The notes under the pieces: generated by a model
Databases searched by the model: none
What the model was told of the DNA's origin: nothing
The model's input: only the letters and a program-made list of their open reading frames with translations
Program-made: the position numbers and the translations under genes
Assembly (NCBI GenBank): GCA_025352265.1
Contig: JANXTS010000075.1
Coordinates: forward strand, 1 to 64,000
Source of the DNA: Variovorax sp.
GTDB lineage: Bacteria > Pseudomonadota > Gammaproteobacteria > Burkholderiales > Burkholderiaceae_C
DNA: 64,000 nt
Direction of reading: 5' to 3'
Shown here: piece after piece, positions 1 to 64,000 of the stretch
How positions within the stretch are numbered: position 1 is the first letter of the stretch
Layout of the letters: every line of letters begins with the position of its first letter

Positions 1-123
1 CTGGATCAGTCCGACCAACTCGGCCCACGGCACCACGACGTTCATCTCATCGAGGAATTCGCGCTTGCGTGTCCTCTTGGTAGAGAGCTCGAACCCACTG
101 GTGCCAAGGCTGATTTGAGTCAT
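1..123 (-). CDS. IS5-family transposase, N-terminal fragment (continues beyond window)
   Basis: Reading from ATG at 123 the frame is open to the window edge, giving 41 residues that begin MTQISLGTSGFELSTKRTRK and contain EFLDEMNVVVPWAELVGLI. The block 'KRTRKREFLDEM..VVPW..L..LI' is the typical N-terminal region of IS5-group DDE transposases (DUF772 region), which precedes the catalytic DDE domain. The catalytic core is off the window, so activity cannot be judged. Confidence 0.75.
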   Translation of the reverse strand, partial: MTQISLGTSGFELSTKRTRKREFLDEMNVVVPWAELVGLIQ

Positions 124-177
124 CTGTGGTCAACGTTCAGAAAGATGCTGCGGTGGACTTATGCAGACCATCCCTAG
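1..177 (-). mobile_element. IS5-family insertion sequence, one end (cut by window edge)
   Basis: The first 123 bases, read on the minus strand, encode the N-terminus of an IS5-type transposase. About 30-50 bases upstream of its start codon lies a candidate terminal inverted repeat, minus-strand GGGATGGTCTGCATAAGTCC (173 to 154), next to a CTAG at 174-177. IS5 elements commonly duplicate a short YTAR target such as CTAG, so the element probably ends near 173. The opposite end lies outside the window, so the inverted-repeat match cannot be tested here. The element borders the EPS locus. Confidence 0.6.
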
Positions 178-828
178 GGCTGTTTTTAAATTTCTATTTA
201 TTCACAAGCAATAATTTCAATGTCCATCGCATCAACATTAAACACAAACTTAAATACTGGTCTTTCACCTAATTCGGTTTAGCAACGTCACTCTCCACCG
301 TGATGTTTTTTCCAGTTGTATCGTTTTGATTTAATTAATTTGCACGCCACTCGATGGCAATTATTATTTTGGTGGCGCAGTACTGATTGATCCGCGCTCG
401 GGCGCACGGCTTGAAACATTCATTGGAAAAGGCAATCGCCCCTCCGTCACCCCCGGTGGTCGATCTCGCCGGGGTGGGTGTCTATGCGTGCGCCGCGCCA
501 CATGGTTTTCGTGCAACCCAAGTCAAGTAATTTCCGAAACCATCGACTAATGGACGTCGGACAAACGAAACGCTTTGGTTTACATTTGGCACAAAATGTA
601 AACTTAAGTTGTTATCGAGCACAGATCTTGCGCTGTTGTGGCGCCGTTTGCCCGGAATCACTACGCTATGACTCTCAAAATCTCCATGGGGCGCACCCTA
701 AGAAGCGTGACTGACCTGGTCACTCACACGACATCGACCCAAGTGGCCAGCGACCCCGGCTGTGCAGGCCTCGTACCGGCAGCAAGTCTGCCGGCCAACA
801 GCTTCGTTTGAACCCCCCCTAATCCAGC
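178..828. promoter_or_regulatory. Long AT-rich non-coding region upstream of the wzc-like gene
   Basis: About 650 bases between the IS end and the first EPS gene hold no convincing gene. The first 240 bases are clearly AT-richer than the surroundings. Visible structure: a 10-bp inverted repeat GTTTACATTT / AAATGTAAAC at 578-587 and 594-603, running directly into the palindrome AACTTAAGTT at 601-610, and a GC-rich hairpin CCCCGG / CCGGGG at 451-456 and 469-474. These are plausible operator or leader elements for EPS transcription. A 78-codon frame at 478-714 has no family resemblance and no ribosome binding site, and is not called. Confidence 0.4.
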
Positions 829-3111
829 ATGAGCCGTCCACCCATCACTTCAACTCCAGATGCCCGGCAGCGCGCGTTGGCGGCCTCCGGCGAGGCCATC
901 ATGATGGTCGATGCAGATGACGCGCCACGCCTTTCGGCTTACAGCGACATCCTGCTCGACCACAAATGGCTGATCAGCGGCATCGTTGCATTCGCCCTGC
1001 TGGTGGGCCTCGTCTACGTGACGCTGGCCACGCCGATCTACCGCGCCAACCTCCTGATTCAGATCGAAGACTCCGCTCCCGACAGCAAGAGTTTCTTGAA
1101 CGAGACCACCGGGTTGTTCGAGGTCAAAACGCCGCTCACCGGCGAACTTCAGGTCCTTGGTTCCCGCATGGTGTTGAATGCAGCAGCCGGCCAGGCAGAC
1201 CTCCAAGTCAGCGCCCAACCGCGCTATCTACCCCTAGTGGGCGCATGGCTCGCACGCCATGATGTGGGCCTTTCGATGCCCATTCTTGGCGGCTATGTGA
1301 CCGGGGCCGAGCGCATCGATGTGACTCGCTTCAATGTGCCTCCCTCACTGGAAGACACCGGTCCCTTCATCGTCACCACACAAGGCGGGGGCCGCTATAC
1401 AGTGCGCCACGAAATGCTCGAAGCGCCGCTCAACGGCGTACTTGGGCAACCGCTGCGCTACACCTTGTCCGATGGCGTCCTGGACATTCAACTGAGCCAG
1501 TTAGCAGGCAGACCTGGCGCCAAGTTCACTGTTTTTGTGTCGTCTCGCGATCGCGCCATTGAGCAGCTGCAGGGGCGCCTGCAGCTGGCTGAACAAGGCC
1601 GGCAGTCCAACGTGATCGGTGTGAGCCTCGAAGATAGCAACCGTCTGCGACTGGCCCGTGTTCTCGATGCGATTGGGGAGCAATACGTAAAGCAGAACAT
1701 GGCGCGCAAATCGGCCGAGGCCGAAAAAACTCTCGCCTTTCTCGATGCGCAGCTTCCGACGTTTGAAAATCAGCTCAAAACCTCTGAAGACGCGTTCGCG
1801 CGCTTTCGAAATCAAAACGGAACAATCGCGTTCGACGAAGAAGCAAAAGTCTGGCTGAAAAAGACAGCCGATTTGCAGAGCACGCTACTTGATCTGCAAC
1901 AGAAGCGTCGTGAGGCCGAACCATTGTTTTCGGACCAGAGCAACAAGGTTCAGACATTAGACAAGCAGATCGGTGCGGTGCAGAGCGAATTAGGCTCCAT
2001 TAATACGCGAATCGCAGGAATGCCTAATATTCAGCGTGACGCATTGCGACTGGAGCGCGAAGTGCGCGTCAATAGCGCACTCTATCAATCTATGCAAAAC
2101 AATGCATTGCAAATGCGATTATTGAAAGAGGGCAAGATCGGCAATGTGCGGCTACTTGATAAAGCTGCCGTGTCCAAAGTGCCGGTCAAGCCGCAGAAGC
2201 TTCTGGTGCTCGCTTTCGCATTGATGATGGGAATTTTGATTGGACCTGCGATTGCGTTGGTGCGCACGCGCTCCAGGCCTGGCGTGCATAGTCCGAACGA
2301 AATCGAACTCCAAACTGGTTTGGAAGTTTATGCAGTGGTCCCTCACAGCCCTGAGCAACTTCTGCTCGATCAAGGACTAAACAAGGCGACTGCTGGTAAC
2401 TTGTTAGCTGATATCTATCCTCATAGCCATCCAGTAGAGATTTTGCGAGGCTTGCGTGTCGGTCTCAAGATTTCAATGGCAGCGGCAGCCAACAACCGCA
2501 TCCTTATCACAGGAGCCACGCCTGGAATCGGTAAAAGCTTTATAGCCAGTAACTTTGCGCTGTTGCTTGCACAAACGGGCAAGCGAGTGCTACTTGTTAA
2601 CGCAGATCTTCGCAAAAGGGTACCCTTCGGAGCATTCGGACTTAAACAGGAAGGAGGTCTTTCGGAATTGTTGTCCGGAAGGCTCAATGTACAGCAGGTT
2701 ATCCACAATCAAGTCCGTCCTAACCTTGACGTCTTAACTACTGGCAAACTGCCGAAAATGCCTGCTGATATGCTGGAGTCGAACGCATTCCTCTTAGCGC
2801 TCGACATGCTTTCTGCGCGCTACGACCATTTGGTAATCGACACCGCGCCAGTGCTTGTGGCGGCAGATGCTGCGGCGGTAGGGCCCGCGTGCGGCGTAGT
2901 ACTACTTGTAGCTCGGGCCGAGAAAACTCAAATGGGAGAACTCAACGAGAGCATGCGCCGGCTAGCCCAAGCCGGCGCGCCGATCAATGGTGTGTTGTTC
3001 AATGGAATGAACTTCAATCGAAGGTATAACGGAGACTACGGCTATAGCCACCGGCTCTACCAACATGCTGCACACCAGTATGCCGTCCACGCTAATCCGA
3101 GAATTCTTTAG
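829..3111 (+). CDS. Wzc-like polysaccharide co-polymerase / tyrosine autokinase
   Basis: Inner-membrane protein that regulates chain length and export of EPS and autophosphorylates on tyrosine (BY-kinase). An N-terminal Wzz-type region has a first membrane helix at about residues 48-66 and a long periplasmic coiled-coil part. A second helix at about 457-478 (LLVLAFALMMGILIG) leads into the cytoplasmic kinase. Walker A is GATPGIGKS at 562-570, Walker A' is VLLVNADLRK near 587-596, and Walker B is HLVIDTAP near 666-673. The C-terminus carries a tyrosine cluster (RRYNGDYGYSHRLYQ, then QYAV), the expected autophosphorylation site. The 760-residue length fits the fused Proteobacterial type. It is first in a plus-strand unit, 12 bases before the next gene. 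No clear Shine-Dalgarno precedes ATG 829; ATG 901 is an alternative start. Confidence 0.88.
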   Translation: MSRPPITSTPDARQRALAASGEAIMMVDADDAPRLSAYSDILLDHKWLISGIVAFALLVGLVYVTLATPIYRANLLIQIEDSAPDSKSFLNETTGLFEVKTPLTGELQVLGSRMVLNAAAGQADLQVSAQPRYLPLVGAWLARHDVGLSMPILGGYVTGAERIDVTRFNVPPSLEDTGPFIVTTQGGGRYTVRHEMLEAPLNGVLGQPLRYTLSDGVLDIQLSQLAGRPGAKFTVFVSSRDRAIEQLQGRLQLAEQGRQSNVIGVSLEDSNRLRLARVLDAIGEQYVKQNMARKSAEAEKTLAFLDAQLPTFENQLKTSEDAFARFRNQNGTIAFDEEAKVWLKKTADLQSTLLDLQQKRREAEPLFSDQSNKVQTLDKQIGAVQSELGSINTRIAGMPNIQRDALRLEREVRVNSALYQSMQNNALQMRLLKEGKIGNVRLLDKAAVSKVPVKPQKLLVLAFALMMGILIGPAIALVRTRSRPGVHSPNEIELQTGLEVYAVVPHSPEQLLLDQGLNKATAGNLLADIYPHSHPVEILRGLRVGLKISMAAAANNRILITGATPGIGKSFIASNFALLLAQTGKRVLLVNADLRKRVPFGAFGLKQEGGLSELLSGRLNVQQVIHNQVRPNLDVLTTGKLPKMPADMLESNAFLLALDMLSARYDHLVIDTAPVLVAADAAAVGPACGVVLLVARAEKTQMGELNESMRRLAQAGAPINGVLFNGMNFNRRYNGDYGYSHRLYQHAAHQYAVHANPRIL

Positions 3112-3123
3112 AGGCTTGCGAAT

Positions 3124-4359
3124 ATGAGTACGGTGGCTACAAAGGGCGACGGTCATATTGGACGGATAAATACACCAGAAACCGAGCGAGAATTAACTGC
3201 CATTAAGACGTTTAACCGTCCGTCGGCCTATGTCCATCTTGACTACGGACGCAATCCGGACACATGGGCTAAGGCGTACCAAAAAGGCATTGTGCTCGAA
3301 GAACAACCGTATGGGTATCACTGGGCTCAGACTTGGGTTAATCTCAATTATTCTGCTGATGCTCCCGAGCCAAAGGCGGTGACCTTGCTTCGTCGCGGTC
3401 TCAAGTTTTTGTTTGGCTTCGATCTAATACACGCATTTCGCAATCGCAGATGTGCCGATTCGGCCGACGTCATATGGACCCACACGGAGGGTGAGTATCT
3501 TGCAGATGCCTTGCTGATGAAGTTACACCTGATGAAGCGGATTCCGCTCGTTGGACAGAGTGTTTGGTTATGGGACAAATGGCCGAAATGGAGCCCTTTG
3601 CGCAAACGCTTCCATCATTGGCTGCTCGAAGAGGTGACCGTAGCGACAACTCACAGCGCATTGAACTCGAAACTTGGCACTGAAGTGCTGGGGCGCTCAG
3701 TTATTAAAGTTCCCTTTGGTATCGAGCCGACATTCGAGGTACCAGTTTCGCAACCTCGGGCTGATGGCAGGCTGCGAGTGGTTGCACCTGGGAACGACCG
3801 GCACAGAGACTGGGACACACTAAAGAAAGTCGCCCGCGACAATTCGGACATAGAGATCGTCGTGCTCTCTAAGCGTCGGCGGGCAAGTCGACTGGTATCC
3901 GCTGACGTTCCAAACTTCGTCGTGCGCAGCGCTGTCGGCATCAAGGATCTCATAGCCGCCTACACTGACGCAGATGTCGTGGCAGTTCCGCTCCTAGGCA
4001 ACCTGCACGCTTCCGGGATTACCGTGGCAATGGAAAGCATTAACGCTGGCCGTCCCGTGGTACTTACCCGTACTGGCGGTATTGAAGATTACTTTGGGGG
4101 CACGGCTCATTATGTAGAGCCGGGCGATACGATCGGATTGGCGACTGCCATTCGGGCGGCTGCAGTGGTCGGTCGAGATCGCGACCTTCAAATTGCAAGG
4201 CGATCCCATCTGACAAATGCCGGCCTCATGATCAAAGATTTTGGCTTGCGCCATGTGTTGCTCACGCGGCTCGCTTTAGGCATCAGCACTCCTGAAGAAG
4301 ACATCGCAATCTCTTGTTTTGCACCTGTCGTTCTCGAACATTGGCATTACCCCGAATGA
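3124..4359 (+). CDS. GT-B fold glycosyltransferase (GT1/GT4-like)
   Basis: Predicted cytoplasmic glycosyltransferase of 411 residues that adds a sugar to the lipid-linked EPS repeat unit. The N-terminal half is an acceptor-type Rossmann domain. The C-terminal half has the nucleotide-sugar domain with DADVVAVPLLGNLHASGITV followed by AMESINAGRPVVLTRTGG, a GT4-like E(x)7E-type region (AMESINAG..), and a glycine-rich turn. It starts 12 bases after the wzc-like gene, and its stop overlaps the next start (ATGA at 4356-4359), so the genes are co-transcribed and probably translationally coupled. Donor and acceptor sugars cannot be read from the sequence. Confidence 0.75.
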   Translation: MSTVATKGDGHIGRINTPETERELTAIKTFNRPSAYVHLDYGRNPDTWAKAYQKGIVLEEQPYGYHWAQTWVNLNYSADAPEPKAVTLLRRGLKFLFGFDLIHAFRNRRCADSADVIWTHTEGEYLADALLMKLHLMKRIPLVGQSVWLWDKWPKWSPLRKRFHHWLLEEVTVATTHSALNSKLGTEVLGRSVIKVPFGIEPTFEVPVSQPRADGRLRVVAPGNDRHRDWDTLKKVARDNSDIEIVVLSKRRRASRLVSADVPNFVVRSAVGIKDLIAAYTDADVVAVPLLGNLHASGITVAMESINAGRPVVLTRTGGIEDYFGGTAHYVEPGDTIGLATAIRAAAVVGRDRDLQIARRSHLTNAGLMIKDFGLRHVLLTRLALGISTPEEDIAISCFAPVVLEHWHYPE

Positions 4360-5252
4360 AAACCAATGCCAACGAGCATATCGTTGTCGGCATCGCTACT
4401 GCCGGCCGGCGAGATGTACTCGACAAAATGCTCTGGCAATTGACTTTGCAACACAAACTGCCTGACCGCGTAATTATTTGCCCTGCTAACGATCACGATT
4501 TCGATGAATCGATAATCTCGAAGTTGCCCTATCCAATTGAAGTCGTGCGCGGCGCGCGCGGACTTTGTGCACAGCGAAACCTGATACTTAAAAAAATCTC
4601 TAACGGTGGTCTAGTTGTTTTTTTTGACGATGACTTTTATCCGGCAGGAGATTTTTTGGAAAAGACAATCAGCTGTTTTTTGGCCTCGCCAGATTTTGTC
4701 GCAATGACAGGGATAGTCATCATGGATGGGGCTTTGGGCCCTGGTATAGAGCACGACGAAGCGCTGAGAATTTTGAATTCAGACAGTGAATGCACTGATC
4801 TCACACCAAGTACTATTTACAACGTCTATGGTTGCAATATGGCATTTCGCGTATCAAATATTCAAAATTCCAATGCGGCTTTCGACGAGAATCTTCCGCT
4901 CTATTCATGGTTGGAAGACATTGATTTTTCAAGATTAATGTCTGCCGAGGGTGCCATAGGACAGAGTCGATCGCTTCGAGGTGTGCACTTGGCCACTAAA
5001 CGCGGCCGAACCTCTGGAGTGCGCTTTGGCTACTCGCAGATTGCCAATCCCATATATTTAGCTAAAAAGGGAACGTTCGCATGGTCACGTGCTTTCTCTC
5101 AAATGTGCCGCAATATGGCTGCGAATCTTGCGCGTTGCGTAAACCCGGAACCCTGGGTTGATCGTCGGGGTCGACTTAAAGGAAATCTTGCCGCCATCAG
5201 CGACTTGATTAGAGGCCGACTCCATCCGCGGAGAATTTTGGACGTTAGCTGA
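4356..5252 (+). CDS. Family 2 glycosyltransferase (EPS), copy A
   Basis: GT-A fold glycosyltransferase of 298 residues. The start at ATG 4356 gives an ATGA overlap with the preceding gene and a protein beginning MKTNANEHIVVGIATAGRR; an upstream in-frame start at 4314 would only add overlap. Visible motifs: the N-terminal IATAGRR donor-binding strand, ICPANDHDFD, the metal-binding VVFFDDDFYPAG near residue 88-99, and LYSWLEDIDFSR as the acceptor-side ED motif. It is strikingly similar to the protein at 6496-7395 on the other strand (shared YGCNMA, WLEDxDFSR, LRGVHL, GYSQxANPxYLA, EPWVDRRGRL). Base composition here is visibly AT-richer than in the housekeeping genes of the window. It converges on the next gene with a gap of only 13 bases. 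Confidence 0.85.
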   Translation: MKTNANEHIVVGIATAGRRDVLDKMLWQLTLQHKLPDRVIICPANDHDFDESIISKLPYPIEVVRGARGLCAQRNLILKKISNGGLVVFFDDDFYPAGDFLEKTISCFLASPDFVAMTGIVIMDGALGPGIEHDEALRILNSDSECTDLTPSTIYNVYGCNMAFRVSNIQNSNAAFDENLPLYSWLEDIDFSRLMSAEGAIGQSRSLRGVHLATKRGRTSGVRFGYSQIANPIYLAKKGTFAWSRAFSQMCRNMAANLARCVNPEPWVDRRGRLKGNLAAISDLIRGRLHPRRILDVS

Positions 5253-5265
5253 AAAGCACTAGACT

Positions 5266-6432
5266 CTATGCTGAGTAGCTCTTAACATCTTCAAGAATCG
5301 TGCGGAGGCCGGTGCGCTGCCGTTCATTCCAGAATCTGGAGCATTCAAAGGCTTGGGCGCCCTTTGTAACTCTGGAGCTCTCATCTAGACACATTTTGAT
5401 TACGGCCGCTGCAAATGCCGTCGCGTCGTCATCATCGATGACCTCCACGCATTGAACCATGTCGTGTGGTAATCCTTCTACTCCACGGACAGTACTAATT
5501 ACCGGTAAACCCAGTGCCATAGCGTCGATCAACTTAATCTTCAGACCGGTGCCAGCCCGAATAGGATTTATCAAGATCGGCCCTTTTTCGAACAGATCGA
5601 CAAGGTTGTCCACCTTGCCCAAAGAGATCACACCTTCTTTACCTTGGAGGATGTTGCATATAGACCCACCTACATACAGCTTGAAGTCTGGAACTTCTTT
5701 CAAGATGACTGGCAGAACGTCATTGACGAAGTAGAGTATTGAAATTATGTTTGCTTCGAATAACGATCCGACAAATGAAGCAGCGCAATTTTGTGTGAGG
5801 ACGGCCCGCGCGGAGGAAGTAGTGATGTGGCCAATTGTCGCCACCTTGTCCACGTTCGCACGCGGAAGTATTGACCTAAAGTAGTTGGCTTCTTTATCTT
5901 GAATGGCGATAATTTTGTCTGCACGATTCAAGCCTTTCGATTCTGCTTCAGCTGTCAATTCATTGAAAAACGCATCTTGCGTATCGATAATTTTGTAGAT
6001 AGATGAGTTCAATGAGTCCAATATCGCAGAAAAATGAACATAGACGATGATTGCCGCCTGAGGCTGCCAAAATTTAAAACATTCGTTGATGGAGGTTGTG
6101 ATTTCTCGCTCAAACAAATAATCTGGACTATTTTGTAGCACGGCTTTTCTTTTTAATTTCTTATACAGTTTGTAGTGAATCGAGTAAAAAGATTTTTTTG
6201 CAACATCTCTTATTCGCGCCAGCGGCGTGAATTTAATTTGTACGAATCTGTGTGCCCCTACCAGTTCAACATGTTTTTCTTCATCGAATGCAGCAAGCTG
6301 TCGAGATGGAATGAGTATGAAAAATACCTCGCATCCCATTGCATGGAGCGCTTGCACAAGACTCAGGACTCTTGCCCGATTCCCGCCGGTGGTGGGAAAC
6401 ATCGGAATTTTGGAGACGATCGCAATGCGCAT
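5266..6432 (-). CDS. GT4-like glycosyltransferase (EPS)
   Basis: Predicted cytoplasmic GT-B glycosyltransferase, last gene of the minus-strand EPS unit. From ATG 6432 it has 388 residues beginning MRIAIVSKIPMFPTTGGNRA, whose GGNRAR loop is the usual GT4 N-terminal glycine-rich turn. A GTG at 6453 would add seven residues; neither start has a strong Shine-Dalgarno. The C-terminal domain has ILINPIRAGTGLKIKLIDAM then ALGLPVISTVRGVEGL, the pattern of GT4 proteins in which the E(x)7E region is replaced by GTGLKIKLID. The gene is AT-rich with many rare-looking codons, consistent with horizontal origin. Substrate unknown. Confidence 0.75.
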   Translation of the reverse strand: MRIAIVSKIPMFPTTGGNRARVLSLVQALHAMGCEVFFILIPSRQLAAFDEEKHVELVGAHRFVQIKFTPLARIRDVAKKSFYSIHYKLYKKLKRKAVLQNSPDYLFEREITTSINECFKFWQPQAAIIVYVHFSAILDSLNSSIYKIIDTQDAFFNELTAEAESKGLNRADKIIAIQDKEANYFRSILPRANVDKVATIGHITTSSARAVLTQNCAASFVGSLFEANIISILYFVNDVLPVILKEVPDFKLYVGGSICNILQGKEGVISLGKVDNLVDLFEKGPILINPIRAGTGLKIKLIDAMALGLPVISTVRGVEGLPHDMVQCVEVIDDDDATAFAAAVIKMCLDESSRVTKGAQAFECSRFWNERQRTGLRTILEDVKSYSA

Positions 6433-6495
6433 GTTATTTGCCGTGTTTTCCACAAGAGCGACGAGTGATCGGTACAGTAGTCTAGGGGGCTGACG

Positions 6496-7395
6496 CTACG
6501 CACTCACGGCTCTTTCCGGACACATTGCCCCTGCGACTAAATCGCGGAGCGCTCGCATATTTCCATGCAAACGTCCGCGCCTATCAACCCATGGCTCAGG
6601 GGAAAAGCTCCTGAAAGCATTGGCCAGCAGATTTCTCGCAATCTGCTTCAGCGCGCGAGGCCAGTGCATGGTGCCCTTGCGCGCGAGATACAAAGGGTTC
6701 GCTACCTGGGAATAGCCCAGACGTCGTCCGGGACTGCGGCCCGATCGCTTGGTACCAAGATGAACACCCCGAAGGCGCGCCGCTTGAACGATTTCTCCGT
6801 ATGACGCGAGCTGTCTTGAGAAATCCACGTCCTCGAGCCATGCGTAGAGCGGAAGCCGTTCATCGAAGCGAATTCGATTGTTGCGCACGACCTGCATTCG
6901 AACGGCCATATTGCATCCGTATCCGTTGTATGCCGGCACCAAGGTTGTTGTCTCGCTGTTCGGCTCGGATTCTTTGAGAATGATTAAGCCATCTGCATGC
7001 CCAAGGCCAGGACCGATGATTCCATCCGCCAGGACTTTGCCTGTCGTCACCACGACAGTCGGATGCACGGTGAACAGCAGTCCAACCTCTTCAACGTAGT
7101 CGTTCGCAGGCAAAAAATCATCGTCGAAGAAAATCACAATGTCGGCTGCCGTGGTGTCGAGCAGCACGTTTCGCTGAGCAGAAGATCCCACCGGCCCGCG
7201 CAAGACGCGAACTTTTCCAGGGTAATCCTGCAAGCAAGCCAAATCGAAATCTTCGTCCCGCGCAGGACAAATTAGCAGCTCGTCAGCGATGCGCGATTGT
7301 TTGGCCAGGAGGACGATCGTTTCCGCGATCACTTCCCTCCGTCCTGCAGTGGCAATGGCAATGGCGATTTTCAGGGGAACAGTCTCTGAGTTCAT
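6496..7395 (-). CDS. Family 2 glycosyltransferase (EPS), copy B
   Basis: GT-A glycosyltransferase of 299 residues, paralogous along its whole length to the protein at 4356-5252. It begins with AIAIATAGRREVI, then LLICPARDEDFD, the metal-binding VIFFDDDFLPAND near residue 89-101, GYGCNMAVR, and LYAWLEDVDFSRQLASYGEI as the acceptor-side ED motif. It ends with the shared EPWVDRRGRLHGN block. It lies between two GT4 genes in the minus-strand EPS unit, 63 bases upstream of the 5266 gene. Two such related enzymes in one repeat-unit pathway suggest they add similar sugars at different steps; that is inference. Confidence 0.85.
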   Translation of the reverse strand: MNSETVPLKIAIAIATAGRREVIAETIVLLAKQSRIADELLICPARDEDFDLACLQDYPGKVRVLRGPVGSSAQRNVLLDTTAADIVIFFDDDFLPANDYVEEVGLLFTVHPTVVVTTGKVLADGIIGPGLGHADGLIILKESEPNSETTTLVPAYNGYGCNMAVRMQVVRNNRIRFDERLPLYAWLEDVDFSRQLASYGEIVQAARLRGVHLGTKRSGRSPGRRLGYSQVANPLYLARKGTMHWPRALKQIARNLLANAFRSFSPEPWVDRRGRLHGNMRALRDLVAGAMCPERAVSA

Positions 7396-7482
7396 GAAAA
7401 AGAAAAGATGCTGCGTTGCAGGCGCATGTTTGTAAGTAGGGAACAGGACATATCAACATCGACTGGATCAGCGCGCAATCGG

Positions 7483-8646
7483 TCAGGGTTTACCCAGCAC
7501 TATTTTGAGCAACCGATGTGCCGCCTTTTCCCATGTGAACTGAGCAGCGTGCGCTCGTCCACGTCGCTGCATCTCGGCGCGCAGCAGGCTGTCGTTGCAC
7601 AGGCGGACAATCTGCTGCTCCCATTGCACCGGGTCCAGCGGATCGGCCCACAGTGCAGCATCGCCGCACACTTCGGGTAGTGCGCCGCAGGGCGAAAGGA
7701 TTGCCGGACACCCCAGTGCCATCGCCTCCAGCGGTGGCAGACCGAAGCCTTCCGTCGTGGAGGGAAAGGCCAACGCCTTGGCCTGCTCCAGCAGCCCGAC
7801 CAGTTGCTCGTCGCTGATAAATCCGAGAAATTTGACGTTGGGGGAAACGATGTGACCATGACTCTCAAAGTCCTCACGTGTCGCCGAACCAAACAGAGCG
7901 AGAGTGACGTCACGCAACGCTGGTGACCCAAAAGCCTTCAGGAGAACCTGAATATTTTTATGAGGCTGGACGTTGGCGAGCGCTACGACATAGCGGCTTC
8001 CAGCCAAGCCGAACGCCGCCACTTTCGTCGAATCAGGAACAAGCCGAAGCACGTGGTCGCAGCCGTTGTGTATCACCCGAATACGCGCTGATGTAGCGAC
8101 CCTGAAATGGTCCAGTTGCTCTCGCGAAAACTGCGACACAGTGAGTAATGCCGTATTGCGTTTACCCAGCCAGGGCAACACGAGTCGATACCAAGTGCGA
8201 AAAGCAAAGGAGTACGATTCGGGCGACAGGTATACCTGTGCATCATGAACCATGGTGAACGCATCTTTGTGAAGCACCGGCCCCGTGTTGCAAAAGTTGA
8301 TCAAGGTGTCGCCTTTGATGCGCCGGGGCAAAACGAGTTGCTCCCAAAACGCCCCATTCAGCTTGCGCATAAAAGAGCCCATTTCGCTGGACCCATCGTT
8401 CAATTCAACTCGAATATGCGAAAGCGGAAGGTCACCGTGCTGCCCTGCAGGCATGATCACACGGCACGACACAGCAGCCGCAAGCACGGGATTGTCCGCA
8501 AGTGCTTTGTCAAGGGCCCGCAGGAGTTCGCGAGCTACACGGTTGACTCCGGATCGACTGGTTCTCGGCTGAAGGAACTTGCCGTTGATGGCAAGCCTTG
8601 TTACGGCAGCGCCCTTTGCGCCTGTGTCATTGAGGCTTCTTGGCAT
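7483..8646 (-). CDS. GT4 family glycosyltransferase (mannosyltransferase-like)
   Basis: GT-B glycosyltransferase of 387 residues. The frame is open further upstream, but ATG 8646 is chosen because it lies 13 bases after the flippase stop and gives the usual N-terminus, TRLAINGKFLQPRTSRSGVN, with the GT4 Gly/Ser turn. Downstream features: VHDAQVYLSPESYS, SQFSREQLDHF, then the nucleotide-sugar domain with YVVALANVQPHKN and the diagnostic E(x)7E motif in STTEGFGLPPLEAMALGCP near residue 300. Most like WbaZ/WbdB-type mannosyl- or rhamnosyltransferases of O-antigen and EPS clusters; the exact sugar is not determinable. Confidence 0.8.
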   Translation of the reverse strand: MPRSLNDTGAKGAAVTRLAINGKFLQPRTSRSGVNRVARELLRALDKALADNPVLAAAVSCRVIMPAGQHGDLPLSHIRVELNDGSSEMGSFMRKLNGAFWEQLVLPRRIKGDTLINFCNTGPVLHKDAFTMVHDAQVYLSPESYSFAFRTWYRLVLPWLGKRNTALLTVSQFSREQLDHFRVATSARIRVIHNGCDHVLRLVPDSTKVAAFGLAGSRYVVALANVQPHKNIQVLLKAFGSPALRDVTLALFGSATREDFESHGHIVSPNVKFLGFISDEQLVGLLEQAKALAFPSTTEGFGLPPLEAMALGCPAILSPCGALPEVCGDAALWADPLDPVQWEQQIVRLCNDSLLRAEMQRRGRAHAAQFTWEKAAHRLLKIVLGKP

Positions 8647-8659
8647 CGATTTCAGGACT

Positions 8660-10192
8660 TCATTTTGTTTTGACTTGTCCGAGCACAGGCCCAGTCGCAT
8701 CTTGACTCGGCCTCTGCATGACCTTGCTGCGGATAAGCTCGAGCAAGTGTTGTTCGAGTCCAGCCGGCCGCCCTGCCCATTGCCATGCAAGCATTGCACA
8801 CATTCCGTAGACAACCAGATAAACGATGCCGATCGGTACGGCAGCTACCAACAGCTGTGGCAGGTTTGAAGCGCCCAGCGCGACGGGCTTTGTCAGCCAC
8901 AGCAGGCTGCCAGCCAACAATACCGCCAACAGCGGCCGTAAGAGCGTCACCAATTGAGCGATCACCCCCGCACCGCTCAGACGCCGCACTATGAATAGCG
9001 CCGTAAAAGTACCGATGGCAGTCGCGATTGCACTGCCGGCGATAGCGCCCGGAATCCCGAATCGTAAAGCGCCCATCCATACCAGGGGTAGCCTGACCAG
9101 TAATTCAATGAGCGTCCGTGCAGCCAACCATCGCGTGCGGTCCAGCGTCATCGCGAGCGGCCCCAACAGAATGGCGGGTAGCCCCAGCACCGACGATGCG
9201 CTGCTCCAGCGAATCCACTCTGCGGCTGGTAACCAGCTCTCTCCTAATGTGACGCGAACAAGCACTTCTGGCCACACCAGCATCAGCCCCAGTACCGGCG
9301 CAATGACGAATGCGATCCCATGAGACAACTGCAGGTAGCGCGAACCTCGACTTTCGGCGGCCGACGCCAATGCCGCCATACTGGGACGAGCCAATGGCTG
9401 AACGAGCGCCTGAATCGGGAGCTCCGATATCTGCTTGCCCATAGCGTATTGCCCAAACGCCGAGGTCGTAATCAGTCTCGGAAGAAGGAGCCGATCGATC
9501 TGCCAGTTCAGAGCCGAGCCCAACTGGGCTAGGAAATTCCAGCCGATCAAGCTCGAAAAATCCTTCCAGCGCGTCAGCGTAAAACGTGGTCGCAGCGGTG
9601 CTATGAAATACGAGATAAACGTTGTAACCAGCGGTCCGCACACGGTCGCAGCAGCAATCGCCCAATAGCTCCGCGTATTGAAAGCGATGGCGACCGCGAT
9701 GACGAAAGCCGCGGCCTTGCCCACCAGCTCCAGCATCGCATCGGGGCGAAAGTTGAAGGCGCGCGCGTATTCCACCATTCGCGGGCTAACCAACCCGCGC
9801 AATGCCGGGGCCAGCGCGAGTACTGCCAGCAAAGCTGTCAGTCGAGGCTCTTCGTTGAACACTGCCAACGGCCAGGAAATAACAAGCAGCAGAGCAGCGA
9901 TAACCAGCCCGCGAAGCAGGCTAAGTGTGAAAGCGGTGTGCAACATGTCTGCAACCAGAACAGGCGCACGAATCAACGCGGCTGCCATCGGCAGCTCGAA
10001 CAAGGCTTCTATGACAACGACCGCAGCCATCGCCACTGCAACTAAACCGAATTCATCCGGCCCCAAAAACCGAGCGAGGCACAGCAGCATCGCTAGATCG
10101 ATCAACTTCGTGGCCAGACGCGTACCCACCGTCCAGACGCCCGCCCCCACTGCACGGCTCGCCATGCTCGGTTGCTCAGTCAATGCGGGCAC
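8660..10192 (-). CDS. Wzx-like polysaccharide flippase (MOP superfamily)
   Basis: Polytopic inner-membrane protein of 510 residues that should flip the undecaprenyl-linked repeat unit to the periplasm. It opens with AVGAGVWTVGTRLATKLIDL and LARFLGPDEFGLVAVAM, the signature first two helices of the oligosaccharide flippase family, and contains about 12-14 hydrophobic segments. The start at 10192 overlaps the upstream polymerase stop by 17 bases; ATG 10165 (MASRAVGAGVW) is an alternative that would leave 10 bases between the genes. It sits between the Wzy-like polymerase and a glycosyltransferase in one operon, as expected for Wzx/Wzy-dependent EPS. Confidence 0.85.
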   Translation of the reverse strand: MPALTEQPSMASRAVGAGVWTVGTRLATKLIDLAMLLCLARFLGPDEFGLVAVAMAAVVVIEALFELPMAAALIRAPVLVADMLHTAFTLSLLRGLVIAALLLVISWPLAVFNEEPRLTALLAVLALAPALRGLVSPRMVEYARAFNFRPDAMLELVGKAAAFVIAVAIAFNTRSYWAIAAATVCGPLVTTFISYFIAPLRPRFTLTRWKDFSSLIGWNFLAQLGSALNWQIDRLLLPRLITTSAFGQYAMGKQISELPIQALVQPLARPSMAALASAAESRGSRYLQLSHGIAFVIAPVLGLMLVWPEVLVRVTLGESWLPAAEWIRWSSASSVLGLPAILLGPLAMTLDRTRWLAARTLIELLVRLPLVWMGALRFGIPGAIAGSAIATAIGTFTALFIVRRLSGAGVIAQLVTLLRPLLAVLLAGSLLWLTKPVALGASNLPQLLVAAVPIGIVYLVVYGMCAMLAWQWAGRPAGLEQHLLELIRSKVMQRPSQDATGPVLGQVKTK

Positions 10193-11660
10193 TCCGTCCG
10201 CTGCGCATTTGCGAAGCCCTGAAGCGCGGGGTGCTCAACAGCCGATGAACCTCAGTGGGCCAGACGGCGCGTTCAAGGCCCTTGTGGGCAATTGCTACCG
10301 CAAACCCGTACAGGAACGCATTGGACAAACCGAAGTCCGGCGTAGTGCCAATAGTCAGGCTGACAAAAAACATGGGTATGTATGACCAGCGGGCGGCCGA
10401 TAAAAGAGCACTCCCCTCAGCGTCACTACGCCCTGCTCGCCGTACAAAAAAACACTGAAAAACAAAAAAGAAATAGAGCGCTGCGCCGGCCAATCCCACA
10501 TTGCTGACAAGCGCCACTGCAAAATTCGACGCGCGACTGCCGCCCAGACCGACTCCCAAACCGTGAGTTGCCAACAGCGCGTTCCAAGACATTTGGGTCC
10601 ACATTCCTCGCTCTTCGAACGAACTGGTATTCGCCTTTTGCAGCACCGTCACGTTGACCATGTCTAGCAGTGGAGTCAGCACGTTGGGAACAACGATAAC
10701 GACCAGAAGAGTGGCCCACACGGCCACGGCACCCAACCAAAACTCGCCCATGAGACCATGGCGAAGGTAGTGATTGCGGTCTGACGCGAAGAATCTCCAA
10801 CACCACTCCGCAGCCGCTGCCGCGCCGAACAGGCCCAGACCAAGATACGCTGCCGATGAGGTCGACATCCACACGAGCAGGAGCAGCAAGCCCATCAAAG
10901 CTGGAACCACACGATCACGAAGATGCCCGGACCGCATCGCCCGTCGAAAAAAGTAGAGCGACGTCAGAAAATTCAAAGAGAGACTGCCGAAAGACGATGC
11001 CTCAGGCATCAAGCCGACGACGCGCTTGACATCCTGAACTTCTGCCTCGGTGATAAGCGCGTAGCTGGCCGTGCGAAAGACTTCCATGAACGACTGAAGA
11101 GGCAAGTATTGCGACGCAAAATCAAGAAATCCCGTAAAGACCGTGAAGGCCGCACCCAGGCACAAACCACGCAGGGCGTGCCGACGCATGCCCTCGCCGC
11201 GCAAAACACTTGCGAAGGCAAAAACGGCCAGTACCGAGATGCTGACATAGACCAACTGCGATAGGTTTTGAACAGTGGGCGCGAGCATTACCGTATTCGA
11301 GGCCAATGCGCCCGCGCGCACTGGCACCACTTCGACCTGACCGGCAAAAAAGCGCGGCATGAACAGGGTGACGATAGCGGCCACGAGCCAAAAAAGAAAC
11401 AGCAGCAGCAAGCCGGATGGCCTCAAGGCAGCGTCTAGCGTTTTCGTCAAACCGCGTGCGTTGCCAAGTTCACGCGCTATCAGCATCATGGCGACAATAG
11501 GTGTTGGCGTCAGGGTCAGTCCGGCGGTCAACTCGGTGGGGATTGCAGCAAAAGAACCGAACGGCATGGATGCGAAGAACAGGTAAATCAACACCTGCTT
11601 CTTCTGGAACAAGGCCCACAGCGCAACGCTCCAGAATATGCCGACCGGGATTAGCTCCAT
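10176..11660 (-). CDS. Wzy-like O-antigen/EPS polymerase (membrane)
   Basis: Integral membrane protein of 494 residues with about 11-12 hydrophobic helices and a larger periplasmic loop in the C-terminal half (GLGVGLGGSRASNFAVALVS region). This is the layout of Wzy/WaaL O-antigen polymerase or ligase proteins. Sequence conservation in this family is low, so the call rests on topology and position: it is flanked by the Wzx-like flippase downstream (17-base overlap) and a GT4 upstream (12-base gap). The expected role is block-wise polymerisation of flipped repeat units in the periplasm. Ligase activity cannot be excluded. Confidence 0.72.
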   Translation of the reverse strand: MELIPVGIFWSVALWALFQKKQVLIYLFFASMPFGSFAAIPTELTAGLTLTPTPIVAMMLIARELGNARGLTKTLDAALRPSGLLLLFLFWLVAAIVTLFMPRFFAGQVEVVPVRAGALASNTVMLAPTVQNLSQLVYVSISVLAVFAFASVLRGEGMRRHALRGLCLGAAFTVFTGFLDFASQYLPLQSFMEVFRTASYALITEAEVQDVKRVVGLMPEASSFGSLSLNFLTSLYFFRRAMRSGHLRDRVVPALMGLLLLLVWMSTSSAAYLGLGLFGAAAAAEWCWRFFASDRNHYLRHGLMGEFWLGAVAVWATLLVVIVVPNVLTPLLDMVNVTVLQKANTSSFEERGMWTQMSWNALLATHGLGVGLGGSRASNFAVALVSNVGLAGAALYFFFVFQCFFVRRAGRSDAEGSALLSAARWSYIPMFFVSLTIGTTPDFGLSNAFLYGFAVAIAHKGLERAVWPTEVHRLLSTPRFRASQMRSGRSARID

Positions 11661-11672
11661 GTGGCCGCCCTG

Positions 11673-12785
11673 TCAGGTTGCAAGCCCAGGGGGCGTGGCA
11701 ACCAACGAGCCGATAAGCTCGGCCATCCTTGCCCGGAATACGGCCGTATCAAAAGTGGCTGCATGCGAGTGAGCCACCTCGGAGCGAAATGAGCTTGCAA
11801 CAGTCTCGAAACGCCCTATCACATCGACCATGGCTTCTGTGGTTTGTTCGGCGAAGAACAAGCCCGTACTGCCTTCGACGACTGTCTCCAGTGCGCCGCC
11901 TTTTGCATAGGCTATAACGGGCCGTCCACTCGCCATCACTTCCAAAGGAACGATCCCGAAGTCTTCGACCCCAGGGAAAAGAAGCGCCTTGCAATGAGCG
12001 AAGTGATGCGTCATGGTGGCGTCGTCGACAGCGCCCAAAAACTCGACGGTAGGGCCAGCAAGCTGCCGGAGCGCTGGGCCTGCACCCGACCCGATAACGA
12101 CGAGCCGCCTACCCATGCGGGTGCACGCCTCCACGGCGATCTCAACCTTCTTGTAAGGCGTGATCTGACCTGCACACAGGTAATAGTCTCCCGGCGCATC
12201 GACAGGCGCAAAGCGTGCGAGGTTGACGGGCGGATTCACGACATGGGAAGTGCGTCGGTAGTACTTCTCGATTCTTCGCGCCACATAGGCGGAATTTGCA
12301 ATGAAATGGTCGACGCGATGCGACGTGCTTACGTCCCACTGGCGCAGCGACGGCGCAGTCAGCGACATCAAGGCACGAGTCAAAGATCCCGCCGCGGAAC
12401 GGTACTGCGGATACAAGTCCCAGATGTAGCGCATCGGCGAATGGCAGTAGCAAATATGAGTGGAATCCGGGCCGGGAATGATGCCCTTGGCCGGACCTGA
12501 CTCGCTGGAGATGATCAAGTCGTAGCCAGTGAGGTCGAAAGACTCTAGGGCATAAGGCATCAACGGCAGCATCTTCTGGTAATGCCGCACGCCGCCTAGT
12601 TTTTGCAAGAACGATGTCGTGATGCGATGGCGCTTGAGCTTCTCGGAGATGGCCGCCGGGTCGCACACCAGCGTGAAGATGTCTGCCTCGGGATACAGAT
12701 CGCACAGCACTTCTACAACTTTTTCACCACCGCGCATGCCAACCAGCCAGTAGTGAACGATGGCAACCTTCACGCTAGTAGGCAT
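11673..12785 (-). CDS. GT4 family glycosyltransferase (WbaZ-like)
   Basis: GT-B glycosyltransferase of 370 residues. The N-terminus VAIVHYWLVGMRGGEKVVEV has the GGEKV turn typical of WbaZ/GumH-like mannosyltransferases. Further motifs are CYCHSPMRYIWDLY and FIANSAYVARRIEKYYRR; the nucleotide-sugar domain has YLCAGQITPYKKVEIAVEA and the E(x)7E motif in FPGVEDFGIVPLEVMASGRP near residue 285. Its start overlaps the wcaJ-like stop by 11 bases, so it probably acts early in repeat-unit assembly, just after the initiating transferase. Confidence 0.82.
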   Translation of the reverse strand: MPTSVKVAIVHYWLVGMRGGEKVVEVLCDLYPEADIFTLVCDPAAISEKLKRHRITTSFLQKLGGVRHYQKMLPLMPYALESFDLTGYDLIISSESGPAKGIIPGPDSTHICYCHSPMRYIWDLYPQYRSAAGSLTRALMSLTAPSLRQWDVSTSHRVDHFIANSAYVARRIEKYYRRTSHVVNPPVNLARFAPVDAPGDYYLCAGQITPYKKVEIAVEACTRMGRRLVVIGSGAGPALRQLAGPTVEFLGAVDDATMTHHFAHCKALLFPGVEDFGIVPLEVMASGRPVIAYAKGGALETVVEGSTGLFFAEQTTEAMVDVIGRFETVASSFRSEVAHSHAATFDTAVFRARMAELIGSLVATPPGLAT

Positions 12786-14196
12786 TCTTGTTAATGAAGC
12801 CTTTGAACAGCGTCAAGGCGATGATCTTCAAGTCGAAGGCCAGCGACCAGTTCTCGATGTAGTCAATGTCGCACTCGATGCGCTTAGTCAAATCCGTGGA
12901 ACCGCGCCAGCCGTTGACCTGTGCCCAGCCGGTGATCCCGGCTTTGACCATGTGCTTCTTCATGTAAGAAGGGATTTCGTTCTTAAACTGCTCGACGAAC
13001 ACAGGTCGCTCGGGACGCGGTCCGACGATGGACATATCGCCTAACAACACGTTGAGGAACTGAGGCAACTCATCGAGACTTGTCTTGCGCAGGAAAGCGC
13101 CGACTCGCGTTGAGCGCGATTCGCCGGCTCTGGCCCATACCGCTCCGGTCTTTTGCTCTGCATCGGTCGGCATCGATCGAAACTTAATCATGTCAAACGT
13201 CTTGTTGTTCCAACTTACCCGCTGCTGCCGATAGAACACAGGCCCCGGAGAACTCAGCTTGACCGCAATGGCAATCGCAATCATCAACGGAGAGATCATC
13301 ACGAGAATCAACATCGATAACACGAAGTCCTCCACGGCCTTGATCAAACGTGCTCTTCCCAGCAACGGAGTTTGTTGCAGTGTAATGACGGGCAGTCCCG
13401 CTATCTCTTCAACCGAATGATTTAAGAGGTGCAACCCGAACAAGTCGGGTACCAATTTAATGTCCGCAGTGGAGTGCTTGAGTTGGTCAAGTGCAAAGGA
13501 GATCTTTGCTTGATCGCGCATGGGCAACGCCAACCAGACCAGGTCGACGTTCCGAGACTCGACATAAGCCCCCAGGGTATCGAGCCGACCGAGCATCGGT
13601 GCCCCGGTGAGTTCGCCACGGTCTGCATGCGTGGCGAACCAACCGCGCACTTCAATGCCACACGAGTCGTCGCGCCTGATGGCGTCGACCAGGCCCTGCG
13701 CTTCCGGATTCGCACCCACGACAACCGACACACGCGTATCAATTCTTTGCATGCTCACCCAGCGAACGGCGGCTCCAACTGCCATTCGTAGGAGCAAAGC
13801 GCCCGTGATGCTGATACCGAACCAGCCAGCCCACCAGAGACGGGACGTGTTGTGGCCGTCTCTCATGGCAAGCGCATAAACCGCCATCAGGCAGAACATA
13901 AGCGGCCACAAGGTCGCGAGTTTCAACAGTTCCGTTGAAATGGAGCGGCCGCGCCAGCGGCGGTACAGCGAACTGCCGTTCAGCACGATGACGGCGAACA
14001 GCACGCCACGGCTGATCGTGTGCACGTAATCGGCACCTATCTCCGCGCTACCAAAACGCGCCATGAAAGCGAGCAAGCCACTGGTCACAAAAATAAGAAG
14101 ATCGCCACCCCGCAGGGCGAGGCCCAACAACGGGTTAATCCTTCCAAGCGCGATAAAAGGACTTTCATGAAATCCAGAAGCAGAGGTAGACGGCAT
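12775..14196 (-). CDS. wcaJ: Undecaprenyl-phosphate sugar-1-phosphate transferase (WcaJ/GumD type)
   Basis: Initiating enzyme of EPS assembly: it transfers a sugar-1-phosphate, typically glucose, from UDP-sugar to undecaprenyl phosphate at the inner membrane. At 473 residues it has the full polyisoprenyl-phosphate hexose-1-phosphate transferase layout: four N-terminal membrane helices (about residues 25-135), a cytoplasmic CoA-binding-like Rossmann domain (VVVGANPEAQGLVDA), a membrane-dipping helix (FVLSMLILVMISPLMIAIAI), and the catalytic domain with VKLSSPGPVFYRQQR, KFRSM, KTSLDELPQFLNVLLGDMS and IVGPRPERPVF. Start ATG 14196 is preceded by GGAAAG. It heads the minus-strand EPS unit. The sugar choice (glucose versus galactose) is inferred, not seen. 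Confidence 0.9.
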   Translation of the reverse strand: MPSTSASGFHESPFIALGRINPLLGLALRGGDLLIFVTSGLLAFMARFGSAEIGADYVHTISRGVLFAVIVLNGSSLYRRWRGRSISTELLKLATLWPLMFCLMAVYALAMRDGHNTSRLWWAGWFGISITGALLLRMAVGAAVRWVSMQRIDTRVSVVVGANPEAQGLVDAIRRDDSCGIEVRGWFATHADRGELTGAPMLGRLDTLGAYVESRNVDLVWLALPMRDQAKISFALDQLKHSTADIKLVPDLFGLHLLNHSVEEIAGLPVITLQQTPLLGRARLIKAVEDFVLSMLILVMISPLMIAIAIAVKLSSPGPVFYRQQRVSWNNKTFDMIKFRSMPTDAEQKTGAVWARAGESRSTRVGAFLRKTSLDELPQFLNVLLGDMSIVGPRPERPVFVEQFKNEIPSYMKKHMVKAGITGWAQVNGWRGSTDLTKRIECDIDYIENWSLAFDLKIIALTLFKGFINKNAY

Positions 14197-14419
14197 CCAA
14201 ACTTTCCGTGAGGTCTATGCAAAGTGGCGGGGGGCTAGAGCCGGTTAACAGTTTATGACGTTCGTTAGAACTAAAGTGCAAATTTTGTGTCAGCGGAGCT
14301 AGTTGTTAGGGTAAACAACATTGCGCTGTGAATTTGTTTGATTTTGTGCTCACTTAACGGTGAAACACTGCAAATTTAATCACCTTGCTGTGTCACATTT
14401 GCGGCACCTGTTTCCACCG
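14197..14419. promoter_or_regulatory. Divergent AT-rich promoter region between wcaJ and the next plus-strand gene
   Basis: This 223-base gap separates two divergent starts and is much richer in A+T than the flanking genes, so it should hold the promoter of the minus-strand EPS unit. It contains a short inverted repeat GTTGTT / AACAAC around 14301-14318 and several TTTG/CAAAT runs. No recognised operator could be named. Confidence 0.4.
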
Positions 14420-15454
14420 ATGAAAACTGCTGTTTGCACCCTCTTTGAAGGTCACTACCACTACGGCGTTGCCGGGCTGGTGAATTCGCTTTCGGCTGCG
14501 GGCTACCAAGGGACGGTCTGGGTCGGGCATCGGGGGCCACTGCCATCGTGGATCGTCGATGGGGACGGGTTCGACAGCGCCACGAAATGCCTGCGAGTCA
14601 CGCCAACGATCCAAATACAAACCGTCGAGCTGAATCCGCCGGTGAGTCTGACCTTCTACAAGCCGACTTTCATGCTCGACGTCCTGGAACGGCTCGCGCC
14701 CGATGTGGGTGCGGTGAGCTACATGGACCCGGACATGGTCGTGAAATGCGACTGGACCGAAATCGAGCAATGGATCACGCCGGACGGGGTTGCTTTGGTC
14801 GAGGACGTGAACTGGTCGATGCCCTCGCAGCACCCGAAACGAGCACGGTGGCAGGCCTTCTTCGCTGGCCACGGAGTGAAGCCGGTGCGGCCGCTGGAGC
14901 GGTATTACAACGCGGGCTTCGTTGGGGTTGCACGAGCGCAGATCGACGTGCTGCGCGCATGGCAGCTGATTTGCGGGATCGTGGCTGTTCATAGCGGCGG
15001 ATCGCCGCAGCAGCGCCGGGTCGGCGAGCGCGATCACCTCTTCCATTCAGCGGATGAGGATGCGCTGAACTTCACCTTGTCGCTCTCCACGACCCGCCTC
15101 GAAACCTTTGGGCCGGAAGCGATGGACCTGGTACCGGGCGGCAAGCATCTGTCGCACGCAGTCGGGTCGTTCAAGCCATGGCAAGGGCATCACGTGAGGC
15201 GTGCGCTTCAAGGCAGACCGCCCAATGTGGCTGGTGAATGGTTCTATCACTTTGCCGCAGGGCCGCTGTTGCCGTTCTCTCGTGTGAAGCTTGCAAAGCG
15301 CAGGGTGGCAATGAGAGTTGCGTTGGCGTTGGGCGCGCTGTATACGCTTGCAACGGCGGTTAAGAACGTGCTTTTCGCTCGTTCGCAGCGCCCTGCCGCC
15401 AACTGCAGGCGGCTCGGCAGAGGATTACCGGGTTTTGAAATGACTTCTTATTGA
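14420..15454 (+). CDS. Putative glycosyltransferase (GT8-like, DxD)
   Basis: A 344-residue protein from ATG 14420, beginning MKTAVCTLFEGHYHYGVAGL. An in-frame GTG at 14360 would add 20 residues with no family character. The strand/turn AVCTLFEGHYHYG..LVNSL, the segment SYMDPDMVVKCDW with a DxD-type metal site near residue 98, and LERYYNAGFVGVAR resemble GT8-like transferases and the EPS-associated hypothetical proteins related to them. The C-terminus is basic with a weak hydrophobic stretch (VALALGALYTLATAV). It diverges from wcaJ and probably belongs to the EPS locus. Function beyond sugar transfer is not assignable. Confidence 0.6.
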   Translation: MKTAVCTLFEGHYHYGVAGLVNSLSAAGYQGTVWVGHRGPLPSWIVDGDGFDSATKCLRVTPTIQIQTVELNPPVSLTFYKPTFMLDVLERLAPDVGAVSYMDPDMVVKCDWTEIEQWITPDGVALVEDVNWSMPSQHPKRARWQAFFAGHGVKPVRPLERYYNAGFVGVARAQIDVLRAWQLICGIVAVHSGGSPQQRRVGERDHLFHSADEDALNFTLSLSTTRLETFGPEAMDLVPGGKHLSHAVGSFKPWQGHHVRRALQGRPPNVAGEWFYHFAAGPLLPFSRVKLAKRRVAMRVALALGALYTLATAVKNVLFARSQRPAANCRRLGRGLPGFEMTSY

Positions 15455-15524
15455 CCTCCCGTTTGGTCTGAAGCCAGAGGCGCAAGATCCAAGCCGAGTC
15501 GCCCGTTTAGAATTCCGCTCGAAC

Positions 15525-15598
15525 GCGGGCGTAGCTCAATGGCAGAGCTGTTGCTTCCCAAGCAACTGACGAGAGTTCGATTCTCTTCGCCCGCTCCA
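15525..15598 (+). tRNA. tRNA-Gly (anticodon CCC)
   Basis: The acceptor stem GCGGGCG pairs with CGCCCGC. The D arm contains GTAGCTCAATGGCAGAGC. The anticodon stem GTTGC/GCAAC encloses the loop TTCCCAA, giving anticodon CCC. The T arm GAGAG-TTCGATT-CTCTT follows, and a genomic CCA ends the gene at 15596-15598. All four arms can be drawn from the sequence. Confidence 0.93.
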
Positions 15599-15647
15599 TC
15601 ACAGGCTCCATCACAAGCGCCTTACGCGCATCCCCAAGCAGCAGGTC

Positions 15648-17399
15648 TCAGTGCCTCAACACGCGCAGCCCTAGCAAAAGGACGACGATAACAACCAGCA
15701 GCCCGGTGGTGTATTGCCAGAAGCGCACCGGGTGTCGCTCGATGAGCGGCAAGGTTCGCTGATGCAGAAATTCCGGCGCGGGCGCGCGCAGGTCGTGCGC
15801 CAACTCGGAGACTGCTTGCTGCCGCTTGATCGGATTTGGATTCAAGGCCTTTTGCAGCACTGCATCGACCCATGCAGGCAGCTCCGGGCGGACGTGCCTG
15901 AGCGGCATGTAGCGCAGCCGATTCACATCCGCGGGTGAACGAACCCGCGAGACCTGCAGACCGTAGGGCAGTTGGCCCGTAAGCATCTGGTAGGCGATAA
16001 CGGCCAGCGAGAACAGATCGGAGCGAACGCTGCCGCCATGGCCGACGAAGTATTCGGGCGCCGTGTACTGCAAGGTTCCGACGATGGCGATCGCATCGCG
16101 CGTGCCGGCGCTTTCGGCCAGGCCTGCCACATGGGCCGATGCGAGGTCGATGATCTTGACCGTGCCGGTCCGGTCGATCATCACGTTCTCGGGGCGAAGG
16201 TCTTGGTGCAGCATTTCCCGGCCATGCAGCGCCTGCAGCCCCAAGGCCAGTTGCTCTATGAGGGGGCGCACGCTGTCCAGGCCCGGCCTCGGATGGTCGA
16301 TCATCCACTGCGCCAGCGTCTGCCCTTCGACGTATTCCATCGCGACGTACAGATGCTCGCGTGGCCGGTCGATCGCGCTCGCCTTCAGCACATGCGGGCT
16401 GTCGACACGCCGCGCCACCCATTCTTCGAGCACGAAGCGATCGAGATAGTCGGCGTCTTCGCGCATGTCGACGGACGGCAGCTTGAGCACCACCTGCTGC
16501 CCGCTGACGTCGTCCACGGCCAAGTGCACATGGCTGCGCGCACTCACCTGCAGCTCGCGCACGAGGGTGAAGCCTTCGAAGCGCGCCCGGGGTGAAAGCG
16601 GCGGCGATATCGTCAAGGCCTGCCGCTGAAGTTGCAGCTGTGCTGCGTCAGCCGCAGGGAGTTCGTCAATGCGCAACAGCTGCACGGTTGCATCGTCGTC
16701 GCTGCCCTTGTCTCGTGCCGCAGTCGCCAGCAGCCGCGCCGCTTCGTCGAAGTCGTCGCCACACCGGGCGAGCGCGTCGTGCACCGCCGCTGCATCCAGA
16801 TGTGAATAGGCGCCGTCGGTCGCCAGCAAATAGATATCACCGACTTCTGCGGCCCAGTCGCTGTAGTCGATGTCCACGTTCGAGTCGGCACCCAGCGCGC
16901 GACCGAGGTACGACTCGACGGACGACAGATGAACGCGATGGTCTTCGGTCAATTGCTCCAACGCGTGCGGATGCAGGCGATAGATGCGCGCGTCGCCGAC
17001 GTGCAGCATGTGCACGTCGCGGCCCTTGAAGATCAGCGCGCTGAAGGTGCAGACATAGCCGCTGTCTTTGTCGAAGCGGGCGTCGCTGCGCATCGTCTGG
17101 GCGTGCAGCCAGGAGTTGGTTGCGGCCAGCACCCGTTGGGCCGATCGGCGCACCGACCATGCATCGGAAGTCGCGTAGTAGTCATCGAGAAAACCGCGCA
17201 CCGCCGCGGCACTGGCGACCTGGCTGACGCGGCTGGAGCCGATGCCGTCGGCAAGCGCCACCACGATGCCTTTCGACGTTCGCGCCGATCCCTCTGGCAG
17301 CATCGCGCCGTAGAAGTCCTGGTTGACCCGGTTTGCGCCGGCCAGCGAGTGCTGGCCGAGTGTCACGCGCAGTGCTTTGCGCAAGGACAGCTCAGGCAA
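15648..17399 (-). CDS. PP2C phosphatase / Ser-Thr protein kinase fusion, membrane-anchored
   Basis: A 583-residue bifunctional signalling protein. About residues 10-245 are a PP2C phosphatase domain (LAGANRVNQDF, ALADGIGSS, MLHVGDARIY, LLATDGAY, GSDDDATVQLL). About 275-540 are a protein kinase with VVLKLPS as the lysine strand, HQDLRPEN as catalytic loop (HQD in place of HRD, Asp kept) and IIDLAS at the DFG position. The glycine loop is not recognisable. A single helix near 558-580 anchors it. The TTG start at 17399 overlaps the nirC stop by 8 bases; GTG 17366 is an alternative. Similar fusions sit in nitrate/nitrite assimilation clusters of other Proteobacteria; targets are unknown. Confidence 0.85.
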   Translation of the reverse strand: MPELSLRKALRVTLGQHSLAGANRVNQDFYGAMLPEGSARTSKGIVVALADGIGSSRVSQVASAAAVRGFLDDYYATSDAWSVRRSAQRVLAATNSWLHAQTMRSDARFDKDSGYVCTFSALIFKGRDVHMLHVGDARIYRLHPHALEQLTEDHRVHLSSVESYLGRALGADSNVDIDYSDWAAEVGDIYLLATDGAYSHLDAAAVHDALARCGDDFDEAARLLATAARDKGSDDDATVQLLRIDELPAADAAQLQLQRQALTISPPLSPRARFEGFTLVRELQVSARSHVHLAVDDVSGQQVVLKLPSVDMREDADYLDRFVLEEWVARRVDSPHVLKASAIDRPREHLYVAMEYVEGQTLAQWMIDHPRPGLDSVRPLIEQLALGLQALHGREMLHQDLRPENVMIDRTGTVKIIDLASAHVAGLAESAGTRDAIAIVGTLQYTAPEYFVGHGGSVRSDLFSLAVIAYQMLTGQLPYGLQVSRVRSPADVNRLRYMPLRHVRPELPAWVDAVLQKALNPNPIKRQQAVSELAHDLRAPAPEFLHQRTLPLIERHPVRFWQYTTGLLVVIVVLLLGLRVLRH

Positions 17400-18204
17400 T
17401 GACGCGCTTGGGTGCGGTCTTGTAGTGCGTGGCGTACAGCGTCAGGCCGACGAAGGTCAAGCCACCGACCAAGTTGCCCAGCACCGTCGGCAACTCGTTC
17501 CAGATGAAATAGTCCATCAGCGTGAATTTGCCGCCCAACATCAGGCCTGTGGGGAAGAGGAACATGTTGACGATCGAATGCTCGAAGCCCATGTAGAAAA
17601 AGATCATCACAGGCATCCACATGCCGATGGCCTTGCCAGACACGGTGGTCGACATCATGGCCGCGACCACGCCGGTCGACACCATCCAGTTGCACATCAC
17701 CGCGCGGATGAACAGCGTGAGCATTCCAGCCGCACCGTGCGCCGCATAGCCAACCGTGCGCGCCTCACCGATGCCTCCGAGCCTGACGCCCACTGCGTTG
17801 GGGGCCTCGCTGAAGCCGAAGGTAAAGATGATCGCCATGAACACGGCCACGGTCAGCGCACCAGCGAAGTTGCCGACGAACACCAAGCCCCAGTTGCGCA
17901 GCACGCCCGCCCAGGTGGCGCCGGGGCGCTTGTCGAGCACAGCCAGAGGCGCCAGCGTGAATACGCCGGTAAGCAGGTCGAAGCCCATCAGGTACAGCAT
18001 GATGAAGCCGACTGGAAACAGCATCGCACCGACCAGTGCATTCCCAGTGTTGACAGTAATGCTGACCGCGAAAGCCGCCGCCAGCGCGAGGATGGCACCG
18101 GCCATATACGAGCGAATCAGCGTGTCGCGGGTCGACATCAGCAGCTTGGATTCGCCGGCATCGACCATCTTGGTCACGAACTCGGCGGGGGCTAGGTAGG
18201 CCAT
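17392..18204 (-). CDS. nirC: Formate/nitrite transporter family channel (NirC-type)
   Basis: Inner-membrane FNT channel of 270 residues, expected to import nitrite for the reductase encoded just upstream. ATG 18204 is preceded by AAGGAA and gives MAYLAPAEFVTKMVDAGE, a typical FNT N-terminus; the frame is open further upstream but there it overlaps nirD. About six membrane helices are visible, with the FNT motifs LVGAMLFPVGFIM, NWGLVFVGNFAGAL, CNWMVSTGV and FFYMGFEHSIVNMF. It follows nirD by 67 bases and overlaps the kinase/phosphatase gene by 8. Nitrite as substrate is inferred from context; formate is the family alternative. Confidence 0.88.
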   Translation of the reverse strand: MAYLAPAEFVTKMVDAGESKLLMSTRDTLIRSYMAGAILALAAAFAVSITVNTGNALVGAMLFPVGFIMLYLMGFDLLTGVFTLAPLAVLDKRPGATWAGVLRNWGLVFVGNFAGALTVAVFMAIIFTFGFSEAPNAVGVRLGGIGEARTVGYAAHGAAGMLTLFIRAVMCNWMVSTGVVAAMMSTTVSGKAIGMWMPVMIFFYMGFEHSIVNMFLFPTGLMLGGKFTLMDYFIWNELPTVLGNLVGGLTFVGLTLYATHYKTAPKRVIA

Positions 18205-18271
18205 GGGGTTCCTTGGAAACGGTGAGAGGTAAAGCAGGAGAAAGAGAGCCGGAGAAAAAGGAGCGTGTGCT

Positions 18272-18613
18272 TCAGGCCAGCGCGACTTGCACGCGGCCTT
18301 GGTCGACACGCACCGCATGGGCCCGCACGGAGTACTCGGGCGACTCGATGCATTCGCCGTTGCGCAGGTCGAAGTGGTTCTTGTAGAGCGGCGAGGCGAC
18401 GACGATGCGGTCGCCCAGGCTGCCCACCAGTCCGCGCGACAACACGCTGGCCTGGGACTTGGGATCGACGTTGTCGATTGCGAAGAAGTGCTGCGCCGTG
18501 CCGATGTGGAAGATCGCGACATGCACGCCGTCGACCAGTGCGCACACGCCGGTGTCGGGGAGGATGTCGGTGGCCGCACACACGGCGGTCCATTGCAGAG
18601 TTTCTGTGGTCAT
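18272..18613 (-). CDS. nirD: Assimilatory nitrite reductase [NAD(P)H], small subunit NirD
   Basis: A 113-residue protein of the NirD type, a Rieske-fold subunit. It contains ALVDGVHVAIFHIG, FFAIDNVDP and LVGSLGDRIVVASPLYKNHF. It lacks the Cys/His ligands of true Rieske proteins, which is normal for NirD. It pairs with NirB to reduce nitrite to ammonium with NAD(P)H. It starts 19 bases after the nirB stop and precedes nirC. Confidence 0.92.
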   Translation of the reverse strand: MTTETLQWTAVCAATDILPDTGVCALVDGVHVAIFHIGTAQHFFAIDNVDPKSQASVLSRGLVGSLGDRIVVASPLYKNHFDLRNGECIESPEYSVRAHAVRVDQGRVQVALA

Positions 18614-18632
18614 GATTTATTTCATCGGGTGT

Positions 18633-21152
18633 TCAGACAATGACTTCGGCTTCGCGCTCTTCTGAACGCGCGGGTCGGATCTGGCCGCGCTCTTCCACGA
18701 ACACGATGTGCTCGTCCTTCTTGTCGCTGTTGACGAAGGAGCGAAAGCGCTGACGTGTGACCGGGTCGTTGACCGCCGTCTTCCACTCGCACTGGTAGGT
18801 GTCGACCACGTGCTGCATCTCCGCTTCAAGTTGCGCGCCGAGTCCCAGCGTGTCTTGGATCAGCACGTCCTTCAGGTAGTCGAGCCCGCCTTCGAGGTTG
18901 TCGCGCCAGGTGCTGGTGCGCTGCAGCCGGTCGGCCGTGTGCACGTAGAACATCAGGAAGCGGTCGACCAGCTTGATCAGGGCCTGCTTGGTGAGGTCCG
19001 TAGCGATCAGCTCCGCATGGCGCGGTTTCATGCCGCCGTTGCCGCAGACGTAGAGGTTCCAGCCCTTTTCGGTGGCGATGATGCCGACATCCTTGCTCTG
19101 TGCTTCGGCGCACTCGCGGGTGCAGCCCGACACGCCGAACTTGATCTTGTGCGGCGTGCGCAAACCCTTGTAGCGGTTCTCCAGTTCGATCGCCATGCCC
19201 ATGCTGTCGTCGACACCGTAGCGGCACCAGGTCGAGCCGACGCAGCTCTTCACCGTGCGCAACGACTTGCCATAGGCGTGGCCGGACTCGAAGCCGGCGG
19301 CAATCAGTTCTTCCCAGATCGGCGGCAGTTGTTCGACGCGCGCGCCGAACAAATCCACGCGCTGGCCGCCGGTGATCTTGGTGTAGAGGCCGTACTTCTT
19401 GGCGACCTGCCCCACGGCGATCAGGCCGTCGGCCGTGACCTCGCCGCCGGGCATGCGCGGCACCACCGAATAGGAGCCATCTTTCTGGATGTTGCCGAGG
19501 AAGTAGTCGTTACTGTCTTGCAGACTGGCCAGGTCTTTCTTGAGCACGAAGTCGTTCCAGCACGAGGCGAGAACGCTGGCCGCGGTCGGCTTGCAGATGT
19601 CGCAGCCCAGGCCCGAGCCGTGCCTTGCGAGCAGGTCGTTGAAGGTCTTGATCTCGCCGACGCGAACCAGGTGATATAGCTCTTGGCGTGAATACGGAAA
19701 GTGCTCGCACAGGTGGTTATTGACCGCCATGCCGCGCTTGGCCATTTCCATCTTGATGACCTGCGTGACCAGCGGCACGCAGCCGCCGCACGAGGCTCCG
19801 GCCTTGTTGCAGGCCTTCATACCCGCGGCGGTGCAAACGCCCTCGCCCACCGCGGCGCAGATCTGGCCCTTGGTGACGTCGTTGCACGAGCAGATCTGCG
19901 CCGTGTCGGGCAACGCATCGACGCCGAGCCCCGGCTTGGCCTTGCCGTCGCTCGACGGCAGGATCAAAAACTCCGGTTCGGCCGGCAGCGCGATGCCGTT
20001 GAGCGCCAGTTGCAGCAAGGTGCCGTATTCGACCGCATCGCCGACCAACACCGCGCCCAGCAATTGCTTGCCGTCTTCACTGACCACGATCTTCTTGTAG
20101 ATCTGCTTGTGCTCGTTGATGTACTGGTACGAGCGGCACTTGGGCGTCTTGCCATGCGCGTCTCCGATGCTAGCCACATCGACACCCATCAGCTTGAGCT
20201 TGGTGCTCATGTCGGCGCCGGTGAAGGCGGCATCGTGCTGCCCGGCGATGTGCTTGGCGGCCACGCGCGCCATGTCGTAGCCCGGTGCGACAAGGCCGAA
20301 GGTCTGGTCGTTCCAGGCCGCGCATTCACCGATCGCGTAGACGTTGCGGTCGCTGGTGCGACAGTGGGTGTCGACCGCCACGCCGCCACGTGCGCCCAGC
20401 GCAAGCACGCACTGGCGCGCCAGTTCATCGCGCGGACGAATGCCGGCGGAGAACACGATCATGTCGGTCTCCAGCCAGGTGCCGTCCGAGAACACCATGC
20501 GGTGCCGCGCCGTCGCGCCATCGACGATTTCCACCGTGTTGCGACCGGTGTGCACATGCAGGCCGAGAGCTTCGATGCTGCTGCGTAATGCGCGGCCACC
20601 GCCTTCGTCGACCTGCACTGCCATCAGGCGCGGTGCGAACTCGACCACATGCGTTTCCAGGCCCATGTCGCGCAGCGCCTTGGCGCATTCCAAGCCCAGC
20701 AGGCCACCGCCGACCACCACGCCGGTCTTCGAACGGGCGCCGCATTCCTTCATCGCTTCCAGGTCTTCGATGGTGCGATAGACAAAGCAATTGGCCCGGT
20801 CGCGACCGGGCACCGGTGGCACGAAGGGCGACGAGCCGGTGGCCAGCACCAGCTTGTCGTAGTGCACCACTTCGCCGTCGGCCGTGGTGACGGTGTTGGC
20901 GCGGCGCTCGACGGCAACTGCGCGAGCGGTCAGGCGCAAGGTGAAGCCGGTTCGCTCGAAGAAGCCGGGTTCCACCAGCGACAGATCTTCGGCCGTCTTG
21001 CCGGCGAAAAATTCGGAGAGATGAACCCGGTCGTAGGCCGGGCGAGGCTCCTCGCAGAGCACCGTGACTTCAACATCGGCGAGGCCGAGCTCGTCGAGCT
21101 GCTCGAGGAACTTGTGGCCCACCATGCCATGGCCAATCACTGCAATTTTCAT
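18633..21152 (-). CDS. nirB: Assimilatory nitrite reductase [NAD(P)H], large subunit NirB
   Basis: Cytoplasmic flavo-iron-sulfur-sirohaem enzyme (839 residues) reducing nitrite to ammonium. ATG 21152 has AGGACA upstream and opens with the FAD-binding MKIAVIGHGMVGHKFLEQL. The second dinucleotide site is GVVVGGGLLGLECA. A BFD-like [2Fe-2S] region near residue 420 has CSCNDVTKGQIC and a downstream CGGC. The C-terminal sirohaem/[4Fe-4S] module has CVGSTWCRYG near 636 and GVSGCTRECAEAQ near 675. Length and order match NirB. It is the first gene of the nirB-nirD-nirC-kinase unit behind a sigma54-like promoter. Confidence 0.95.
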   Translation of the reverse strand: MKIAVIGHGMVGHKFLEQLDELGLADVEVTVLCEEPRPAYDRVHLSEFFAGKTAEDLSLVEPGFFERTGFTLRLTARAVAVERRANTVTTADGEVVHYDKLVLATGSSPFVPPVPGRDRANCFVYRTIEDLEAMKECGARSKTGVVVGGGLLGLECAKALRDMGLETHVVEFAPRLMAVQVDEGGGRALRSSIEALGLHVHTGRNTVEIVDGATARHRMVFSDGTWLETDMIVFSAGIRPRDELARQCVLALGARGGVAVDTHCRTSDRNVYAIGECAAWNDQTFGLVAPGYDMARVAAKHIAGQHDAAFTGADMSTKLKLMGVDVASIGDAHGKTPKCRSYQYINEHKQIYKKIVVSEDGKQLLGAVLVGDAVEYGTLLQLALNGIALPAEPEFLILPSSDGKAKPGLGVDALPDTAQICSCNDVTKGQICAAVGEGVCTAAGMKACNKAGASCGGCVPLVTQVIKMEMAKRGMAVNNHLCEHFPYSRQELYHLVRVGEIKTFNDLLARHGSGLGCDICKPTAASVLASCWNDFVLKKDLASLQDSNDYFLGNIQKDGSYSVVPRMPGGEVTADGLIAVGQVAKKYGLYTKITGGQRVDLFGARVEQLPPIWEELIAAGFESGHAYGKSLRTVKSCVGSTWCRYGVDDSMGMAIELENRYKGLRTPHKIKFGVSGCTRECAEAQSKDVGIIATEKGWNLYVCGNGGMKPRHAELIATDLTKQALIKLVDRFLMFYVHTADRLQRTSTWRDNLEGGLDYLKDVLIQDTLGLGAQLEAEMQHVVDTYQCEWKTAVNDPVTRQRFRSFVNSDKKDEHIVFVEERGQIRPARSEEREAEVIV

Positions 21153-21368
21153 TTCGTGTCCTGCACGCACCCGCCCCCTTGAAGGGGCGCAGGGGTCGAC
21201 GCTGCCAGGACAGAGTCGGCGCGGCCCCCGCTGGAAGCGGATGCAAATCGGGTTGGAACTGACAAACAGTCGAGCTTCGTTACTCTCAGTTCGTTCGGAT
21301 CCCGCCGTCATTGGCGGAGGCAATGTGTTGACCGCGGCGACGATGCCGTGGAAACACTAAAGCAATGT
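21153..21368 (-). other. nirB leader region
   Basis: If transcription starts about 12 bases below the sigma54-like element at 21369-21386, nirB carries a 5' leader of about 200 nt. Close to the start codon it contains a GC-rich hairpin CGCCCC..GGGGCG (about 21172-21189), without a clear U-run. Leaders of nitrite/nitrate assimilation operons are sometimes controlled by NasT-type antitermination. I cannot show a NasT-binding double hairpin here, so this remains a suggestion. No gene is seen in this gap. Confidence 0.3.
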
Positions 21369-21386
21369 AAGCAACATCCATGCCGA
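21369..21386 (-). promoter_or_regulatory. Sigma54-like (RpoN) promoter of nirBDC
   Basis: On the minus strand the sequence reads TCGGCATGGATGTTGCTT. It keeps the invariant GG and GC dinucleotides exactly 10 bases apart and closely matches the -24/-12 consensus TGGCAC-N5-TTGC. The orientation points at nirB. Nitrogen control through NtrC and RpoN would suit an assimilatory nitrite reductase. No clear NtrC site was found. Confidence 0.5.
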
Positions 21387-21512
21387 CCTTTTCAAGCGAT
21401 GAAGGCGACGAACATCGAAGGTCTGCGCCGTTCTGGCGCGTGAATCCTTTGTTTGGTGCGCCGTACAAATCGGCAAAATGCACAGCGCGACAGCCCACAA
21501 AAGGAAATCACT

Positions 21513-22436
21513 GTGACCCTGATGACCCCGCCTTCTGGATCAAGATCCGCGATGACCGTTGCCACCGCTATCGTGGCGTTATGCGCAGGTTGCGGCACGC
21601 GCTCGCCGGCACCTGCCAACGCGTCTGCATCGACTGCGCAGGCCGCAACTGCACCGGCTGGCACCGCCGCACAGCCAATGAAGCCGGCGCGCGAAGGTAT
21701 GGAATATGCAGCGTTGTCGGACCTCATCGGTGAAGGCACCGGCAAGCAGGTCAAGCAAGACCTGATCGGCAAGTCGGTCAGCATCGACCTTGTCAAAGCC
21801 ACCGGGCGCAACGTGCCTGCGGGCTCCTACGCGGTGGACAGCACCGACCAGACCTTCTTCGTGTGCCGCTCCGTCGCGCCCGGCTACACGGGAGGCGTTG
21901 TAACCGCCAAGGTCCGTGACTACCGCTATCTGCCCCGAAGCAAACAGAAGATCGTCGACCTCGACCGCTGCGGACCTGAATCCGCTTCAGTCGCTGCACC
22001 GATGGCGACCGCGCCAGCACCTGCTGCTGCAGCGCCTGCGCCCTACACCGGCGGCGCCAAGCCCGGCATCGACGCAAAAGGCAACGTGACGGATTCGTCC
22101 AAGGTCGAAGCGGGCAGCGGCCGAACGGTAAAGGGCTTGAACGACTACGAGGGCGAGATCACCGGCAACCCGGCGCCCGGCAGCAAGTTCACGAAGCTGC
22201 AGATCGGCATGCCGACGAAACAAGTCACCGACATTGCCGGCCCACCCACAGACCAGGGCGCCTACATGACTGGCAAGGCCTGGATTCCTTTCTACTTTGG
22301 TGCCGACCGCCATCGTTTCGAGATGACCTACAAGGGCCAGGGCCGGCTGATCTTTGCCGGCGGCGGCATGGGCGATTTTTCGAATGGTTATTTGATCTGG
22401 ATCATCCACAACCCCAACGAAGCGGGCTACCGCTAA
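21513..22436 (+). CDS. Exported protein with C-terminal BamE/SmpA-OmlA-like domain
   Basis: Hypothetical envelope protein of 307 residues. GTG 21513 is preferred because AAAGGA lies just upstream at 21500-21505; ATG 21522 is an alternative. The N-terminus has a hydrophobic stretch MTVATAIVALCAGCG, a signal peptide with an imperfect lipobox (CAGC), then an Ala/Thr/Pro-rich linker. A central region contains VPAGSYAVDSTDQTFFVC. The C-terminal part, FTKLQIGMPTKQVTDIAGPP, followed by aromatic strands, has the GM..eV....G.P pattern of SmpA/OmlA (BamE) domains. It stands alone, divergent from the nir operon. The role is probably structural in the outer envelope, but this is not established. Confidence 0.6.
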   Translation: MTLMTPPSGSRSAMTVATAIVALCAGCGTRSPAPANASASTAQAATAPAGTAAQPMKPAREGMEYAALSDLIGEGTGKQVKQDLIGKSVSIDLVKATGRNVPAGSYAVDSTDQTFFVCRSVAPGYTGGVVTAKVRDYRYLPRSKQKIVDLDRCGPESASVAAPMATAPAPAAAAPAPYTGGAKPGIDAKGNVTDSSKVEAGSGRTVKGLNDYEGEITGNPAPGSKFTKLQIGMPTKQVTDIAGPPTDQGAYMTGKAWIPFYFGADRHRFEMTYKGQGRLIFAGGGMGDFSNGYLIWIIHNPNEAGYR

Positions 22437-22598
22437 GCGGGTGACCGGTGCACGCAGCCGGGCACCAACACTGGGCGCGCGGTGTTCTCCTGCATGGTCC
22501 GTCGCTCGCGTCTGTCGGGCGGCCCACACCTCACCGCCAAACTCATGCGGCGCACTCTTAGATAAGTGTAACCCTCAGATAACTCTTTGGAGTCAGCC

Positions 22599-22796
22599 AT
22601 GTTCAACCCCGTGCAAGAGACCGTGGTCGGCCCGCCAGCCGACCAATCCGCAGACTTGGCAGTCGATGTGACGCAGCTCGTCGCGGTCGAACAGTGGACC
22701 AAGCAGCTCGGCGTGACCGAGGCGGAACTGCGTCTCGCAGTGGCAGAGGTGGGCACATCAGCCGACGAAGTGCGAACGCATCTCGGCGTGCAATGA
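22599..22796 (+). CDS. Small DUF3606-family protein
   Basis: A 65-residue soluble protein starting at ATG 22599. The segment VEQWTKQLGVTEAELRLAVA followed by EVGTSADEVRTHL matches the DUF3606 pattern (W-x5-V-x3-L-x2-A-V-x2-VG). These small proteins are common in Proteobacteria and their function is unknown. The gene stands alone with 126 bases to the convergent helicase gene. Confidence 0.7.
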   Translation: MFNPVQETVVGPPADQSADLAVDVTQLVAVEQWTKQLGVTEAELRLAVAEVGTSADEVRTHLGVQ

Positions 22797-22923
22797 CCTG
22801 CTTGAGCGCCTAACCGACTGACTCTGAGTCGCGCCATCCGCGGCGGTAATCGGTCCATTCCCGACGAAGGTGGACCGCGCTGCATGCAGCACTTTGAAAA
22901 AGACCGCGTTCAGCGTCGGACCG

Positions 22924-25242
22924 TCACAGGTGCTCAATGTGCCACCACGGCGGCAGCAAGCGCTGCACTTCGGGCCGCGCGAAGCGATCGTCGAGGAGGT
23001 ACAGCACACCCGCATCCTGCTCGGTGCGAATTACGCGGCCGGCGGCCTGCACCACCTTGCGCAGGCCGGGATAGAGGTAGGTGTATTCGTAGCCTTGGCC
23101 GAAGCGCTCCTGCATCCGCTTGCGCATCACGTCGTTCAATTCATTGTGTTGCGGCAGGCCGAGACTTGCGATAAAAGCGCCGACCAGACGTTCCCCGGGG
23201 AGGTCGATTCCTTCACCAAAGGCGCCGCCCAGCACAGCGAAGCCAATGCCCTGCCCGCCCGGCACGAAGCGTGCGACGAACTCCTCGCGTTCGGGCTCCC
23301 GCATGCCGCGTGACTGCGCCCACATCGGCACGCCGGGATGGCGCGCAGCCATCGCATCGCGAGCGCTGTCGAGGTAGTCGAAGCTACTGAAAAACGCCAG
23401 ATAGTTGCCGGGTCGCTGGTGGTACTGCGCCGCGATGATGTCGGTGAGATGCGACAGCGATCGGCTGCGGTCGCGGTAGCGGGTCGATATCTGCATCGCC
23501 ACGCGCACTGTGAGCTGGTGTGTTTGAAAAGGCGACCCGACATCGAGCTGGGCAGTGTGGTGCGGCATGCCGAGCGCGTCTCGATAGAACGCGAAAGGCG
23601 CGATCGTTCCGGAGAAGCAGGCGACCGAGAGCGCGCGTTCGAACCTCGGCTTCAAAAAATAGGCCGGGATGAGGTTGCGTATTGCAAGGCCTCGCGGGCC
23701 GTCCGGATCTACATCGAGCGTGCTTTCAAGAACGGAGTGCTCGCCGAACTCGTCCGACAGCCGGACAAAACGAAGCATGTCGAAGAAGAACGGCTGCATA
23801 GGGCCATTCGCCTCTGCAGGGTGATCTGCGAAGTGATCAGAGATGGTGCCGATCGCTTCTTGCAGCGCGCGGTGCAGCCGCTCGGGAATCTCGTTGCGGA
23901 TGGCGTACGCACTCGGCACATCGCTCCGCTGCGCCAGCTGCAGCGAATCCCATTCGCGCTCCAGCTTGCCGAGCGCCTGCTTGATATGGCGCGGCGCCAC
24001 GCGCATCGCAATGGCGAGCGCGCCGCTGTCGAGCTCGGCTGAGTACATGCTGCGCGCCCGCTCGATGAGGTTGTGCGCCTCGTCGACCAGCACCGCGGCG
24101 CGCCACTCTTCGTCGATCATCAGCGCGTACAGGAACGCACTGCCGTCGAAGTAGTAGTTGTAGTCGGCGACCACGACATCGGTCCAGCGCACGAGTTCCT
24201 GCGCGAGAAAGTACGGGCAGACGCGGTGCGCCGCAGCGACGTTGCGTACGGCTTCGCGGTTAAGCCAGGTCTGCCCGATCGCCTCGCTGCGTGCAGCCGG
24301 CAAGCGATCGTAGAAGCCGGCCGCCAATGGGCAGGCATCACCATTGCAGGCGCGGCCTGGATACTCGCAAACCTTCTCTCGCGCAGCGAGTTCGAGCACG
24401 CGCAACGTGGGGCAGTTTTTTCGCAGCACAAGCAGCGCATCGAGCGCCACTGCGCGGCCGGAGGTCTTGGCGGTCAGGAAGAAGAGCTTGTCGGTGCGAT
24501 GCGACGCCCAGCCTTTCAGCAGCGAAAAAAGCGTTGCGACGGTCTTGCCGATGCCGGTCGGTGCTTGCGCGATCAGGCAGCGCTCGGAAGCGGCTGCGCG
24601 GTACACGCCTTCTGCCAGTTCACGCTGGCCCGGTCGAAAGCCGGCATGCGGAAAGACGAGCGACGACAAGCCACGCGCCAACGCAGTGCGATGCAAGGAC
24701 TCCTGCCTCGCCCACACCATGAATCGGCCGCAGAGCGTTTCGAATTCGTGTTGCAAGTCGGCTCGGGTACGTTGCTCCTCGAGCGCGGTTTCGTCGCCAC
24801 TGTGAATGTCCAGGTAGACAAGCGCGACCGTGATGTGGGCCATCGAATGCTTCTCGCACAGCATGGCCGCATAGGTGCGAGCCTGGGCCCAGTGCAACGC
24901 GCGGTGGTTGCCCTTGATCGCGTCGAATTCGCCGCGAAACGTTTTGATCTCTTCGACCCGGCCGAGGTCGAGATCGAAGCCATCGGCACGCCCCCGAACG
25001 CGCAGGCCGCCGAAAGTCGAAGACAGCGAAACCTCGCCCTCAAAGCCGGGCCCGCGCCGCGATTGAACGAGGTGATGGCCGGCGATGCCTTCTTGCGCGC
25101 TGGGCGCGGGCGCAAATCGCAAATCGAGGTCGCCGCTCTTCGCTGCGAAAGCGCACAGCGACTTGACGGACACCGTCAGCTCGAACGCCGGAGGTGGCGG
25201 CGTTGCTACGCCGGAAGGGAGGGAGTCGGACAGAAGCGCCAT
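22924..25242 (-). CDS. RecB-type PD-(D/E)XK nuclease domain fused to XPD/DinG-like Fe-S helicase
   Basis: A 772-residue protein from ATG 25242; the frame is open further upstream but would overlap the preceding gene. Residues 50-130 look like a RecB/Cas4-type nuclease: GHH (55-57), RADG with Asp87, EEIK with Glu98 and Lys100, and the QxxxY motif at Gln120-Tyr124. The rest is an SF2 helicase: Walker A APTGIGKT at 227-234, Cys292, Cys299, Cys304 and Cys342 as a candidate Fe-S cluster, and DEAH at 387-390. A C-terminal helicase domain contains VVQAAGRVIRTEQDAGVLYL. It should unwind and cut DNA with 5'-3' polarity, by family analogy. It starts 20 bases after the MmcB-like gene, last in the LexA-box unit. 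Confidence 0.85.
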   Translation of the reverse strand: MALLSDSLPSGVATPPPPAFELTVSVKSLCAFAAKSGDLDLRFAPAPSAQEGIAGHHLVQSRRGPGFEGEVSLSSTFGGLRVRGRADGFDLDLGRVEEIKTFRGEFDAIKGNHRALHWAQARTYAAMLCEKHSMAHITVALVYLDIHSGDETALEEQRTRADLQHEFETLCGRFMVWARQESLHRTALARGLSSLVFPHAGFRPGQRELAEGVYRAAASERCLIAQAPTGIGKTVATLFSLLKGWASHRTDKLFFLTAKTSGRAVALDALLVLRKNCPTLRVLELAAREKVCEYPGRACNGDACPLAAGFYDRLPAARSEAIGQTWLNREAVRNVAAAHRVCPYFLAQELVRWTDVVVADYNYYFDGSAFLYALMIDEEWRAAVLVDEAHNLIERARSMYSAELDSGALAIAMRVAPRHIKQALGKLEREWDSLQLAQRSDVPSAYAIRNEIPERLHRALQEAIGTISDHFADHPAEANGPMQPFFFDMLRFVRLSDEFGEHSVLESTLDVDPDGPRGLAIRNLIPAYFLKPRFERALSVACFSGTIAPFAFYRDALGMPHHTAQLDVGSPFQTHQLTVRVAMQISTRYRDRSRSLSHLTDIIAAQYHQRPGNYLAFFSSFDYLDSARDAMAARHPGVPMWAQSRGMREPEREEFVARFVPGGQGIGFAVLGGAFGEGIDLPGERLVGAFIASLGLPQHNELNDVMRKRMQERFGQGYEYTYLYPGLRKVVQAAGRVIRTEQDAGVLYLLDDRFARPEVQRLLPPWWHIEHL

Positions 25243-25262
25243 GCAAGCAAAACAAGCCTGAT

Positions 25263-26057
25263 TCAACAGATCGAAGATGGCATTGCGCAATCGGTCAGCA
25301 GCACCTGCAAATCTTCTTCGAAGCCGGCCACGGGTTGCGCTTTGGCGAGTGCCATCCACACCGCGAAAGGAATGCGGGCCTGCGAGCGATGCACTGCCGC
25401 ACGCGCCACCACGAGCCGCTCTCCTTCCAGCATCAGTACGCCGCATTCGACTGGAATTTCGTCCGCTGACCCGATCGGACGGCCGCGCGCATCGCACCCC
25501 AAGACGTACCAGCACTCGCCGCCCAGATCGAGGTACGCCGCGCGCTTGTCGGGCTTCTTCAAGTCCGCCATCAGGTCGGAGCGACGCACCTTGATTTCGT
25601 GAACGATCGGTTGCGCATACGCCTCGACGCTGGTGTTTCGAATAGAAAAAACATCCGGCCGCGCAATACACCAGCGATGCGGATCGCCTTCGTTGGCACC
25701 TGCCAGCCGCGCACGCAAACTCAGGGTGCGCCAGGCAATGCGGCCGGCACGCGTCATCTCGCGTGCCACACGTTCGACCAGCGCCTCGTGCGCCGACAAC
25801 GCGGCACGATTGAGGACCAGACTGTCGGCGATGTGCGCGATGCCGCGGTCGGTGACGCGCAGGGTTTCGTGGCCGAGCGCCGACCGCGTTCGCTCCAGCA
25901 GACCGACCGCGAGCAGATCGATTTCAATAGCGTCGCAACACGGCCAGCCGGCCGACCGGTACATCTCGCGCAGGCGGCGCGCGTGGGTGCGGCTGAGCAC
26001 GGTGTCGCCAGACGATGGCTCGACCGGGACTTGGTGGGCGATGGATTCGGCAAGCAT
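25263..26057 (-). CDS. MmcB-like predicted PD-(D/E)XK DNA repair protein
   Basis: A 264-residue protein from ATG 26057. A TTG at 26087 overlaps the dnaE2 stop and would add ten residues. The N-terminal third resembles a winged helix (IEIDLLAVGLLERTRSAL, LRVTDRGIAHIADSL). The C-terminal part carries a PD-(D/E)XK arrangement: Pro134-Asp135 in ARPDVFSIR, then VHEIKVRRSDLMADLKKPDK with Glu154 and Lys156, and YLDLGGECWYVLG. The block EIKVRRSDLMADLKKPD is close to the core of MmcB-family repair proteins (EVK.S..DF.AD.KWPDY). It lies between dnaE2 and the nuclease-helicase in one tight unit, which supports a repair role. Nuclease activity is predicted only. Confidence 0.68.
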   Translation of the reverse strand: MLAESIAHQVPVEPSSGDTVLSRTHARRLREMYRSAGWPCCDAIEIDLLAVGLLERTRSALGHETLRVTDRGIAHIADSLVLNRAALSAHEALVERVAREMTRAGRIAWRTLSLRARLAGANEGDPHRWCIARPDVFSIRNTSVEAYAQPIVHEIKVRRSDLMADLKKPDKRAAYLDLGGECWYVLGCDARGRPIGSADEIPVECGVLMLEGERLVVARAAVHRSQARIPFAVWMALAKAQPVAGFEEDLQVLLTDCAMPSSIC

Positions 26058-26083
26058 GGTGCGAGGTGAACGACGTTGTCTGG

Positions 26084-29000
26084 TCAATGGAAATCACGGC
26101 TCTTGTTTTGGCCCGCGAGCCGCCCGAGCCACGGCGTAAGGTCCTTAAAACCTTGGGCCAGCAAATGCCGCACGGTGCCACCGCTGGCCACGTCGCGCTG
26201 CCACACGCCTTTGACGGCAAGCAGCTTCGACTTCAATAACGGCTCACGCTGTTCTTCGACCAGATCGTTCCAGACGATGACATTGACGATGCCGGTCTCG
26301 TCTTCGAGCGAGACGAAGATGGTGCCCTTGGCTGTTTGCGGTCGCTGACGCATTGTGACGATGCCGCAGGCACGCACCACGCGGCCGTGCGGCAGATCGT
26401 GCAACTCGGCAGCACTCAGAAGCTTAAGGCGCGCCATGCGGGGCCGCAACAGCGCCAGCGGATGGCGGCGCAACGTGAGGTTCATGGATGCGTAGTCGCC
26501 GACGATCTCTTCGCCTTCGATGCCCGGTGGTAACAGCAAGGGCGTTTCGTGGATCGGCACGCCTTTGAGCAAGGCCGGTGCGCGGCGCTGCGCCGTGGCG
26601 TCCCATACCTGTTGGCGGCGATGACCCGACAACACCATCAACGAGTCGGCGGCGGCGAGTGCGGCCATGTCGCGCGCGTCGAGATCGGCACGCACTGCCA
26701 GGTCTTCGGTGCTGGTGAAGGGGGCGAATGCGCGAGCCTGGAGAAGGCGCTGGGCACCTGCTGCGCTCAAGTTGCCGATGCGGCGCAGCCCGAGCCTTAT
26801 CGCTGGCTGCCCTTGTCTTGTTGCTTCACTGTTCGGAAAAGGACCAGGAGAACGAGGTAATGCAACCTCCAGCGTGCTGTCCATTTCGCTGACGGTCACG
26901 TCCACCGCCCGCACCTCGACGCCATGGCGCTGTGCGTCCTGCAGCAACTGCGACGCCGAATAAAACCCCATCGGTTGCGAGTCCAACATGGCAGCCAGAA
27001 AGCAGGCCGGCTCGTAGCATTTGAGCCAACTGCTCACGACCACCAGCAACGCGAAGCTGGCCGCGTGACTTTCAGGAAACCCGTATTCGCCGAAGCCTTT
27101 GACCTGGCTGAAGATGGCTTCCGCAAAGGGCCGGTCGTAGCCGTTGTCGACCATGCCGTCGATCAGCTTGTTCTGGAACTTCTCGATGTGTCCGGTGTGC
27201 TTCCAGGCCGCCATGGCACGCCGCAAGGCATCGGCTTCGTCGGGGGTGAAGCGCGCCGCGATCATGGCGATCTGCATCACCTGCTCCTGGAAAATCGGCA
27301 CGCCGAGCGTGCGGCCGAGGGCCTTCTTCAGGTCGGGATATTTGTATTCGATCTCTTCCCCGCGGCGCAGCTTCTCGCGGTTTTTCAGGTACGGATGCAC
27401 CATGCCGCCCTGAATCGGTCCTGGCCGCACGATCGCGACTTCAATCACCAAGTCGTAAAAGCAACGCGGCTGCAGGCGCGGCAGCATCGACATCTGCGCG
27501 CGGCTTTCGATCTGGAACACGCCGACGGTGTCGGCCGCGCAGATCATGTCGAACACTTTCGGGTCGTCGTTCGGAATCTGATGCATCTCGACGGCCGTGC
27601 CGCGCCACTGGTTCATGAAGTCGAGACCGCGGCGGATGGCGCTCAGCATGCCGAGCGCCAGCACATCGACCTTGAGCATGCCCATCGCTTCGAGATCGTC
27701 CTTTTCCCACTGGATGATCGAGCGGTCTTTCATCGACGCCTTCTCGACCGGGACCAGCCGAGTGAGCTTGGTGTGGGTCAGCACGAAGCCGCCGACGTGC
27801 TGACTCAAATGGCGCGGAAATCCTTTGAGCTCGTTGGTCAGCTCAAGCCATTGCGCCAACTTGCGCGGTGGTTCGTGCACGCCCGATCGTTCCATGGCCA
27901 GCGCCAGGTGCTGATCGAGGACGGAGGTGTCGAACCAGTAATGGTCTTTGGCGAATTCGTCGACCAGGCGCTCGTCGATGCCCATCGCCTTGCCGACATC
28001 GCGCAACGCGCTGCGCGAGCGATAGCAAATCACAACGGCGGCAATGGCGGCTCGCTCGCGGCCATACTTTTCGTAGATGTACTGAATAATTTCTTCGCGC
28101 CGCTGGTGCTCGAAGTCGACGTCGATGTCGGGCGGTTCGTTGCGCTCTCGGCTCAGGAAACGCTCGAACAAGAGATGGCCGACCATCGGGTCGATGGCAG
28201 TGATACCCAGGCAATAGCAGACCGCCGAATTGGCGGACGAGCCGCGACCCTGGCACAGGATTTTTCGCTCGTTGGCAAAGCGCACGATATCTTCGACCGT
28301 GAGGAAGAACATCTCATAGCGCTTTTCCGCGATGAGCGCGAGTTCATGCTCGACCTGCGTTCGAACCCGATCCGGCACGCCTTCCGGATAGCGGCCAGCT
28401 GCACCCTCCCAGGTCTTGCGCATCAGCGTTTGCGCCGGCGTTTCTCCGTTGCCGAGCAGCTCCAGCGGGTACGCGTAATGCTTCTTGATTTCGTCAGGGT
28501 CGAAGCGGCAACGCTCCATCACCACCAACGTGTTAGCGAGCAGTTGGGGCGAATACAAATCGACCAGCCGCAAGCGTGGCCGCAGATGCCGCTCGGCGTT
28601 GGACTGCAGCGCGAAGCCGCATTCCGCTACGCTCTTGCCCTCGCGGATCGCAGTGACCACATCGTGCAGCGGCTTGCGCGATCGCTTGTGCATGTGCACG
28701 TCGCCGGCCGCGACCAGCGGCACGCCGGTGGCCTCGCCGACCTGCTCCAGCGTGAGCAGCCACAGGTCGTCGTCCATCTCGTTGAGCAGTTCGAGGGCGA
28801 TCCAGACGTGATCGCCGAACAGGGTTTTGGCATGTGCGACGTGAGCCGATAACGCTTCGACATCGACCGTGCGATGCGGCACCAGGAGAATTTCGCAGTG
28901 CTGCAGCGATGCGACGTCGCTCTCCTTGCTTTTTTCGTTGTCATGAAATTCATCGCCGACGTCCTCTGGCCAGGTCACGATGTACTCGCCTTTGGGCGCG

Positions 29001-29458
29001 CTGGTGGTGCGCGCCGCGGTGATGAATTCGCAAAGGTTGCCCCAGCCTTGCAAGTCGTGCGCGATTGCCACCAGTTTGAAGCGGTCGAAGTTGAATTCGC
29101 TGCCGAAGAGCAACCGGAAATCGGGGTTACGCGTGAGCGGCGGTTCGTCGGCGTGCTCACGCTCGTGGTCGGCCAGCGCCTGCGGGTGCTCGCGCAACGC
29201 CACATGCGCCCGCACGATACCGGCGACCGAGCATTCATCGGTGATGGCCAGCGCCTTGTAGCCCAGGTGATAGGCCTGGGTCACCAACTCTTCGGGTCGA
29301 GAGGCACCGCGCTGAAAGCTGAAGTTGGTCAGGCAATGCAGCTCGGCGTAGTCGGGCAGCGTCGATGACGTGGGCTTTTGTTTCGGCGGTTTTGGTGGCA
29401 GCGAATGCAGCTTGACCGGACGGCGCGCCATCAATTGTTTGTCGCTGAGTTCAGGCAT
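26084..29458 (-). CDS. dnaE2: Error-prone DNA polymerase DnaE2 (ImuC)
   Basis: C-family DNA polymerase of 1124 residues that performs damage-induced translesion synthesis with ImuA and ImuB. ATG 29458 is chosen because it overlaps the imuB stop by 8 bases; earlier in-frame starts lie inside imuB. The PHP domain begins ELHCLTNFSFQRGASRPEEL and includes LAITDECSVAG. The palm has the catalytic acidic motif PPDIDVDFEHQRR. Other family features are FPRHLSQHVGGFVLTH, VDVLALGMLSAIRRGL and the C-terminal OB-fold region (RACGIVTMRQRPQTAKGTIF). The length matches DnaE2 rather than the replicative DnaE1. Confidence 0.95.
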   Translation of the reverse strand: MPELSDKQLMARRPVKLHSLPPKPPKQKPTSSTLPDYAELHCLTNFSFQRGASRPEELVTQAYHLGYKALAITDECSVAGIVRAHVALREHPQALADHEREHADEPPLTRNPDFRLLFGSEFNFDRFKLVAIAHDLQGWGNLCEFITAARTTSAPKGEYIVTWPEDVGDEFHDNEKSKESDVASLQHCEILLVPHRTVDVEALSAHVAHAKTLFGDHVWIALELLNEMDDDLWLLTLEQVGEATGVPLVAAGDVHMHKRSRKPLHDVVTAIREGKSVAECGFALQSNAERHLRPRLRLVDLYSPQLLANTLVVMERCRFDPDEIKKHYAYPLELLGNGETPAQTLMRKTWEGAAGRYPEGVPDRVRTQVEHELALIAEKRYEMFFLTVEDIVRFANERKILCQGRGSSANSAVCYCLGITAIDPMVGHLLFERFLSRERNEPPDIDVDFEHQRREEIIQYIYEKYGRERAAIAAVVICYRSRSALRDVGKAMGIDERLVDEFAKDHYWFDTSVLDQHLALAMERSGVHEPPRKLAQWLELTNELKGFPRHLSQHVGGFVLTHTKLTRLVPVEKASMKDRSIIQWEKDDLEAMGMLKVDVLALGMLSAIRRGLDFMNQWRGTAVEMHQIPNDDPKVFDMICAADTVGVFQIESRAQMSMLPRLQPRCFYDLVIEVAIVRPGPIQGGMVHPYLKNREKLRRGEEIEYKYPDLKKALGRTLGVPIFQEQVMQIAMIAARFTPDEADALRRAMAAWKHTGHIEKFQNKLIDGMVDNGYDRPFAEAIFSQVKGFGEYGFPESHAASFALLVVVSSWLKCYEPACFLAAMLDSQPMGFYSASQLLQDAQRHGVEVRAVDVTVSEMDSTLEVALPRSPGPFPNSEATRQGQPAIRLGLRRIGNLSAAGAQRLLQARAFAPFTSTEDLAVRADLDARDMAALAAADSLMVLSGHRRQQVWDATAQRRAPALLKGVPIHETPLLLPPGIEGEEIVGDYASMNLTLRRHPLALLRPRMARLKLLSAAELHDLPHGRVVRACGIVTMRQRPQTAKGTIFVSLEDETGIVNVIVWNDLVEEQREPLLKSKLLAVKGVWQRDVASGGTVRHLLAQGFKDLTPWLGRLAGQNKSRDFH

Positions 29459-30869
29459 AGATTCCCTGCAAGAACCAGCGTGTTTCATTCGTTTCGCGCA
29501 AGGCCGAAATTCTTTCGCGATAAACCCAGACCAAACCAACCTCTGGACTTTCGGCCACGTAGTAGTCGCGCACCACCGGCTCGCCGCCTTCGTTGCGGTC
29601 ATCGGCCCACCACCCGCCTTCGAGCCGCTGCGGACCGACCATCCGCCGCAACCGCCCGTGATACCAGGGATGCCCTTCGCGCATTTCGAGACGCATCGGC
29701 TGGCGCAGCAGCCAGGGCGGAAAGTTGCTCACTCCTTCCCTCTTGGGGGAAAGGCAGGGACGGGGGCTCCCCCCGCGGCGCCCCGACGCAAGCACCTTCC
29801 GCAACGCCGGCCCCCATTCCTGCATCGCCTCCGGCCGATGGTCTGCACGCGCCACCGGCACCTGCACCTGCTGCGCCCCCAACCGCGCACTCAGCCGCTC
29901 TACCAGCTCGTGCAACTTGTCCCCCTTGCGGTTGTCTTCAGGCAGAAAACTCGTGCTCGCGCCGGCCCAGGGCGATGTATCGAGCGAGCGCAATCGCAGC
30001 CAGCTCGCCGGCGCACCGAGCTTGGTCAACGCCAGTCGCTCGCTCATCAACTTGCGCAGATGCGCCATGTCTTGCGTGGGCTCGGCCGTTCGCACCGTCA
30101 CGTTCTGGTACGGCGGCAGGTTCACCCCGTTGAAGCGCCTCAAATCGAGCGTCCATTCGAGTTCCAGCGCCAACACGCCGCGCTGACGCGCACGCAGCCA
30201 GATCTGCAGCGCCGACAGCAAGCGGTTGGCCGACCACATGAGCTCGTGCGCGTTCTCGGCCAGCGCAGGGAGCTCCAACTTTTGGTCGAACACCTCCGGC
30301 AAGGTGAGCCACGTGTGTTTCTCTGGGCGCAGGCCCCATGCCATGTCGAGCGCTTCGCGCAGCGCCGTGCCGAAGCGCCGCGAAAGACCGCCGCGCGGCA
30401 GCGCCGCCACGTCGCCCCAGGTGCGGCAACCCATGCGTTCCAGCACGTCGAGATGTTCGCGCGCAACCGTGAGCGCGCCGAGCGGCAAGGCGGCCGGCAC
30501 ATCAACGGGCGGCTTGTGGCCGCGCGCAAAAAGCCGCAGCCGTGCCAACGCGATCAAGCCGTTGGCGCCCTGCACTTTCTGGATGCGCGTGCCGGGCGCC
30601 GGGTTCCACGCCGTCATCAGGCGCATCAACGACTGCTGACCACCCCAGAGTCGCTCGCAGGCCGAGACTTCGAGCAGCAGCGCTTCGTCGAGCCAGGTGA
30701 CACGTGGCGTGAACTGCAGCGCCCACCAGCCGAGGGTTTCGATGGAAGGGGGCGCAGCGACAGTCTTGTCGGCGGCTGGCGCGCCAAGCGTCGTTGCCGC
30801 TGCCGTTGCCGTTGCAGACACAGGCGCCGGATCCTCTTCAGGCTGCCACCGCAACGCGATCCACTGCAT
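29451..30869 (-). CDS. imuB: ImuB, catalytically degenerate Y-family polymerase-like protein
   Basis: A 472-residue mutasome adaptor. In the known system ImuB lacks polymerase activity and bridges the beta clamp, ImuA and DnaE2. The protein starts MQWIALRWQ and lacks the DMDxFFA acidic motif of active Y-family enzymes. A low-complexity Ala/Thr/Pro insertion (about residues 12-40) follows, then the Y-family palm region WWALQFTPRVTWLDEALLLE and an HhH-like segment around MGCRTWGDVAALPRGGLSRR. It overlaps imuA by 32 bases and dnaE2 by 8, so the three are translationally coupled. Confidence 0.9.
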   Translation of the reverse strand: MQWIALRWQPEEDPAPVSATATAAATTLGAPAADKTVAAPPSIETLGWWALQFTPRVTWLDEALLLEVSACERLWGGQQSLMRLMTAWNPAPGTRIQKVQGANGLIALARLRLFARGHKPPVDVPAALPLGALTVAREHLDVLERMGCRTWGDVAALPRGGLSRRFGTALREALDMAWGLRPEKHTWLTLPEVFDQKLELPALAENAHELMWSANRLLSALQIWLRARQRGVLALELEWTLDLRRFNGVNLPPYQNVTVRTAEPTQDMAHLRKLMSERLALTKLGAPASWLRLRSLDTSPWAGASTSFLPEDNRKGDKLHELVERLSARLGAQQVQVPVARADHRPEAMQEWGPALRKVLASGRRGGSPRPCLSPKREGVSNFPPWLLRQPMRLEMREGHPWYHGRLRRMVGPQRLEGGWWADDRNEGGEPVVRDYYVAESPEVGLVWVYRERISALRETNETRWFLQGIYA

Positions 30870-31641
30870 GCGATTGCCCCTCCTTCCTCCGCAAGTCCAG
30901 GCGGACCACGGTTGCGCCGGGATTTGCTTCTTCTTGCGCGCCTTGCAGTTCCTGCATGCGCCGCTTGCGCCGCAACTGGCTGGCCGCCAGCAACGCCGTC
31001 ATGCGTTCGCTTCGAGCAGGCAAAGTCAACGGCATCGCCAGAGGCGGGCCACGGCGCTTGAGCAAATGGACGTCCATTTGCCCGCCTTCTGCGGGCACCA
31101 CCTGCAGCCGCAACCGTGCCGGGGAAGCTGACTGCGCCATGGATTCGGGCCTGAAGACGAACAGCAAACCTTCATGTTGGGCAGCAGCGAGCTGAAGCCG
31201 GCGTAACTCCCCCACGCGCGCCTGTGGCAACCAGGCCAAAACGCCGGCCACGTCAGCGCAACGCAGGGCCTGCTCACAAGCCCAAAGCCGGGCGGCGGAC
31301 GCCTCGCTGCGCACCCACATCAGCGCCTCGACCGGCAACCCGGCTGCGGCGAGCGCCGGGCCGAAGGGCTCGTAAGGCGCACCGATCAGCACCACCGGCC
31401 CGCCCCGCGTTTCGACCGCGCGCGACAGTACCGGCAGCAGCAGTTGCCATACATGCGCTTCGGGCGCCGCTTGCAGCACCTCCGTCATCGCGCCGATCGG
31501 CCAGCCGCCCCCCGGCAGCTCGGCGTCGAGCGCGGGGTGGCCGGTGCCGAGCACCGGCATGTCGGCGCTGCCCAGCTCGTCACCGCGCCAGAGATTCTGC
31601 CGCGCGGACGGGGAAAAGGAGTCGAAGGAGAGGAGGCCCAT
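30838..31641 (-). CDS. imuA: ImuA, RecA/SulA-like mutasome component
   Basis: A 267-residue ImuA-type protein, first gene of the LexA-controlled unit. It has the ImuA core WRGDELG, GHPALDAELPGGGWPIGAMT and EVLQAAPEAHVWQLLLPVL, then VVLIGAPYEPFGPAL. It resembles a RecA fold, but without a proper Walker A lysine motif, as is usual for ImuA. ATG 31641 lies 13 bases from the LexA box. Its 3' end overlaps imuB by 32 bases. It cooperates with ImuB and DnaE2 in SOS mutagenesis. Confidence 0.9.
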   Translation of the reverse strand: MGLLSFDSFSPSARQNLWRGDELGSADMPVLGTGHPALDAELPGGGWPIGAMTEVLQAAPEAHVWQLLLPVLSRAVETRGGPVVLIGAPYEPFGPALAAAGLPVEALMWVRSEASAARLWACEQALRCADVAGVLAWLPQARVGELRRLQLAAAQHEGLLFVFRPESMAQSASPARLRLQVVPAEGGQMDVHLLKRRGPPLAMPLTLPARSERMTALLAASQLRRKRRMQELQGAQEEANPGATVVRLDLRRKEGQSHAVDRVAVAA

Positions 31642-31654
31642 AATGAATCGTTAA

Positions 31655-31670
31655 CTGTATTTTTATACAG
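31655..31670 (-). promoter_or_regulatory. LexA (SOS) box of the imuA operon
   Basis: CTGTATTTTTATACAG is a perfect CTGT-N8-ACAG palindrome with the A/T-rich core expected of a LexA operator. It lies 13 bases upstream of the imuA start and includes a TATAAA-like -10 on the minus strand (TACTGTATAAAAATACAG region). Repression by LexA and induction by DNA damage follow for the whole downstream unit. Confidence 0.92.
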
Positions 31671-31728
31671 TATTCCGAAAACCCCAACCACTTCTTTGCA
31701 ACAGTCCCAGGCGATCATTGCCGGCTCG

Positions 31729-31971
31729 ATGCCCGATTCACTTACTCCGCCCTTCGATCGGTCGCATCGTTTGACCCGTGCAAGCTTCCTGCGCCTCGGT
31801 ACAGCACTCTCCGTCGTCGGCTGCGGCACCTGGATCGGCTTCGACCGCTCTCCAGGCAGCGCTGAATACCAGCGCTTGCCGCAATGCCGCCTTCTGGCGC
31901 CGCAACGTGGGGTCGATGGCGATTTAGACCTTCAGCAGATCAATCGAAGAAGCGCAGCAGCAACCGATTGA
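31729..31971 (+). CDS. Possible small exported protein or remnant
   Basis: An 80-codon frame in the gap between imuA and the hydrolase gene. It reads MPDSLTPPFDRSHRLTRASF, then LRLGTALSVVGCGTWIGF, which resembles a signal-peptide core, and codon third positions in the first 50 codons are mostly G/C. There is no clear ribosome binding site, and the last 30 bases overlap the convergent hydrolase gene. No family is recognised. It could be the broken start of a former exported protein or chance. The gap otherwise holds only the LexA box. Confidence 0.22.
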   Translation: MPDSLTPPFDRSHRLTRASFLRLGTALSVVGCGTWIGFDRSPGSAEYQRLPQCRLLAPQRGVDGDLDLQQINRRSAAATD

Positions 31972-32809
31972 CCTCGTCGGCCCGCTCGTACTGCACCCAG
32001 TGCCCGGCGGCATCGACCACCGCGCCTTCACGATTCGGATGACCAGTGGTCAATCGCGCCACCAGCGGCCGCGGATCGGCGGTGACGTCGCACTCGCCCC
32101 ACATCAGCATCAAAGGACACGTCAGCGTGTCGATGGCCGCCTGCAACCCACCGGCCATCGACACATCCTTGCTGCGGAATCGCGTGCCGTGGCATGAAAG
32201 GTCGTGGATATCGAAAGCCAGCGGATCGAAGGCCTTGTCGTGCAGCATGAGTGCGTCGAGGTTGTGCTTGAGGGCAGCACGCTGCGCTGCGCGATCGACC
32301 GAGCGGCGCCAGTTGATCATGTCCAGCGTGAGCCGGCGCAACGAGGCATGGCCGCCGCTGCCGATCAGCGCCAGACGACGAACCGTATGCCGCGTGGCAA
32401 AGGTCGACGCCACCAAACCACCGAACGAAAACCCGCCGAGATCGACAGGCGTGCCGGCACCGATCAGCAGGTCGAGGGTGCCGCCCAGCGCATTCAGCAA
32501 TGGATCGATCGGCGCTTGGCCTCCGACAGGCGCCGGCGGCTTGTCGGAATCGAGAAAGCCGGGCATGTCGGGGAGCCAGACAGTGTGCCGGGCCGACAGC
32601 GCCTCGACGTTGCGAATCCAGTGCATCCAGCTGCCATGACCACCGTGCAGCAGGACTATGGGCGGGCGGGTCGGGTCGACGCCGTCGCCTTTAAAACAGC
32701 GCCAACGCACATGTACGCCTTCATGCACTGGATCATGGCGCGTCGACAGCACGTCGATGCGCTCGACGAAAGTGCGCGTCGCGGGGTCTGAATCTGGCGC
32801 GAAATTCAT
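31940..32809 (-). CDS. Alpha/beta hydrolase
   Basis: A 289-residue alpha/beta-hydrolase fold enzyme. Visible features: IVLLHGGHGSWMHW (oxyanion HG), LPDMPGFLDSD, the nucleophile elbow GFSFGG near residue 127, an acidic residue in MWGECDVTADPRPL, and the catalytic His in AAGHWVQYE near 270. This is the layout of esterases and C-C bond hydrolases such as MhpC; the substrate is unknown. Its start forms an ATGA overlap (32806-32809) with the cytochrome b561 stop, so the two are co-transcribed. Confidence 0.8.
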   Translation of the reverse strand: MNFAPDSDPATRTFVERIDVLSTRHDPVHEGVHVRWRCFKGDGVDPTRPPIVLLHGGHGSWMHWIRNVEALSARHTVWLPDMPGFLDSDKPPAPVGGQAPIDPLLNALGGTLDLLIGAGTPVDLGGFSFGGLVASTFATRHTVRRLALIGSGGHASLRRLTLDMINWRRSVDRAAQRAALKHNLDALMLHDKAFDPLAFDIHDLSCHGTRFRSKDVSMAGGLQAAIDTLTCPLMLMWGECDVTADPRPLVARLTTGHPNREGAVVDAAGHWVQYERADEVNRLLLRFFD

Positions 32810-33366
32810 GGAAGCATGCGTTGCAGTTCAAGCTCCCGGTCGATGAACTGGTGCTTGAGCGCACCCGCGACATGCAGCGCGAACAACAGATAGAGCACAT
32901 AGCCGGCCCAGATATGCAGCGCGCCGAACCAGTCGTGCAGCATTTCCCTGGTGGCAGGCTCGATATTCATGATCCATCCGATACGCGGCCAGTGCACCAG
33001 GCCGAAGAGCTGCATCGGGTTAGTGGCCGCATCTTTCCAGGCCGAATCGTGCATCCAGCCCGACAGCGGCAGCAAGATCATCAGTGCATACAGCGTGCCG
33101 TGTGCAGCGTGTGCGGCGAAGCGTTCGAGCCGACTGTAAGAAAGGGGCATCGTTGGTGGCCGGTGCGTAAAGCGCCACAGAAGCCGCAAGATAACCAATC
33201 CCAGCACAGTGATGCCAATCGACTTATGGGTGTCGACCGTAGGTCGCACCCAATTGTCTGGCAAGTAATCGACCAGCAGGATCAACGCAATGTTGACGAC
33301 CATCAGCAAGGCGATGAGCCAATGCAACAGCATCGCGGTCCTGGTGTAACGGGCATTTGAGAGCAT
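32806..33366 (-). CDS. Cytochrome b561 family protein
   Basis: A di-haem inner-membrane protein of 186 residues with four helices. ATG 33366 (MLSNARYTRTAMLLHWLIAL) is preferred; two upstream starts at 33423 and 33414 would add a hydrophilic extension. Candidate haem-ligand histidines lie in LLHWLIAL, in DTHKSIG, in HAAHGTLYALMILLPLSGW and in HIWAGYVLYLLFALHVAGAL with KHQFIDRE. Members transfer electrons to quinone or oxygen. It is coupled to the hydrolase by an ATGA overlap and diverges from the GT2 gene. Confidence 0.85.
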   Translation of the reverse strand: MLSNARYTRTAMLLHWLIALLMVVNIALILLVDYLPDNWVRPTVDTHKSIGITVLGLVILRLLWRFTHRPPTMPLSYSRLERFAAHAAHGTLYALMILLPLSGWMHDSAWKDAATNPMQLFGLVHWPRIGWIMNIEPATREMLHDWFGALHIWAGYVLYLLFALHVAGALKHQFIDRELELQRMLP

Positions 33367-33430
33367 TGAGGAATTTTCAGGCCAGAACCGAGTCAGTTCA
33401 TTCAACCGGGACATTTTCTGCAATTGTCCC

Positions 33431-34945
33431 TTGCGTTCGAGCTTCGCTTCGAGCCTTCATCCGAGCATCTTTTTTTTGAACAATTCACTCCGACGCGCGT
33501 TTGTTGCGGCCTCTCCGCGGCTCACGCCGCCGCCCACGCCGCTGATCAGCGTGCTTATTCACGGCAGCGTGCTGTTGCTGTGGATAGCGCTATTCGCCAT
33601 GGCCTTCAAGGTCGGCGGCGTGTGGGGCTGGTCGGTCGGGGTGGCTTATGTGTTGTACGACACCGTGCTGCTGCTCTTTGTAGGTTGGCACACCCTGCCC
33701 ATCCTGCGTCGGCCTGCCGTGCAGCCTGCGGCCGCTCGCGATGCAACCACGCGACGCACTTCGCTGGGCGTGATCGTCGCCTCTCACAACGAAGCCGCGG
33801 TGTTGCCGGTGACGCTGGCGGCGCTGCTCGGCCAGACCGATGTGCCCGATCGGATCGTCATCGCGGACGATGGCTCGACCGACGGAACGGCAGAGTTGCT
33901 TACTGCACGTTACGGCCTTGCGGTGCCCGACCTCGGCCAGTTGAGCGCGGTCAGCGCGACGCACCCGAGTCTGGTCTGGCTGCGGCTTGCACACGGCGGC
34001 AAGGCGGCGGCACTCAACGCTGCCATCGCGTGCATCGACACCGATACGGTGCTCACGGTAGACGGCGACACCTTGCTCGACGTCAAGGCCATCGGCGCCG
34101 TACGCAACGCGTTTTCGGCCGAGCCCAATCTCGTGGCCGCGACGGGCGTCATCACGCCGGTGTGCAGCCGAACGCTGGCTGGCCGCTGCTTCCAGTGGTT
34201 CCAGACCTACGAATACATCCGCAACTTTTTATCGCGCTATGCGTGGATGCGGGTCGATGGACTGCTGCTTATCTCCGGCGCGTTCGCGGGTTTTCGGCTC
34301 GATGCAGTGCGGGCGGTCGGCGGCTTCGACACCGAGTGCCTGGTCGAGGATTACGAACTCATTCACCGCCTGCATCGCTACGCCCAGGCGCATGGCTTGC
34401 CCTGGACGGTGCGGGTGCTCGGCGATGCGCAGGCGCACACCGATGCACCGAGCGGCGTCATGCCTTTTCTGCGCCAGCGGCGTCGCTGGTTCGGCGGCTT
34501 CCTGCAGACGCAATACTGGTATCGCGCGATGGTCGGCGACCGGCGCTACGGCTGGCTCGGCACGCTGATGCTGCCTGTGAAGGCCATCGACACGCTACAG
34601 CCGCTGTACGGGCTGGCTGCCTTCGCCTTGCTGCTGGTGTACATCGTGGAGGGCAACCTCGGTGCGCTGGCGCCGGCGGCGGGCGTGATCGGCGCCAAGA
34701 TCGTGCTCGACCTGTTGTTCCACCTGTGGTCGGTGCACCTGTATCGGCGCTGGATCGGTCAGCAAAGCGAAGCGAACATGCTGCAGGCTTTTCTGGCCGC
34801 CATCGTCGAACCCTTTACCTTTCAGCTTCTTCGGCACACCGGCGCCGCGTGGGGCTGGTGGACCTTTCTGACTGGGCGCGGCACGTGGGGCCGGCAAACG
34901 CGCGTCGGCCTGGTGGACGAAGACGGCGGCACGCGGCGCAGTTGA
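33431..34945 (+). CDS. Processive-type family 2 glycosyltransferase (membrane)
   Basis: A 504-residue membrane glycosyltransferase related to poly-GlcNAc, cellulose and hyaluronan synthases. Helices lie near residues 38-85. The GT-A domain has VIVASHNEAAV, IADDGSTDGTAEL, HGGKAAALNAA, TVDGDTLLD, the acceptor motif VEDYELIHRL and the processive signature LRQRRRWFGGF. C-terminal helices follow. The start is uncertain: TTG 33431 is the first possible, no good ribosome binding site is visible, and a start further in is possible. No partner genes of pga or bcs type are nearby, so the polymer is unknown. Confidence 0.82.
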   Translation: MRSSFASSLHPSIFFLNNSLRRAFVAASPRLTPPPTPLISVLIHGSVLLLWIALFAMAFKVGGVWGWSVGVAYVLYDTVLLLFVGWHTLPILRRPAVQPAAARDATTRRTSLGVIVASHNEAAVLPVTLAALLGQTDVPDRIVIADDGSTDGTAELLTARYGLAVPDLGQLSAVSATHPSLVWLRLAHGGKAAALNAAIACIDTDTVLTVDGDTLLDVKAIGAVRNAFSAEPNLVAATGVITPVCSRTLAGRCFQWFQTYEYIRNFLSRYAWMRVDGLLLISGAFAGFRLDAVRAVGGFDTECLVEDYELIHRLHRYAQAHGLPWTVRVLGDAQAHTDAPSGVMPFLRQRRRWFGGFLQTQYWYRAMVGDRRYGWLGTLMLPVKAIDTLQPLYGLAAFALLLVYIVEGNLGALAPAAGVIGAKIVLDLLFHLWSVHLYRRWIGQQSEANMLQAFLAAIVEPFTFQLLRHTGAAWGWWTFLTGRGTWGRQTRVGLVDEDGGTRRS

Positions 34946-34952
34946 GGGCCGC

Positions 34953-35825
34953 TCAGGCGTTCGCCGGCTCTCCGAACCTGAAGCTCGACACCACCAGCCC
35001 GCCCATGAATGCGTCTTCGTGATAGACGCGATCCCCAACCTCACCCTCGGCCGCGCCGACGGCGACCATCAGCGGGATCAGATGCTCTTCACGCGGATGT
35101 GCGACGCGCGCGGCCGGCGCCGTCGACCAGACCTGCAACTGCTTGGCGCGATCGGCAGGCGCGCCCTGCACCACCGCATCGTCGAGCCAGTCGTCGAACG
35201 CTTTCGAAACTTCGTGCGCCTGCGGCCCGAAGTTGCGCAGGTTGTGATAACTCAGGCCGCTGCCGATGATCAACACGTCTTCGTCTCGCAGCGGAGCTAG
35301 CGCGCGGCCCAGCGCCAGGTGCGCGGCCGGATCGAGCCCACGCATCAGCGACAACTGCACGATCGGCACATCGGCTTCGGGATAGATCGCGACCATCGGA
35401 GAGAACGTGCCATGGTCGAAGCCACGGTCGACATCGATTGCCACCGGCAGGCCCGCACCGTCGATGAGTTCCATCACTCGGCGCGCCAGCGTCGGCGAGC
35501 CCGGCGCGTTGTATTGCACCGTGTACGTGTGTGCCGGAAAACCGCCGTAGTCGTAAATCATCGGCGGTCTCGGGCTGCCCATCACGGTAAAGGCGGACTC
35601 TTCCCAATGGGCCGAAACCATCAGGATGGCGCGCGGTTTGCGGCCGATCTGGCGCGGCATGTCGGCCAGCGAGGCTTCGAGCTGCGAATAGGCATTGCCC
35701 ATCTCTTTCTTCATCCAGGGCCAGGGGCCGCCGCCATGCGAGATGAAGTAGGTCGGCAAGCGTGGGGCGGTCGTGTTCGACGATGTCGTTGTCGTTGTCG
35801 TTGTCGTTGTCGCAGCATTGGTCAT
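34953..35825 (-). CDS. 4,5-DOPA dioxygenase-like extradiol dioxygenase (LigB/DODA type)
   Basis: A 290-residue class III extradiol ring-cleavage enzyme, YgiD-like. ATG 35825 is preceded by AAAGGAGC, which settles the start. Metal and active-site histidines are seen in TYFISHGGGPWPW, VSAHWEE, GFDHGTFSP and SGLSYHNLRNFGP. Related proteins use Zn/Fe and cleave catechols such as L-DOPA; the physiological substrate is unknown. The N-terminus carries a run of Thr codons from a hexanucleotide repeat. A LysR regulator diverges from it, a common arrangement for this family. Confidence 0.85.
   Translation of the reverse strand: MTNAATTTTTTTTTSSNTTAPRLPTYFISHGGGPWPWMKKEMGNAYSQLEASLADMPRQIGRKPRAILMVSAHWEESAFTVMGSPRPPMIYDYGGFPAHTYTVQYNAPGSPTLARRVMELIDGAGLPVAIDVDRGFDHGTFSPMVAIYPEADVPIVQLSLMRGLDPAAHLALGRALAPLRDEDVLIIGSGLSYHNLRNFGPQAHEVSKAFDDWLDDAVVQGAPADRAKQLQVWSTAPAARVAHPREEHLIPLMVAVGAAEGEVGDRVYHEDAFMGGLVVSSFRFGEPANA
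35784..35812. repeat. Hexanucleotide microsatellite TGTCGT
   Basis: The unit TGTCGT is repeated four times plus five bases inside the 5' coding end of the dioxygenase gene. On the coding strand it is ACGACA, encoding only Thr. Changes of whole units would lengthen or shorten the Thr run without shifting the frame. Confidence 0.9.
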
Positions 35826-35917
35826 TGCAAAGCTCCTTTGCATCGAATGTAGTGATTTCCCTTACAGAATTCGAGAGCCGTGCATTCAATGATCGGTTTC
35901 TTCCAAAGAAAGCATCG

Positions 35918-36811
35918 ATGGACCGGATGACCAGCCTTCGCGTGTTCCGCGACGTTGTCGAGTCGGGCAGCTTCACCGCTGCGGCCGATCGGCTCTCGAT
36001 GTCGCCGCCGATGGTCAGCAAGCACATCGCGCAGCTAGAAAAATCGCTAGGTGCGCGGTTGCTCAACCGCTCCAGCCGCCACCTGAGCCTGACCGAAGCC
36101 GGCACCGCCTGGTACGAGCAGAGCGGCCAGGCGCTCGACATGCTCGACGCCGCGCAAGCCGCGATCAGCCAGCGCAACGAAACGCCGCGCGGCCGATTGA
36201 AGGTGAGCGCGCCGGTCTGGTGCGCCACGCCCCGTTTCGCGCACGTGCTCGCCGACTATCGCCAGCGCTACCCCGAGGTCCTCATCGACATCCATCTGGA
36301 AAACCGCAAGATCGATCTGGCTGCCGATGGCTACGACCTGGCGTTGCGCGCGACGCAGGAGCCCTCGCCCGCGCTGATCGCGCGGGCGCTTTGCAAGGTT
36401 CAGTTCCACTTGGTCGCGGCCACCGACTACGTGCTTCGAGCCGGCGAGCCATCGGTGCCGGCCGACCTGGCGAAGTTGAATGCCATCGTGCCGAGCTACG
36501 TCAACATCGAAGGCCTTGCGTTGAAGGGTTCAGGCGGACGACAGGCGCCGTTGCGCCTGCGGCCCGTGATGCTCTCCGACGACACCACGCTCACGCTGCA
36601 CGCGGTTCGCGCCGGCATGGGAATGGCGTTTTTGCCGGAATGGCTTGTTGACGACGACCTGGCGCGCGGCGCGCTGACGCGGCTGGTGCCGGAGTACGCC
36701 GCGCCCGCCGTCACGCTGTTCGCGGTGTACACCAGCAGGCAGTACATGGCGCCCAAGCTGCGCAGCTTTATTGATTTCTTGAGCGAGCAGCTTTCGGCAT
36801 CAGCGCCTTGA
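35918..36811 (+). CDS. LysR-family transcriptional regulator
   Basis: A 297-residue LysR regulator from ATG 35918 (MDRMTSLRVFRDVVESGSFT). The N-terminal helix-turn-helix spans about residues 5-65 (FTAAADRLSMSPPMVSKHIA, LLNRSSRHLSLTEAG). The effector domain begins near 90 (RGRLKVSAPVWC). It is divergent from the dioxygenase gene with 92 bases between the starts, so it most likely controls that gene. The 5' open frame seen further upstream overlaps the Thr repeat and is not used. Confidence 0.88.
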   Translation: MDRMTSLRVFRDVVESGSFTAAADRLSMSPPMVSKHIAQLEKSLGARLLNRSSRHLSLTEAGTAWYEQSGQALDMLDAAQAAISQRNETPRGRLKVSAPVWCATPRFAHVLADYRQRYPEVLIDIHLENRKIDLAADGYDLALRATQEPSPALIARALCKVQFHLVAATDYVLRAGEPSVPADLAKLNAIVPSYVNIEGLALKGSGGRQAPLRLRPVMLSDDTTLTLHAVRAGMGMAFLPEWLVDDDLARGALTRLVPEYAAPAVTLFAVYTSRQYMAPKLRSFIDFLSEQLSASAP

Positions 36812-37130
36812 TGTGCTGGCGCAGCAGGGCCGGCGGCATCGTCATTTGCATCATCTGCATGCAGCGCTCCAGCCGGCCATCGCGCGTCAGCAGCTTTTGC
36901 ACCGCGAGGTCGATCAGGTCGCGGCTGAACTCGCTGTCGTCGGCACAGCGATCGGCGTTCGCCATCAGCTAGCTGGTGATCATGTCGAGCGGTGTGAGGG
37001 TCGCGACACCGCACAGGGTGTCGGCAGCTGCCGGCGTTGCCAGTTCGATGCGCGCTTCGAGGACGATTTCGAACTTGATGCCCCTGCTTGCGGTGTCATT
37101 TGCGGTGTCGCCCAGAGCTTCGCTGCTCAA
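36768..37130 (-). pseudogene. Decayed hypothetical gene with internal amber codon
   Basis: On the minus strand one frame reads ...SEALGDTANDTASRGIKFEI, VLEARIELATPAAADTLCGV, ATLTPLDMITS, then TAG at 36969-36971, and continues LMANADRCADDSEFSRDLID, LAVQKLLTRDGRLERCMQMM to a stop at 36768. The two halves together look like one small protein interrupted by a single stop. Its 3' end overlaps the LysR gene by 44 bases. I do not recognise the family. The alternative is chance open frame in GC-rich DNA. The rest of the 36812-37258 gap shows no other gene. Confidence 0.35.
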
Positions 37131-37258
37131 ACCAACACGGTACGTATGCCGTACTGGTTGAGAAACGGTTTGAACGCCGTAAAGCCGTATGTGTTCGCCG
37201 TTTGCCCGCCATCACGGACAATTCCAAGATTGCGCGTCGACGCTGGAGATAGATCCTT

Positions 37259-39130
37259 TTGCCTGCCTTGTTCCGCTTTTTCGAGAAGCTTGCCCATCCG
37301 TATCCGCCCGCCGAACCGCCGCTTCCGCCGCACGGCTTCTTCGCCTTCCTGTGGGCCTGCACAGATGGCGTGCGCGGCAAGATCGCGACCATGGCACTGC
37401 TTACCGCAGCCATATCGTCTTTCGAGGCGTTGCTGTTCGCGATGCTTGGCCGCATCGTCGACTGGCTGGGTGGCCAGGTGCCGGCGCGGTTATGGGAAGA
37501 GCGCGGCACCACGTTGATGTGGCTAGGCTTCGCTCTCGCGGCGAGCATTGGAGTCGTTGCGTTGCAGACCATCGTCAAGCACCAGACGCTGGCGGTAAAT
37601 TTGCCGATGCGGCTGCGCTGGAACTTCCACCGATTGATGCTGGGTCAGAGCATGGCCTTCTACCAAGACGAGTTTGCCGGTCGCATCACGGCCAAGGTGA
37701 TGCAGACGGCGCTGGCGGTGCGCGACACCGTCTTCGTATTAGCCGACGTGCTGGTGGCAATGGGCGTCTACGTCGCGACCATGATCGTGCTGGTCGCCGT
37801 GCTCGACACGCAATTGATATGGCCCTTCGTGATCTGGCTCGCGCTCTATTTGGCGCAGCTCGCTTTCTTCGTGCCGCGACTGGGCAAGGTCGGCAAGGCG
37901 CAGGCCGACGCGCGCGCCCTGATGACCGGCCGCATCACCGATGCGTACACCAACATTGCCACTGTCAAGCTGTTCTCGCATACGCAGCGCGAGGCCGGCT
38001 TTGCTCGTGACGCGATGCGCGAGTTCATGCACACCGGCTACGGGCAGATGCGGCTGGTAAGCCTCTTCGAGATCACCAACCACGCACTGAGCATGGGGCT
38101 CACCGCCGGCATGTGCGGCATGGCACTGTGGTTGTGGTCGAGCGGCGCGGTCGGCATCGGAGCGGTAGCGGCATCGACCGCGATGGCCTTGCGGCTGCAG
38201 GGCATGTCGCACTGGATCATGTGGGAGATGACCAGCTTGTTCGAGAACATCGGCACGGTGCAGGACGGCATGAAGACGCTGTCGCTGCCGCGCACGGTGC
38301 TCGACGTTCCGGCCGCAGCGGAACTCGTCGTGCCGCGCGGCGAAGTGCGCTTCGACCACGCCAGCTTTCGCTACTCGGGCGCAGGCCGTCACGTCATAAA
38401 CGACATGACGCTCACCGTGGCGCCGGGAGAAAAGATCGGTCTCGTCGGCCGTTCGGGTGCCGGCAAATCGACGTTGGTCAACCTGCTGCTGCGCTTTCAC
38501 GATCTGGAGAGCGGACGCATCCTGATCGACGGGCAGGACATCGCCAAGGTCACGCAAGATTCGCTGCGTCGCCACATCGGCATGGTCACGCAAGACACGT
38601 CGCTGCTGCATCGCTCTGTCTCCGACAACATCGACTACGGTCGGCCCGACGCAGGCGATGCCGCCGTGCGTTCTGCTGCCGAGCGTGCCGAGGCGCACGA
38701 GTTCATTCAGACGCTCGGCGATGCCAAGGGACGTCAAGGCTACGAAGCGCACGTCGGAGAGCGCGGCGTCAAGTTGTCGGGCGGCCAGCGTCAACGGGTC
38801 GCCATCGCGCGCGTGATGTTGAAGGACGCGCCGATCCTCCTGCTCGACGAAGCTACCAGCGCGCTCGACTCCGAAGTAGAAGCGGCAATCCAGCAAAGTC
38901 TGTACACGTTGATGGAGGGCAAGACGGTGATCGCCATCGCCCACCGACTGTCGACCATCGCGGCAATGGACCGCCTGATCGTGCTGGACGAGGGGCGTGT
39001 GGTCGAAGAAGGCGATCACAAGACGCTGTTGTCGCAAAACGGTTTGTATGCGCGTCTTTGGGCGCACCAGAGTGGCGGCTTTCTAGGCGATGGGGCTGAG
39101 GGCGACAGCGGCGGCGACGACCGATCGTGA
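37259..39130 (+). CDS. ABC exporter, fused permease and ATPase
   Basis: A 623-residue half-transporter of the MsbA/multidrug type that would work as a homodimer. The TTG start at 37259 gives MPALFRFFEKLAHPYPPAEP; a GGAG lies about 10 bases upstream. Six helices span about residues 40-310. The ATPase has Walker A VGRSGAGKST near 400, the Q-loop MVTQDTSLLH, the signature KLSGGQRQR, Walker B APILLLDEATSALDSE and the H-loop AIAHRLST. Substrate unknown; lipid or drug export is the family role. The gene stands alone. Confidence 0.88.
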   Translation: MPALFRFFEKLAHPYPPAEPPLPPHGFFAFLWACTDGVRGKIATMALLTAAISSFEALLFAMLGRIVDWLGGQVPARLWEERGTTLMWLGFALAASIGVVALQTIVKHQTLAVNLPMRLRWNFHRLMLGQSMAFYQDEFAGRITAKVMQTALAVRDTVFVLADVLVAMGVYVATMIVLVAVLDTQLIWPFVIWLALYLAQLAFFVPRLGKVGKAQADARALMTGRITDAYTNIATVKLFSHTQREAGFARDAMREFMHTGYGQMRLVSLFEITNHALSMGLTAGMCGMALWLWSSGAVGIGAVAASTAMALRLQGMSHWIMWEMTSLFENIGTVQDGMKTLSLPRTVLDVPAAAELVVPRGEVRFDHASFRYSGAGRHVINDMTLTVAPGEKIGLVGRSGAGKSTLVNLLLRFHDLESGRILIDGQDIAKVTQDSLRRHIGMVTQDTSLLHRSVSDNIDYGRPDAGDAAVRSAAERAEAHEFIQTLGDAKGRQGYEAHVGERGVKLSGGQRQRVAIARVMLKDAPILLLDEATSALDSEVEAAIQQSLYTLMEGKTVIAIAHRLSTIAAMDRLIVLDEGRVVEEGDHKTLLSQNGLYARLWAHQSGGFLGDGAEGDSGGDDRS

Positions 39131-39278
39131 TGATCCGATCCCGTTTCACGCTTGACTCGATGCCCATCGACCAGTGTTTTCTTTGCAAGTCCTACAGCAT
39201 GCGCAGACCACCGCCGACAACCTGGCAAAGCCTTTGCCGCGACAGTCAACGCGTTCTACACAAAGAGGAGCAGTTGCT

Positions 39279-39353
39279 GTGAATTCCATCATTTACATCG
39301 TCGGTTTGGTCGTCGTCGTTGTTGCAGTGCTTTCTTTCTTCGGGCTTCGCTGA
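39279..39353 (+). CDS. 24-residue single-helix membrane peptide
   Basis: A GTG-initiated 25-codon frame encodes MNSIIYIVGLVVVVVAVLSF followed by FGLR, almost entirely one hydrophobic helix. A very strong Shine-Dalgarno AAAGAGGAG (39262-39270) lies 8 bases upstream, and a perfect 11-bp hairpin follows at 39406-39431. The good start signal, isolated position and own downstream hairpin argue that it is a real small gene. It resembles the tiny hydrophobic proteins found in many Proteobacteria; function unknown. Confidence 0.7.
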   Translation: MNSIIYIVGLVVVVVAVLSFFGLR

Positions 39354-39405
39354 AAGCGGATCGAAAGCACAAGCCGAGCAGCGCGGTCCCGCAAGGGATG
39401 GCATT

Positions 39406-39431
39406 CAACGGGGCCGTTCGCGGCCCCGTTG
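39406..39431 (+). terminator. Hairpin with TTCG loop after the small membrane gene
   Basis: CAACGGGGCCG and CGGCCCCGTTG pair perfectly over 11 bp around a TTCG loop. There is no run of T afterwards, so it may act as a processing or protecting hairpin rather than a strict intrinsic terminator. Confidence 0.55.
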
Positions 39432-39496
39432 TCCGTTGTGAGCCGGGCATAATTTCCGCGCGCGCCCATCACGACCCAGAGCGACCAAGGAATTCG

Positions 39497-40927
39497 TTGA
39501 ACCCGACACTGAAAGACGCGGTCGTCACCGAATCGGTGCGGTGGGTAGAAGTTTCCGGTCCGCTGGACGACGCGGAAGCGGTGCGTTCAGCGATGTCCAT
39601 GTCGAATGTCGGCGGCACAGGTCAAAGCATCGATTCCGCTCGGATCACCGAACGCGCCCACATTCTCGGGCGCCGCATCGGGCTTGAAAACGAACTCGCG
39701 CGCGGGCGGGCATGGGCGCCTTGGATCTTGCTGGCGTTGGTGACCGTCGTCGTCTTTGCCGGACTCGGCGTTGCAGGCAATGTGATCGGCGGCGACCGCA
39801 AAATCAATGTCATGGTCGCGCTGGCCAGCCTGCTCGGACTGCACTTGCTGACGCTGCTTGTGTGGCTGATCGGGCTGGTATTTCCCTTTGGCTCATTCGG
39901 TTCGTTCAGCCCGTCGTTCGGCGCGATCTGGCTTGCACTCACCGCGCGTGTCGCCGGCGGCAAGCGCGGGCAAGCACCGGTGTTGCTGCGCGCGACCACC
40001 GGCCTGTTGACGCGAGCGCGGCTGCTGCCCTGGGCGCTCGGTTTCGTGAGCCACACGATCTGGACCTTGTCTTTCGCGGTCATCGTGGCCGCCCTCCTCT
40101 TCGCGCTGGCGTTTCGCAACTACACGCTGAATTGGGAGACCACGATTCTGGAGCCGGGATTCTTCGTTCGCAGCGTTCAATTGCTCGGCACTGCGCCTTC
40201 GTGGTTCGGTTTTCCGGTGCCCGATGCGCGGACGGTGCTGTCGGCTCCGGATGCGGAGTCGCTCGTTGGCCAGCGTACCTGGGCGCTGTGGTTGACCGGC
40301 TGCGTCGTGGTCTATGGCCTCTTGCCTCGCTTGTTTCTGATGATGTTGAGCGCAGCTGTCTGGCAGGCCCGCAAGGGTGCGCTGCGGCCTGACCTCCGCG
40401 ATGCGTATTACCTGAAGTTGCTGGTGCGCTTCGAAGCGCTGCAGCCGCCTCGAATAGTCGATGCCGACGCTGGGCGCGTGCGACAAGGCGCAGTGGCTGG
40501 CCTCTCTGCAAGCGACACGTTGAAGACGTTCTGGACCATCGGATTCGAGCTGCCTGATGAGGCGCCCTGGCCACCCGTCCTGACGGTGCCGCCTGCCGCC
40601 CACTGCGTTCGAATCGATGGCGGCGCAACCCAGCGCGCCGGGGTACTCGCGGCATTGGCCGGCGCGCGACCGGCACGGGTGATCGTCGTTTGCAATGGCG
40701 CGTCGAGCCCCGACCGTGGTGCAGAACGCTTCGTACGCGAAGTGCAGAGCCGGTGCGGCGAATGCCGACTTTGGCTGTGGGGCGTGTCGACCACGCCGGC
40801 ACGCTGGCGCGACTGGATGGTCGAGGTCGGCATTACGCAGTGGCAGGACGATTGTGCGGCGCCGGCCGATCTGAATGCAGGCACGGCTGCGCTCACTGGT
40901 CCCAGCGAAACGAGCGCGCGGCCATGA
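39497..40927 (+). CDS. DUF2868-type membrane protein
   Basis: A 476-residue membrane protein. The TTG start at 39497 is supported by AAGGA five bases upstream. The N-terminal part is soluble (about 70 residues). Helices follow near 75-97, 105-130, 175-205 and 255-285 (WILLALVTVVVFAGLGV; LLTLLVWLIGLVFPFGS). The C-terminal region contains ARVIVVCNGASSPDRG, then RFVREVQSRCGECRLWLWGV. This matches the DUF2868 architecture. It forms an ATGA overlap with the following GTPase gene, and the two are a conserved pair in Burkholderiales. Function unknown. Confidence 0.75.
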   Translation: MNPTLKDAVVTESVRWVEVSGPLDDAEAVRSAMSMSNVGGTGQSIDSARITERAHILGRRIGLENELARGRAWAPWILLALVTVVVFAGLGVAGNVIGGDRKINVMVALASLLGLHLLTLLVWLIGLVFPFGSFGSFSPSFGAIWLALTARVAGGKRGQAPVLLRATTGLLTRARLLPWALGFVSHTIWTLSFAVIVAALLFALAFRNYTLNWETTILEPGFFVRSVQLLGTAPSWFGFPVPDARTVLSAPDAESLVGQRTWALWLTGCVVVYGLLPRLFLMMLSAAVWQARKGALRPDLRDAYYLKLLVRFEALQPPRIVDADAGRVRQGAVAGLSASDTLKTFWTIGFELPDEAPWPPVLTVPPAAHCVRIDGGATQRAGVLAALAGARPARVIVVCNGASSPDRGAERFVREVQSRCGECRLWLWGVSTTPARWRDWMVEVGITQWQDDCAAPADLNAGTAALTGPSETSARP

Positions 40928-42336
40928 GTGACAAGACCGCCGGGAACCATCGCGGCCAGCAAGCCATCCGCATCGCCGTGGTCGGACATACCAATGCCGG
41001 CAAGACCTCGCTGCTTCGCACGCTGACCCGCCGCATCGACTTTGGCGAGGTGTCTGAACGGCCTGGAACCACGCGCCATGTAGAGAGCATCGATCTGAAA
41101 ATCGACGGCCACAGCGTCGTTCGATTTCTCGACACGCCGGGGCTCGAAGACGCGGTGTCGCTCCGGCAGCATCTCGAAGCCTTCGACAGCACGCAAACAC
41201 CGCCCGATCGCATTCGCGAATTCCTTCGCAGCCCCGAGGCGCACGGCACGTTCGAGCAAGAGGCCAAGGTGCTGCGCGCGATGCTCGATGTCGACGCGGC
41301 TTTTCTGGTCATCGATGCACGCGAGCCGGTACTGCCCAAGTTTCGCGCGGAGATCGAGCTGCTGAACTCGTGCGCTCGACCGGTCTTGCCCGTTTTGAAT
41401 TTCGTGCGCGATGCCGCGAGCCGTGAGCCTGCTTGGAAAGATCTGTTGTCGGCTTACGGACTGCACGTGCTGGTGCGCTTCGACGCAGCAGCGCCCTTCA
41501 CCGGTGCCGAGCGCGATCTCTACCGCGACCTCGCGACCTTGCTGCGGGATCACCGCGAACTGCTGCACGGGGCCGTCGAGCAACTCGAAACCGAAGCGAT
41601 GGATCGACGCCATGCCGCGGCGGCCAGCATCGCCGAACTGCTGGTCGACGCGGCGGCGGTACGTCGCACGGCATCCGCTGCGGAGTTTGCCGACGCAGCC
41701 AAACGCGAAGCGCTGGTCGCAGCGCTGCGCCAGTCGATCACCGACCGGGCGCAGCGCTGTACGGACGACCTGCTCGCGCTCTACGGATTTAGGCAAGGCG
41801 ATGCCGACGAGGCGCCGCTACGGTCCATCGAGGGACGCTGGACGCTCGACTTCTTCGAGCCTGAAGCCATGAAGGCCGCCGGCCTACTGATGGGCAAAGG
41901 CGTGGTCGCGGGCGCTGCGGTAGGCGTCGTGGCCGACCTCGCGCTGGCCGGACTCTCGCTCGGTGCCGGTGCTGCGCTGGGCGGCGCAATCGGTGGCGCC
42001 GTATCGCAAGGCTGGGGGCCGTTCGGCCGCAAGCTGTTGAACATGATGCGAGACGTACGGGAGTTGAGCATCGAAGACAGCGTGCTGGTCGTGATGGCTG
42101 CGTGGCAGATCCAGTTGGCGCAGGCGCTGGAGCGTCGCGGCCATGCGGCGACCGAACGCATTGCGATCGACGGCAACGCCGATCGCGACGTCGCAACGGC
42201 AGTTCGCGCAGCACGTCCGGCGCGCAGCCACCCCGAGTGGGAAAGCACTCCTCGCTGGCGCTGGACCGCACCGGCCGCCCGCGCGGTGCTGGTCGCCTAC
42301 GTCGCCTTGCCGCTCGAAGCCGCACTGTCGAGTTGA
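40924..42336 (+). CDS. GTPase with DUF3482 domain
   Basis: A 470-residue protein with an N-terminal Era-like G domain. G1 is VVGHTNAGKTSLLR (about residue 19-32), G2 lies near RPGTTRHVES, G3 is FLDTPGLED, and NFVRD sits at the G4 position (a variant of NKxD). A DUF3482-type C-terminal region follows with a glycine/alanine-rich hydrophobic segment (VVAGAAVGVVADLALAGLSL) that could insert into membrane. It is translationally coupled to the DUF2868 protein by an ATGA overlap. The pair may form a membrane-associated GTPase complex; this is inferred. Confidence 0.8.
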   Translation: MSDKTAGNHRGQQAIRIAVVGHTNAGKTSLLRTLTRRIDFGEVSERPGTTRHVESIDLKIDGHSVVRFLDTPGLEDAVSLRQHLEAFDSTQTPPDRIREFLRSPEAHGTFEQEAKVLRAMLDVDAAFLVIDAREPVLPKFRAEIELLNSCARPVLPVLNFVRDAASREPAWKDLLSAYGLHVLVRFDAAAPFTGAERDLYRDLATLLRDHRELLHGAVEQLETEAMDRRHAAAASIAELLVDAAAVRRTASAAEFADAAKREALVAALRQSITDRAQRCTDDLLALYGFRQGDADEAPLRSIEGRWTLDFFEPEAMKAAGLLMGKGVVAGAAVGVVADLALAGLSLGAGAALGGAIGGAVSQGWGPFGRKLLNMMRDVRELSIEDSVLVVMAAWQIQLAQALERRGHAATERIAIDGNADRDVATAVRAARPARSHPEWESTPRWRWTAPAARAVLVAYVALPLEAALSS

Positions 42337-42361
42337 CGCGGCTTCGGGCATCATTCCGTTG

Positions 42362-43117
42362 ATGGAAAACGTCCGTCCACACCCGCTCGTCATCGTCAAA
42401 CTCGGCGACACCTTTCCGCACCTGAGCGAGGACCGCGGTGACTTCGAGCACTGGATCGTCGACGGTCTGGGTGCCACGTCCTTGCCCTTGCTGGTACTCG
42501 ATCCACGGTTCGGCGACACCCTGCCTGCGCCCGACGCCATCGCTGGCGCCATCGTCACCGGATCGCATGCGATGGTCTCGCACCGCGAACCGTGGAGCGA
42601 GCAAACTGCGCGGTGGCTTGCGAGGCTGGTCGCGCACGGCACGCCGCTGCTCGGCATCTGCTTTGGCCATCAGTTGCTCGCGCACGCCATGGGCGGCGAA
42701 GCAGGTGACCATCCAGGCGGCATCGAGATCGGGACCGTCGACATCGCGCTGACCGAAGCTGCACGCGGCGACGCGCTCATGCGCGACTTGCCCCCCCGTT
42801 TCGACGCACATGCCGCGCACAAGCAGAGCGCTCTGCGGCTGCCCGATGGCGCGGTGTTACTGGCCACAAGCGCGCACGAATCCCACCAGGCATTCCGGCT
42901 CGGCGAGCGCGCGTGGGGCCTTCAGTTCCATCCCGAGTTCGACGCCGCCACCATGCGCGGCTATGTCGATTCGATGGCCGACGAATTGGGTGCCCAGGGC
43001 GTCGATGTGGCGTCTTTGCGCGACCGCGTCAAGGCCACCGCCATCGCCGCGCAGTTGCTCGGCCGCTTCGCGCACATCGCCGAAGAACACGACGCCGGCG
43101 CTGCGCGGCCGGGCTGA
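42362..43117 (+). CDS. Class I glutamine amidotransferase-like protein
   Basis: A 251-residue GATase1-domain protein from ATG 42362. It has the nucleophile elbow LLGICFGHQLLAHAMGG with the catalytic Cys near residue 101 and the FHPEF motif with catalytic His and Glu near 187-189. Stand-alone members (YfeJ/GuaA-like glutamine amidotransferases) are linked to gamma-glutamyl compound breakdown or unknown amidation. No synthetase partner is next to it. Confidence 0.82.
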   Translation: MENVRPHPLVIVKLGDTFPHLSEDRGDFEHWIVDGLGATSLPLLVLDPRFGDTLPAPDAIAGAIVTGSHAMVSHREPWSEQTARWLARLVAHGTPLLGICFGHQLLAHAMGGEAGDHPGGIEIGTVDIALTEAARGDALMRDLPPRFDAHAAHKQSALRLPDGAVLLATSAHESHQAFRLGERAWGLQFHPEFDAATMRGYVDSMADELGAQGVDVASLRDRVKATAIAAQLLGRFAHIAEEHDAGAARPG

Positions 43118-43226
43118 CAGTCCCGCACGTCCTGCAACCGGTATCGCGAACATCGGAACGCGACTACAGAAACGCCTTTGCGTTTGCGCTAAGGTGCCTT
43201 CCACCTCTTCTGTCGAAAAGCCCTGC

Positions 43227-43868
43227 ATGTCTACGCCCACTACCGCGCCGCTCGCGCGCAAGCAGTTCTCGATGATTCGCGGCTTCCATCTTGCCGACGT
43301 GTTCACCCTCGGCAATGCGGCGTGCGGCGTGGGCGGCGTCTTCCTCGCGATGGCTTTCGTGGCGAGCCAGTCGATCGATCATTTCCTTTGGGCTGCCGCG
43401 CTGGCGCCAGCGGCTTTTATCTTCGACGTGTTCGACGGTCGCATCGCCCGCTGGCGCCAGACCCACTCCGCTTTGGGCCGCGAGCTCGACTCGCTCGCCG
43501 ACATCATTTCGTTCGGCGTCGCGCCCGCCACACTGGCCTTTGCGGGCGGGCTCAAGGGCGGCTGGGACTGCCTGCTGCTGATCTATTTCGTGTGCTGCGG
43601 CGTCAGCCGGCTCGCGCGCTACAACGTCACCGCCGAGGCGCTCTCGGAAGGCGCTGACAAGGTCAAGTACTTCGAAGGCACGCCGATCCCTACCAGTGTT
43701 GCTCTCGTGGGTTTGCTGGCACTGGCAGCCTGGCAGGGTCGTATCGGCGAGGCGGTGTGGGGCGGTGCCTGGCTCATCGGCCCGTGGGTGTTGCACCCGT
43801 TCACGCTGCTGTTCGGCCTTTCCGGCACTTTGATGATCAGCAAGACGTTGCGAATTCCGAAGTTCTGA
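43227..43868 (+). CDS. pssA: CDP-diacylglycerol--serine O-phosphatidyltransferase
   Basis: A membrane enzyme of 213 residues that makes phosphatidylserine from CDP-diacylglycerol and serine. The CDP-alcohol phosphatidyltransferase signature is complete: D-x2-DG-x2-AR-x8-G-x3-D-x3-D in FDVFDGRIARWRQTHSALGR then ELDSLAD, near residues 69-95. Several helices follow, with FGVAPATLAFAGG and a C-terminal GLSGTLMISKTLRIPKF. The substrate is taken from the overall match to PssA type II; another CDP-alcohol transferase is possible. Confidence 0.85.
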   Translation: MSTPTTAPLARKQFSMIRGFHLADVFTLGNAACGVGGVFLAMAFVASQSIDHFLWAAALAPAAFIFDVFDGRIARWRQTHSALGRELDSLADIISFGVAPATLAFAGGLKGGWDCLLLIYFVCCGVSRLARYNVTAEALSEGADKVKYFEGTPIPTSVALVGLLALAAWQGRIGEAVWGGAWLIGPWVLHPFTLLFGLSGTLMISKTLRIPKF

Positions 43869-43914
43869 GCGCCAGGGTCGGCCTCTCCAACCTCTCTATT
43901 GAAATGATGGACTG

Positions 43915-44580
43915 ATGACCTCCTCGATGACCTCCTTGATGACCTCCCCTCACTTCACTGTCGAGCATCCTTCGGGCTACGAAGAACTCGTGCGCCTCGC
44001 TGCCGTGCAGCCTTTGAACCTAAGCTGCGATCATTTCTACTTTTTGCGCCATGGCCAGACCGGCCGCAACGCGCTGCGCATTTTTCAGGCAGTCGATGAG
44101 CCCCTGAGCGAACTCGGGTTGCAGCAAGCGGCGCGCGCGGCCGCGGTGCTGGCGGGCGAGCCGATCCGCACGCTGGTGGCGAGCGACGCGCATCGCGCGT
44201 TGACTACCGCGAAGACCGTGGGCACCACGCTCGATCTCGTGCCGCTCGAACGTGAAGACCTGCGCGAGCGCCACTTCGGCGACTTGATCGGCACCTCGTC
44301 GGCCAACATCGACTGGGCTTGCGCACCAGAGAACGGTGAAACGCTGGCGGGCTTCGTCGAGCGCAAGCGCGGCGCCCTGGCCGCGGCCCTGGCCGAGCCG
44401 GCGCCCGTGCTGGTGGTGGCGCATGGGGGCACGTTGTACGTGCTGGCGGCGCTGCTCGGCGTCGCCATCGGCCCGGACGTGCTCGGCAACGCGCAGCCAT
44501 TGAAGTTCGAGCGAACGGGCGCCCAATGGACGGCTCGGGCGCTGGCGCAAAACGTCGACGGCGGCGCCGCCATCGCCTAG
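43915..44580 (+). CDS. Histidine phosphatase superfamily protein
   Basis: A 221-residue phosphoglycerate-mutase-like phosphatase. The catalytic RHG is in FYFLRHGQTGRNALRIFQ near residue 44-46, the second histidine in VVAHGGTLYVLA near 162, and an acidic ERHFGDL lies between. Three in-frame ATG codons 12 bases apart (43915, 43927, 43939) encode MTSSMTSLMTS, so the start is ambiguous. A three-codon frame (ATG ATG GAC TGA) ends on the first of them as TGATG. It is followed 27 bases later by cbpA. Substrate unknown. Confidence 0.8.
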   Translation: MTSSMTSLMTSPHFTVEHPSGYEELVRLAAVQPLNLSCDHFYFLRHGQTGRNALRIFQAVDEPLSELGLQQAARAAAVLAGEPIRTLVASDAHRALTTAKTVGTTLDLVPLEREDLRERHFGDLIGTSSANIDWACAPENGETLAGFVERKRGALAAALAEPAPVLVVAHGGTLYVLAALLGVAIGPDVLGNAQPLKFERTGAQWTARALAQNVDGGAAIA

Positions 44581-44607
44581 AGCCTCAGCGGCACACCAGA
44601 GCACTCA

Positions 44608-45594
44608 ATGGAATTCAAGGACTACTACAAGGCACTTGGTCTCGCGCCCACCGCGTCGGACGACGAGGTGCGCAAGGCCTATCGCAAGCTGGCGCGCAAG
44701 TACCACCCCGATGTCAGCAAGGAGACCGACGCCGAGGCGAAGATGCGCGACATCAACGAGGCCAACGACGTGCTGCGCGACAAGGAAAAGCGCGCTGCCT
44801 ACGATGCGCTGGCGGCACGTGTAGCGCGCGGTGAAGGCGCCAGCGGCAGCACAGGTTCAGGAGGCGATTTCCGGCCGCCGCCAGGCTGGGACGAAGGCTT
44901 CGAGTTCCATCGCGGGCCGCACCAAGGTCCGGCCGACCATGCCGATTTCAGCGAGTTCTTCTCTTCCATGTTCGGTGCCACAGAACGCCGCGGTGCCGAG
45001 CGCCGCAATCACCGCGCAAAAGGCGAAGACCATCATGCTGCGATCGAGATTTCGCTCGAAGACGCCATCAACGGCGCAGAGCGCGAGATCACTCTGCGCG
45101 CGCTCGACACCGATGCGCAGGGTCAGCCTGCTTTCGTCAATCGAACGCTGAGCGTGAAGATTCCGGCGGGCGTTCATCCCGGCCAGTTCATCCGCCTGAC
45201 AGGTCATGGCATGCCTGGCCAGGGCGGCGAGCCGGCTGGCGACTTGTACCTCGAAGTGCGCATCGCGCCGCACAAGCTCTACCGGATCGAAGAACGCGAT
45301 CTGTACATGACGCTGCCGGTGACGCCGACCGAGGCGGCGTTGGGTGCGCAGGTGAAAGTGCCGACACCCGGTGGCGGCGTTGTGGAAGTGACAGTGCCGC
45401 GCAACGCCCGCAACGGCCTCAAGCTGAGGCTCAAGGAGCGCGGCCTGCCGGGCAAGCCGCGCGGAAATCTCTATTTGCTCCTCGAGATCGCCCTGCCGCC
45501 GGCCGACACCGACGCGGCACGACAGGCCTACGAGCAACTCGCAAAGGCGGCACCCTTCGATCCACGCCGTCACCTCGGCATTTCGGGAGACTGA
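44608..45594 (+). CDS. cbpA: Curved DNA-binding protein / DnaJ-family co-chaperone CbpA
   Basis: A 328-residue type II J-domain protein. The J domain spans residues 1-68 (FKDYYKALGL, the HPD motif in KYHPDVSKE). A Gly/Ser-rich linker follows, and two DnaJ C-terminal beta domains (IEISLEDAINGAEREITLRA; GDLYLEVRIAPHKLYRIEER). There is no zinc-finger, which separates it from DnaJ. It stimulates DnaK and binds DNA in E. coli. The next gene starts 2 bases after the stop and encodes its modulator CbpM. Confidence 0.92.
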   Translation: MEFKDYYKALGLAPTASDDEVRKAYRKLARKYHPDVSKETDAEAKMRDINEANDVLRDKEKRAAYDALAARVARGEGASGSTGSGGDFRPPPGWDEGFEFHRGPHQGPADHADFSEFFSSMFGATERRGAERRNHRAKGEDHHAAIEISLEDAINGAEREITLRALDTDAQGQPAFVNRTLSVKIPAGVHPGQFIRLTGHGMPGQGGEPAGDLYLEVRIAPHKLYRIEERDLYMTLPVTPTEAALGAQVKVPTPGGGVVEVTVPRNARNGLKLRLKERGLPGKPRGNLYLLLEIALPPADTDAARQAYEQLAKAAPFDPRRHLGISGD

Positions 45595-45596
45595 GC

Positions 45597-45935
45597 ATGG
45601 CCAGCTACACCATCACCACCCAAACCGTTACGACGTCGTCCACCGCGATCGGCGGCGCAAGGCCACTGGCGGCGAGCGAACTCGCACATGCGGTGGGCGC
45701 CGAAATCGACTGGGTTGTTCAACTGGTCGAAGTCGGCATCGTCGAAGTCGAGGCGCCTGTTCCAGCCCGAACGGACGACTGGCGCTTTCACAGCGCAGCG
45801 CTGCAGCACGCACTCGAAGCGCGGCGGCTCGAGCGCGACTTCGGCGTCGGGCTCGATGCCGCGGCGTTGATTCTCGACCTGCGGCACGAGGTGCGCCGAC
45901 TCAAGGCGGTGCTCCACGCGCAGGGCCGGTCTTGA
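45597..45935 (+). CDS. cbpM: Chaperone modulator CbpM
   Basis: A 112-residue MerR-like helical protein that in E. coli inhibits CbpA by binding its J domain. It has the pattern ASELAHAVGAEIDWVVQLVE, then VGIVEVE, and the C-terminal helix DAAALILDLRHEVRRLKAVL. It lies directly after cbpA and its stop overlaps the tag start (TTGA at 45932-45935). Confidence 0.88.
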   Translation: MASYTITTQTVTTSSTAIGGARPLAASELAHAVGAEIDWVVQLVEVGIVEVEAPVPARTDDWRFHSAALQHALEARRLERDFGVGLDAAALILDLRHEVRRLKAVLHAQGRS

Positions 45936-46519
45936 GCGCTGGGAACGCCGACGCCGCGAAGGCGTACGTGACACACCGCTGTGCCTGGGCCGGGACCGAC
46001 CCGCTGCTGCAGTCGTATCACGACGTCGAATGGGGAGTGCCCGAGCACGACAGTCGCGCGCTGTGGGAGAAGTTGATGCTCGACGGCTTCCAGGCGGGCC
46101 TCTCTTGGCTGACCATCCTTCGCAAGCGCGATGCCTTCCGCAAGGCGTTCGAGAATTTCGATCCGGAGAAGGTCGAGCGTTTCGACGACGCCGACGTGGA
46201 GCGGCTGATGCAGGACGCAGCCATCGTGCGCTCGCGGGCCAAGATTCTGGCGACCATCGGCGGCGCCAGGGCCTATCTGGCGATGCAGGCAACAGGCGAA
46301 GACTTTTCGGAGTTCGTCTGGGGCATGGCCGGCGGCAAACCGATTCGCAGCACCGGACTGGAACGGCCGGTGAAGAGCGAACTCTCGGAACAGATGTCGA
46401 TCGAGCTTAAGAAGCGCGGCTTCAAGTTCGTCGGGCCAGTCATCGTCTATGCGTGGCTGCAGGCGACCGGCGTGGTCAACGACCATTCGGTCGATTGCTT
46501 TCGGCGTCACTCGGCCTGA
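45932..46519 (+). CDS. tag: DNA-3-methyladenine glycosylase I
   Basis: A 195-residue Tag enzyme, which removes 3-methyladenine from alkylated DNA. It contains HRCAWAGTDPLLQSYHDVEW, GFQAGLSWLTILRKR, QDAAIVRSRAKI, LKKRGFKFVGPVIVYAWLQA and GVVNDHSVDCF. The zinc ligands expected from E. coli Tag (Cys, His, His, Cys) are present: Cys17, His30 and the His and Cys of NDHSVDC. The TTG start at 45932 overlaps the cbpM stop. A strong terminator follows. Confidence 0.93.
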   Translation: MSAGNADAAKAYVTHRCAWAGTDPLLQSYHDVEWGVPEHDSRALWEKLMLDGFQAGLSWLTILRKRDAFRKAFENFDPEKVERFDDADVERLMQDAAIVRSRAKILATIGGARAYLAMQATGEDFSEFVWGMAGGKPIRSTGLERPVKSELSEQMSIELKKRGFKFVGPVIVYAWLQATGVVNDHSVDCFRRHSA

Positions 46520-46530
46520 CTCGGCGTAGC

Positions 46531-46572
46531 GCAAAAAAATAGCGGCCCCGTAAGGCCGCTATTTCAGTTTTT
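46531..46572. terminator. Bidirectional intrinsic terminator between tag and the convergent gene
   Basis: AATAGCGGCC (46538-46547) and GGCCGCTATT (46554-46563) form a perfect 10-bp stem with the loop CCGTAA. It is preceded by a run of A and followed by TTTCAGTTTTT, so it can end transcription from both sides. Confidence 0.88.
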
Positions 46573-46603
46573 GCTCAAAGGCGCCGGGCAGCGCCTCGGC
46601 CGA

Positions 46604-46957
46604 TTACAGGCCGGCTTGGCGCGTGTTCGTGCGCTGGATCTTGTACTGCGTAGGCACAACGCTGTTCACGAAGGCTTTGCGATCCAGGTTCTGGTTGGCC
46701 GCTTGAGCGGTTTCAACGGCTTCGGCACGAACGACAGCACGGTCGATCGAGCGGCCCGACAGCTGGGTCACGCCTTCACCGGCTGCGTCGCCGTAGATGT
46801 TGCCGCTGCGAGCAGCGACGACGGCCTGGCCGTTGACGGCTTCGCGGCTTTGCTGCGAGTTCACGCTGGCGACGCCTTCGTACGTTTCAGCGTGAGCAGC
46901 GCCCGAAGCGGCGATCACGGCGAGGGCAATGGCGGAGAGGAGTTTTGATACAGTCAT
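46604..46957 (-). CDS. Small exported protein of unknown function
   Basis: A 117-residue protein. ATG 46957 has AAGGAAA eight bases upstream. The N-terminus MTVSKLLSAIALAVIAASGA ending AHA|ETYEG is a clear Sec signal peptide with cleavage near residue 23. The mature part is hydrophilic, rich in Ala, Gln and Val (SREAVNGQAVVAARSGNIYG, SIDRAVVRAEAVETAQAANQ), and ends with TRQAGL. It resembles small Ala-rich periplasmic proteins common in Comamonadaceae. Function unknown. The 230 bases upstream contain no other gene. Confidence 0.7.
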   Translation of the reverse strand: MTVSKLLSAIALAVIAASGAAHAETYEGVASVNSQQSREAVNGQAVVAARSGNIYGDAAGEGVTQLSGRSIDRAVVRAEAVETAQAANQNLDRKAFVNSVVPTQYKIQRTNTRQAGL

Positions 46958-47191
46958 TTCAGTTTCCTTCAAATACGTTTTTGGATGATTTCGAACCGGT
47001 CTTGAATGAGTACCCGCCTTGCTCATGGCGGCCTCCTCGCTCGGGGCCCTGTTCACCCAGACCGGTTGATGTGCCGATCTGTTGGTATGGATTTTGAACC
47101 GAATGACTAAGTAGAAACCCTCAATAAAAGAACCTCGGTGTTCGCGTTTTGGAAACAATAGGCGCATAAATCAGTAGGGTTAAACGCGCCG

Positions 47192-47698
47192 TTGACATTC
47201 CACCAGGAACCCGTGCGCTGCCATACAGAGCAGGTCCAAGGCAGCGACTTCGAGCACAAAGTCACGATGGGCATGCGCAACAACCGCTACGACGCGCAAG
47301 TGCCCCAAGTGGTGGCGGCGCTGCGGCTCAAGGGTCGCGCATACGCAACCGAAGTGCAGATCTTGCAAGCCCACACCGATCGCGAGATCAAGTTCATACG
47401 GCCTGGCCCAGAAACCATCGTCGACACCGTGGCAGACCGGTTCTACGACGATCGCGTGAAGATGGCGATGATCTTTGTGAGGCTGCTCGAAGGCAAGGTC
47501 GTGATGGTCGGCGTGATCAATGTCGCGAGCGACACCGTCGAAACGCGGGAGCACGTGGCCGACACCATAGGACTTGCATTGCAGTACATGCCGAAAAAAA
47601 GACTGCTGCCCTGCACGAATTGCGGGCTGGCGCCGATGGACCGGGCCATTGCATTACGGTCAATTCGCCTTGGTCTGAAGCAGTTTGATGACGCTTGA
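47192..47698 (+). pseudogene. Remnant of MetE-like (cobalamin-independent) methionine synthase
   Basis: A 168-codon frame matches the short methionine-synthase family. GSDFEHKVTMGMRNNRYDAQ and VPQVVAALRL fit the N-terminal half, PGPETIVDTVADRFYDDRVK the middle, and VGVINVASDTVETREHVADT plus LLPCTNCGLAPMDRAIAL the C-terminal end with one Cys pair of the zinc site. Between MAMIFVRLL and EGKVVMVGV about 100 residues expected from the family (the IIQFDEPAF, CYGYG and SLECHNSH regions) are missing in frame, the first 50 or so are absent, and the end runs into the convergent mmsB gene. It cannot be a working enzyme. Confidence 0.75.
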
Positions 47699-48559
47699 AA
47701 AGTCCTGCGCACCGTGGCCGGCAAGGCTGTGCGCCGCATACAGACTGCGCGCCAATCCGCCGAGCGGCGTGGATGCACGAACTGCCGCCGCGTTCTCTTG
47801 CGAAAGACCCAGGTCTTTCAACATCAGGTCGGTGCCGAAGCCGCCCGCATAGTTCTTCGATGCGGGCGACGTCTCCATGACGCCAGGCATCGGGTTGTAC
47901 TTTTCGAGTGCCCAGTTGCCGCCCGAACTGCGCCGCATGATTTCCGACAGCACCTTGGGATCGAGCCCGTTCGCAACACCGAGTGCAAGCGCCTCGGAGG
48001 TGCCGATCATCAGGATGCCGAGCAGCATGTTGTTGCATATCTTGGCAGTCTGTCCGGCACCGGCGGCACCTGCATGGAAGATGTTGGCGCCCATCTTTTC
48101 AAGAACCGGGCGTGCGCGCTCGAGGTCGGCTTCTTCGCCTCCGACCATGAAGGTCAACGTGCCCGCGATGGCGCCGCCCGTGCCGCCCGACACCGGCGCG
48201 TCGATGACAGCGATCCCGCGTTTCGCAGCCGCTTCAGCGACCTTGCGCGAAGTGGCGGCGGCGATGGTGCTGCTGTCGATGACCAGCGTGCCTGCGGGTA
48301 TCTTTTCAAGCAGCCCCGCCTGCTCGCCGCTGCCGAAGTAGAGACCATCGACATGCGCGCTGGCAGGCAACATGCTGATGACGACTTCGGCGCCGTCGAC
48401 AGTCGCTGCTGCGGAATTTGCGATCGGCAGGCCTTCAGCGGCGAACTTCCGGCAAGCGTCGGCCGAAAGATCGAATGCGCTGAGCGTGTGGCCGGCCTTG
48501 TGCAGGTTCAAGGCCATCGGGCCGCCCATGTTGCCGAGGCCGATGAATGCGATTTTCAT
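47660..48559 (-). CDS. mmsB: 3-hydroxyisobutyrate dehydrogenase
   Basis: NAD-dependent dehydrogenase of 299 residues in valine catabolism (3-hydroxyisobutyrate to methylmalonate semialdehyde). The N-terminal Rossmann motif is FIGLGNMGGPMALNL. The substrate motif is IDAPVSGGTGGAIAGTLTFM near 118-137, and the catalytic Lys is in GQTAKICNNM near residue 171. ATG 48559 has GGAGAC upstream. It is the last gene of the mmsA-to-mmsB unit, 40 bases after the hydrolase gene. Confidence 0.93.
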   Translation of the reverse strand: MKIAFIGLGNMGGPMALNLHKAGHTLSAFDLSADACRKFAAEGLPIANSAAATVDGAEVVISMLPASAHVDGLYFGSGEQAGLLEKIPAGTLVIDSSTIAAATSRKVAEAAAKRGIAVIDAPVSGGTGGAIAGTLTFMVGGEEADLERARPVLEKMGANIFHAGAAGAGQTAKICNNMLLGILMIGTSEALALGVANGLDPKVLSEIMRRSSGGNWALEKYNPMPGVMETSPASKNYAGGFGTDLMLKDLGLSQENAAAVRASTPLGGLARSLYAAHSLAGHGAQDFSSVIKLLQTKAN

Positions 48560-48599
48560 GATGCTTGTCTCCGTGATTTCGTTAGATGTGCAGTGCGGT

Positions 48600-49736
48600 T
48601 CAGCTCAGGTCGACGAGTTCAGGTGCCATGTCGCCACGCGATCGAAGATGGTTTTCGACGAACGCAGGCGTTATGTCTTCGAGCGTTGCCGGGTTCCACT
48701 TCGGGTTGCGGTCCTTATCGATCAGCAACGCACGAATGCCTTCTGCGAAATCCTTGTGAGCGCAAAAACCCAACGACGCCCGGTATTCGAGGCGAAACAC
48801 TTCCGCCAGCGACATGCGGTGCACGCGCTGCCAGAGCGCGAAGCTGAGCGCAGCCGAACTCGGCGCGCCTTTGGCAAAGGTCTTCGATGCCGTCAGCAAC
48901 CATGAGTCATCGCTTTGCAACGTACGCAGGCGCGCCGCGATTTCATGCAGGTCGTCGCCAAACATCAGCGTGTTGATCACGTCGAAATGCTCACGCACTT
49001 TGGAGTGCGGTGCGGCCGGGGTGCCTTCCGTGTCCGCCGCGTCGGCCAAGATGTTCGACAGCGTCGCGCGGTCAACCTGCGCGTTTCCCGTCCAGCTGCC
49101 AGAGGCGATCGCGTCGAGCACGCGTTCCTTGCGCTCGTGCGGAATCAGCACATCGGCAAGCCCACAAAAAATCGCGTCGGACGCGTTCAAGTTGGCCGCC
49201 GTCAAGGCAAGGAACAACCCCACACGCCCCGGCATGCGGCGCAGGAACCAGCTGCCGCCCACATCGGGGTACAGGCCGATGTTGACCTCGGGCATGGCGA
49301 GTCGGCTGTGTTCGGTCACTACGCGGTGCGACGCGCCGGCCATGAGGCCGATGCCGCCGCCCATCACGATGCCCTGGCCCCAGCAAAGGAACGGCTTCGG
49401 AAAGGTGTGGATCAGGTAGTCGAGTTCATATTCTTCACCGAAGAAGCGCTCGGCGTATTCGTTGCGCTCGGGGCCGCATTCGAGCAGCGTCTGGTACAGC
49501 TGACGCAGGTCGCCGCCGGCGCAGAAAGCCTTCTCGCCCGCAGCATCCATGAAGACGCCGACGATGCCCGGGTCGGCCGCCCATTGGCGCAACTGCGGCG
49601 TGAGCAGGCGGACCATGTCAACCGACAGCGCGTTGAGCGATGCCGGCGCGTTGAGCGTGGCAATGCCGAATCGCTGACCAGTGACAGAAGGGATTTCGGC
49701 GTAAATAACAGCAGGCGTTTGCATAGGTTCAAGCAT
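48600..49736 (-). CDS. 3-hydroxyisobutyryl-CoA hydrolase (enoyl-CoA hydratase/isomerase family)
   Basis: A 378-residue crotonase-fold protein of the HIBYL-CoA hydrolase type, which frees 3-hydroxyisobutyrate for MmsB. Motifs: LNALSVDMVRLL, the oxyanion segment KAFCAGGDLRQLY near residue 70, GIVMGGGIGLMAGASHRVVT, MPEVNIGLYPDVGGSWFL and a C-terminal SLAEVFRLEYR. Length and the VNIGLYPDVG motif separate it from plain hydratases. ATG 49736 is used; ATG 49724 (MQTPAVIY) is an alternative. Context in the valine operon supports the assignment. Confidence 0.88.
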   Translation of the reverse strand: MLEPMQTPAVIYAEIPSVTGQRFGIATLNAPASLNALSVDMVRLLTPQLRQWAADPGIVGVFMDAAGEKAFCAGGDLRQLYQTLLECGPERNEYAERFFGEEYELDYLIHTFPKPFLCWGQGIVMGGGIGLMAGASHRVVTEHSRLAMPEVNIGLYPDVGGSWFLRRMPGRVGLFLALTAANLNASDAIFCGLADVLIPHERKERVLDAIASGSWTGNAQVDRATLSNILADAADTEGTPAAPHSKVREHFDVINTLMFGDDLHEIAARLRTLQSDDSWLLTASKTFAKGAPSSAALSFALWQRVHRMSLAEVFRLEYRASLGFCAHKDFAEGIRALLIDKDRNPKWNPATLEDITPAFVENHLRSRGDMAPELVDLS

Positions 49737-49797
49737 CAATGACGTAAAAAATGGAGATGAAACTCGATGTGGCTGACTCGACTGTCAGCGCCTTTCA

Positions 49798-50502
49798 TCA
49801 GAGTCTTGGCTCTTTGGTGGGAGAGTCAAGCACCACAGCTTGGCCCGTGCATCGATCGAACTTCCATTGACCGGGTTTGAACCGTGCGCCAGGCCCGTCA
49901 GGCGCTTCTTTGCCGAACTCTGCGACGATGTCGTAGTCGATAGGCGGCACAGAGAACAACGCCATCTGGCCTTTTTTGCATTCAGTCCCACGTACCCTTT
50001 GATCGTGCGCCAGTTCAACGGTGGCTTGAGCTCCCCCGCTGAAGTCCAGCGACACAGCGACTACCCCTGCGATATCGAGCGGCTTTGAAAAATGCGCTTG
50101 CTCCAATCCAGTCAGTTTCAAGGCGCGCACAGGCTCACCATTGTCGAATGGGTCGTAGCGTTTGATCCACGTGCCTGACGGAAAGAGCAACTCGCCGTGC
50201 TGAACGTCTTGCAGCAGTACGAACTCGGCACGGGCGGCTCTGTTGGCACTTTCACTGGCTATCGCAGCATCCAGGTTTCGCCCTCCCTGAACAAGCAAAA
50301 GCACCCAGCCGTCACAGAGAACGAGCAGTGTGAAACCCGCGTACCAGCGACGATGCATCGGCACAGGCCACCATGTGCCACGGCCCACCCAGCGGGAATG
50401 CAAGGACACCGGTATGCACACGACAGTCGCCACCACAGCGATCGCGGGCACCACGAACATCAAGAGCAAAAAAAACCACGAAGGAGTGGGTGCAAAGGCC
50501 AT
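49798..50502 (-). CDS. Orphan membrane-anchored protein in the valine operon
   Basis: A 234-residue protein of no recognised family. It has two N-terminal hydrophobic helices (WFFLLLMFVVPAIAVVATVV; GFTLLVLCDGWVLLLVQGG) and a C-terminal soluble domain of about 150 residues with strands VVAVSLDFSGGAQATVELAH and a RFKPGQWKFDRCTG end. ATG 50502 shares a base with the stop of the acyl-CoA dehydrogenase gene (TGATG), implying translational coupling. A 61-base gap separates it from the hydrolase gene. No function in valine breakdown is known for such a protein. Confidence 0.65.
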   Translation of the reverse strand: MAFAPTPSWFFLLLMFVVPAIAVVATVVCIPVSLHSRWVGRGTWWPVPMHRRWYAGFTLLVLCDGWVLLLVQGGRNLDAAIASESANRAARAEFVLLQDVQHGELLFPSGTWIKRYDPFDNGEPVRALKLTGLEQAHFSKPLDIAGVVAVSLDFSGGAQATVELAHDQRVRGTECKKGQMALFSVPPIDYDIVAEFGKEAPDGPGARFKPGQWKFDRCTGQAVVLDSPTKEPRL

Positions 50503-51656
50503 CAACGAATGTCCGCGTCGCCTTCGAGCAGCTTGCGGGCGACGATGACCCGCATGATTTCGTTGGTGCCTTCGAGGATCTGATGCACGCGCGTGTCACG
50601 CACCAGCCGCTCCAGCGGGAACTCGGCGAGGTAGCCGTAGCCACCGTGCAGTTGCAGCGCATCGTTGCAAATGGTGAAACCGGCGTCGGTAGCAAAGCGC
50701 TTCGCCATCGCGCAATAGGTGCTGGCATCGGGGTGCGCTGCATCGAGCTTGCTCGCCGCCATGCGCACCATCTGGCGCGCCGCGACGAGCTCGGTCGCCA
50801 TGTCGGCCAGCTTGAATTGCAGCGCCTGGAAACTGGCCAGCGGCTTGCCGAACTGTTGGCGGTCGTGCAGGTAGCGGCGCGCCGCGTCGAGCGCACCTTG
50901 CGCGGCCCCGACCGAACAGGTCGCAATGTTGATGCGCCCACCGTCGAGCCCCTTCATCGCGATGCGAAAGCCCTCGCCTTCGCTGCCGAGCAGGTGGTCG
51001 ACAGGCACACGCACATTGTCGAAACTGATCGCGCGCGTGGGCTGGCTGTTCCAGCCCATCTTGTGTTCCTTCTTGCCGTAGCTGATGCCCGGCGCATCGG
51101 CCGGCAGCGCGAAAGCCGAGATGCCGCCCGCGCCACCGCCACCTGTGCGCGCCATTAGCACCAGCACGTCGGTCGCGCCCGCACCCGAAATAAACGCCTT
51201 GCCGCCGTTGATGACGTACTCGCCGCCTTGCAACTCGGCGCGCGTCTTCAGCGAGCCCGCGTCCGACCCGGCGCCCGGCTCGGTGAGGCAGTACGACGCC
51301 AGCTTGCGGCCGCTCGTGAGGTCTGCACCCCAGCGCTCGCGGACCGCAGGGCCGCCCCACGTGCCGAGCATCCAGGTCGCCATGTTGTGGATGGTGATGA
51401 AGGCGGTTGTCGACGGATCGATGGCCGCCATCTCTTCAAACACCAGCGTGGCGTCGAGACGCGGCAGCCCTAGCCCGTCGATGCTTTCAGGCGCATAGAG
51501 CCCGCAGAAGCCGAGTTCGCCGGCCTTGGTGATCGCTTCTTTTGGGAAGATCGCCTCGGCGTCCCACCGGGCCGCGTGTGGGGCAAATTCGCTCAGCGCA
51601 AAGTCTCGCGCGGTCTGGGCGAAGGCGCGTTGCTCTTCCGATAGTTCGAAGTCCAT
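50502..51656 (-). CDS. Acyl-CoA dehydrogenase, isobutyryl-CoA dehydrogenase-like
   Basis: A 384-residue FAD enzyme of the acyl-CoA dehydrogenase family. It contains LSEEQRAFAQTARDFALSEF, CLTEPGAGSDAGSLKTRAEL, GGKAFISGAGATDVLVLMAR, GGRINIATCSVGAAQGALDA and the C-terminal LEGTNEIMRVIVARKLL, in which the Glu of EGT is the expected base. Position between mmsA and mmsB and similarity to ACAD8 suggest isobutyryl-CoA to methacrylyl-CoA. The other branched-chain specificities cannot be excluded. It starts 9 bases after the mmsA stop. Confidence 0.9.
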   Translation of the reverse strand: MDFELSEEQRAFAQTARDFALSEFAPHAARWDAEAIFPKEAITKAGELGFCGLYAPESIDGLGLPRLDATLVFEEMAAIDPSTTAFITIHNMATWMLGTWGGPAVRERWGADLTSGRKLASYCLTEPGAGSDAGSLKTRAELQGGEYVINGGKAFISGAGATDVLVLMARTGGGGAGGISAFALPADAPGISYGKKEHKMGWNSQPTRAISFDNVRVPVDHLLGSEGEGFRIAMKGLDGGRINIATCSVGAAQGALDAARRYLHDRQQFGKPLASFQALQFKLADMATELVAARQMVRMAASKLDAAHPDASTYCAMAKRFATDAGFTICNDALQLHGGYGYLAEFPLERLVRDTRVHQILEGTNEIMRVIVARKLLEGDADIR

Positions 51657-51665
51657 CCGGTGCAG

Positions 51666-53189
51666 TTACTTCAGGCTGATGGTCGTGTTGACGCCCTGGC
51701 TCACCGTGCTGTCGTCGAACCAGCGCGAGGTGATGGTCTTGGTCTGCGTGTAGAACATGATGACCTGCTTGCCGTAAGGGCCCAGGTCGCCCAGCTTCGA
51801 CGCACGCGATCCGGTGAAGGAAAACATCGGAACCGGCACGGGAATCGGCACGTTGATGCCGACCTGGCCGACGTCGATGTCTTCCTGGAACTTGCGCGCG
51901 GCCGCACCCGACTGGGTGAAGATGGCCGTGCCGTTGCCGTTCGGGTTGGCGTTGATGATCTCAATGGCTTCGTCCAGGCTCGCGGCATTTACCGTGCACA
52001 GTACCGGGCCGAACACTTCCTGCTCGTAGATCACCATGCCGGGCTTCACGTCGGCAAAGACCGTCGGGCCGATGAAATTGCCCTTTTCGTAGCCGGGCAC
52101 CGTCGGGTTACGGCCATCGAGTGCGAGTGTGGCGCCGTCGGCCACGCCGCGCTCGATCAGATAGCTGACGCGGTCATGGGCAGCAGAGGAAATCAACGGG
52201 CCGATATCGACGCCCTTTTCTGTACCGACGCCCATCTTCAGGGAATTGGCCTTGGCGACCAAGTCGGGCACCCACTTCTGCGCGTCACCCACTAACACCG
52301 CAACCGACACCGCCATGCAGCGCTGACCGGCGGCACCGAATCCTGCCCCGGCCAGTGCGTTGAGCGTCTGCTCCTTGTTGGCGTCGGGCATGACGATGGC
52401 GTGGTTCTTCGCGCCCATCATGCATTGCACGCGCTTGCCGGTAGGGATGGCTCGGTTGTAGACGTGCGTGCCGACCTTAGTCGAGCCGACGAACGAGATC
52501 GCCTTGATGTCCTTGTGATCGCAGATAGCGTTGACCACCGCCTCGCCGCCGTGAATGACGTTCAGTACGCCCGGCGGGATGCCGGCTTGCAGCGCCAATT
52601 CGCACAGGCGCATGGTGACCATCGGGTCTTGCTCCGACGGCTTCAGCACGAAGGTGTTGCCGGTGACGATCGCCATCGGGAACATCCACAGCGGGATCAT
52701 CGCGGGGAAGTTGAACGGCGTGATGCCGGCGCAGACACCGATGGGTTGCAGCAGCGTGTACGTGTCGACGCCGTTAGCCACGTTGTTGGCCATTTCGCCG
52801 AGTTGCAGGTTGCCGATCGCCGAGGCGTGCTCGACCACTTCGAGGCCGCGGAACACATCGCCTTCGGCATCCGGCAAGGTCTTGCCCTGCTCGGCCGTGA
52901 GGATGGCAGCGAGCTCGGCTATGTTCTCGCGAATAAGCTGCTGGTACTTCAGGAAGATGCGGGCACGGGCACCGATCGGGGTCTTCCTCCAGGTCTTGAA
53001 TGCGTCCTTGGCGGAGGCGACCGCGGCATCGACTTCAGCCGGCGTCGCGAACGGTACCTTCGCCAGAACTTCTTGCGTGGCCGGGTTCACCACGTCGCGC
53101 CACTCGGTGGTTTTCGATTCGATGAATTTGCCGCCGATAAGCAGCTTGACGGTGGCGACCGTGGTGGCGGGTTTGACTTTGGCGTCCAT
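51666..53189 (-). CDS. mmsA: CoA-acylating methylmalonate-semialdehyde dehydrogenase
   Basis: A 507-residue aldehyde dehydrogenase that converts methylmalonate semialdehyde to propionyl-CoA. ATG 53189 has AGGAGAC eight bases upstream and gives [20 protein letters not shown]. Motifs: [41 protein letters not shown], the catalytic Cys near residue 290 in [14 protein letters not shown], and the C-terminal [20 protein letters not shown] typical of MmsA. It heads the minus-strand valine catabolic unit and is divergent from a LysR regulator. Confidence 0.94.
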
Positions 53190-53302
53190 GAATTTGTCTC
53201 CTGAAATAGTTGTCGCAGCGCATGCGCTGACCATCATCCTAGCTTTGCAGATTTGCGATAGCAATAGACAAATACGCACTCGACCTCTGCATAATTGCAG
53301 AG
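53190..53302. promoter_or_regulatory. mmsA / lysR divergent control region with two palindromes
   Basis: Two perfect palindromes are visible in this 113-base gap. CAGCGCATGCGCTG lies at 53216-53229. CTCTGCA-TAAT-TGCAGAG lies at 53285-53302 and ends directly at the lysR start codon. A further TTGC-GATA-GCAA repeat lies near 53252-53263. The layout suits control of mmsA and autorepression of the LysR gene by its product. Confidence 0.5.
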
Positions 53303-54199
53303 ATGGACTGGGACAACCTACGGTACTTTCTCGAACTCGCGCGCTCGGGCACCTTGCAGAGTGCCGCGCGCCGGCTGGAGGTCGATCACACGACCGTCGC
53401 GCGCCGCATCCAGGCGCTTGAAAAGCAGGTCGGCTCACCGCTCTTTTCACGCGAAGCTGATGGACATCGGCTGACCGAGGCGGGTCGACGACTGCAGCCG
53501 CAAGTCGAGGCGATGGAAGGCGCGTTTCGCGCCGTCGAAAGCGCGGCACCCGCATCGCAAGAAGGCCTGTCGGGCGTGGTGCGCATCGGCGCGACCGAAG
53601 GCTTCGGCACCATCGTGCTGGCGCCGCAGCTCGCGCTCTTCGCGGGGCAACATCCGAAGCTGATGATCGACCTGTTGGCGATGCCGCGGCTGGTGCACCT
53701 GTCGCGTCGCGAGGCCGACATCGTGATCTCGCTCGAACGCCCGGCCCGCGGGCCGGTGCTCGTGACCAAGCTCACCGACTACACGCTGCGGCTCTATGCA
53801 TCGAAGAAATACCTGGCGAAGCACCCGCCCATCAAGGCGCGCGAAGACCTGCGCGGCCACACCTTCATCAGCTATGTCGACGACCTGCTGTTCAGCAAGG
53901 AGCTGCAATACCTCGACGAGTTGTACAAGCCCGATGCCTTCGCGTTGCGCAGCACAAGCGTGCTCGCGCAGTACGAAGCCACCGCGGCAGGTGCAGGAAT
54001 CGCGGTACTGCCGGCGTTTATCGCGGGCCGCGACAAATCATTGCGCCACGTGCTGCCCGATCAGCCGCAGGCGCAGTTCACCCGAAGCTTCTGGATGTCG
54101 ATGCCGGCCGAAACCAAACACCTTGCGCGCATGCGGGCCGTGTGGGATTTCTTGCGGCAGACCGCCGAAGAGCAGAGGGACGTGCTGCTGCCGGACTGA
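53303..54199 (+). CDS. LysR-family regulator, probable controller of the mms operon
   Basis: A 298-residue LysR regulator ([20 protein letters not shown]). The helix-turn-helix spans about residues 3-62 ([36 protein letters not shown]). The effector domain runs from about 88 ([20 protein letters not shown]). It is divergent from mmsA, and a perfect palindrome touches its start codon. Regulation of valine catabolism is inferred from position; no effector is known. Confidence 0.88.
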
Positions 54200-54223
54200 G
54201 CGCGCAGCGAGCGGGCGTAAAGC

Positions 54224-55621
54224 TCAAAGCCAGCTCGCCGAATGACTCCCCGGTGGCATCGATGGCTTGCGCCACAACGCAGGCGTGCGCGACAGCTGCG
54301 CGCTGTGTCGCACAGCCCGGAGCAGGCCGAAGCCCGACTCCGACGTCTCCAAAAACGGTGCCAGCTCCGGCCGCGGTGCCGACGGCCCGTTCGGCACGCG
54401 GCCGAGCGAGCGCAACCACTGCGCGGTCTGCGCGAGCGAGACCTGCACATGCCAACTGCCGCCCTCGCGTTGCTGGCGCCAGAGGGCCGCCGCCGCGCCA
54501 AAAGCGATGAGGTAACCGGTCGCTTCGTCGAGTATCTGCATCGGCATCGGGCGTGGCTTGCCGTCGCCGGCGGCCTCACCCTCGGCATGGTTGAAGCCCA
54601 TGGCGGTCTGCAGCAGCGAATCGAAACCGCGGCGATCGGCCCACGGACCTTGCGTGCCGTAAGCCGACAACGATATGCAGACGATGCCGGGTCGCAGTTC
54701 AGCTAGATCGGCCGCCCCGAAACCCAGCGCGGCGAGGCCGCCCAGGTGATAGCCCTGCACGAAGACATGCGCCCCACCGATGAGCCGCTGCAAAGCGGCG
54801 CGGCCGACATCGGTGCGCAGGTCGACATGCACCGAGAGCTTGCCCCGGCTGGTATCGGCGATGGCCGAGATGTTGGGCAGCGTCGGCGAATTGACCAGCA
54901 TCACCTGCGCGCCATAAGCCGCCAGTGCCTTGCCTCCGACCGGTCCGGCCAGCACGCGTGTGAGGTCGAGTACGCGCACGCCTCCGAGCGGTCGCTGGCC
55001 TGCACGCAGTGGCGGCAACGCCATCGGCCGCGCGGCGTTAAGTCCGGCGTCGTCACCGATTCGCTCGATGGTGAAGAGCGGCTGCCGCGCCAAAGCTTGC
55101 GCATGCGGGGTGGCATCCCATTCGTCGAAACTGCGCAGCGCTGCGACCACCAGGCCGCGTCGCGCCGCGGCTTCCTCGAAATCGAGCGCACGCCAGTCCC
55201 GAAGTGCCTGTTCCGCATCGGCGCGCTGCGCGGTCGTGGGGTCCAAGCCCAGCAGCGCCAGTGCGCCGTCGCGATGGTGCGCGAAGTTGGCATGCACGCG
55301 CACGTGCCCGTCGGCGCAACGGTAGAGGCCGGAGAACGCGTCCCACGGGTCGGGCGATACATCGTCGATGCTGAACCAGCCGGTGCATTCCACCGCGGCG
55401 TGAGTCATGTCGACCGCTACTTGCTGGCGCGGGGCGCCGCGCAAGTGGCCGAGTTCGCAGGCCGCGAGAGCCGCAGCGGCGATGGTGCTTTGTGCCGCGG
55501 CACCGACCGCGAACGACGAAGGGAACACCGGCTCGCTGCCCGTGAGATGCGCGCAGCCAAGCGCCTCGGCGGGCAGACCGGCGTCGGCCCAAAGTTTGCC
55601 GAGAATGTCAGGAACGTTCAC
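54224..55621 (-). CDS. CaiB/BaiF (family III) CoA-transferase
   Basis: A 465-residue family III CoA-transferase-like protein. The GTG start at 55621 has AGGAGATC upstream. The core LGGVRVLDLTRVLAGPVGGK with catalytic-type Asp near residue 230, then DLRTDVGRAALQRLI, LRPGIVCISLSAYGTQGPWA, RRGFDSLLQTAMGF and DEATGYLIAFGAAAAL, is typical. The first 200 residues are a second, more divergent copy-like half (STIAAAALAACELGHLRGAP, QVAVDMTHAAVE). Donor and acceptor acids are unknown. It converges on the LysR gene with 24 bases between. Confidence 0.85.
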   Translation of the reverse strand: MNVPDILGKLWADAGLPAEALGCAHLTGSEPVFPSSFAVGAAAQSTIAAAALAACELGHLRGAPRQQVAVDMTHAAVECTGWFSIDDVSPDPWDAFSGLYRCADGHVRVHANFAHHRDGALALLGLDPTTAQRADAEQALRDWRALDFEEAAARRGLVVAALRSFDEWDATPHAQALARQPLFTIERIGDDAGLNAARPMALPPLRAGQRPLGGVRVLDLTRVLAGPVGGKALAAYGAQVMLVNSPTLPNISAIADTSRGKLSVHVDLRTDVGRAALQRLIGGAHVFVQGYHLGGLAALGFGAADLAELRPGIVCISLSAYGTQGPWADRRGFDSLLQTAMGFNHAEGEAAGDGKPRPMPMQILDEATGYLIAFGAAAALWRQQREGGSWHVQVSLAQTAQWLRSLGRVPNGPSAPRPELAPFLETSESGFGLLRAVRHSAQLSRTPALWRKPSMPPGSHSASWL

Positions 55622-55693
55622 GTGCGATCTCCTGTTGCGTTCCGCGACCTGCGAAGTGCGACCTGCGCCCTGCGACCTGCGTCTGCTCTCGCC

Positions 55694-58021
55694 CTATTGC
55701 AGGTCGAAGTTCTTTTCCTTCACGGCCTCCGAATCGAGGCCGATCTGAACCGTGAACGTACCCGCTTCTGCCACGCGTTGCAGCTGGGCGTTGAAGAACT
55801 TGAGTTTTTCTTCGTCCACAGTGAAGCGGACGGCCTTCTCTTCGCCCGGCTTCAGCATGATCTTGCGAAAGTCCTTGAGTTCCTTCACGGGCCGCACGAC
55901 GGATGCAGCGACATCGCGGATGTACAGCTGCACAACGGTTTCACCTGCGCGCTGGCCCGTGTTCTTCACCGTCACGCTTGCTTCCACCTTGGCGCCGCGC
56001 GCCATCGTCGCGCTCGACAACGTCACATCGGACACGCTGAAGTCGGTGTAGCTGATGCCGTAGCCGAAGGGATAGAGCGCGCCGTTGGGTTCCTCGAAAT
56101 ATTGCGAGGTGTAGTTACCCGGCTTGCCCGGCGTGAACGGGCGGCCGAGGCGCGGATGGTTGTAGTAGATCGGGATCTGGCCGACAGAGCGCGGAAAGCT
56201 GATGGGCAGCTTGCCGGCCGGGTTGTAGTCGCCGAACAGCACGTCGGCAATGGCGTTGCCGCCCTCGATGCCGGTGTACCAGGTTTCCAGAATGGCATCG
56301 GCTTCTTTCTGCTCGCGTTGCAGTGCGAGCGGTCGACCATTCATCAGCACCAGCACGATCGGCTTGCCGGTGGCCTTCATCGCGGTGATCAAGGCGCGCT
56401 GGCTCTGCGGCAGATCCAGGCTGGTTCGGCTCGACGATTCGTGCGACATGCCGCGCGACTCACCCACTGCTATCACCACCACATCGGCCCGGCGTGCCGC
56501 CTTCACTGCCTCCGCGATCATTGCGGCAGGCGCACGCTTGTCCTGCGTCACCTCGGGCGAATCCCAGTTCAGGTAGTTGAGGTACTTGACGATCTCTTCG
56601 TCGTTAGTGAGATTGGCGCCGCGTGCATAGATCAGGTTCTTGCCGATCGCATTGGCAAGCCCGGTTCGCAACGTGACCGAAGCCTTGTAGTCGCCAGCCG
56701 CCGACCAGCTGCCCAGCATGTCGATCGGTGCATCTCCCAGCGGACCGACCAGCGCGACCTTGGCGGTCTTCGACAGCGGCAAGGTGTTGTTGCGGTTCTC
56801 CAGCAGCACCACGGATTTGCGCGCGGCATCGCGCGCCGCGGGCCGACTCAAGCGACTGTCGGCTTTGAGGTCCGGCGGATCGTCCGCAGCAACGCCGATG
56901 CGCACATAAGGGTTCTGGAAGAGGCCCATGTCGTACTTGGCGCCCAGCACTTCGCGCACTGCGTTGTCGATCTCCGTCATGCTGACTTCGCCCGACTTCA
57001 CCAGGCCCGGCAGTTCCTTCAGGTAGACCGAGTCGGCCATACTCATGTCGATGCCGGTCTTGATGGCGAGCTTGGCGGCGTCGCGCTCGTCCTTGGCGAC
57101 GCCGTGACGTGTCAGCTCGACGATGGCGCCGTGGTCGCTGACTGCGACGCCCTTGAAGCCCCAGTCCTTGCGCAGCAGGTCCTGCATGAGCCAGGTGTTC
57201 GATGTCGCCGGCACGCCGTTGATGGAGTTGAGTGCCACCATCACGCCGCCCGCGCCCGCATCGATGGCCGCGCGATATGGCGGCAGGTAGTCCTGGTACA
57301 TGCGCATCGGACTCATGTCGACCGTGTTGTAGTCGCGGCCGCCCTCGACCGCACCGTATAGCGCGAAGTGCTTGACCGCCGCCATCACGTTGTTGGGCCC
57401 GATCGGCAGCTTGCCCTGGAAGCCCCGGACCACGGTCTTGGCGATCTCCGAGACGAGGTACGGGTCTTCGCCGAAGCCTTCCGACGTGCGTCCCCAGCGC
57501 GGGTCGCGAGATATATCGACCATTGGCGCGAAGGTCATGTCGGCCGCATCGGCGCTCGCTTCTTTGGCTGCCGTACGCGCCATCGACGTCACCACGTCCA
57601 TGTCCCAGCTCGACGCCAGCCCGAGCCCGATTGGGAACGTAGTGCGGTGGCCGTGGATCACGTCGAACGCGAAGAACATCGGGATCTTCATCCGGCTTCG
57701 CTGGGTCGCTGCGTCTTGCAGCTGGCGGTTGTGCGGGCGGTTGACCGAGTTGAAGGTACCGCCGATCCGGCCGGCAGCGATCTCGTCGGCCAGTTGCGCG
57801 ATCGGCATTTCCGGGCCGATGCTGATCAGGCGCAATTGCCCTACCTTTTCATCGAGCGTCATCTTGCCGATGAGGTCGGCGATGAAGGCGCTCTTGTCCG
57901 ACATGGAGACTGCAGGCACCGTGGCGGGCGCTGTCTGGGTGAAAGCCGGCGCGCTGGCGAGACCGGCCAGCAAGGCCATCGACAAAGAAAAACTCGCGGA
58001 CAACTTGAACGACAACTTCAT
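55694..58021 (-). CDS. bglX: Periplasmic beta-glucosidase, GH3 family (BglX-like)
   Basis: An exported 775-residue glycoside hydrolase family 3 enzyme. ATG 58021 has AGAAGG upstream. A signal peptide covers about the first 30 residues (LSMALLAGLASAPAFTQTAP). The catalytic (beta/alpha)8 domain includes MTFAPMVDISRDPRWGRTSE and AVKHFALYG, and the nucleophile Asp in GFKGVAVSDHGAIVELTRHG near 277. The C-terminal sandwich has VVIAVGESRGMSHESSSRTS, and a fibronectin-III-like end (VEASVTVKNTGQRAGETVVQ). It releases terminal beta-linked glucose in the periplasm. It diverges from opgG, so both may act on periplasmic glucans; that link is inference. Confidence 0.92.
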   Translation of the reverse strand: MKLSFKLSASFSLSMALLAGLASAPAFTQTAPATVPAVSMSDKSAFIADLIGKMTLDEKVGQLRLISIGPEMPIAQLADEIAAGRIGGTFNSVNRPHNRQLQDAATQRSRMKIPMFFAFDVIHGHRTTFPIGLGLASSWDMDVVTSMARTAAKEASADAADMTFAPMVDISRDPRWGRTSEGFGEDPYLVSEIAKTVVRGFQGKLPIGPNNVMAAVKHFALYGAVEGGRDYNTVDMSPMRMYQDYLPPYRAAIDAGAGGVMVALNSINGVPATSNTWLMQDLLRKDWGFKGVAVSDHGAIVELTRHGVAKDERDAAKLAIKTGIDMSMADSVYLKELPGLVKSGEVSMTEIDNAVREVLGAKYDMGLFQNPYVRIGVAADDPPDLKADSRLSRPAARDAARKSVVLLENRNNTLPLSKTAKVALVGPLGDAPIDMLGSWSAAGDYKASVTLRTGLANAIGKNLIYARGANLTNDEEIVKYLNYLNWDSPEVTQDKRAPAAMIAEAVKAARRADVVVIAVGESRGMSHESSSRTSLDLPQSQRALITAMKATGKPIVLVLMNGRPLALQREQKEADAILETWYTGIEGGNAIADVLFGDYNPAGKLPISFPRSVGQIPIYYNHPRLGRPFTPGKPGNYTSQYFEEPNGALYPFGYGISYTDFSVSDVTLSSATMARGAKVEASVTVKNTGQRAGETVVQLYIRDVAASVVRPVKELKDFRKIMLKPGEEKAVRFTVDEEKLKFFNAQLQRVAEAGTFTVQIGLDSEAVKEKNFDLQ

Positions 58022-58239
58022 CAAATAACCTTCTGTGATCGGCAGCTGCTTAAAGACTTGTCTCGCAGTGCCGGTGCGTCTCTTTGGGCAATCCGTCGAT
58101 GCTAAGCTAAAGACTTATACCGCCAGCAGTCACCCGCAGTCACCGATGGCTGGCCTCGAATTTGCGAGATGCTCGCAACCGCACGCGACCCTGCCCTACG
58201 CCATCGCGCCTTGTCTATCGCGCCTTCTGGATCTATCCG

Positions 58240-59940
58240 ATGTTGCCCACTGCCGCACTCCGAAGAACAAAGCCTTTTGCCCGCTTCGTTTCTGTTCCCT
58301 TCGTACTGTCTTGCCTGATGGCTTTGTCGAGTGTTCTGATCGCCGGCCGCGCACAAGCGTTTTCGCTGGACGACGTGACGGCCAGGGCGCGCGACCTGAT
58401 GGACAAGCCGTACGTCGCGCCGGCCAGCAACCTGCCACCGGTGTTCAGCAACATGCAGTTCGCCGACTACCAGAAGATGCAGCCGCTGATCGACAAGTTC
58501 GAGTGGCGCGACAAGGGCACGCCGTTCAAGCTGAGCTTCTATCACCAGGGCATGCAGTTCAACGCGCCGGTCAAGATCAGCGAGATCGTCGGCGGCGACG
58601 TGCAGGAGATCAAGTACGACGCCAGCCGCTTCGACTTCGGCGACCTGAAGTTCGACAAGGACGCCACCGCCAAGCTCGGCTATGCGGGCTTTCGGGTGAT
58701 GTACCCGATCAACCAGGACGGCAAGGACGACGAGATCATGAGCTTTCTCGGCGCCAGCTATTTCCGCGTGATCGGCAAGGGCCAGGTCTATGGTTTGTCG
58801 AGCCGCGGACTGGCCATCGACACGGCATTGCCGGCACCTGAAGAGTTCCCCAACTTTCGCGAGTTCTGGATTCAGCGGCCCAACCCGCAAGACAAGCAGC
58901 TGGTCATCTACGCCCTGCTCGATTCACCCCGCGTGACGGGTGCCTACCAGTTCATTCTGACGCCCGGCAAGGATGCGGTGCTTGATGTGCAAGCCAACGT
59001 GTTCATGCGCGGCGACGTCAACACGCTCGGCATCGCGCCTTTGACCAGCATGTTCCTGTATGGCCCGAACCAGCAGAGCGAAAAGCGCAACTTCCGGCCC
59101 GCCATCCATGATTCGAACGGGCTGGCAATCCACACCGGCAGCGGCGAATGGTTGTGGCGTCCGCTCAACAATCCGCGCAATTTGTCGATCAGCACTTTCC
59201 AGGTAGAGAACCCGTTGGGCTTCGGCCTGCTGCAGCGTGGCCGCGAGTTCTCGCGCTTCGAAGATTTAAAAGACCGCTATGACCAGCGCCCGAGCGCCTG
59301 GATCGAGCCGCAGAGCAAGTGGGGCAAGGGCAAGGTCGAGCTGGTAGAAATCCCGACGCCGGACGAGACCAACGACAACATCGTCGCCTTCTGGACGCCC
59401 GACGTGCAGCCGAAAAAAGGGCAGGCCATGCAGTACGCCTACCGCATGCACTGGACGACCGACGAAGCCGCCCTGCACGGCCAGGACAACGCTTGGGTGC
59501 GGCAGACATTCAACACCGCCGGCGAGTTGATGCAGCCCAACCTGATCCGCAAGCTCGATGGCAGCACCGCGCTGCTGGTCGACTTCGAAGGGCCGGTACT
59601 GGCCAAGTTGCCGGCCGATGCCGCGGTAACGGCGCAGGTCAGCGTCGGCGACAACGCTGAGCTGCTGGAGAACGTGCTTCAGCGCAACACTGCAATCAAC
59701 GGCTGGCGACTCACATTGCGGGTGAAGGTAAAGAACCCCGACCAACCAGTGGAAATGCGCGCTGCGCTGCGGCAGGGCGACAAGCCGATCAGCGAAACGT
59801 GGAGCTATCAGATCCCTTCGAATCCAGCGCCGGTGACGGCAGTGGCGCCAGCATCGGCCGCAGCTACCGTGCAGCCGACCGCGCCAGGCCCTGCGCCCGC
59901 TGCCGCGGACGTCCCCGCAGCGCCCAAAACAACGCCCTGA
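58240..59940 (+). CDS. opgG: Periplasmic glucan biosynthesis protein OpgG/MdoG
   Basis: A 566-residue exported protein required for osmoregulated periplasmic glucan synthesis. ATG 58240 gives a signal peptide ([20 protein letters not shown], cleaved after GRAQA near residue 34). The mature part starts [20 protein letters not shown], contains [33 protein letters not shown] and [20 protein letters not shown], and ends in an Ala/Pro-rich tail of about 40 residues. No twin-arginine motif is seen, which favours OpgG over OpgD. The usual partner opgH is not in the window. Confidence 0.9.
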
Positions 59941-59976
59941 ACATCTGCATGCGCAGGGCGCTGGGCGCTATTTTTT

Positions 59977-60001
59977 GGCGCCAACTGTAGGCGCCAACTG
60001 T
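59977..60001. repeat. Two tandem copies of GGCGCCAACTGT
   Basis: GGCGCCAACTGT occurs at 59977-59988 and again at 59990-60001, a period of 13 bases, in the gap between opgG and the convergent scoB gene. A GGCGCT-ATTTTTT-GGCGCC segment just before may help to end transcription of opgG. Confidence 0.7.
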
Positions 60002-60026
60002 CGTCGCTCTTGCTCGGCTGTAGAGA

Positions 60027-60665
60027 CTATCGAATCAGCTTGACGCCGGTCTTGGCCTGAAGGGCTTCGAAGGTCACACCATCGGCAAGCTCGACGAGCT
60101 TGAGGCCTTCAGGCGTCACGTCCAGCACGGCGAGGTCTGTGATGATGCGGTCTACCACGCCCACGCCCGTCAAGGGCAACGTGCACTCTTCGAGGATCTT
60201 CAGGTCTTCGGTGCCGTCCTTCTTCTTGGCGACGTGCTCCATCAGCACGATCACGCGCTTGACGCCGGCCACCAGGTCCATCGCGCCGCCCATGCCCTTG
60301 ACCATCTTGCCGGGGATCATCCAGTTGGCGAGGTCGCCCTTGGCGCTCACCTGCATGGCACCCAGGATGCTGAGGTTGATCTTGCCGCCGCGAATCATCG
60401 CAAAGCTGTCGTGGCTGCCGAAGATCGCGCTACCTGGCAGCGTGGTCACGGTTTGCTTGCCGGCGTTGATGAGGTCTGCGTCGACCATCTCTTCGGTCGG
60501 GAACGGGCCAATGCCCAACATGCCGTTCTCGCTCTGCAGCCACACCTCCTTGTCACCGACGAAGTTGGCGACCAGCGTCGGAATGCCGATGCCGAGGTTC
60601 ACGTAGAAGCCGTCTTCGAGTTCGTGTGCCGCACGGGCGGCCATTTGATCTTGCGTCCAGGGCAT
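60027..60665 (-). CDS. scoB: 3-oxoacid CoA-transferase, subunit B
   Basis: A 212-residue beta subunit of succinyl-CoA:3-oxoacid CoA-transferase. It has [19 protein letters not shown], the catalytic Glu in [14 protein letters not shown] near residue 46, and [20 protein letters not shown]. It converts acetoacetate or another 3-oxoacid to its CoA ester with succinyl-CoA as donor. It starts one base after the scoA stop region, so the two subunits are coupled. Confidence 0.93.
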
Positions 60666-60666
60666 G

Positions 60667-61506
60667 TCAGGCTCCTTCTTTTTTGTTGCTGGTGCCGGCA
60701 GGCACGACGGGAACAGGCATCTCGGCGCCGACGGCGGCAGCGTGTGCGATCACGGCTTTTGCCTCTTCTTTGGCGGCCGCCACATCGGCGGGCGCAGCGG
60801 CACTCACGGTTCGTTTTTCGATGCGCTTTTCAGGCGTCGCGTTGAGCACGATGCGGTGCACGTAAATGCCCGGCAGGTGGATGTCGTCGGGTGCCAGTTC
60901 GCCGACTTCGACGATCTTCTCGACCTCGACGATGCAGATCTTTCCGGCCATGGCAACGGCCGGATTGAAGTTGCGCGCCGTCAGCCGAAAGCGCAGGTTG
61001 CCGGAGGTGTCAGCAACGTAGGCCTTAACCAGCGCCACGTCCGGCACCAGCGAATGCTCCATCACGTAGGTTTCGCTTACTCCGTCGGTGATGAACTCGC
61101 GCAGCTCCTTGCCTTCTGCAACCAGCGTACCGACGCCTGTCTTGGTGAAGAAAGCGGGAATGCCGGCGCCACCCGCACGCAGCTTTTCTGCCAGCGTACC
61201 TTGCGGGGTGAATTCGAGCTCGAGTTCGCCGGCCAGGTATTGCCGCTCAAACTCCTTGTTCTCGCCGACATACGACGCAACCATTTTCTTGATCTGTCGC
61301 GTGTCCAGCAGCTTGCCGAGGCCGAAGCCATCGACGCCGGCGTTGTTCGAAATGCAGGTCAGGTTCTTCACGCCCGAATCGTGCAGTGCATCGATCAGTG
61401 CCTCGGGAATGCCGCAGAGGCCGAAGCCGCCGACCGCCAGCGTTTGCCCGTCGGCGACGACGCCTTTGAGTGCTGCGTCAGCGGACGGATAAATTTTGTT
61501 CGCCAT
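60667..61506 (-). CDS. scoA: 3-oxoacid CoA-transferase, subunit A
   Basis: A 279-residue alpha subunit with the family signature [20 protein letters not shown], then [40 protein letters not shown], and [23 protein letters not shown] 61506 has AAGGA upstream. Common members have about 230-235 residues. Here an Ala/Lys-rich tail of about 45 residues (after [10 protein letters not shown]) is added; it looks disordered. It heads the scoAB pair and diverges from the LuxR-type gene. Confidence 0.92.
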
Positions 61507-61590
61507 GGCCTGTGATCCTTGCTCGGTAAATAAAAAGAAACGGAAAGGGGTGCCGGGAATGCTGTCCAGGGCAGCGTTGCCCGGAACGAT

Positions 61591-61612
61591 ACTACGTAGC
61601 CTTGTACGTAGT
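61591..61612. promoter_or_regulatory. Inverted repeat ACTACGTA / TACGTAGT in the scoA promoter region
   Basis: ACTACGTA (61591-61598) and TACGTAGT (61605-61612) form a perfect 8-bp inverted repeat with a 6-base spacer, about 85-105 bases upstream of scoA. Its right half is part of the 12-mer CCTTGTACGTAG, which recurs at 62251-62262. It is a likely operator for the neighbouring LuxR-type regulator. Confidence 0.5.
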
Positions 61613-61727
61613 AATTCGTAATCGCGGCACCCTACCCCGCTCCGGCGCCCATCGACTACCGGCTACCGGTTACCGGCTACCTTTCGAGCATGCGCCTATC
61701 GGCATGGTGCTGTAGCGCGACAGCACC

Positions 61728-62222
61728 ATGGTCGACTGCAACGCGCGGCTTTGCGAAATGTTCGGCGCACCGCGCGAGGCATTGGTCGGCCAGTCGTTTC
61801 GAGTGCCGTACCCGAGCGTGACCGAGTTCGAGCGCATCGGCAAACGCATGGAACCGATTTTGAACGCCAGCGGCCGCTACGCCGACAACCGCATGATGAA
61901 GCGGCTCGACGGGGTGTATGGAGCCCTGCGCGGCGAAACCTTCTGGTGCCACGTGACCGGGCGTGCACTCAATCGGGCAGCGCCGCACGAGTCTGGCATT
62001 TGGACCTTCGAAGACCTTGGCTCGCGCCGGTCCGTGACGGCCGAGCTCACGCCGCGCGAGCGTGAAGTGGCAGCGCATGTCATGCAGGGGCTCACCTCCA
62101 AGCAGATCGGCAAGGCGCTCGGCATCAGTCATCGCACGGTCGAGTTGCATCGGGCGCGGCTGATGCGAAGGTACAGCACGTCGACCACGGCAGAACTGGT
62201 GCAAAGGCTCATCGCCACCTGA
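61728..62222 (+). CDS. LuxR-family regulator with truncated PAS domain
   Basis: The open part encodes 164 residues. About 1-90 are PAS-like (VDCNARLCEMFGAPREALVG, FWCHVTGRALNRAAPHESGI). About 108-164 are a LuxR/FixJ helix-turn-helix (LTPREREVAAHVMQGLTSKQ, IGKALGISHRTVELHRARLM). In the same frame just upstream, FEHAPIGMVL is followed by TAG (61713-61715) and RDST before this ATG, so the PAS domain originally began earlier and is now cut by an amber codon. The remaining protein may still bind DNA. Divergence from scoAB suggests it controlled them. Confidence 0.7.
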   Translation: MVDCNARLCEMFGAPREALVGQSFRVPYPSVTEFERIGKRMEPILNASGRYADNRMMKRLDGVYGALRGETFWCHVTGRALNRAAPHESGIWTFEDLGSRRSVTAELTPREREVAAHVMQGLTSKQIGKALGISHRTVELHRARLMRRYSTSTTAELVQRLIAT

Positions 62223-62250
62223 GCGCTCGGGGAAAACCAGTAGCGGCGAC

Positions 62251-62262
62251 CCTTGTACGTAG
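62251..62262. promoter_or_regulatory. Second CCTTGTACGTAG motif
   Basis: The 12-mer CCTTGTACGTAG seen in the scoA promoter (61600-61611) occurs again here, between the LuxR-type gene and the LacI-type gene. An exact 12-base repeat within 650 bases of non-coding DNA next to a LuxR-type gene suggests a shared operator. Confidence 0.4.
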
Positions 62263-62284
62263 CAAAGCTTTCACGCACAGTTAT

Positions 62285-62299
62285 TGAAACGTTATATTT
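62285..62299. promoter_or_regulatory. Operator-like motif in front of the LacI-type gene
   Basis: TGAAACGTTATATTT ends two bases before the lacI-type start codon. A nearly identical element, TGAAACGTTTTATATTT, precedes the ABC-transporter gene at 63394-63410. The central AACGTT is the kind of palindromic core bound by LacI-family proteins. Autoregulation is suggested. Confidence 0.5.
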
Positions 62300-62300
62300 C

Positions 62301-63353
62301 ATGAACGCAGACAACGCACCCCCTCTTCCTAGCGTGACCCTGCGCGAGGTTGCCAACGCGGCGGGCGTCTCGGTCGGCACCGCATCCAAGGTGCTTGCTG
62401 GAAAAGCTGGTGTCTCGTTGCGACGCAGCGAAAGCGTCCGTGCTGCAGCCAAAACCCTGGGCTACCGGCCGAACGGCATTGCGGCCGATCTGCGGCGCAA
62501 CCGCTCGACATCGATCGGACTGGTGATTCCTGACCTGCTCAATTCGTTTTTCCTCGAGCTCGTGCACGCGCTTGAAAAGTTCGCTTCGACCAACGGCTAC
62601 TTCCTGGTGCTAGCGCATGCCGACGAAGATCCGAAAATCGAAATGGACCGCATCCGCTTCGTCTTGTCACGCCAGGTCGCCGGCATGATCCTGATCCCTT
62701 GCTTGGGCTACGACCATGCCCTTGAAGAGCTGCAGCAGTGCAACGTCCCGGTGGTCATGGCCGACCGCGTGAACGACAGCTTTCCGGTCAACACGGTCAC
62801 CACCGACAGCCTGCATGCGGCACACATGGGCACGCAATACCTGCTGTCACTTGGCCACCGGCGCATTGCTTTTGCGGTGAACACGCTCGACCTCGTGAAC
62901 AGCCGGGACCGGGCCGATGGCTACATCAAGGCGATGCAGGAGGCCGATCTGGCCGACCACATCCAAATTGTCATGTGCGGCATGAATGCTGCCCAGGCCC
63001 ATCCGGTGATGCTCGACATGCTGATGAAGTCCAAGCGGCCGACCGCCCTCTTCACCGCCGGCAATGTGCTGACGCTCGCAGCGCTGCGAGCCATTGGCGA
63101 CGCCAACCTGCAATTGCCCGCTGACCTGTCGCTGCTGAGCTTCGACGACGCGCCCTGGATGTCGGTGCTGAAGCCCCGCATCAGTTCAATTCGGCAACCC
63201 ATCGAAGCCATCGGTCACGCCATCTGGCAACTCATGCTCGCCGGACTTCGGGGCCAACAAACCCAGCCGTTCTCGCACTTGCGCTTCAAGGCGGAGCTGT
63301 TGCCACGTGAGACCACGGCAGCCCATCCGGCCCGGAAAAAGCGCACTTCTTGA
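62301..63353 (+). CDS. LacI-family transcriptional regulator
   Basis: A 350-residue LacI/GalR regulator from ATG 62301 (MNADNAPPLPSVTLREVANA). The helix-turn-helix and hinge span about residues 11-70 (VTLREVANAAGVSVGTASKV; AAKTLGYRPNGIAADLRRNR). The periplasmic-binding-protein-like domain follows (SIGLVIPDLLNSFFLELVHA; YLLSLGHRRIAFAVNTLDLV; LSLLSFDDAPWMSVLKPRIS). It lies 92 bases upstream of a sugar-binding protein gene and shares an operator-like motif with it, so it most likely represses that transporter in the absence of its sugar. Confidence 0.9.
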   Translation: MNADNAPPLPSVTLREVANAAGVSVGTASKVLAGKAGVSLRRSESVRAAAKTLGYRPNGIAADLRRNRSTSIGLVIPDLLNSFFLELVHALEKFASTNGYFLVLAHADEDPKIEMDRIRFVLSRQVAGMILIPCLGYDHALEELQQCNVPVVMADRVNDSFPVNTVTTDSLHAAHMGTQYLLSLGHRRIAFAVNTLDLVNSRDRADGYIKAMQEADLADHIQIVMCGMNAAQAHPVMLDMLMKSKRPTALFTAGNVLTLAALRAIGDANLQLPADLSLLSFDDAPWMSVLKPRISSIRQPIEAIGHAIWQLMLAGLRGQQTQPFSHLRFKAELLPRETTAAHPARKKRTS

Positions 63354-63393
63354 CCCCTTCACACAAGGAACGATACCTATGTTGAAACAAAAG

Positions 63394-63410
63394 TGAAACG
63401 TTTTATATTT
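63394..63410. promoter_or_regulatory. Operator-like motif in front of the sugar ABC-transporter gene
   Basis: TGAAACGTTTTATATTT lies 36 bases upstream of the binding-protein start and matches the element before the LacI-type gene (62285-62299) except for two extra T. It may also supply the -10 region (TATATTT). Confidence 0.5.
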
Positions 63411-63445
63411 AGACGCAGATCTGACAAACCGACCGGAGACAACCC

Positions 63446-64000
63446 ATGAAATATTCCAGAAGACTTCTCGTGAACGGCGCACTTGCCTTCGCCGCACTAG
63501 CGCTGGGCATACCGTCCAGCCACGCGCAGGCACCGGGCAAAAAATACCGCTTCGGCTTTTCCCAAGTGACCACGCTTGAACCCTGGCGGGTCCAGTTCAA
63601 CAAGGACATGCGGGCCGAGGCCGCCAAACATCCTGAGGTCGAACTGATCATCGCGGACGCGGGCGACCGCACCGACAAGCAGGTTGCCGACATGGATAAC
63701 TTCATCACGCAGAAGATGGACGTGATCTTTATCTCCCCAAAAGAATCTGCCGGACTGACCGGTGTGGTCGAAAAGGCCACCAAAGCCGGCATCCCCGTGT
63801 TCGTGCTGGACCGTAACGTAGACGGCAAGGCCTTCACACAGTACATCGGTGGCGACAACGTCGCCATCGGTCGCGCAGCCGGCAAGTACGTCGTCGAGGT
63901 CCTTGGCGGTCCGGGCAAGGCACAAGGCAACCTGATCGAAATCTGGGGCAATCAAGGCGTTCAGGCTGCGCACGATCGGCACAACGGCGTCTTCGAATCG
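63446..64000 (+). CDS. Sugar ABC transporter substrate-binding protein (partial, runs off window)
   Basis: The first 185 codons of a periplasmic binding protein of the ribose/galactose class. ATG 63446 is preceded by CGGAGAC. The signal peptide MKYSRRLLVNGALAFAALAL ends near SSHAQA; the SRRLL start could be a weak twin-arginine motif. The mature part reads YRFGFSQVTTLEPWRVQFNK, DAGDRTDKQVADMDNFITQK, MDVIFISPKESAGL and AGIPVFVLDRNVDG, typical of this class. It probably leads a sugar transporter operon beyond the window, controlled by the LacI-type regulator. Confidence 0.9.
   Translation, partial: MKYSRRLLVNGALAFAALALGIPSSHAQAPGKKYRFGFSQVTTLEPWRVQFNKDMRAEAAKHPEVELIIADAGDRTDKQVADMDNFITQKMDVIFISPKESAGLTGVVEKATKAGIPVFVLDRNVDGKAFTQYIGGDNVAIGRAAGKYVVEVLGGPGKAQGNLIEIWGNQGVQAAHDRHNGVFES

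What the first reader, a model, noticed from the sequence alone, without database searches (positions are those of the whole stretch)
22924..31670. LexA-controlled mutasome extended by an MmcB-like protein and a nuclease-helicase
Seen: one LexA box followed by five minus-strand genes with overlaps or gaps of at most 26 bases: imuA, imuB (32-base overlap), dnaE2 (8-base overlap), a PD-(D/E)XK protein and a RecB-nuclease/XPD-helicase fusion. Known: imuA-imuB-dnaE2 is the SOS translesion cassette. Inferred: the last two genes are co-induced and supply DNA cutting and unwinding to the same response. A combined translesion-plus-resection operon is not something I recognise as described.
Basis: partly seen in the sequence, partly recalled or inferred. 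Interest (0 to 1): 0.78.

Follow-up and report, generated by a model that had tools for sequence, protein, structure and literature searches.

The report
SOS operon joins nucleases to mutasome
A bacterium related to Variovorax carries one damage-switched gene set that joins an error-prone DNA copying machine to two DNA-cutting and unwinding enzymes; relatives suggest these two belong to a module for opening DNA crosslinks, in which the nuclease FAN1 can be exchanged for another nuclease.

Summary
In detail: one LexA box, then imuA-imuB-dnaE2, an MmcB-family PD-(D/E)XK nuclease and an EndoDinG (RecB-like nuclease + XPD-type helicase), with overlaps or gaps of at most 26 bases. The five-gene operon was seen in no other genome examined. 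Its halves recur separately: imuABC-mmcB in Variovorax and kin (dnaE2 within 1 kb of mmcB in 41 of 80 named loci), and mmcB near EndoDinG in 25 of 49 family genomes holding both. In the closest named relative EndoDinG has its own LexA box, in a spacer that the window lacks, so the window looks like an operon fusion.

The larger finding is a partner swap. In 28 of 35 EndoDinG genomes of a phylum-wide draw, EndoDinG lies directly behind FAN1, the crosslink nuclease. Where full FAN1 is missing, the MmcB-like gene is usually present. LexA boxes precede the leader gene (FAN1 22 of 31, and 3 of 9 more; mmcB leading a pair 11 of 20; controls 4 of 468), never EndoDinG as second gene (0 of 47).

Best reading: an SOS-induced crosslink-unhooking pair wired to translesion synthesis. 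Co-induction is supported indirectly; no transcript or activity was tested.

The parts
31655..31670 (.). LexA (SOS) box CTGTATAAAAATACAG upstream of imuA
   Evidence: highest score of the 15 imuA regions, though it is one of the 9 sites that trained the matrix
30838..31641 (-). imuA
   Evidence: NCBIfam NF033429, 211.8 bits
29451..30869 (-). imuB (apparently reduced form, no Pfam IMS hit itself)
   Evidence: 32-base overlap with imuA; BLASTP E 1e-30 to an IMS-bearing protein at the imuB position of another genome
26084..29458 (-). dnaE2 (error-prone DNA polymerase III alpha paralogue)
   Evidence: NCBIfam NF004225, 1386.7 bits; ATG at 29458 gives the 8-base overlap with imuB
25263..26057 (-). 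MmcB-family PD-(D/E)XK nuclease with an N-terminal extension
   Evidence: P128-D129 and E148-x-K150 invariant in 21 proteins; profile match to MmcB (PF06319)
22924..25242 (-). EndoDinG: RecB-like PD-(D/E)XK nuclease + FeS XPD/DinG-type helicase
   Evidence: Pfam hits; in 14 proteins D87, E98-x-K100, Q120, Y124, GIGK, DEAH and C292/C299/C304/C342 invariant, H56 in 13; PDB 9kqh over residues 21-767, E 1.6e-101

Best explanation
The window holds a fused SOS operon that would make, from one LexA-controlled promoter, both halves of an interstrand-crosslink (or bulky-lesion) tolerance pathway. The MmcB-like nuclease incises the damaged strand beside the block, doing FAN1's work. EndoDinG, an FeS helicase of the XPD/DinG type with a RecB/EXO5-like nuclease, unwinds and trims the incised strand. 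ImuA-ImuB-DnaE2 then fills the gap across the unhooked lesion, with mutations. Shown by sequence: gene order, the LexA box, intact catalytic motifs, MmcB kinship, SOS boxes of the separate modules in relatives, and FAN1 or the MmcB-like gene as alternative companions of EndoDinG. Inferred: co-transcription, all enzymatic activities, crosslink substrate, physical cooperation. The fusion looks recent: the closest named relative keeps a spacer of about 500 bases with its own LexA box before EndoDinG, and the window lacks it.
For: Operon anatomy and single LexA box. In 120 family genomes mmcB-like (M) is in 63 and EndoDinG (E) in 53 (two of these, G033 and G090, partial hits); 49 hold both (Fisher p 4e-16), within 12 kb in 25, 21 on one strand. 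In the order draw all 6 M genomes of 230 are among the 23 E genomes (p 5e-7). FAN1 directly upstream of E in 28 of 35 phylum-draw genomes and in all 3 family genomes with full FAN1. Full FAN1 and M together: 0 of 53 family E genomes (Fisher 1.7e-4) and 0 of 35 in the phylum draw (2.9e-4). LexA boxes: FAN1 leaders 19 of 28 and 3 of 3; mmcB leading a pair 11 of 20; lone E 6 of 26; E as second gene 0 of 28 and 0 of 19; controls 4 of 468. FAN1-EndoDinG directly upstream of imuA-imuB-dnaE2 on the same strand in two genomes of one genus of another family. L122 spacer and box. Published: PA1865 (PaFAN1) and PA1866 of P. aeruginosa respond to UV-C outside the three known regulons (passages of PMC12796719); MmcB protects Caulobacter from mitomycin C and mediates cisplatin resistance (passage of PMC9578287).
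Against: The five-gene arrangement was seen in the window genome alone. Leaving the window out, M lies near imuB in 2 of 58 family genomes with both, and E near imuB in 1 of 48. Many operons lack a detectable LexA box: 9 of 28 FAN1 leaders and 9 of 20 mmcB leaders, and 6 of 9 further FAN1 leaders in the order draw. Several of the 19 FAN1 boxes are weak (12.6-12.8 bits) and come from close relatives. mmcB not leading a pair has few boxes, 4 of 42, and none of 61 named loci scanned (of 80) has one in the 500 bases before the mmcB match. The EndoDinG tree needs at least 7 changes of partner, so the association is labile. Genomes in the counts are related, so p values overstate. The AlphaFold model of the MmcB-like protein was useless (pLDDT 45). 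EndoDinG with neither partner found exists (G114, G442). The MmcB profile match covers E-x-K but not the PD aspartate.
Confidence: 0.6

Rival explanations
1. The two extra genes serve double-strand-break end processing (resection) in the same SOS response; the RecB-like domain and helicase act at ends, not at crosslinks.
For: The nuclease domain is RecB-like (PDDEXK_1 near its cut-off; conserved motif set); PMC11981726 (section 13) compares this domain with RecE, AddA, EXO5, Cas4 and Dna2.
Against: The commonest companion of EndoDinG is FAN1, a 5' flap nuclease of crosslink repair (activity from PMC4103454, passages). MmcB is tied to mitomycin C and cisplatin. Neighbouring recombination genes were not searched for, so this is not a direct test.
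Confidence: 0.2
2. The genes are neighbours by compaction only: mmcB-like and EndoDinG act in separate repair routes from ImuABC, and the fusion gives co-expression without functional coupling.
For: Both genes are usually far from imuABC; EndoDinG in the closest named relative keeps its own SOS box.
Against: dnaE2 lies within 1 kb upstream of mmcB-like in 41 of 80 named loci; EndoDinG lies beside imuABC also in G022 (divergent) and in G180 and G264 (behind FAN1, same strand).
Confidence: 0.2
3. The helicase-nuclease is an anti-phage or CRISPR type IV DinG relative.
For: PADLOC model typeIV_DinG (PDLC01439) matches it at E 1.3e-113.
Against: No PADLOC hit for ImuA, ImuB or the MmcB-like protein (DnaE2 not scanned); the recurrent companions are repair genes and LexA boxes; NCBIfam Csf4 is far below its cut-off, 21.1 of 400 bits.
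Confidence: 0.04

Closest known systems
ImuA-ImuB-DnaE2 (imuABC) SOS mutasome cassette
   Same: Same three genes in the same order behind a LexA box
   Different: Two nuclease genes appended with 26- and 20-base gaps; ImuB seems reduced
EndoDinG group of DinG-like proteins (PMC11981726) and PDB 9kqh
   Same: N-terminal PD-(D/E)XK, four-cysteine FeS domain, XPD-type helicase; near full-length match to 9kqh
   Different: The section read mentions neither SOS control nor a FAN1 or MmcB partner; the Bdellovibrio representative itself was not compared by sequence here
Caulobacter MmcB (PF06319)
   Same: EIKVxRxDLL catalytic segment, profile match probability 97.2%; seven weak hits of the window family's profile fall on PF06319 genes
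   Different: An extra N-terminal region; PF06319 itself does not reach the window protein; set in an operon with a helicase-nuclease
Bacterial FAN1 (VRR-NUC; PaFAN1)
   Same: Position directly before EndoDinG and SOS box before the leader gene; PD-(D/E)XK superfamily (PMC9635880, passages)
   Different: No VRR-NUC match in the window genome; the MmcB-like protein is a positional replacement, not shown to be a FAN1 homologue

Membership tests
ImuABC cassette | imuA, imuB, dnaE2 in one row on one strand | tested here: met
ImuABC cassette | LexA box upstream | tested here: met
ImuABC cassette | damage-induced mutagenesis needing the three genes | not testable with these tools
   needs mutants
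EndoDinG | N-terminal PD-(D/E)XK with H, D, E and K | tested here: met
   D87, E98, K100 invariant in 14 proteins, H56 in 13 of 14; the further E named in PMC11981726 was not checked
EndoDinG | four-cysteine FeS domain and XPD-type helicase motifs | tested here: met
   C292, C299, C304, C342, Walker A and DEAH invariant; Pfam DEAD_2, Helicase_C_2
EndoDinG | endonuclease and helicase activity | not testable with these tools
   biochemistry needed
MmcB (PF06319) | match to the Pfam model | tested here: not met
   no hit up to E 5; none in the whole genome at E 0.001
MmcB (PF06319) | homologous catalytic segment by profile comparison | tested here: met
   hhalign probability 97.2%, E 3.2e-11 over 69 columns holding E-x-K but not the PD aspartate; profile hits coincide with PF06319 genes in 7 of 7 genomes
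MmcB (PF06319) | fold of the PD-(D/E)XK domain | tested here: inconclusive
   AlphaFold2 pLDDT 45
FAN1 | VRR-NUC domain | tested here: not met
   no match in the window genome
Type IV CRISPR DinG | Csf4 model at its cut-off | tested here: not met
   NCBIfam cas_csf4 21.1 of 400 bits; PADLOC typeIV_DinG does match, E 1.3e-113
Type IV CRISPR DinG | csf genes and CRISPR array beside it | not tested
   only the operon's own proteins were scanned

The most novel reading that the evidence does not exclude
FAN1 or MmcB-like nuclease plus EndoDinG is a widespread SOS-controlled crosslink-unhooking module within the window's class of Proteobacteria, a bacterial counterpart in function of the FAN1 and FANCJ/XPD steps of eukaryotic crosslink repair. 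Its nuclease slot is filled by either of two PD-(D/E)XK families, VRR-NUC or MmcB, and in the window the whole unhook-then-bypass pathway has been fused into one operon with the mutasome.
Probability: 0.45. Interest if true: 0.82.

Novelty: new variant of a known kind. Interest (0 to 1): 0.66.

Why it matters
The data give the MmcB-like proteins of Burkholderiales and EndoDinG a concrete, testable role in damage repair. They offer a reason why PaFAN1 (PA1865) and PA1866 respond to UV-C outside the listed SOS regulon, since FAN1 leaders often carry LexA-like boxes, some of them weak; and they predict that FAN1 and the MmcB-like nuclease do the same job. The window ties incision to mutagenic gap filling in one presumed transcript, so damage survival and mutation rate could be tested together in one operon.

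Tried and rejected
Conserved five-gene operon: rejected, not found outside the window genome in what was examined. Window genome also holding FAN1: rejected. Defence system: judged unlikely. Plasmid-borne MmcB-like relatives (17 records, 29.5-33.5% identity over at most 74% of the query): two neighbourhoods read show no gene annotated as imu, FAN1 or DinG, but most genes there are 'hypothetical'; led nowhere. Acetoanaerobium hit: the region has no annotation. Structure of the MmcB-like protein: pLDDT 45, so no fold search was run. ImuB by library models: no relevant hit for the window protein or for three homologues of it; settled by homology to an IMS-bearing protein. Papers: ten searches, of which some listings were cut (20 of 940, 20 of 25, 12 of 134, 10 of 29), showed no paper on a FAN1-EndoDinG operon under LexA or on an imuABC operon with these nucleases. 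Two FAN1 papers (PMC4201288, PMC5925792) are not held, and most subscription papers are missing, so a description elsewhere cannot be excluded.
Full report
WHAT IS THERE. Five minus-strand genes lie between 22924 and 31641, behind one LexA box at 31655-31670. The box is the only near-consensus site in 64 kb and the only one scoring 8 bits or more between 22901 and 31700. A simple scan of 22400-32000 found no sigma-70-like promoter, not even before imuA, so it says little; it found 3 terminator-like sites (9.2 expected from shuffles), two of them on the minus strand inside dnaE2 and EndoDinG. The host genome has 4.5 Mb in 108 contigs. Among named records the mmcB-like protein is nearest (87%) to a MAG called Variovorax sp. 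RYN_564, so the host is probably a Comamonadaceae close to Variovorax; that is an inference from one protein.

THE PROTEINS. ImuA and DnaE2 are clear NCBIfam members. ImuB hits no library model, but matches at E 1e-30 a protein at the imuB place of another genome (G264) that bears the IMS domain; it looks like a reduced ImuB. The fourth protein hits no Pfam model. Its family (21 proteins aligned) keeps P128-D129 and E148-x-K150 invariant. Its profile finds weak C-terminal matches in seven genomes of one distant family, and in all seven these coincide with PF06319 MmcB genes. Profile-profile comparison gives 97.2% probability, E 3.2e-11, over a stretch that holds E-x-K but not the PD aspartate. 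It is thus an MmcB relative with an extra N-terminal region. The fifth protein carries a RecB-like nuclease and an FeS XPD-type helicase. In 14 relatives its motif residues are invariant, except H56, present in 13, and it matches PDB 9kqh over nearly its full length. This architecture is that of the EndoDinG group of PMC11981726 (section 13 read), whose authors mention endonuclease activity of a Bdellovibrio member as unpublished data.

CONSERVATION OF THE NEIGHBOURHOOD. In 120 genomes of the family, mmcB-like occurs in 63, EndoDinG in 53 (G033 and G090 by partial hits only) and ImuB in 89 (tallied from listed places, weak EndoDinG-like helicase hits left out). mmcB-like and EndoDinG occur together in 49 and are within 12 kb in 25 of these, 21 on one strand. 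mmcB-like lies near imuB in 3 of 59 (the window, G071, G022) and EndoDinG near imuB in 2 of 49 (the window, G022). Of these 80 loci (mostly Variovorax, with Xenophilus, Pseudacidovorax, Polaromonas and less well named records), 41 have dnaE2 within 1 kb upstream of mmcB-like, 8 within 1-10 kb, 25 have none despite at least 5 kb of sequence, and 6 are too short upstream to tell; EndoDinG follows mmcB-like in 2 (L122, L123), 73 loci having at least 3 kb downstream. The five-gene row was seen in no other genome examined.

A FUSION. In the closest named relative, L122, mmcB ends at 1126 and EndoDinG can begin at the ATG at 1630, about 500 bases on; a LexA box lies at 1606-1621 just before it. The window lacks this stretch: EndoDinG begins 20 bases after mmcB's stop. 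In L122 no dnaE2 match was found in the 240 bases before mmcB, where the contig ends. The second such locus, L123, has no box of 8 bits or more. The simplest reading is that separately SOS-controlled pieces were fused under the imuA box in the window's lineage. An assembly error was not excluded.

PARTNER SWAP. In four family genomes EndoDinG occurs without mmcB-like (G003, G010, G079, G114). In the first three the gene directly before EndoDinG is FAN1, with VRR_NUC, FAN1_HTH and FANC_SAP domains in G003. No other of the 120 genomes has a full FAN1; G016, which holds mmcB-like and EndoDinG, and G027 have short VRR_NUC frames. In 349 genomes of the phylum, 35 have full EndoDinG, all in the window's class. 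FAN1 lies directly upstream in 28, on another contig in 1 (G363), mmcB-like is present in 4 (G000, G020, G088, G369), and neither was found in 2 (G114, G442). None of these held both a full FAN1 and mmcB-like; Fisher p is 1.7e-4 for the family and 2.9e-4 for the phylum draw; the draws share five EndoDinG genomes of the window's family or fewer, so they are nearly separate. Eight genomes of the phylum draw have FAN1-sized VRR-NUC proteins (E 1e-20 or better) without EndoDinG, and mmcB-like occurs without EndoDinG in 14 of 63 family genomes, so neither nuclease needs EndoDinG. In 230 genomes of the order, 23 have EndoDinG and 6 mmcB-like, all 6 within the 23 (p 5e-7). FAN1 is adjacent in 12 of the 23 and mmcB-like in 4, with pairs in two further families (G466, G579); three new genomes (G565, G653, G548) have no adjacent partner, and for the 14 new genomes FAN1 elsewhere was not searched. 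FAN1 and EndoDinG are also next to each other in four named Burkholderia records (B. multivorans, B. stagnalis, B. cenocepacia, B. arboris), the four Burkholderia among seven Burkholderiales records with EndoDinG; one Caballeronia and two Cupriavidus records showed no FAN1 on the same record. A quick tree of 83 EndoDinG proteins, labelled by the partner found in the genome, needs 7 changes between FAN1 and MmcB, 9 with the two partnerless rows as a third state (shuffled mean 27.5); well supported branches force 4 to 5 (quick method, simple model). Partners have probably switched several times.

SOS CONTROL OUTSIDE THE WINDOW. A matrix made from nine imuA boxes was scanned from 350 bases upstream to 60 downstream of gene starts. 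Sites of 12 bits or more: FAN1 leading EndoDinG 19 of 28 (phylum draw) and 3 of 3 (family); mmcB-like leading an adjacent EndoDinG on the same strand 11 of 20; mmcB-like otherwise 4 of 42; EndoDinG without adjacent partner 6 of 26; EndoDinG as second gene 0 of 28 behind FAN1 and 0 of 19 behind mmcB-like; other long open frames of the same loci 4 of 468; imuA 17 of 17 (nine of these trained the matrix). Of the three control hits in the first run one was the FAN1 gene of L104. L122, where a second-place EndoDinG has its own box after a long spacer, is not in these counts. In the order draw 3 of 9 further FAN1 leaders, 1 of 2 mmcB-like leaders and 1 of 3 lone EndoDinG had a box. No box stands before mmcB in 61 of the 80 named loci that were scanned; in these Variovorax-type loci control by the imuA box would have to reach across a gap of mostly about 300 bases. 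Boxes thus tend to sit where an operon leader is, which argues that EndoDinG is SOS-controlled through its leader. Related genomes make the p values too small, and several FAN1 boxes of close relatives score only 12.6-12.8.

LINK TO IMUABC ELSEWHERE. In G180 and G264, one genus of another family, FAN1-EndoDinG lies on the same strand directly upstream of a LexA box and imuA-imuB-dnaE2. In G022, EndoDinG is divergent from imuA with two boxes between them, and mmcB-like follows dnaE2. The join of EndoDinG to the mutasome therefore probably arose more than once.

MECHANISM. Proposed: LexA release makes all five proteins together; the MmcB-like nuclease cuts beside the block, EndoDinG unwinds and trims, ImuABC fills the gap across the remaining lesion. 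The sequence shows intact motifs and the regulatory site; activity, substrate and order of action are inferred. Published support: MmcB is SOS-regulated and protects from mitomycin C and cisplatin, and a joint action with translesion polymerases in crosslink removal had been hypothesised (PMC9578287, passage seen); FAN1 cuts 5' flaps and acts in crosslink repair (PMC4103454, passages); PA1865 (PaFAN1) and PA1866 respond to UV-C in P. aeruginosa outside the three known regulons (PMC12796719, passages). That PA1866 is EndoDinG is my inference from the usual gene order; no call tested it. The FANCJ/XPD comparison rests on the helicase family and on general knowledge.

NOVELTY. Parts known: imuABC, MmcB, FAN1, EndoDinG. 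The searches, some with cut listings, showed no paper on the FAN1-EndoDinG pairing under LexA, on the exchange of FAN1 for an MmcB-like nuclease, or on an imuABC operon that includes them. A survey of imuB neighbourhoods, PMC3765255, has no occurrence of 'nuclease', 'VRR' or 'DinG' as word starts, and PMC12926913 on DnaE2 associations has none of 'helicase' (passages only). Earlier work not held here may have noted such neighbours: PMC9635880 (passages) says of another VRR-Nuc subfamily, citing Iyer 2006, that it is encoded upstream of helicases, and that VRR-Nuc members including the FAN1 group are encoded next to DNA-metabolism genes.

Noticed in passing
L122:1194-1538 (-): A small convergent open frame (114 aa) lies in the spacer between mmcB-like and EndoDinG of the closest named relative; the window lacks the spacer.
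   Followed up: no
plasmid records H1-H17: Divergent MmcB-like relatives (29.5-33.5% identity) sit on 17 plasmids, 13 of Burkholderia and 13 predicted conjugative; the two neighbourhoods read hold mostly hypothetical genes.
   Followed up: partly
L077:6754-6769: A strong LexA box (32 bits) stands about 950 bases upstream of an mmcB-EndoDinG pair, before another open frame: a possible further SOS gene.
   Followed up: no
L151:7101, L152:12724, L154:11044, L168:12541 and other Variovorax loci: A second LexA box recurs about 0.3-2 kb downstream of mmcB in many Variovorax loci, its target not identified.
   Followed up: no
L274:3622-3637: A very strong LexA box (38 bits) lies about 2.6 kb downstream of the FAN1-EndoDinG operon of G003, with a weaker one at 4310; targets not identified.
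   Followed up: no
plasmids collection, H25-H31: EndoDinG homologues (28-34% identity) occur in Bacillota and Legionella records; their partners were not examined.
   Followed up: no
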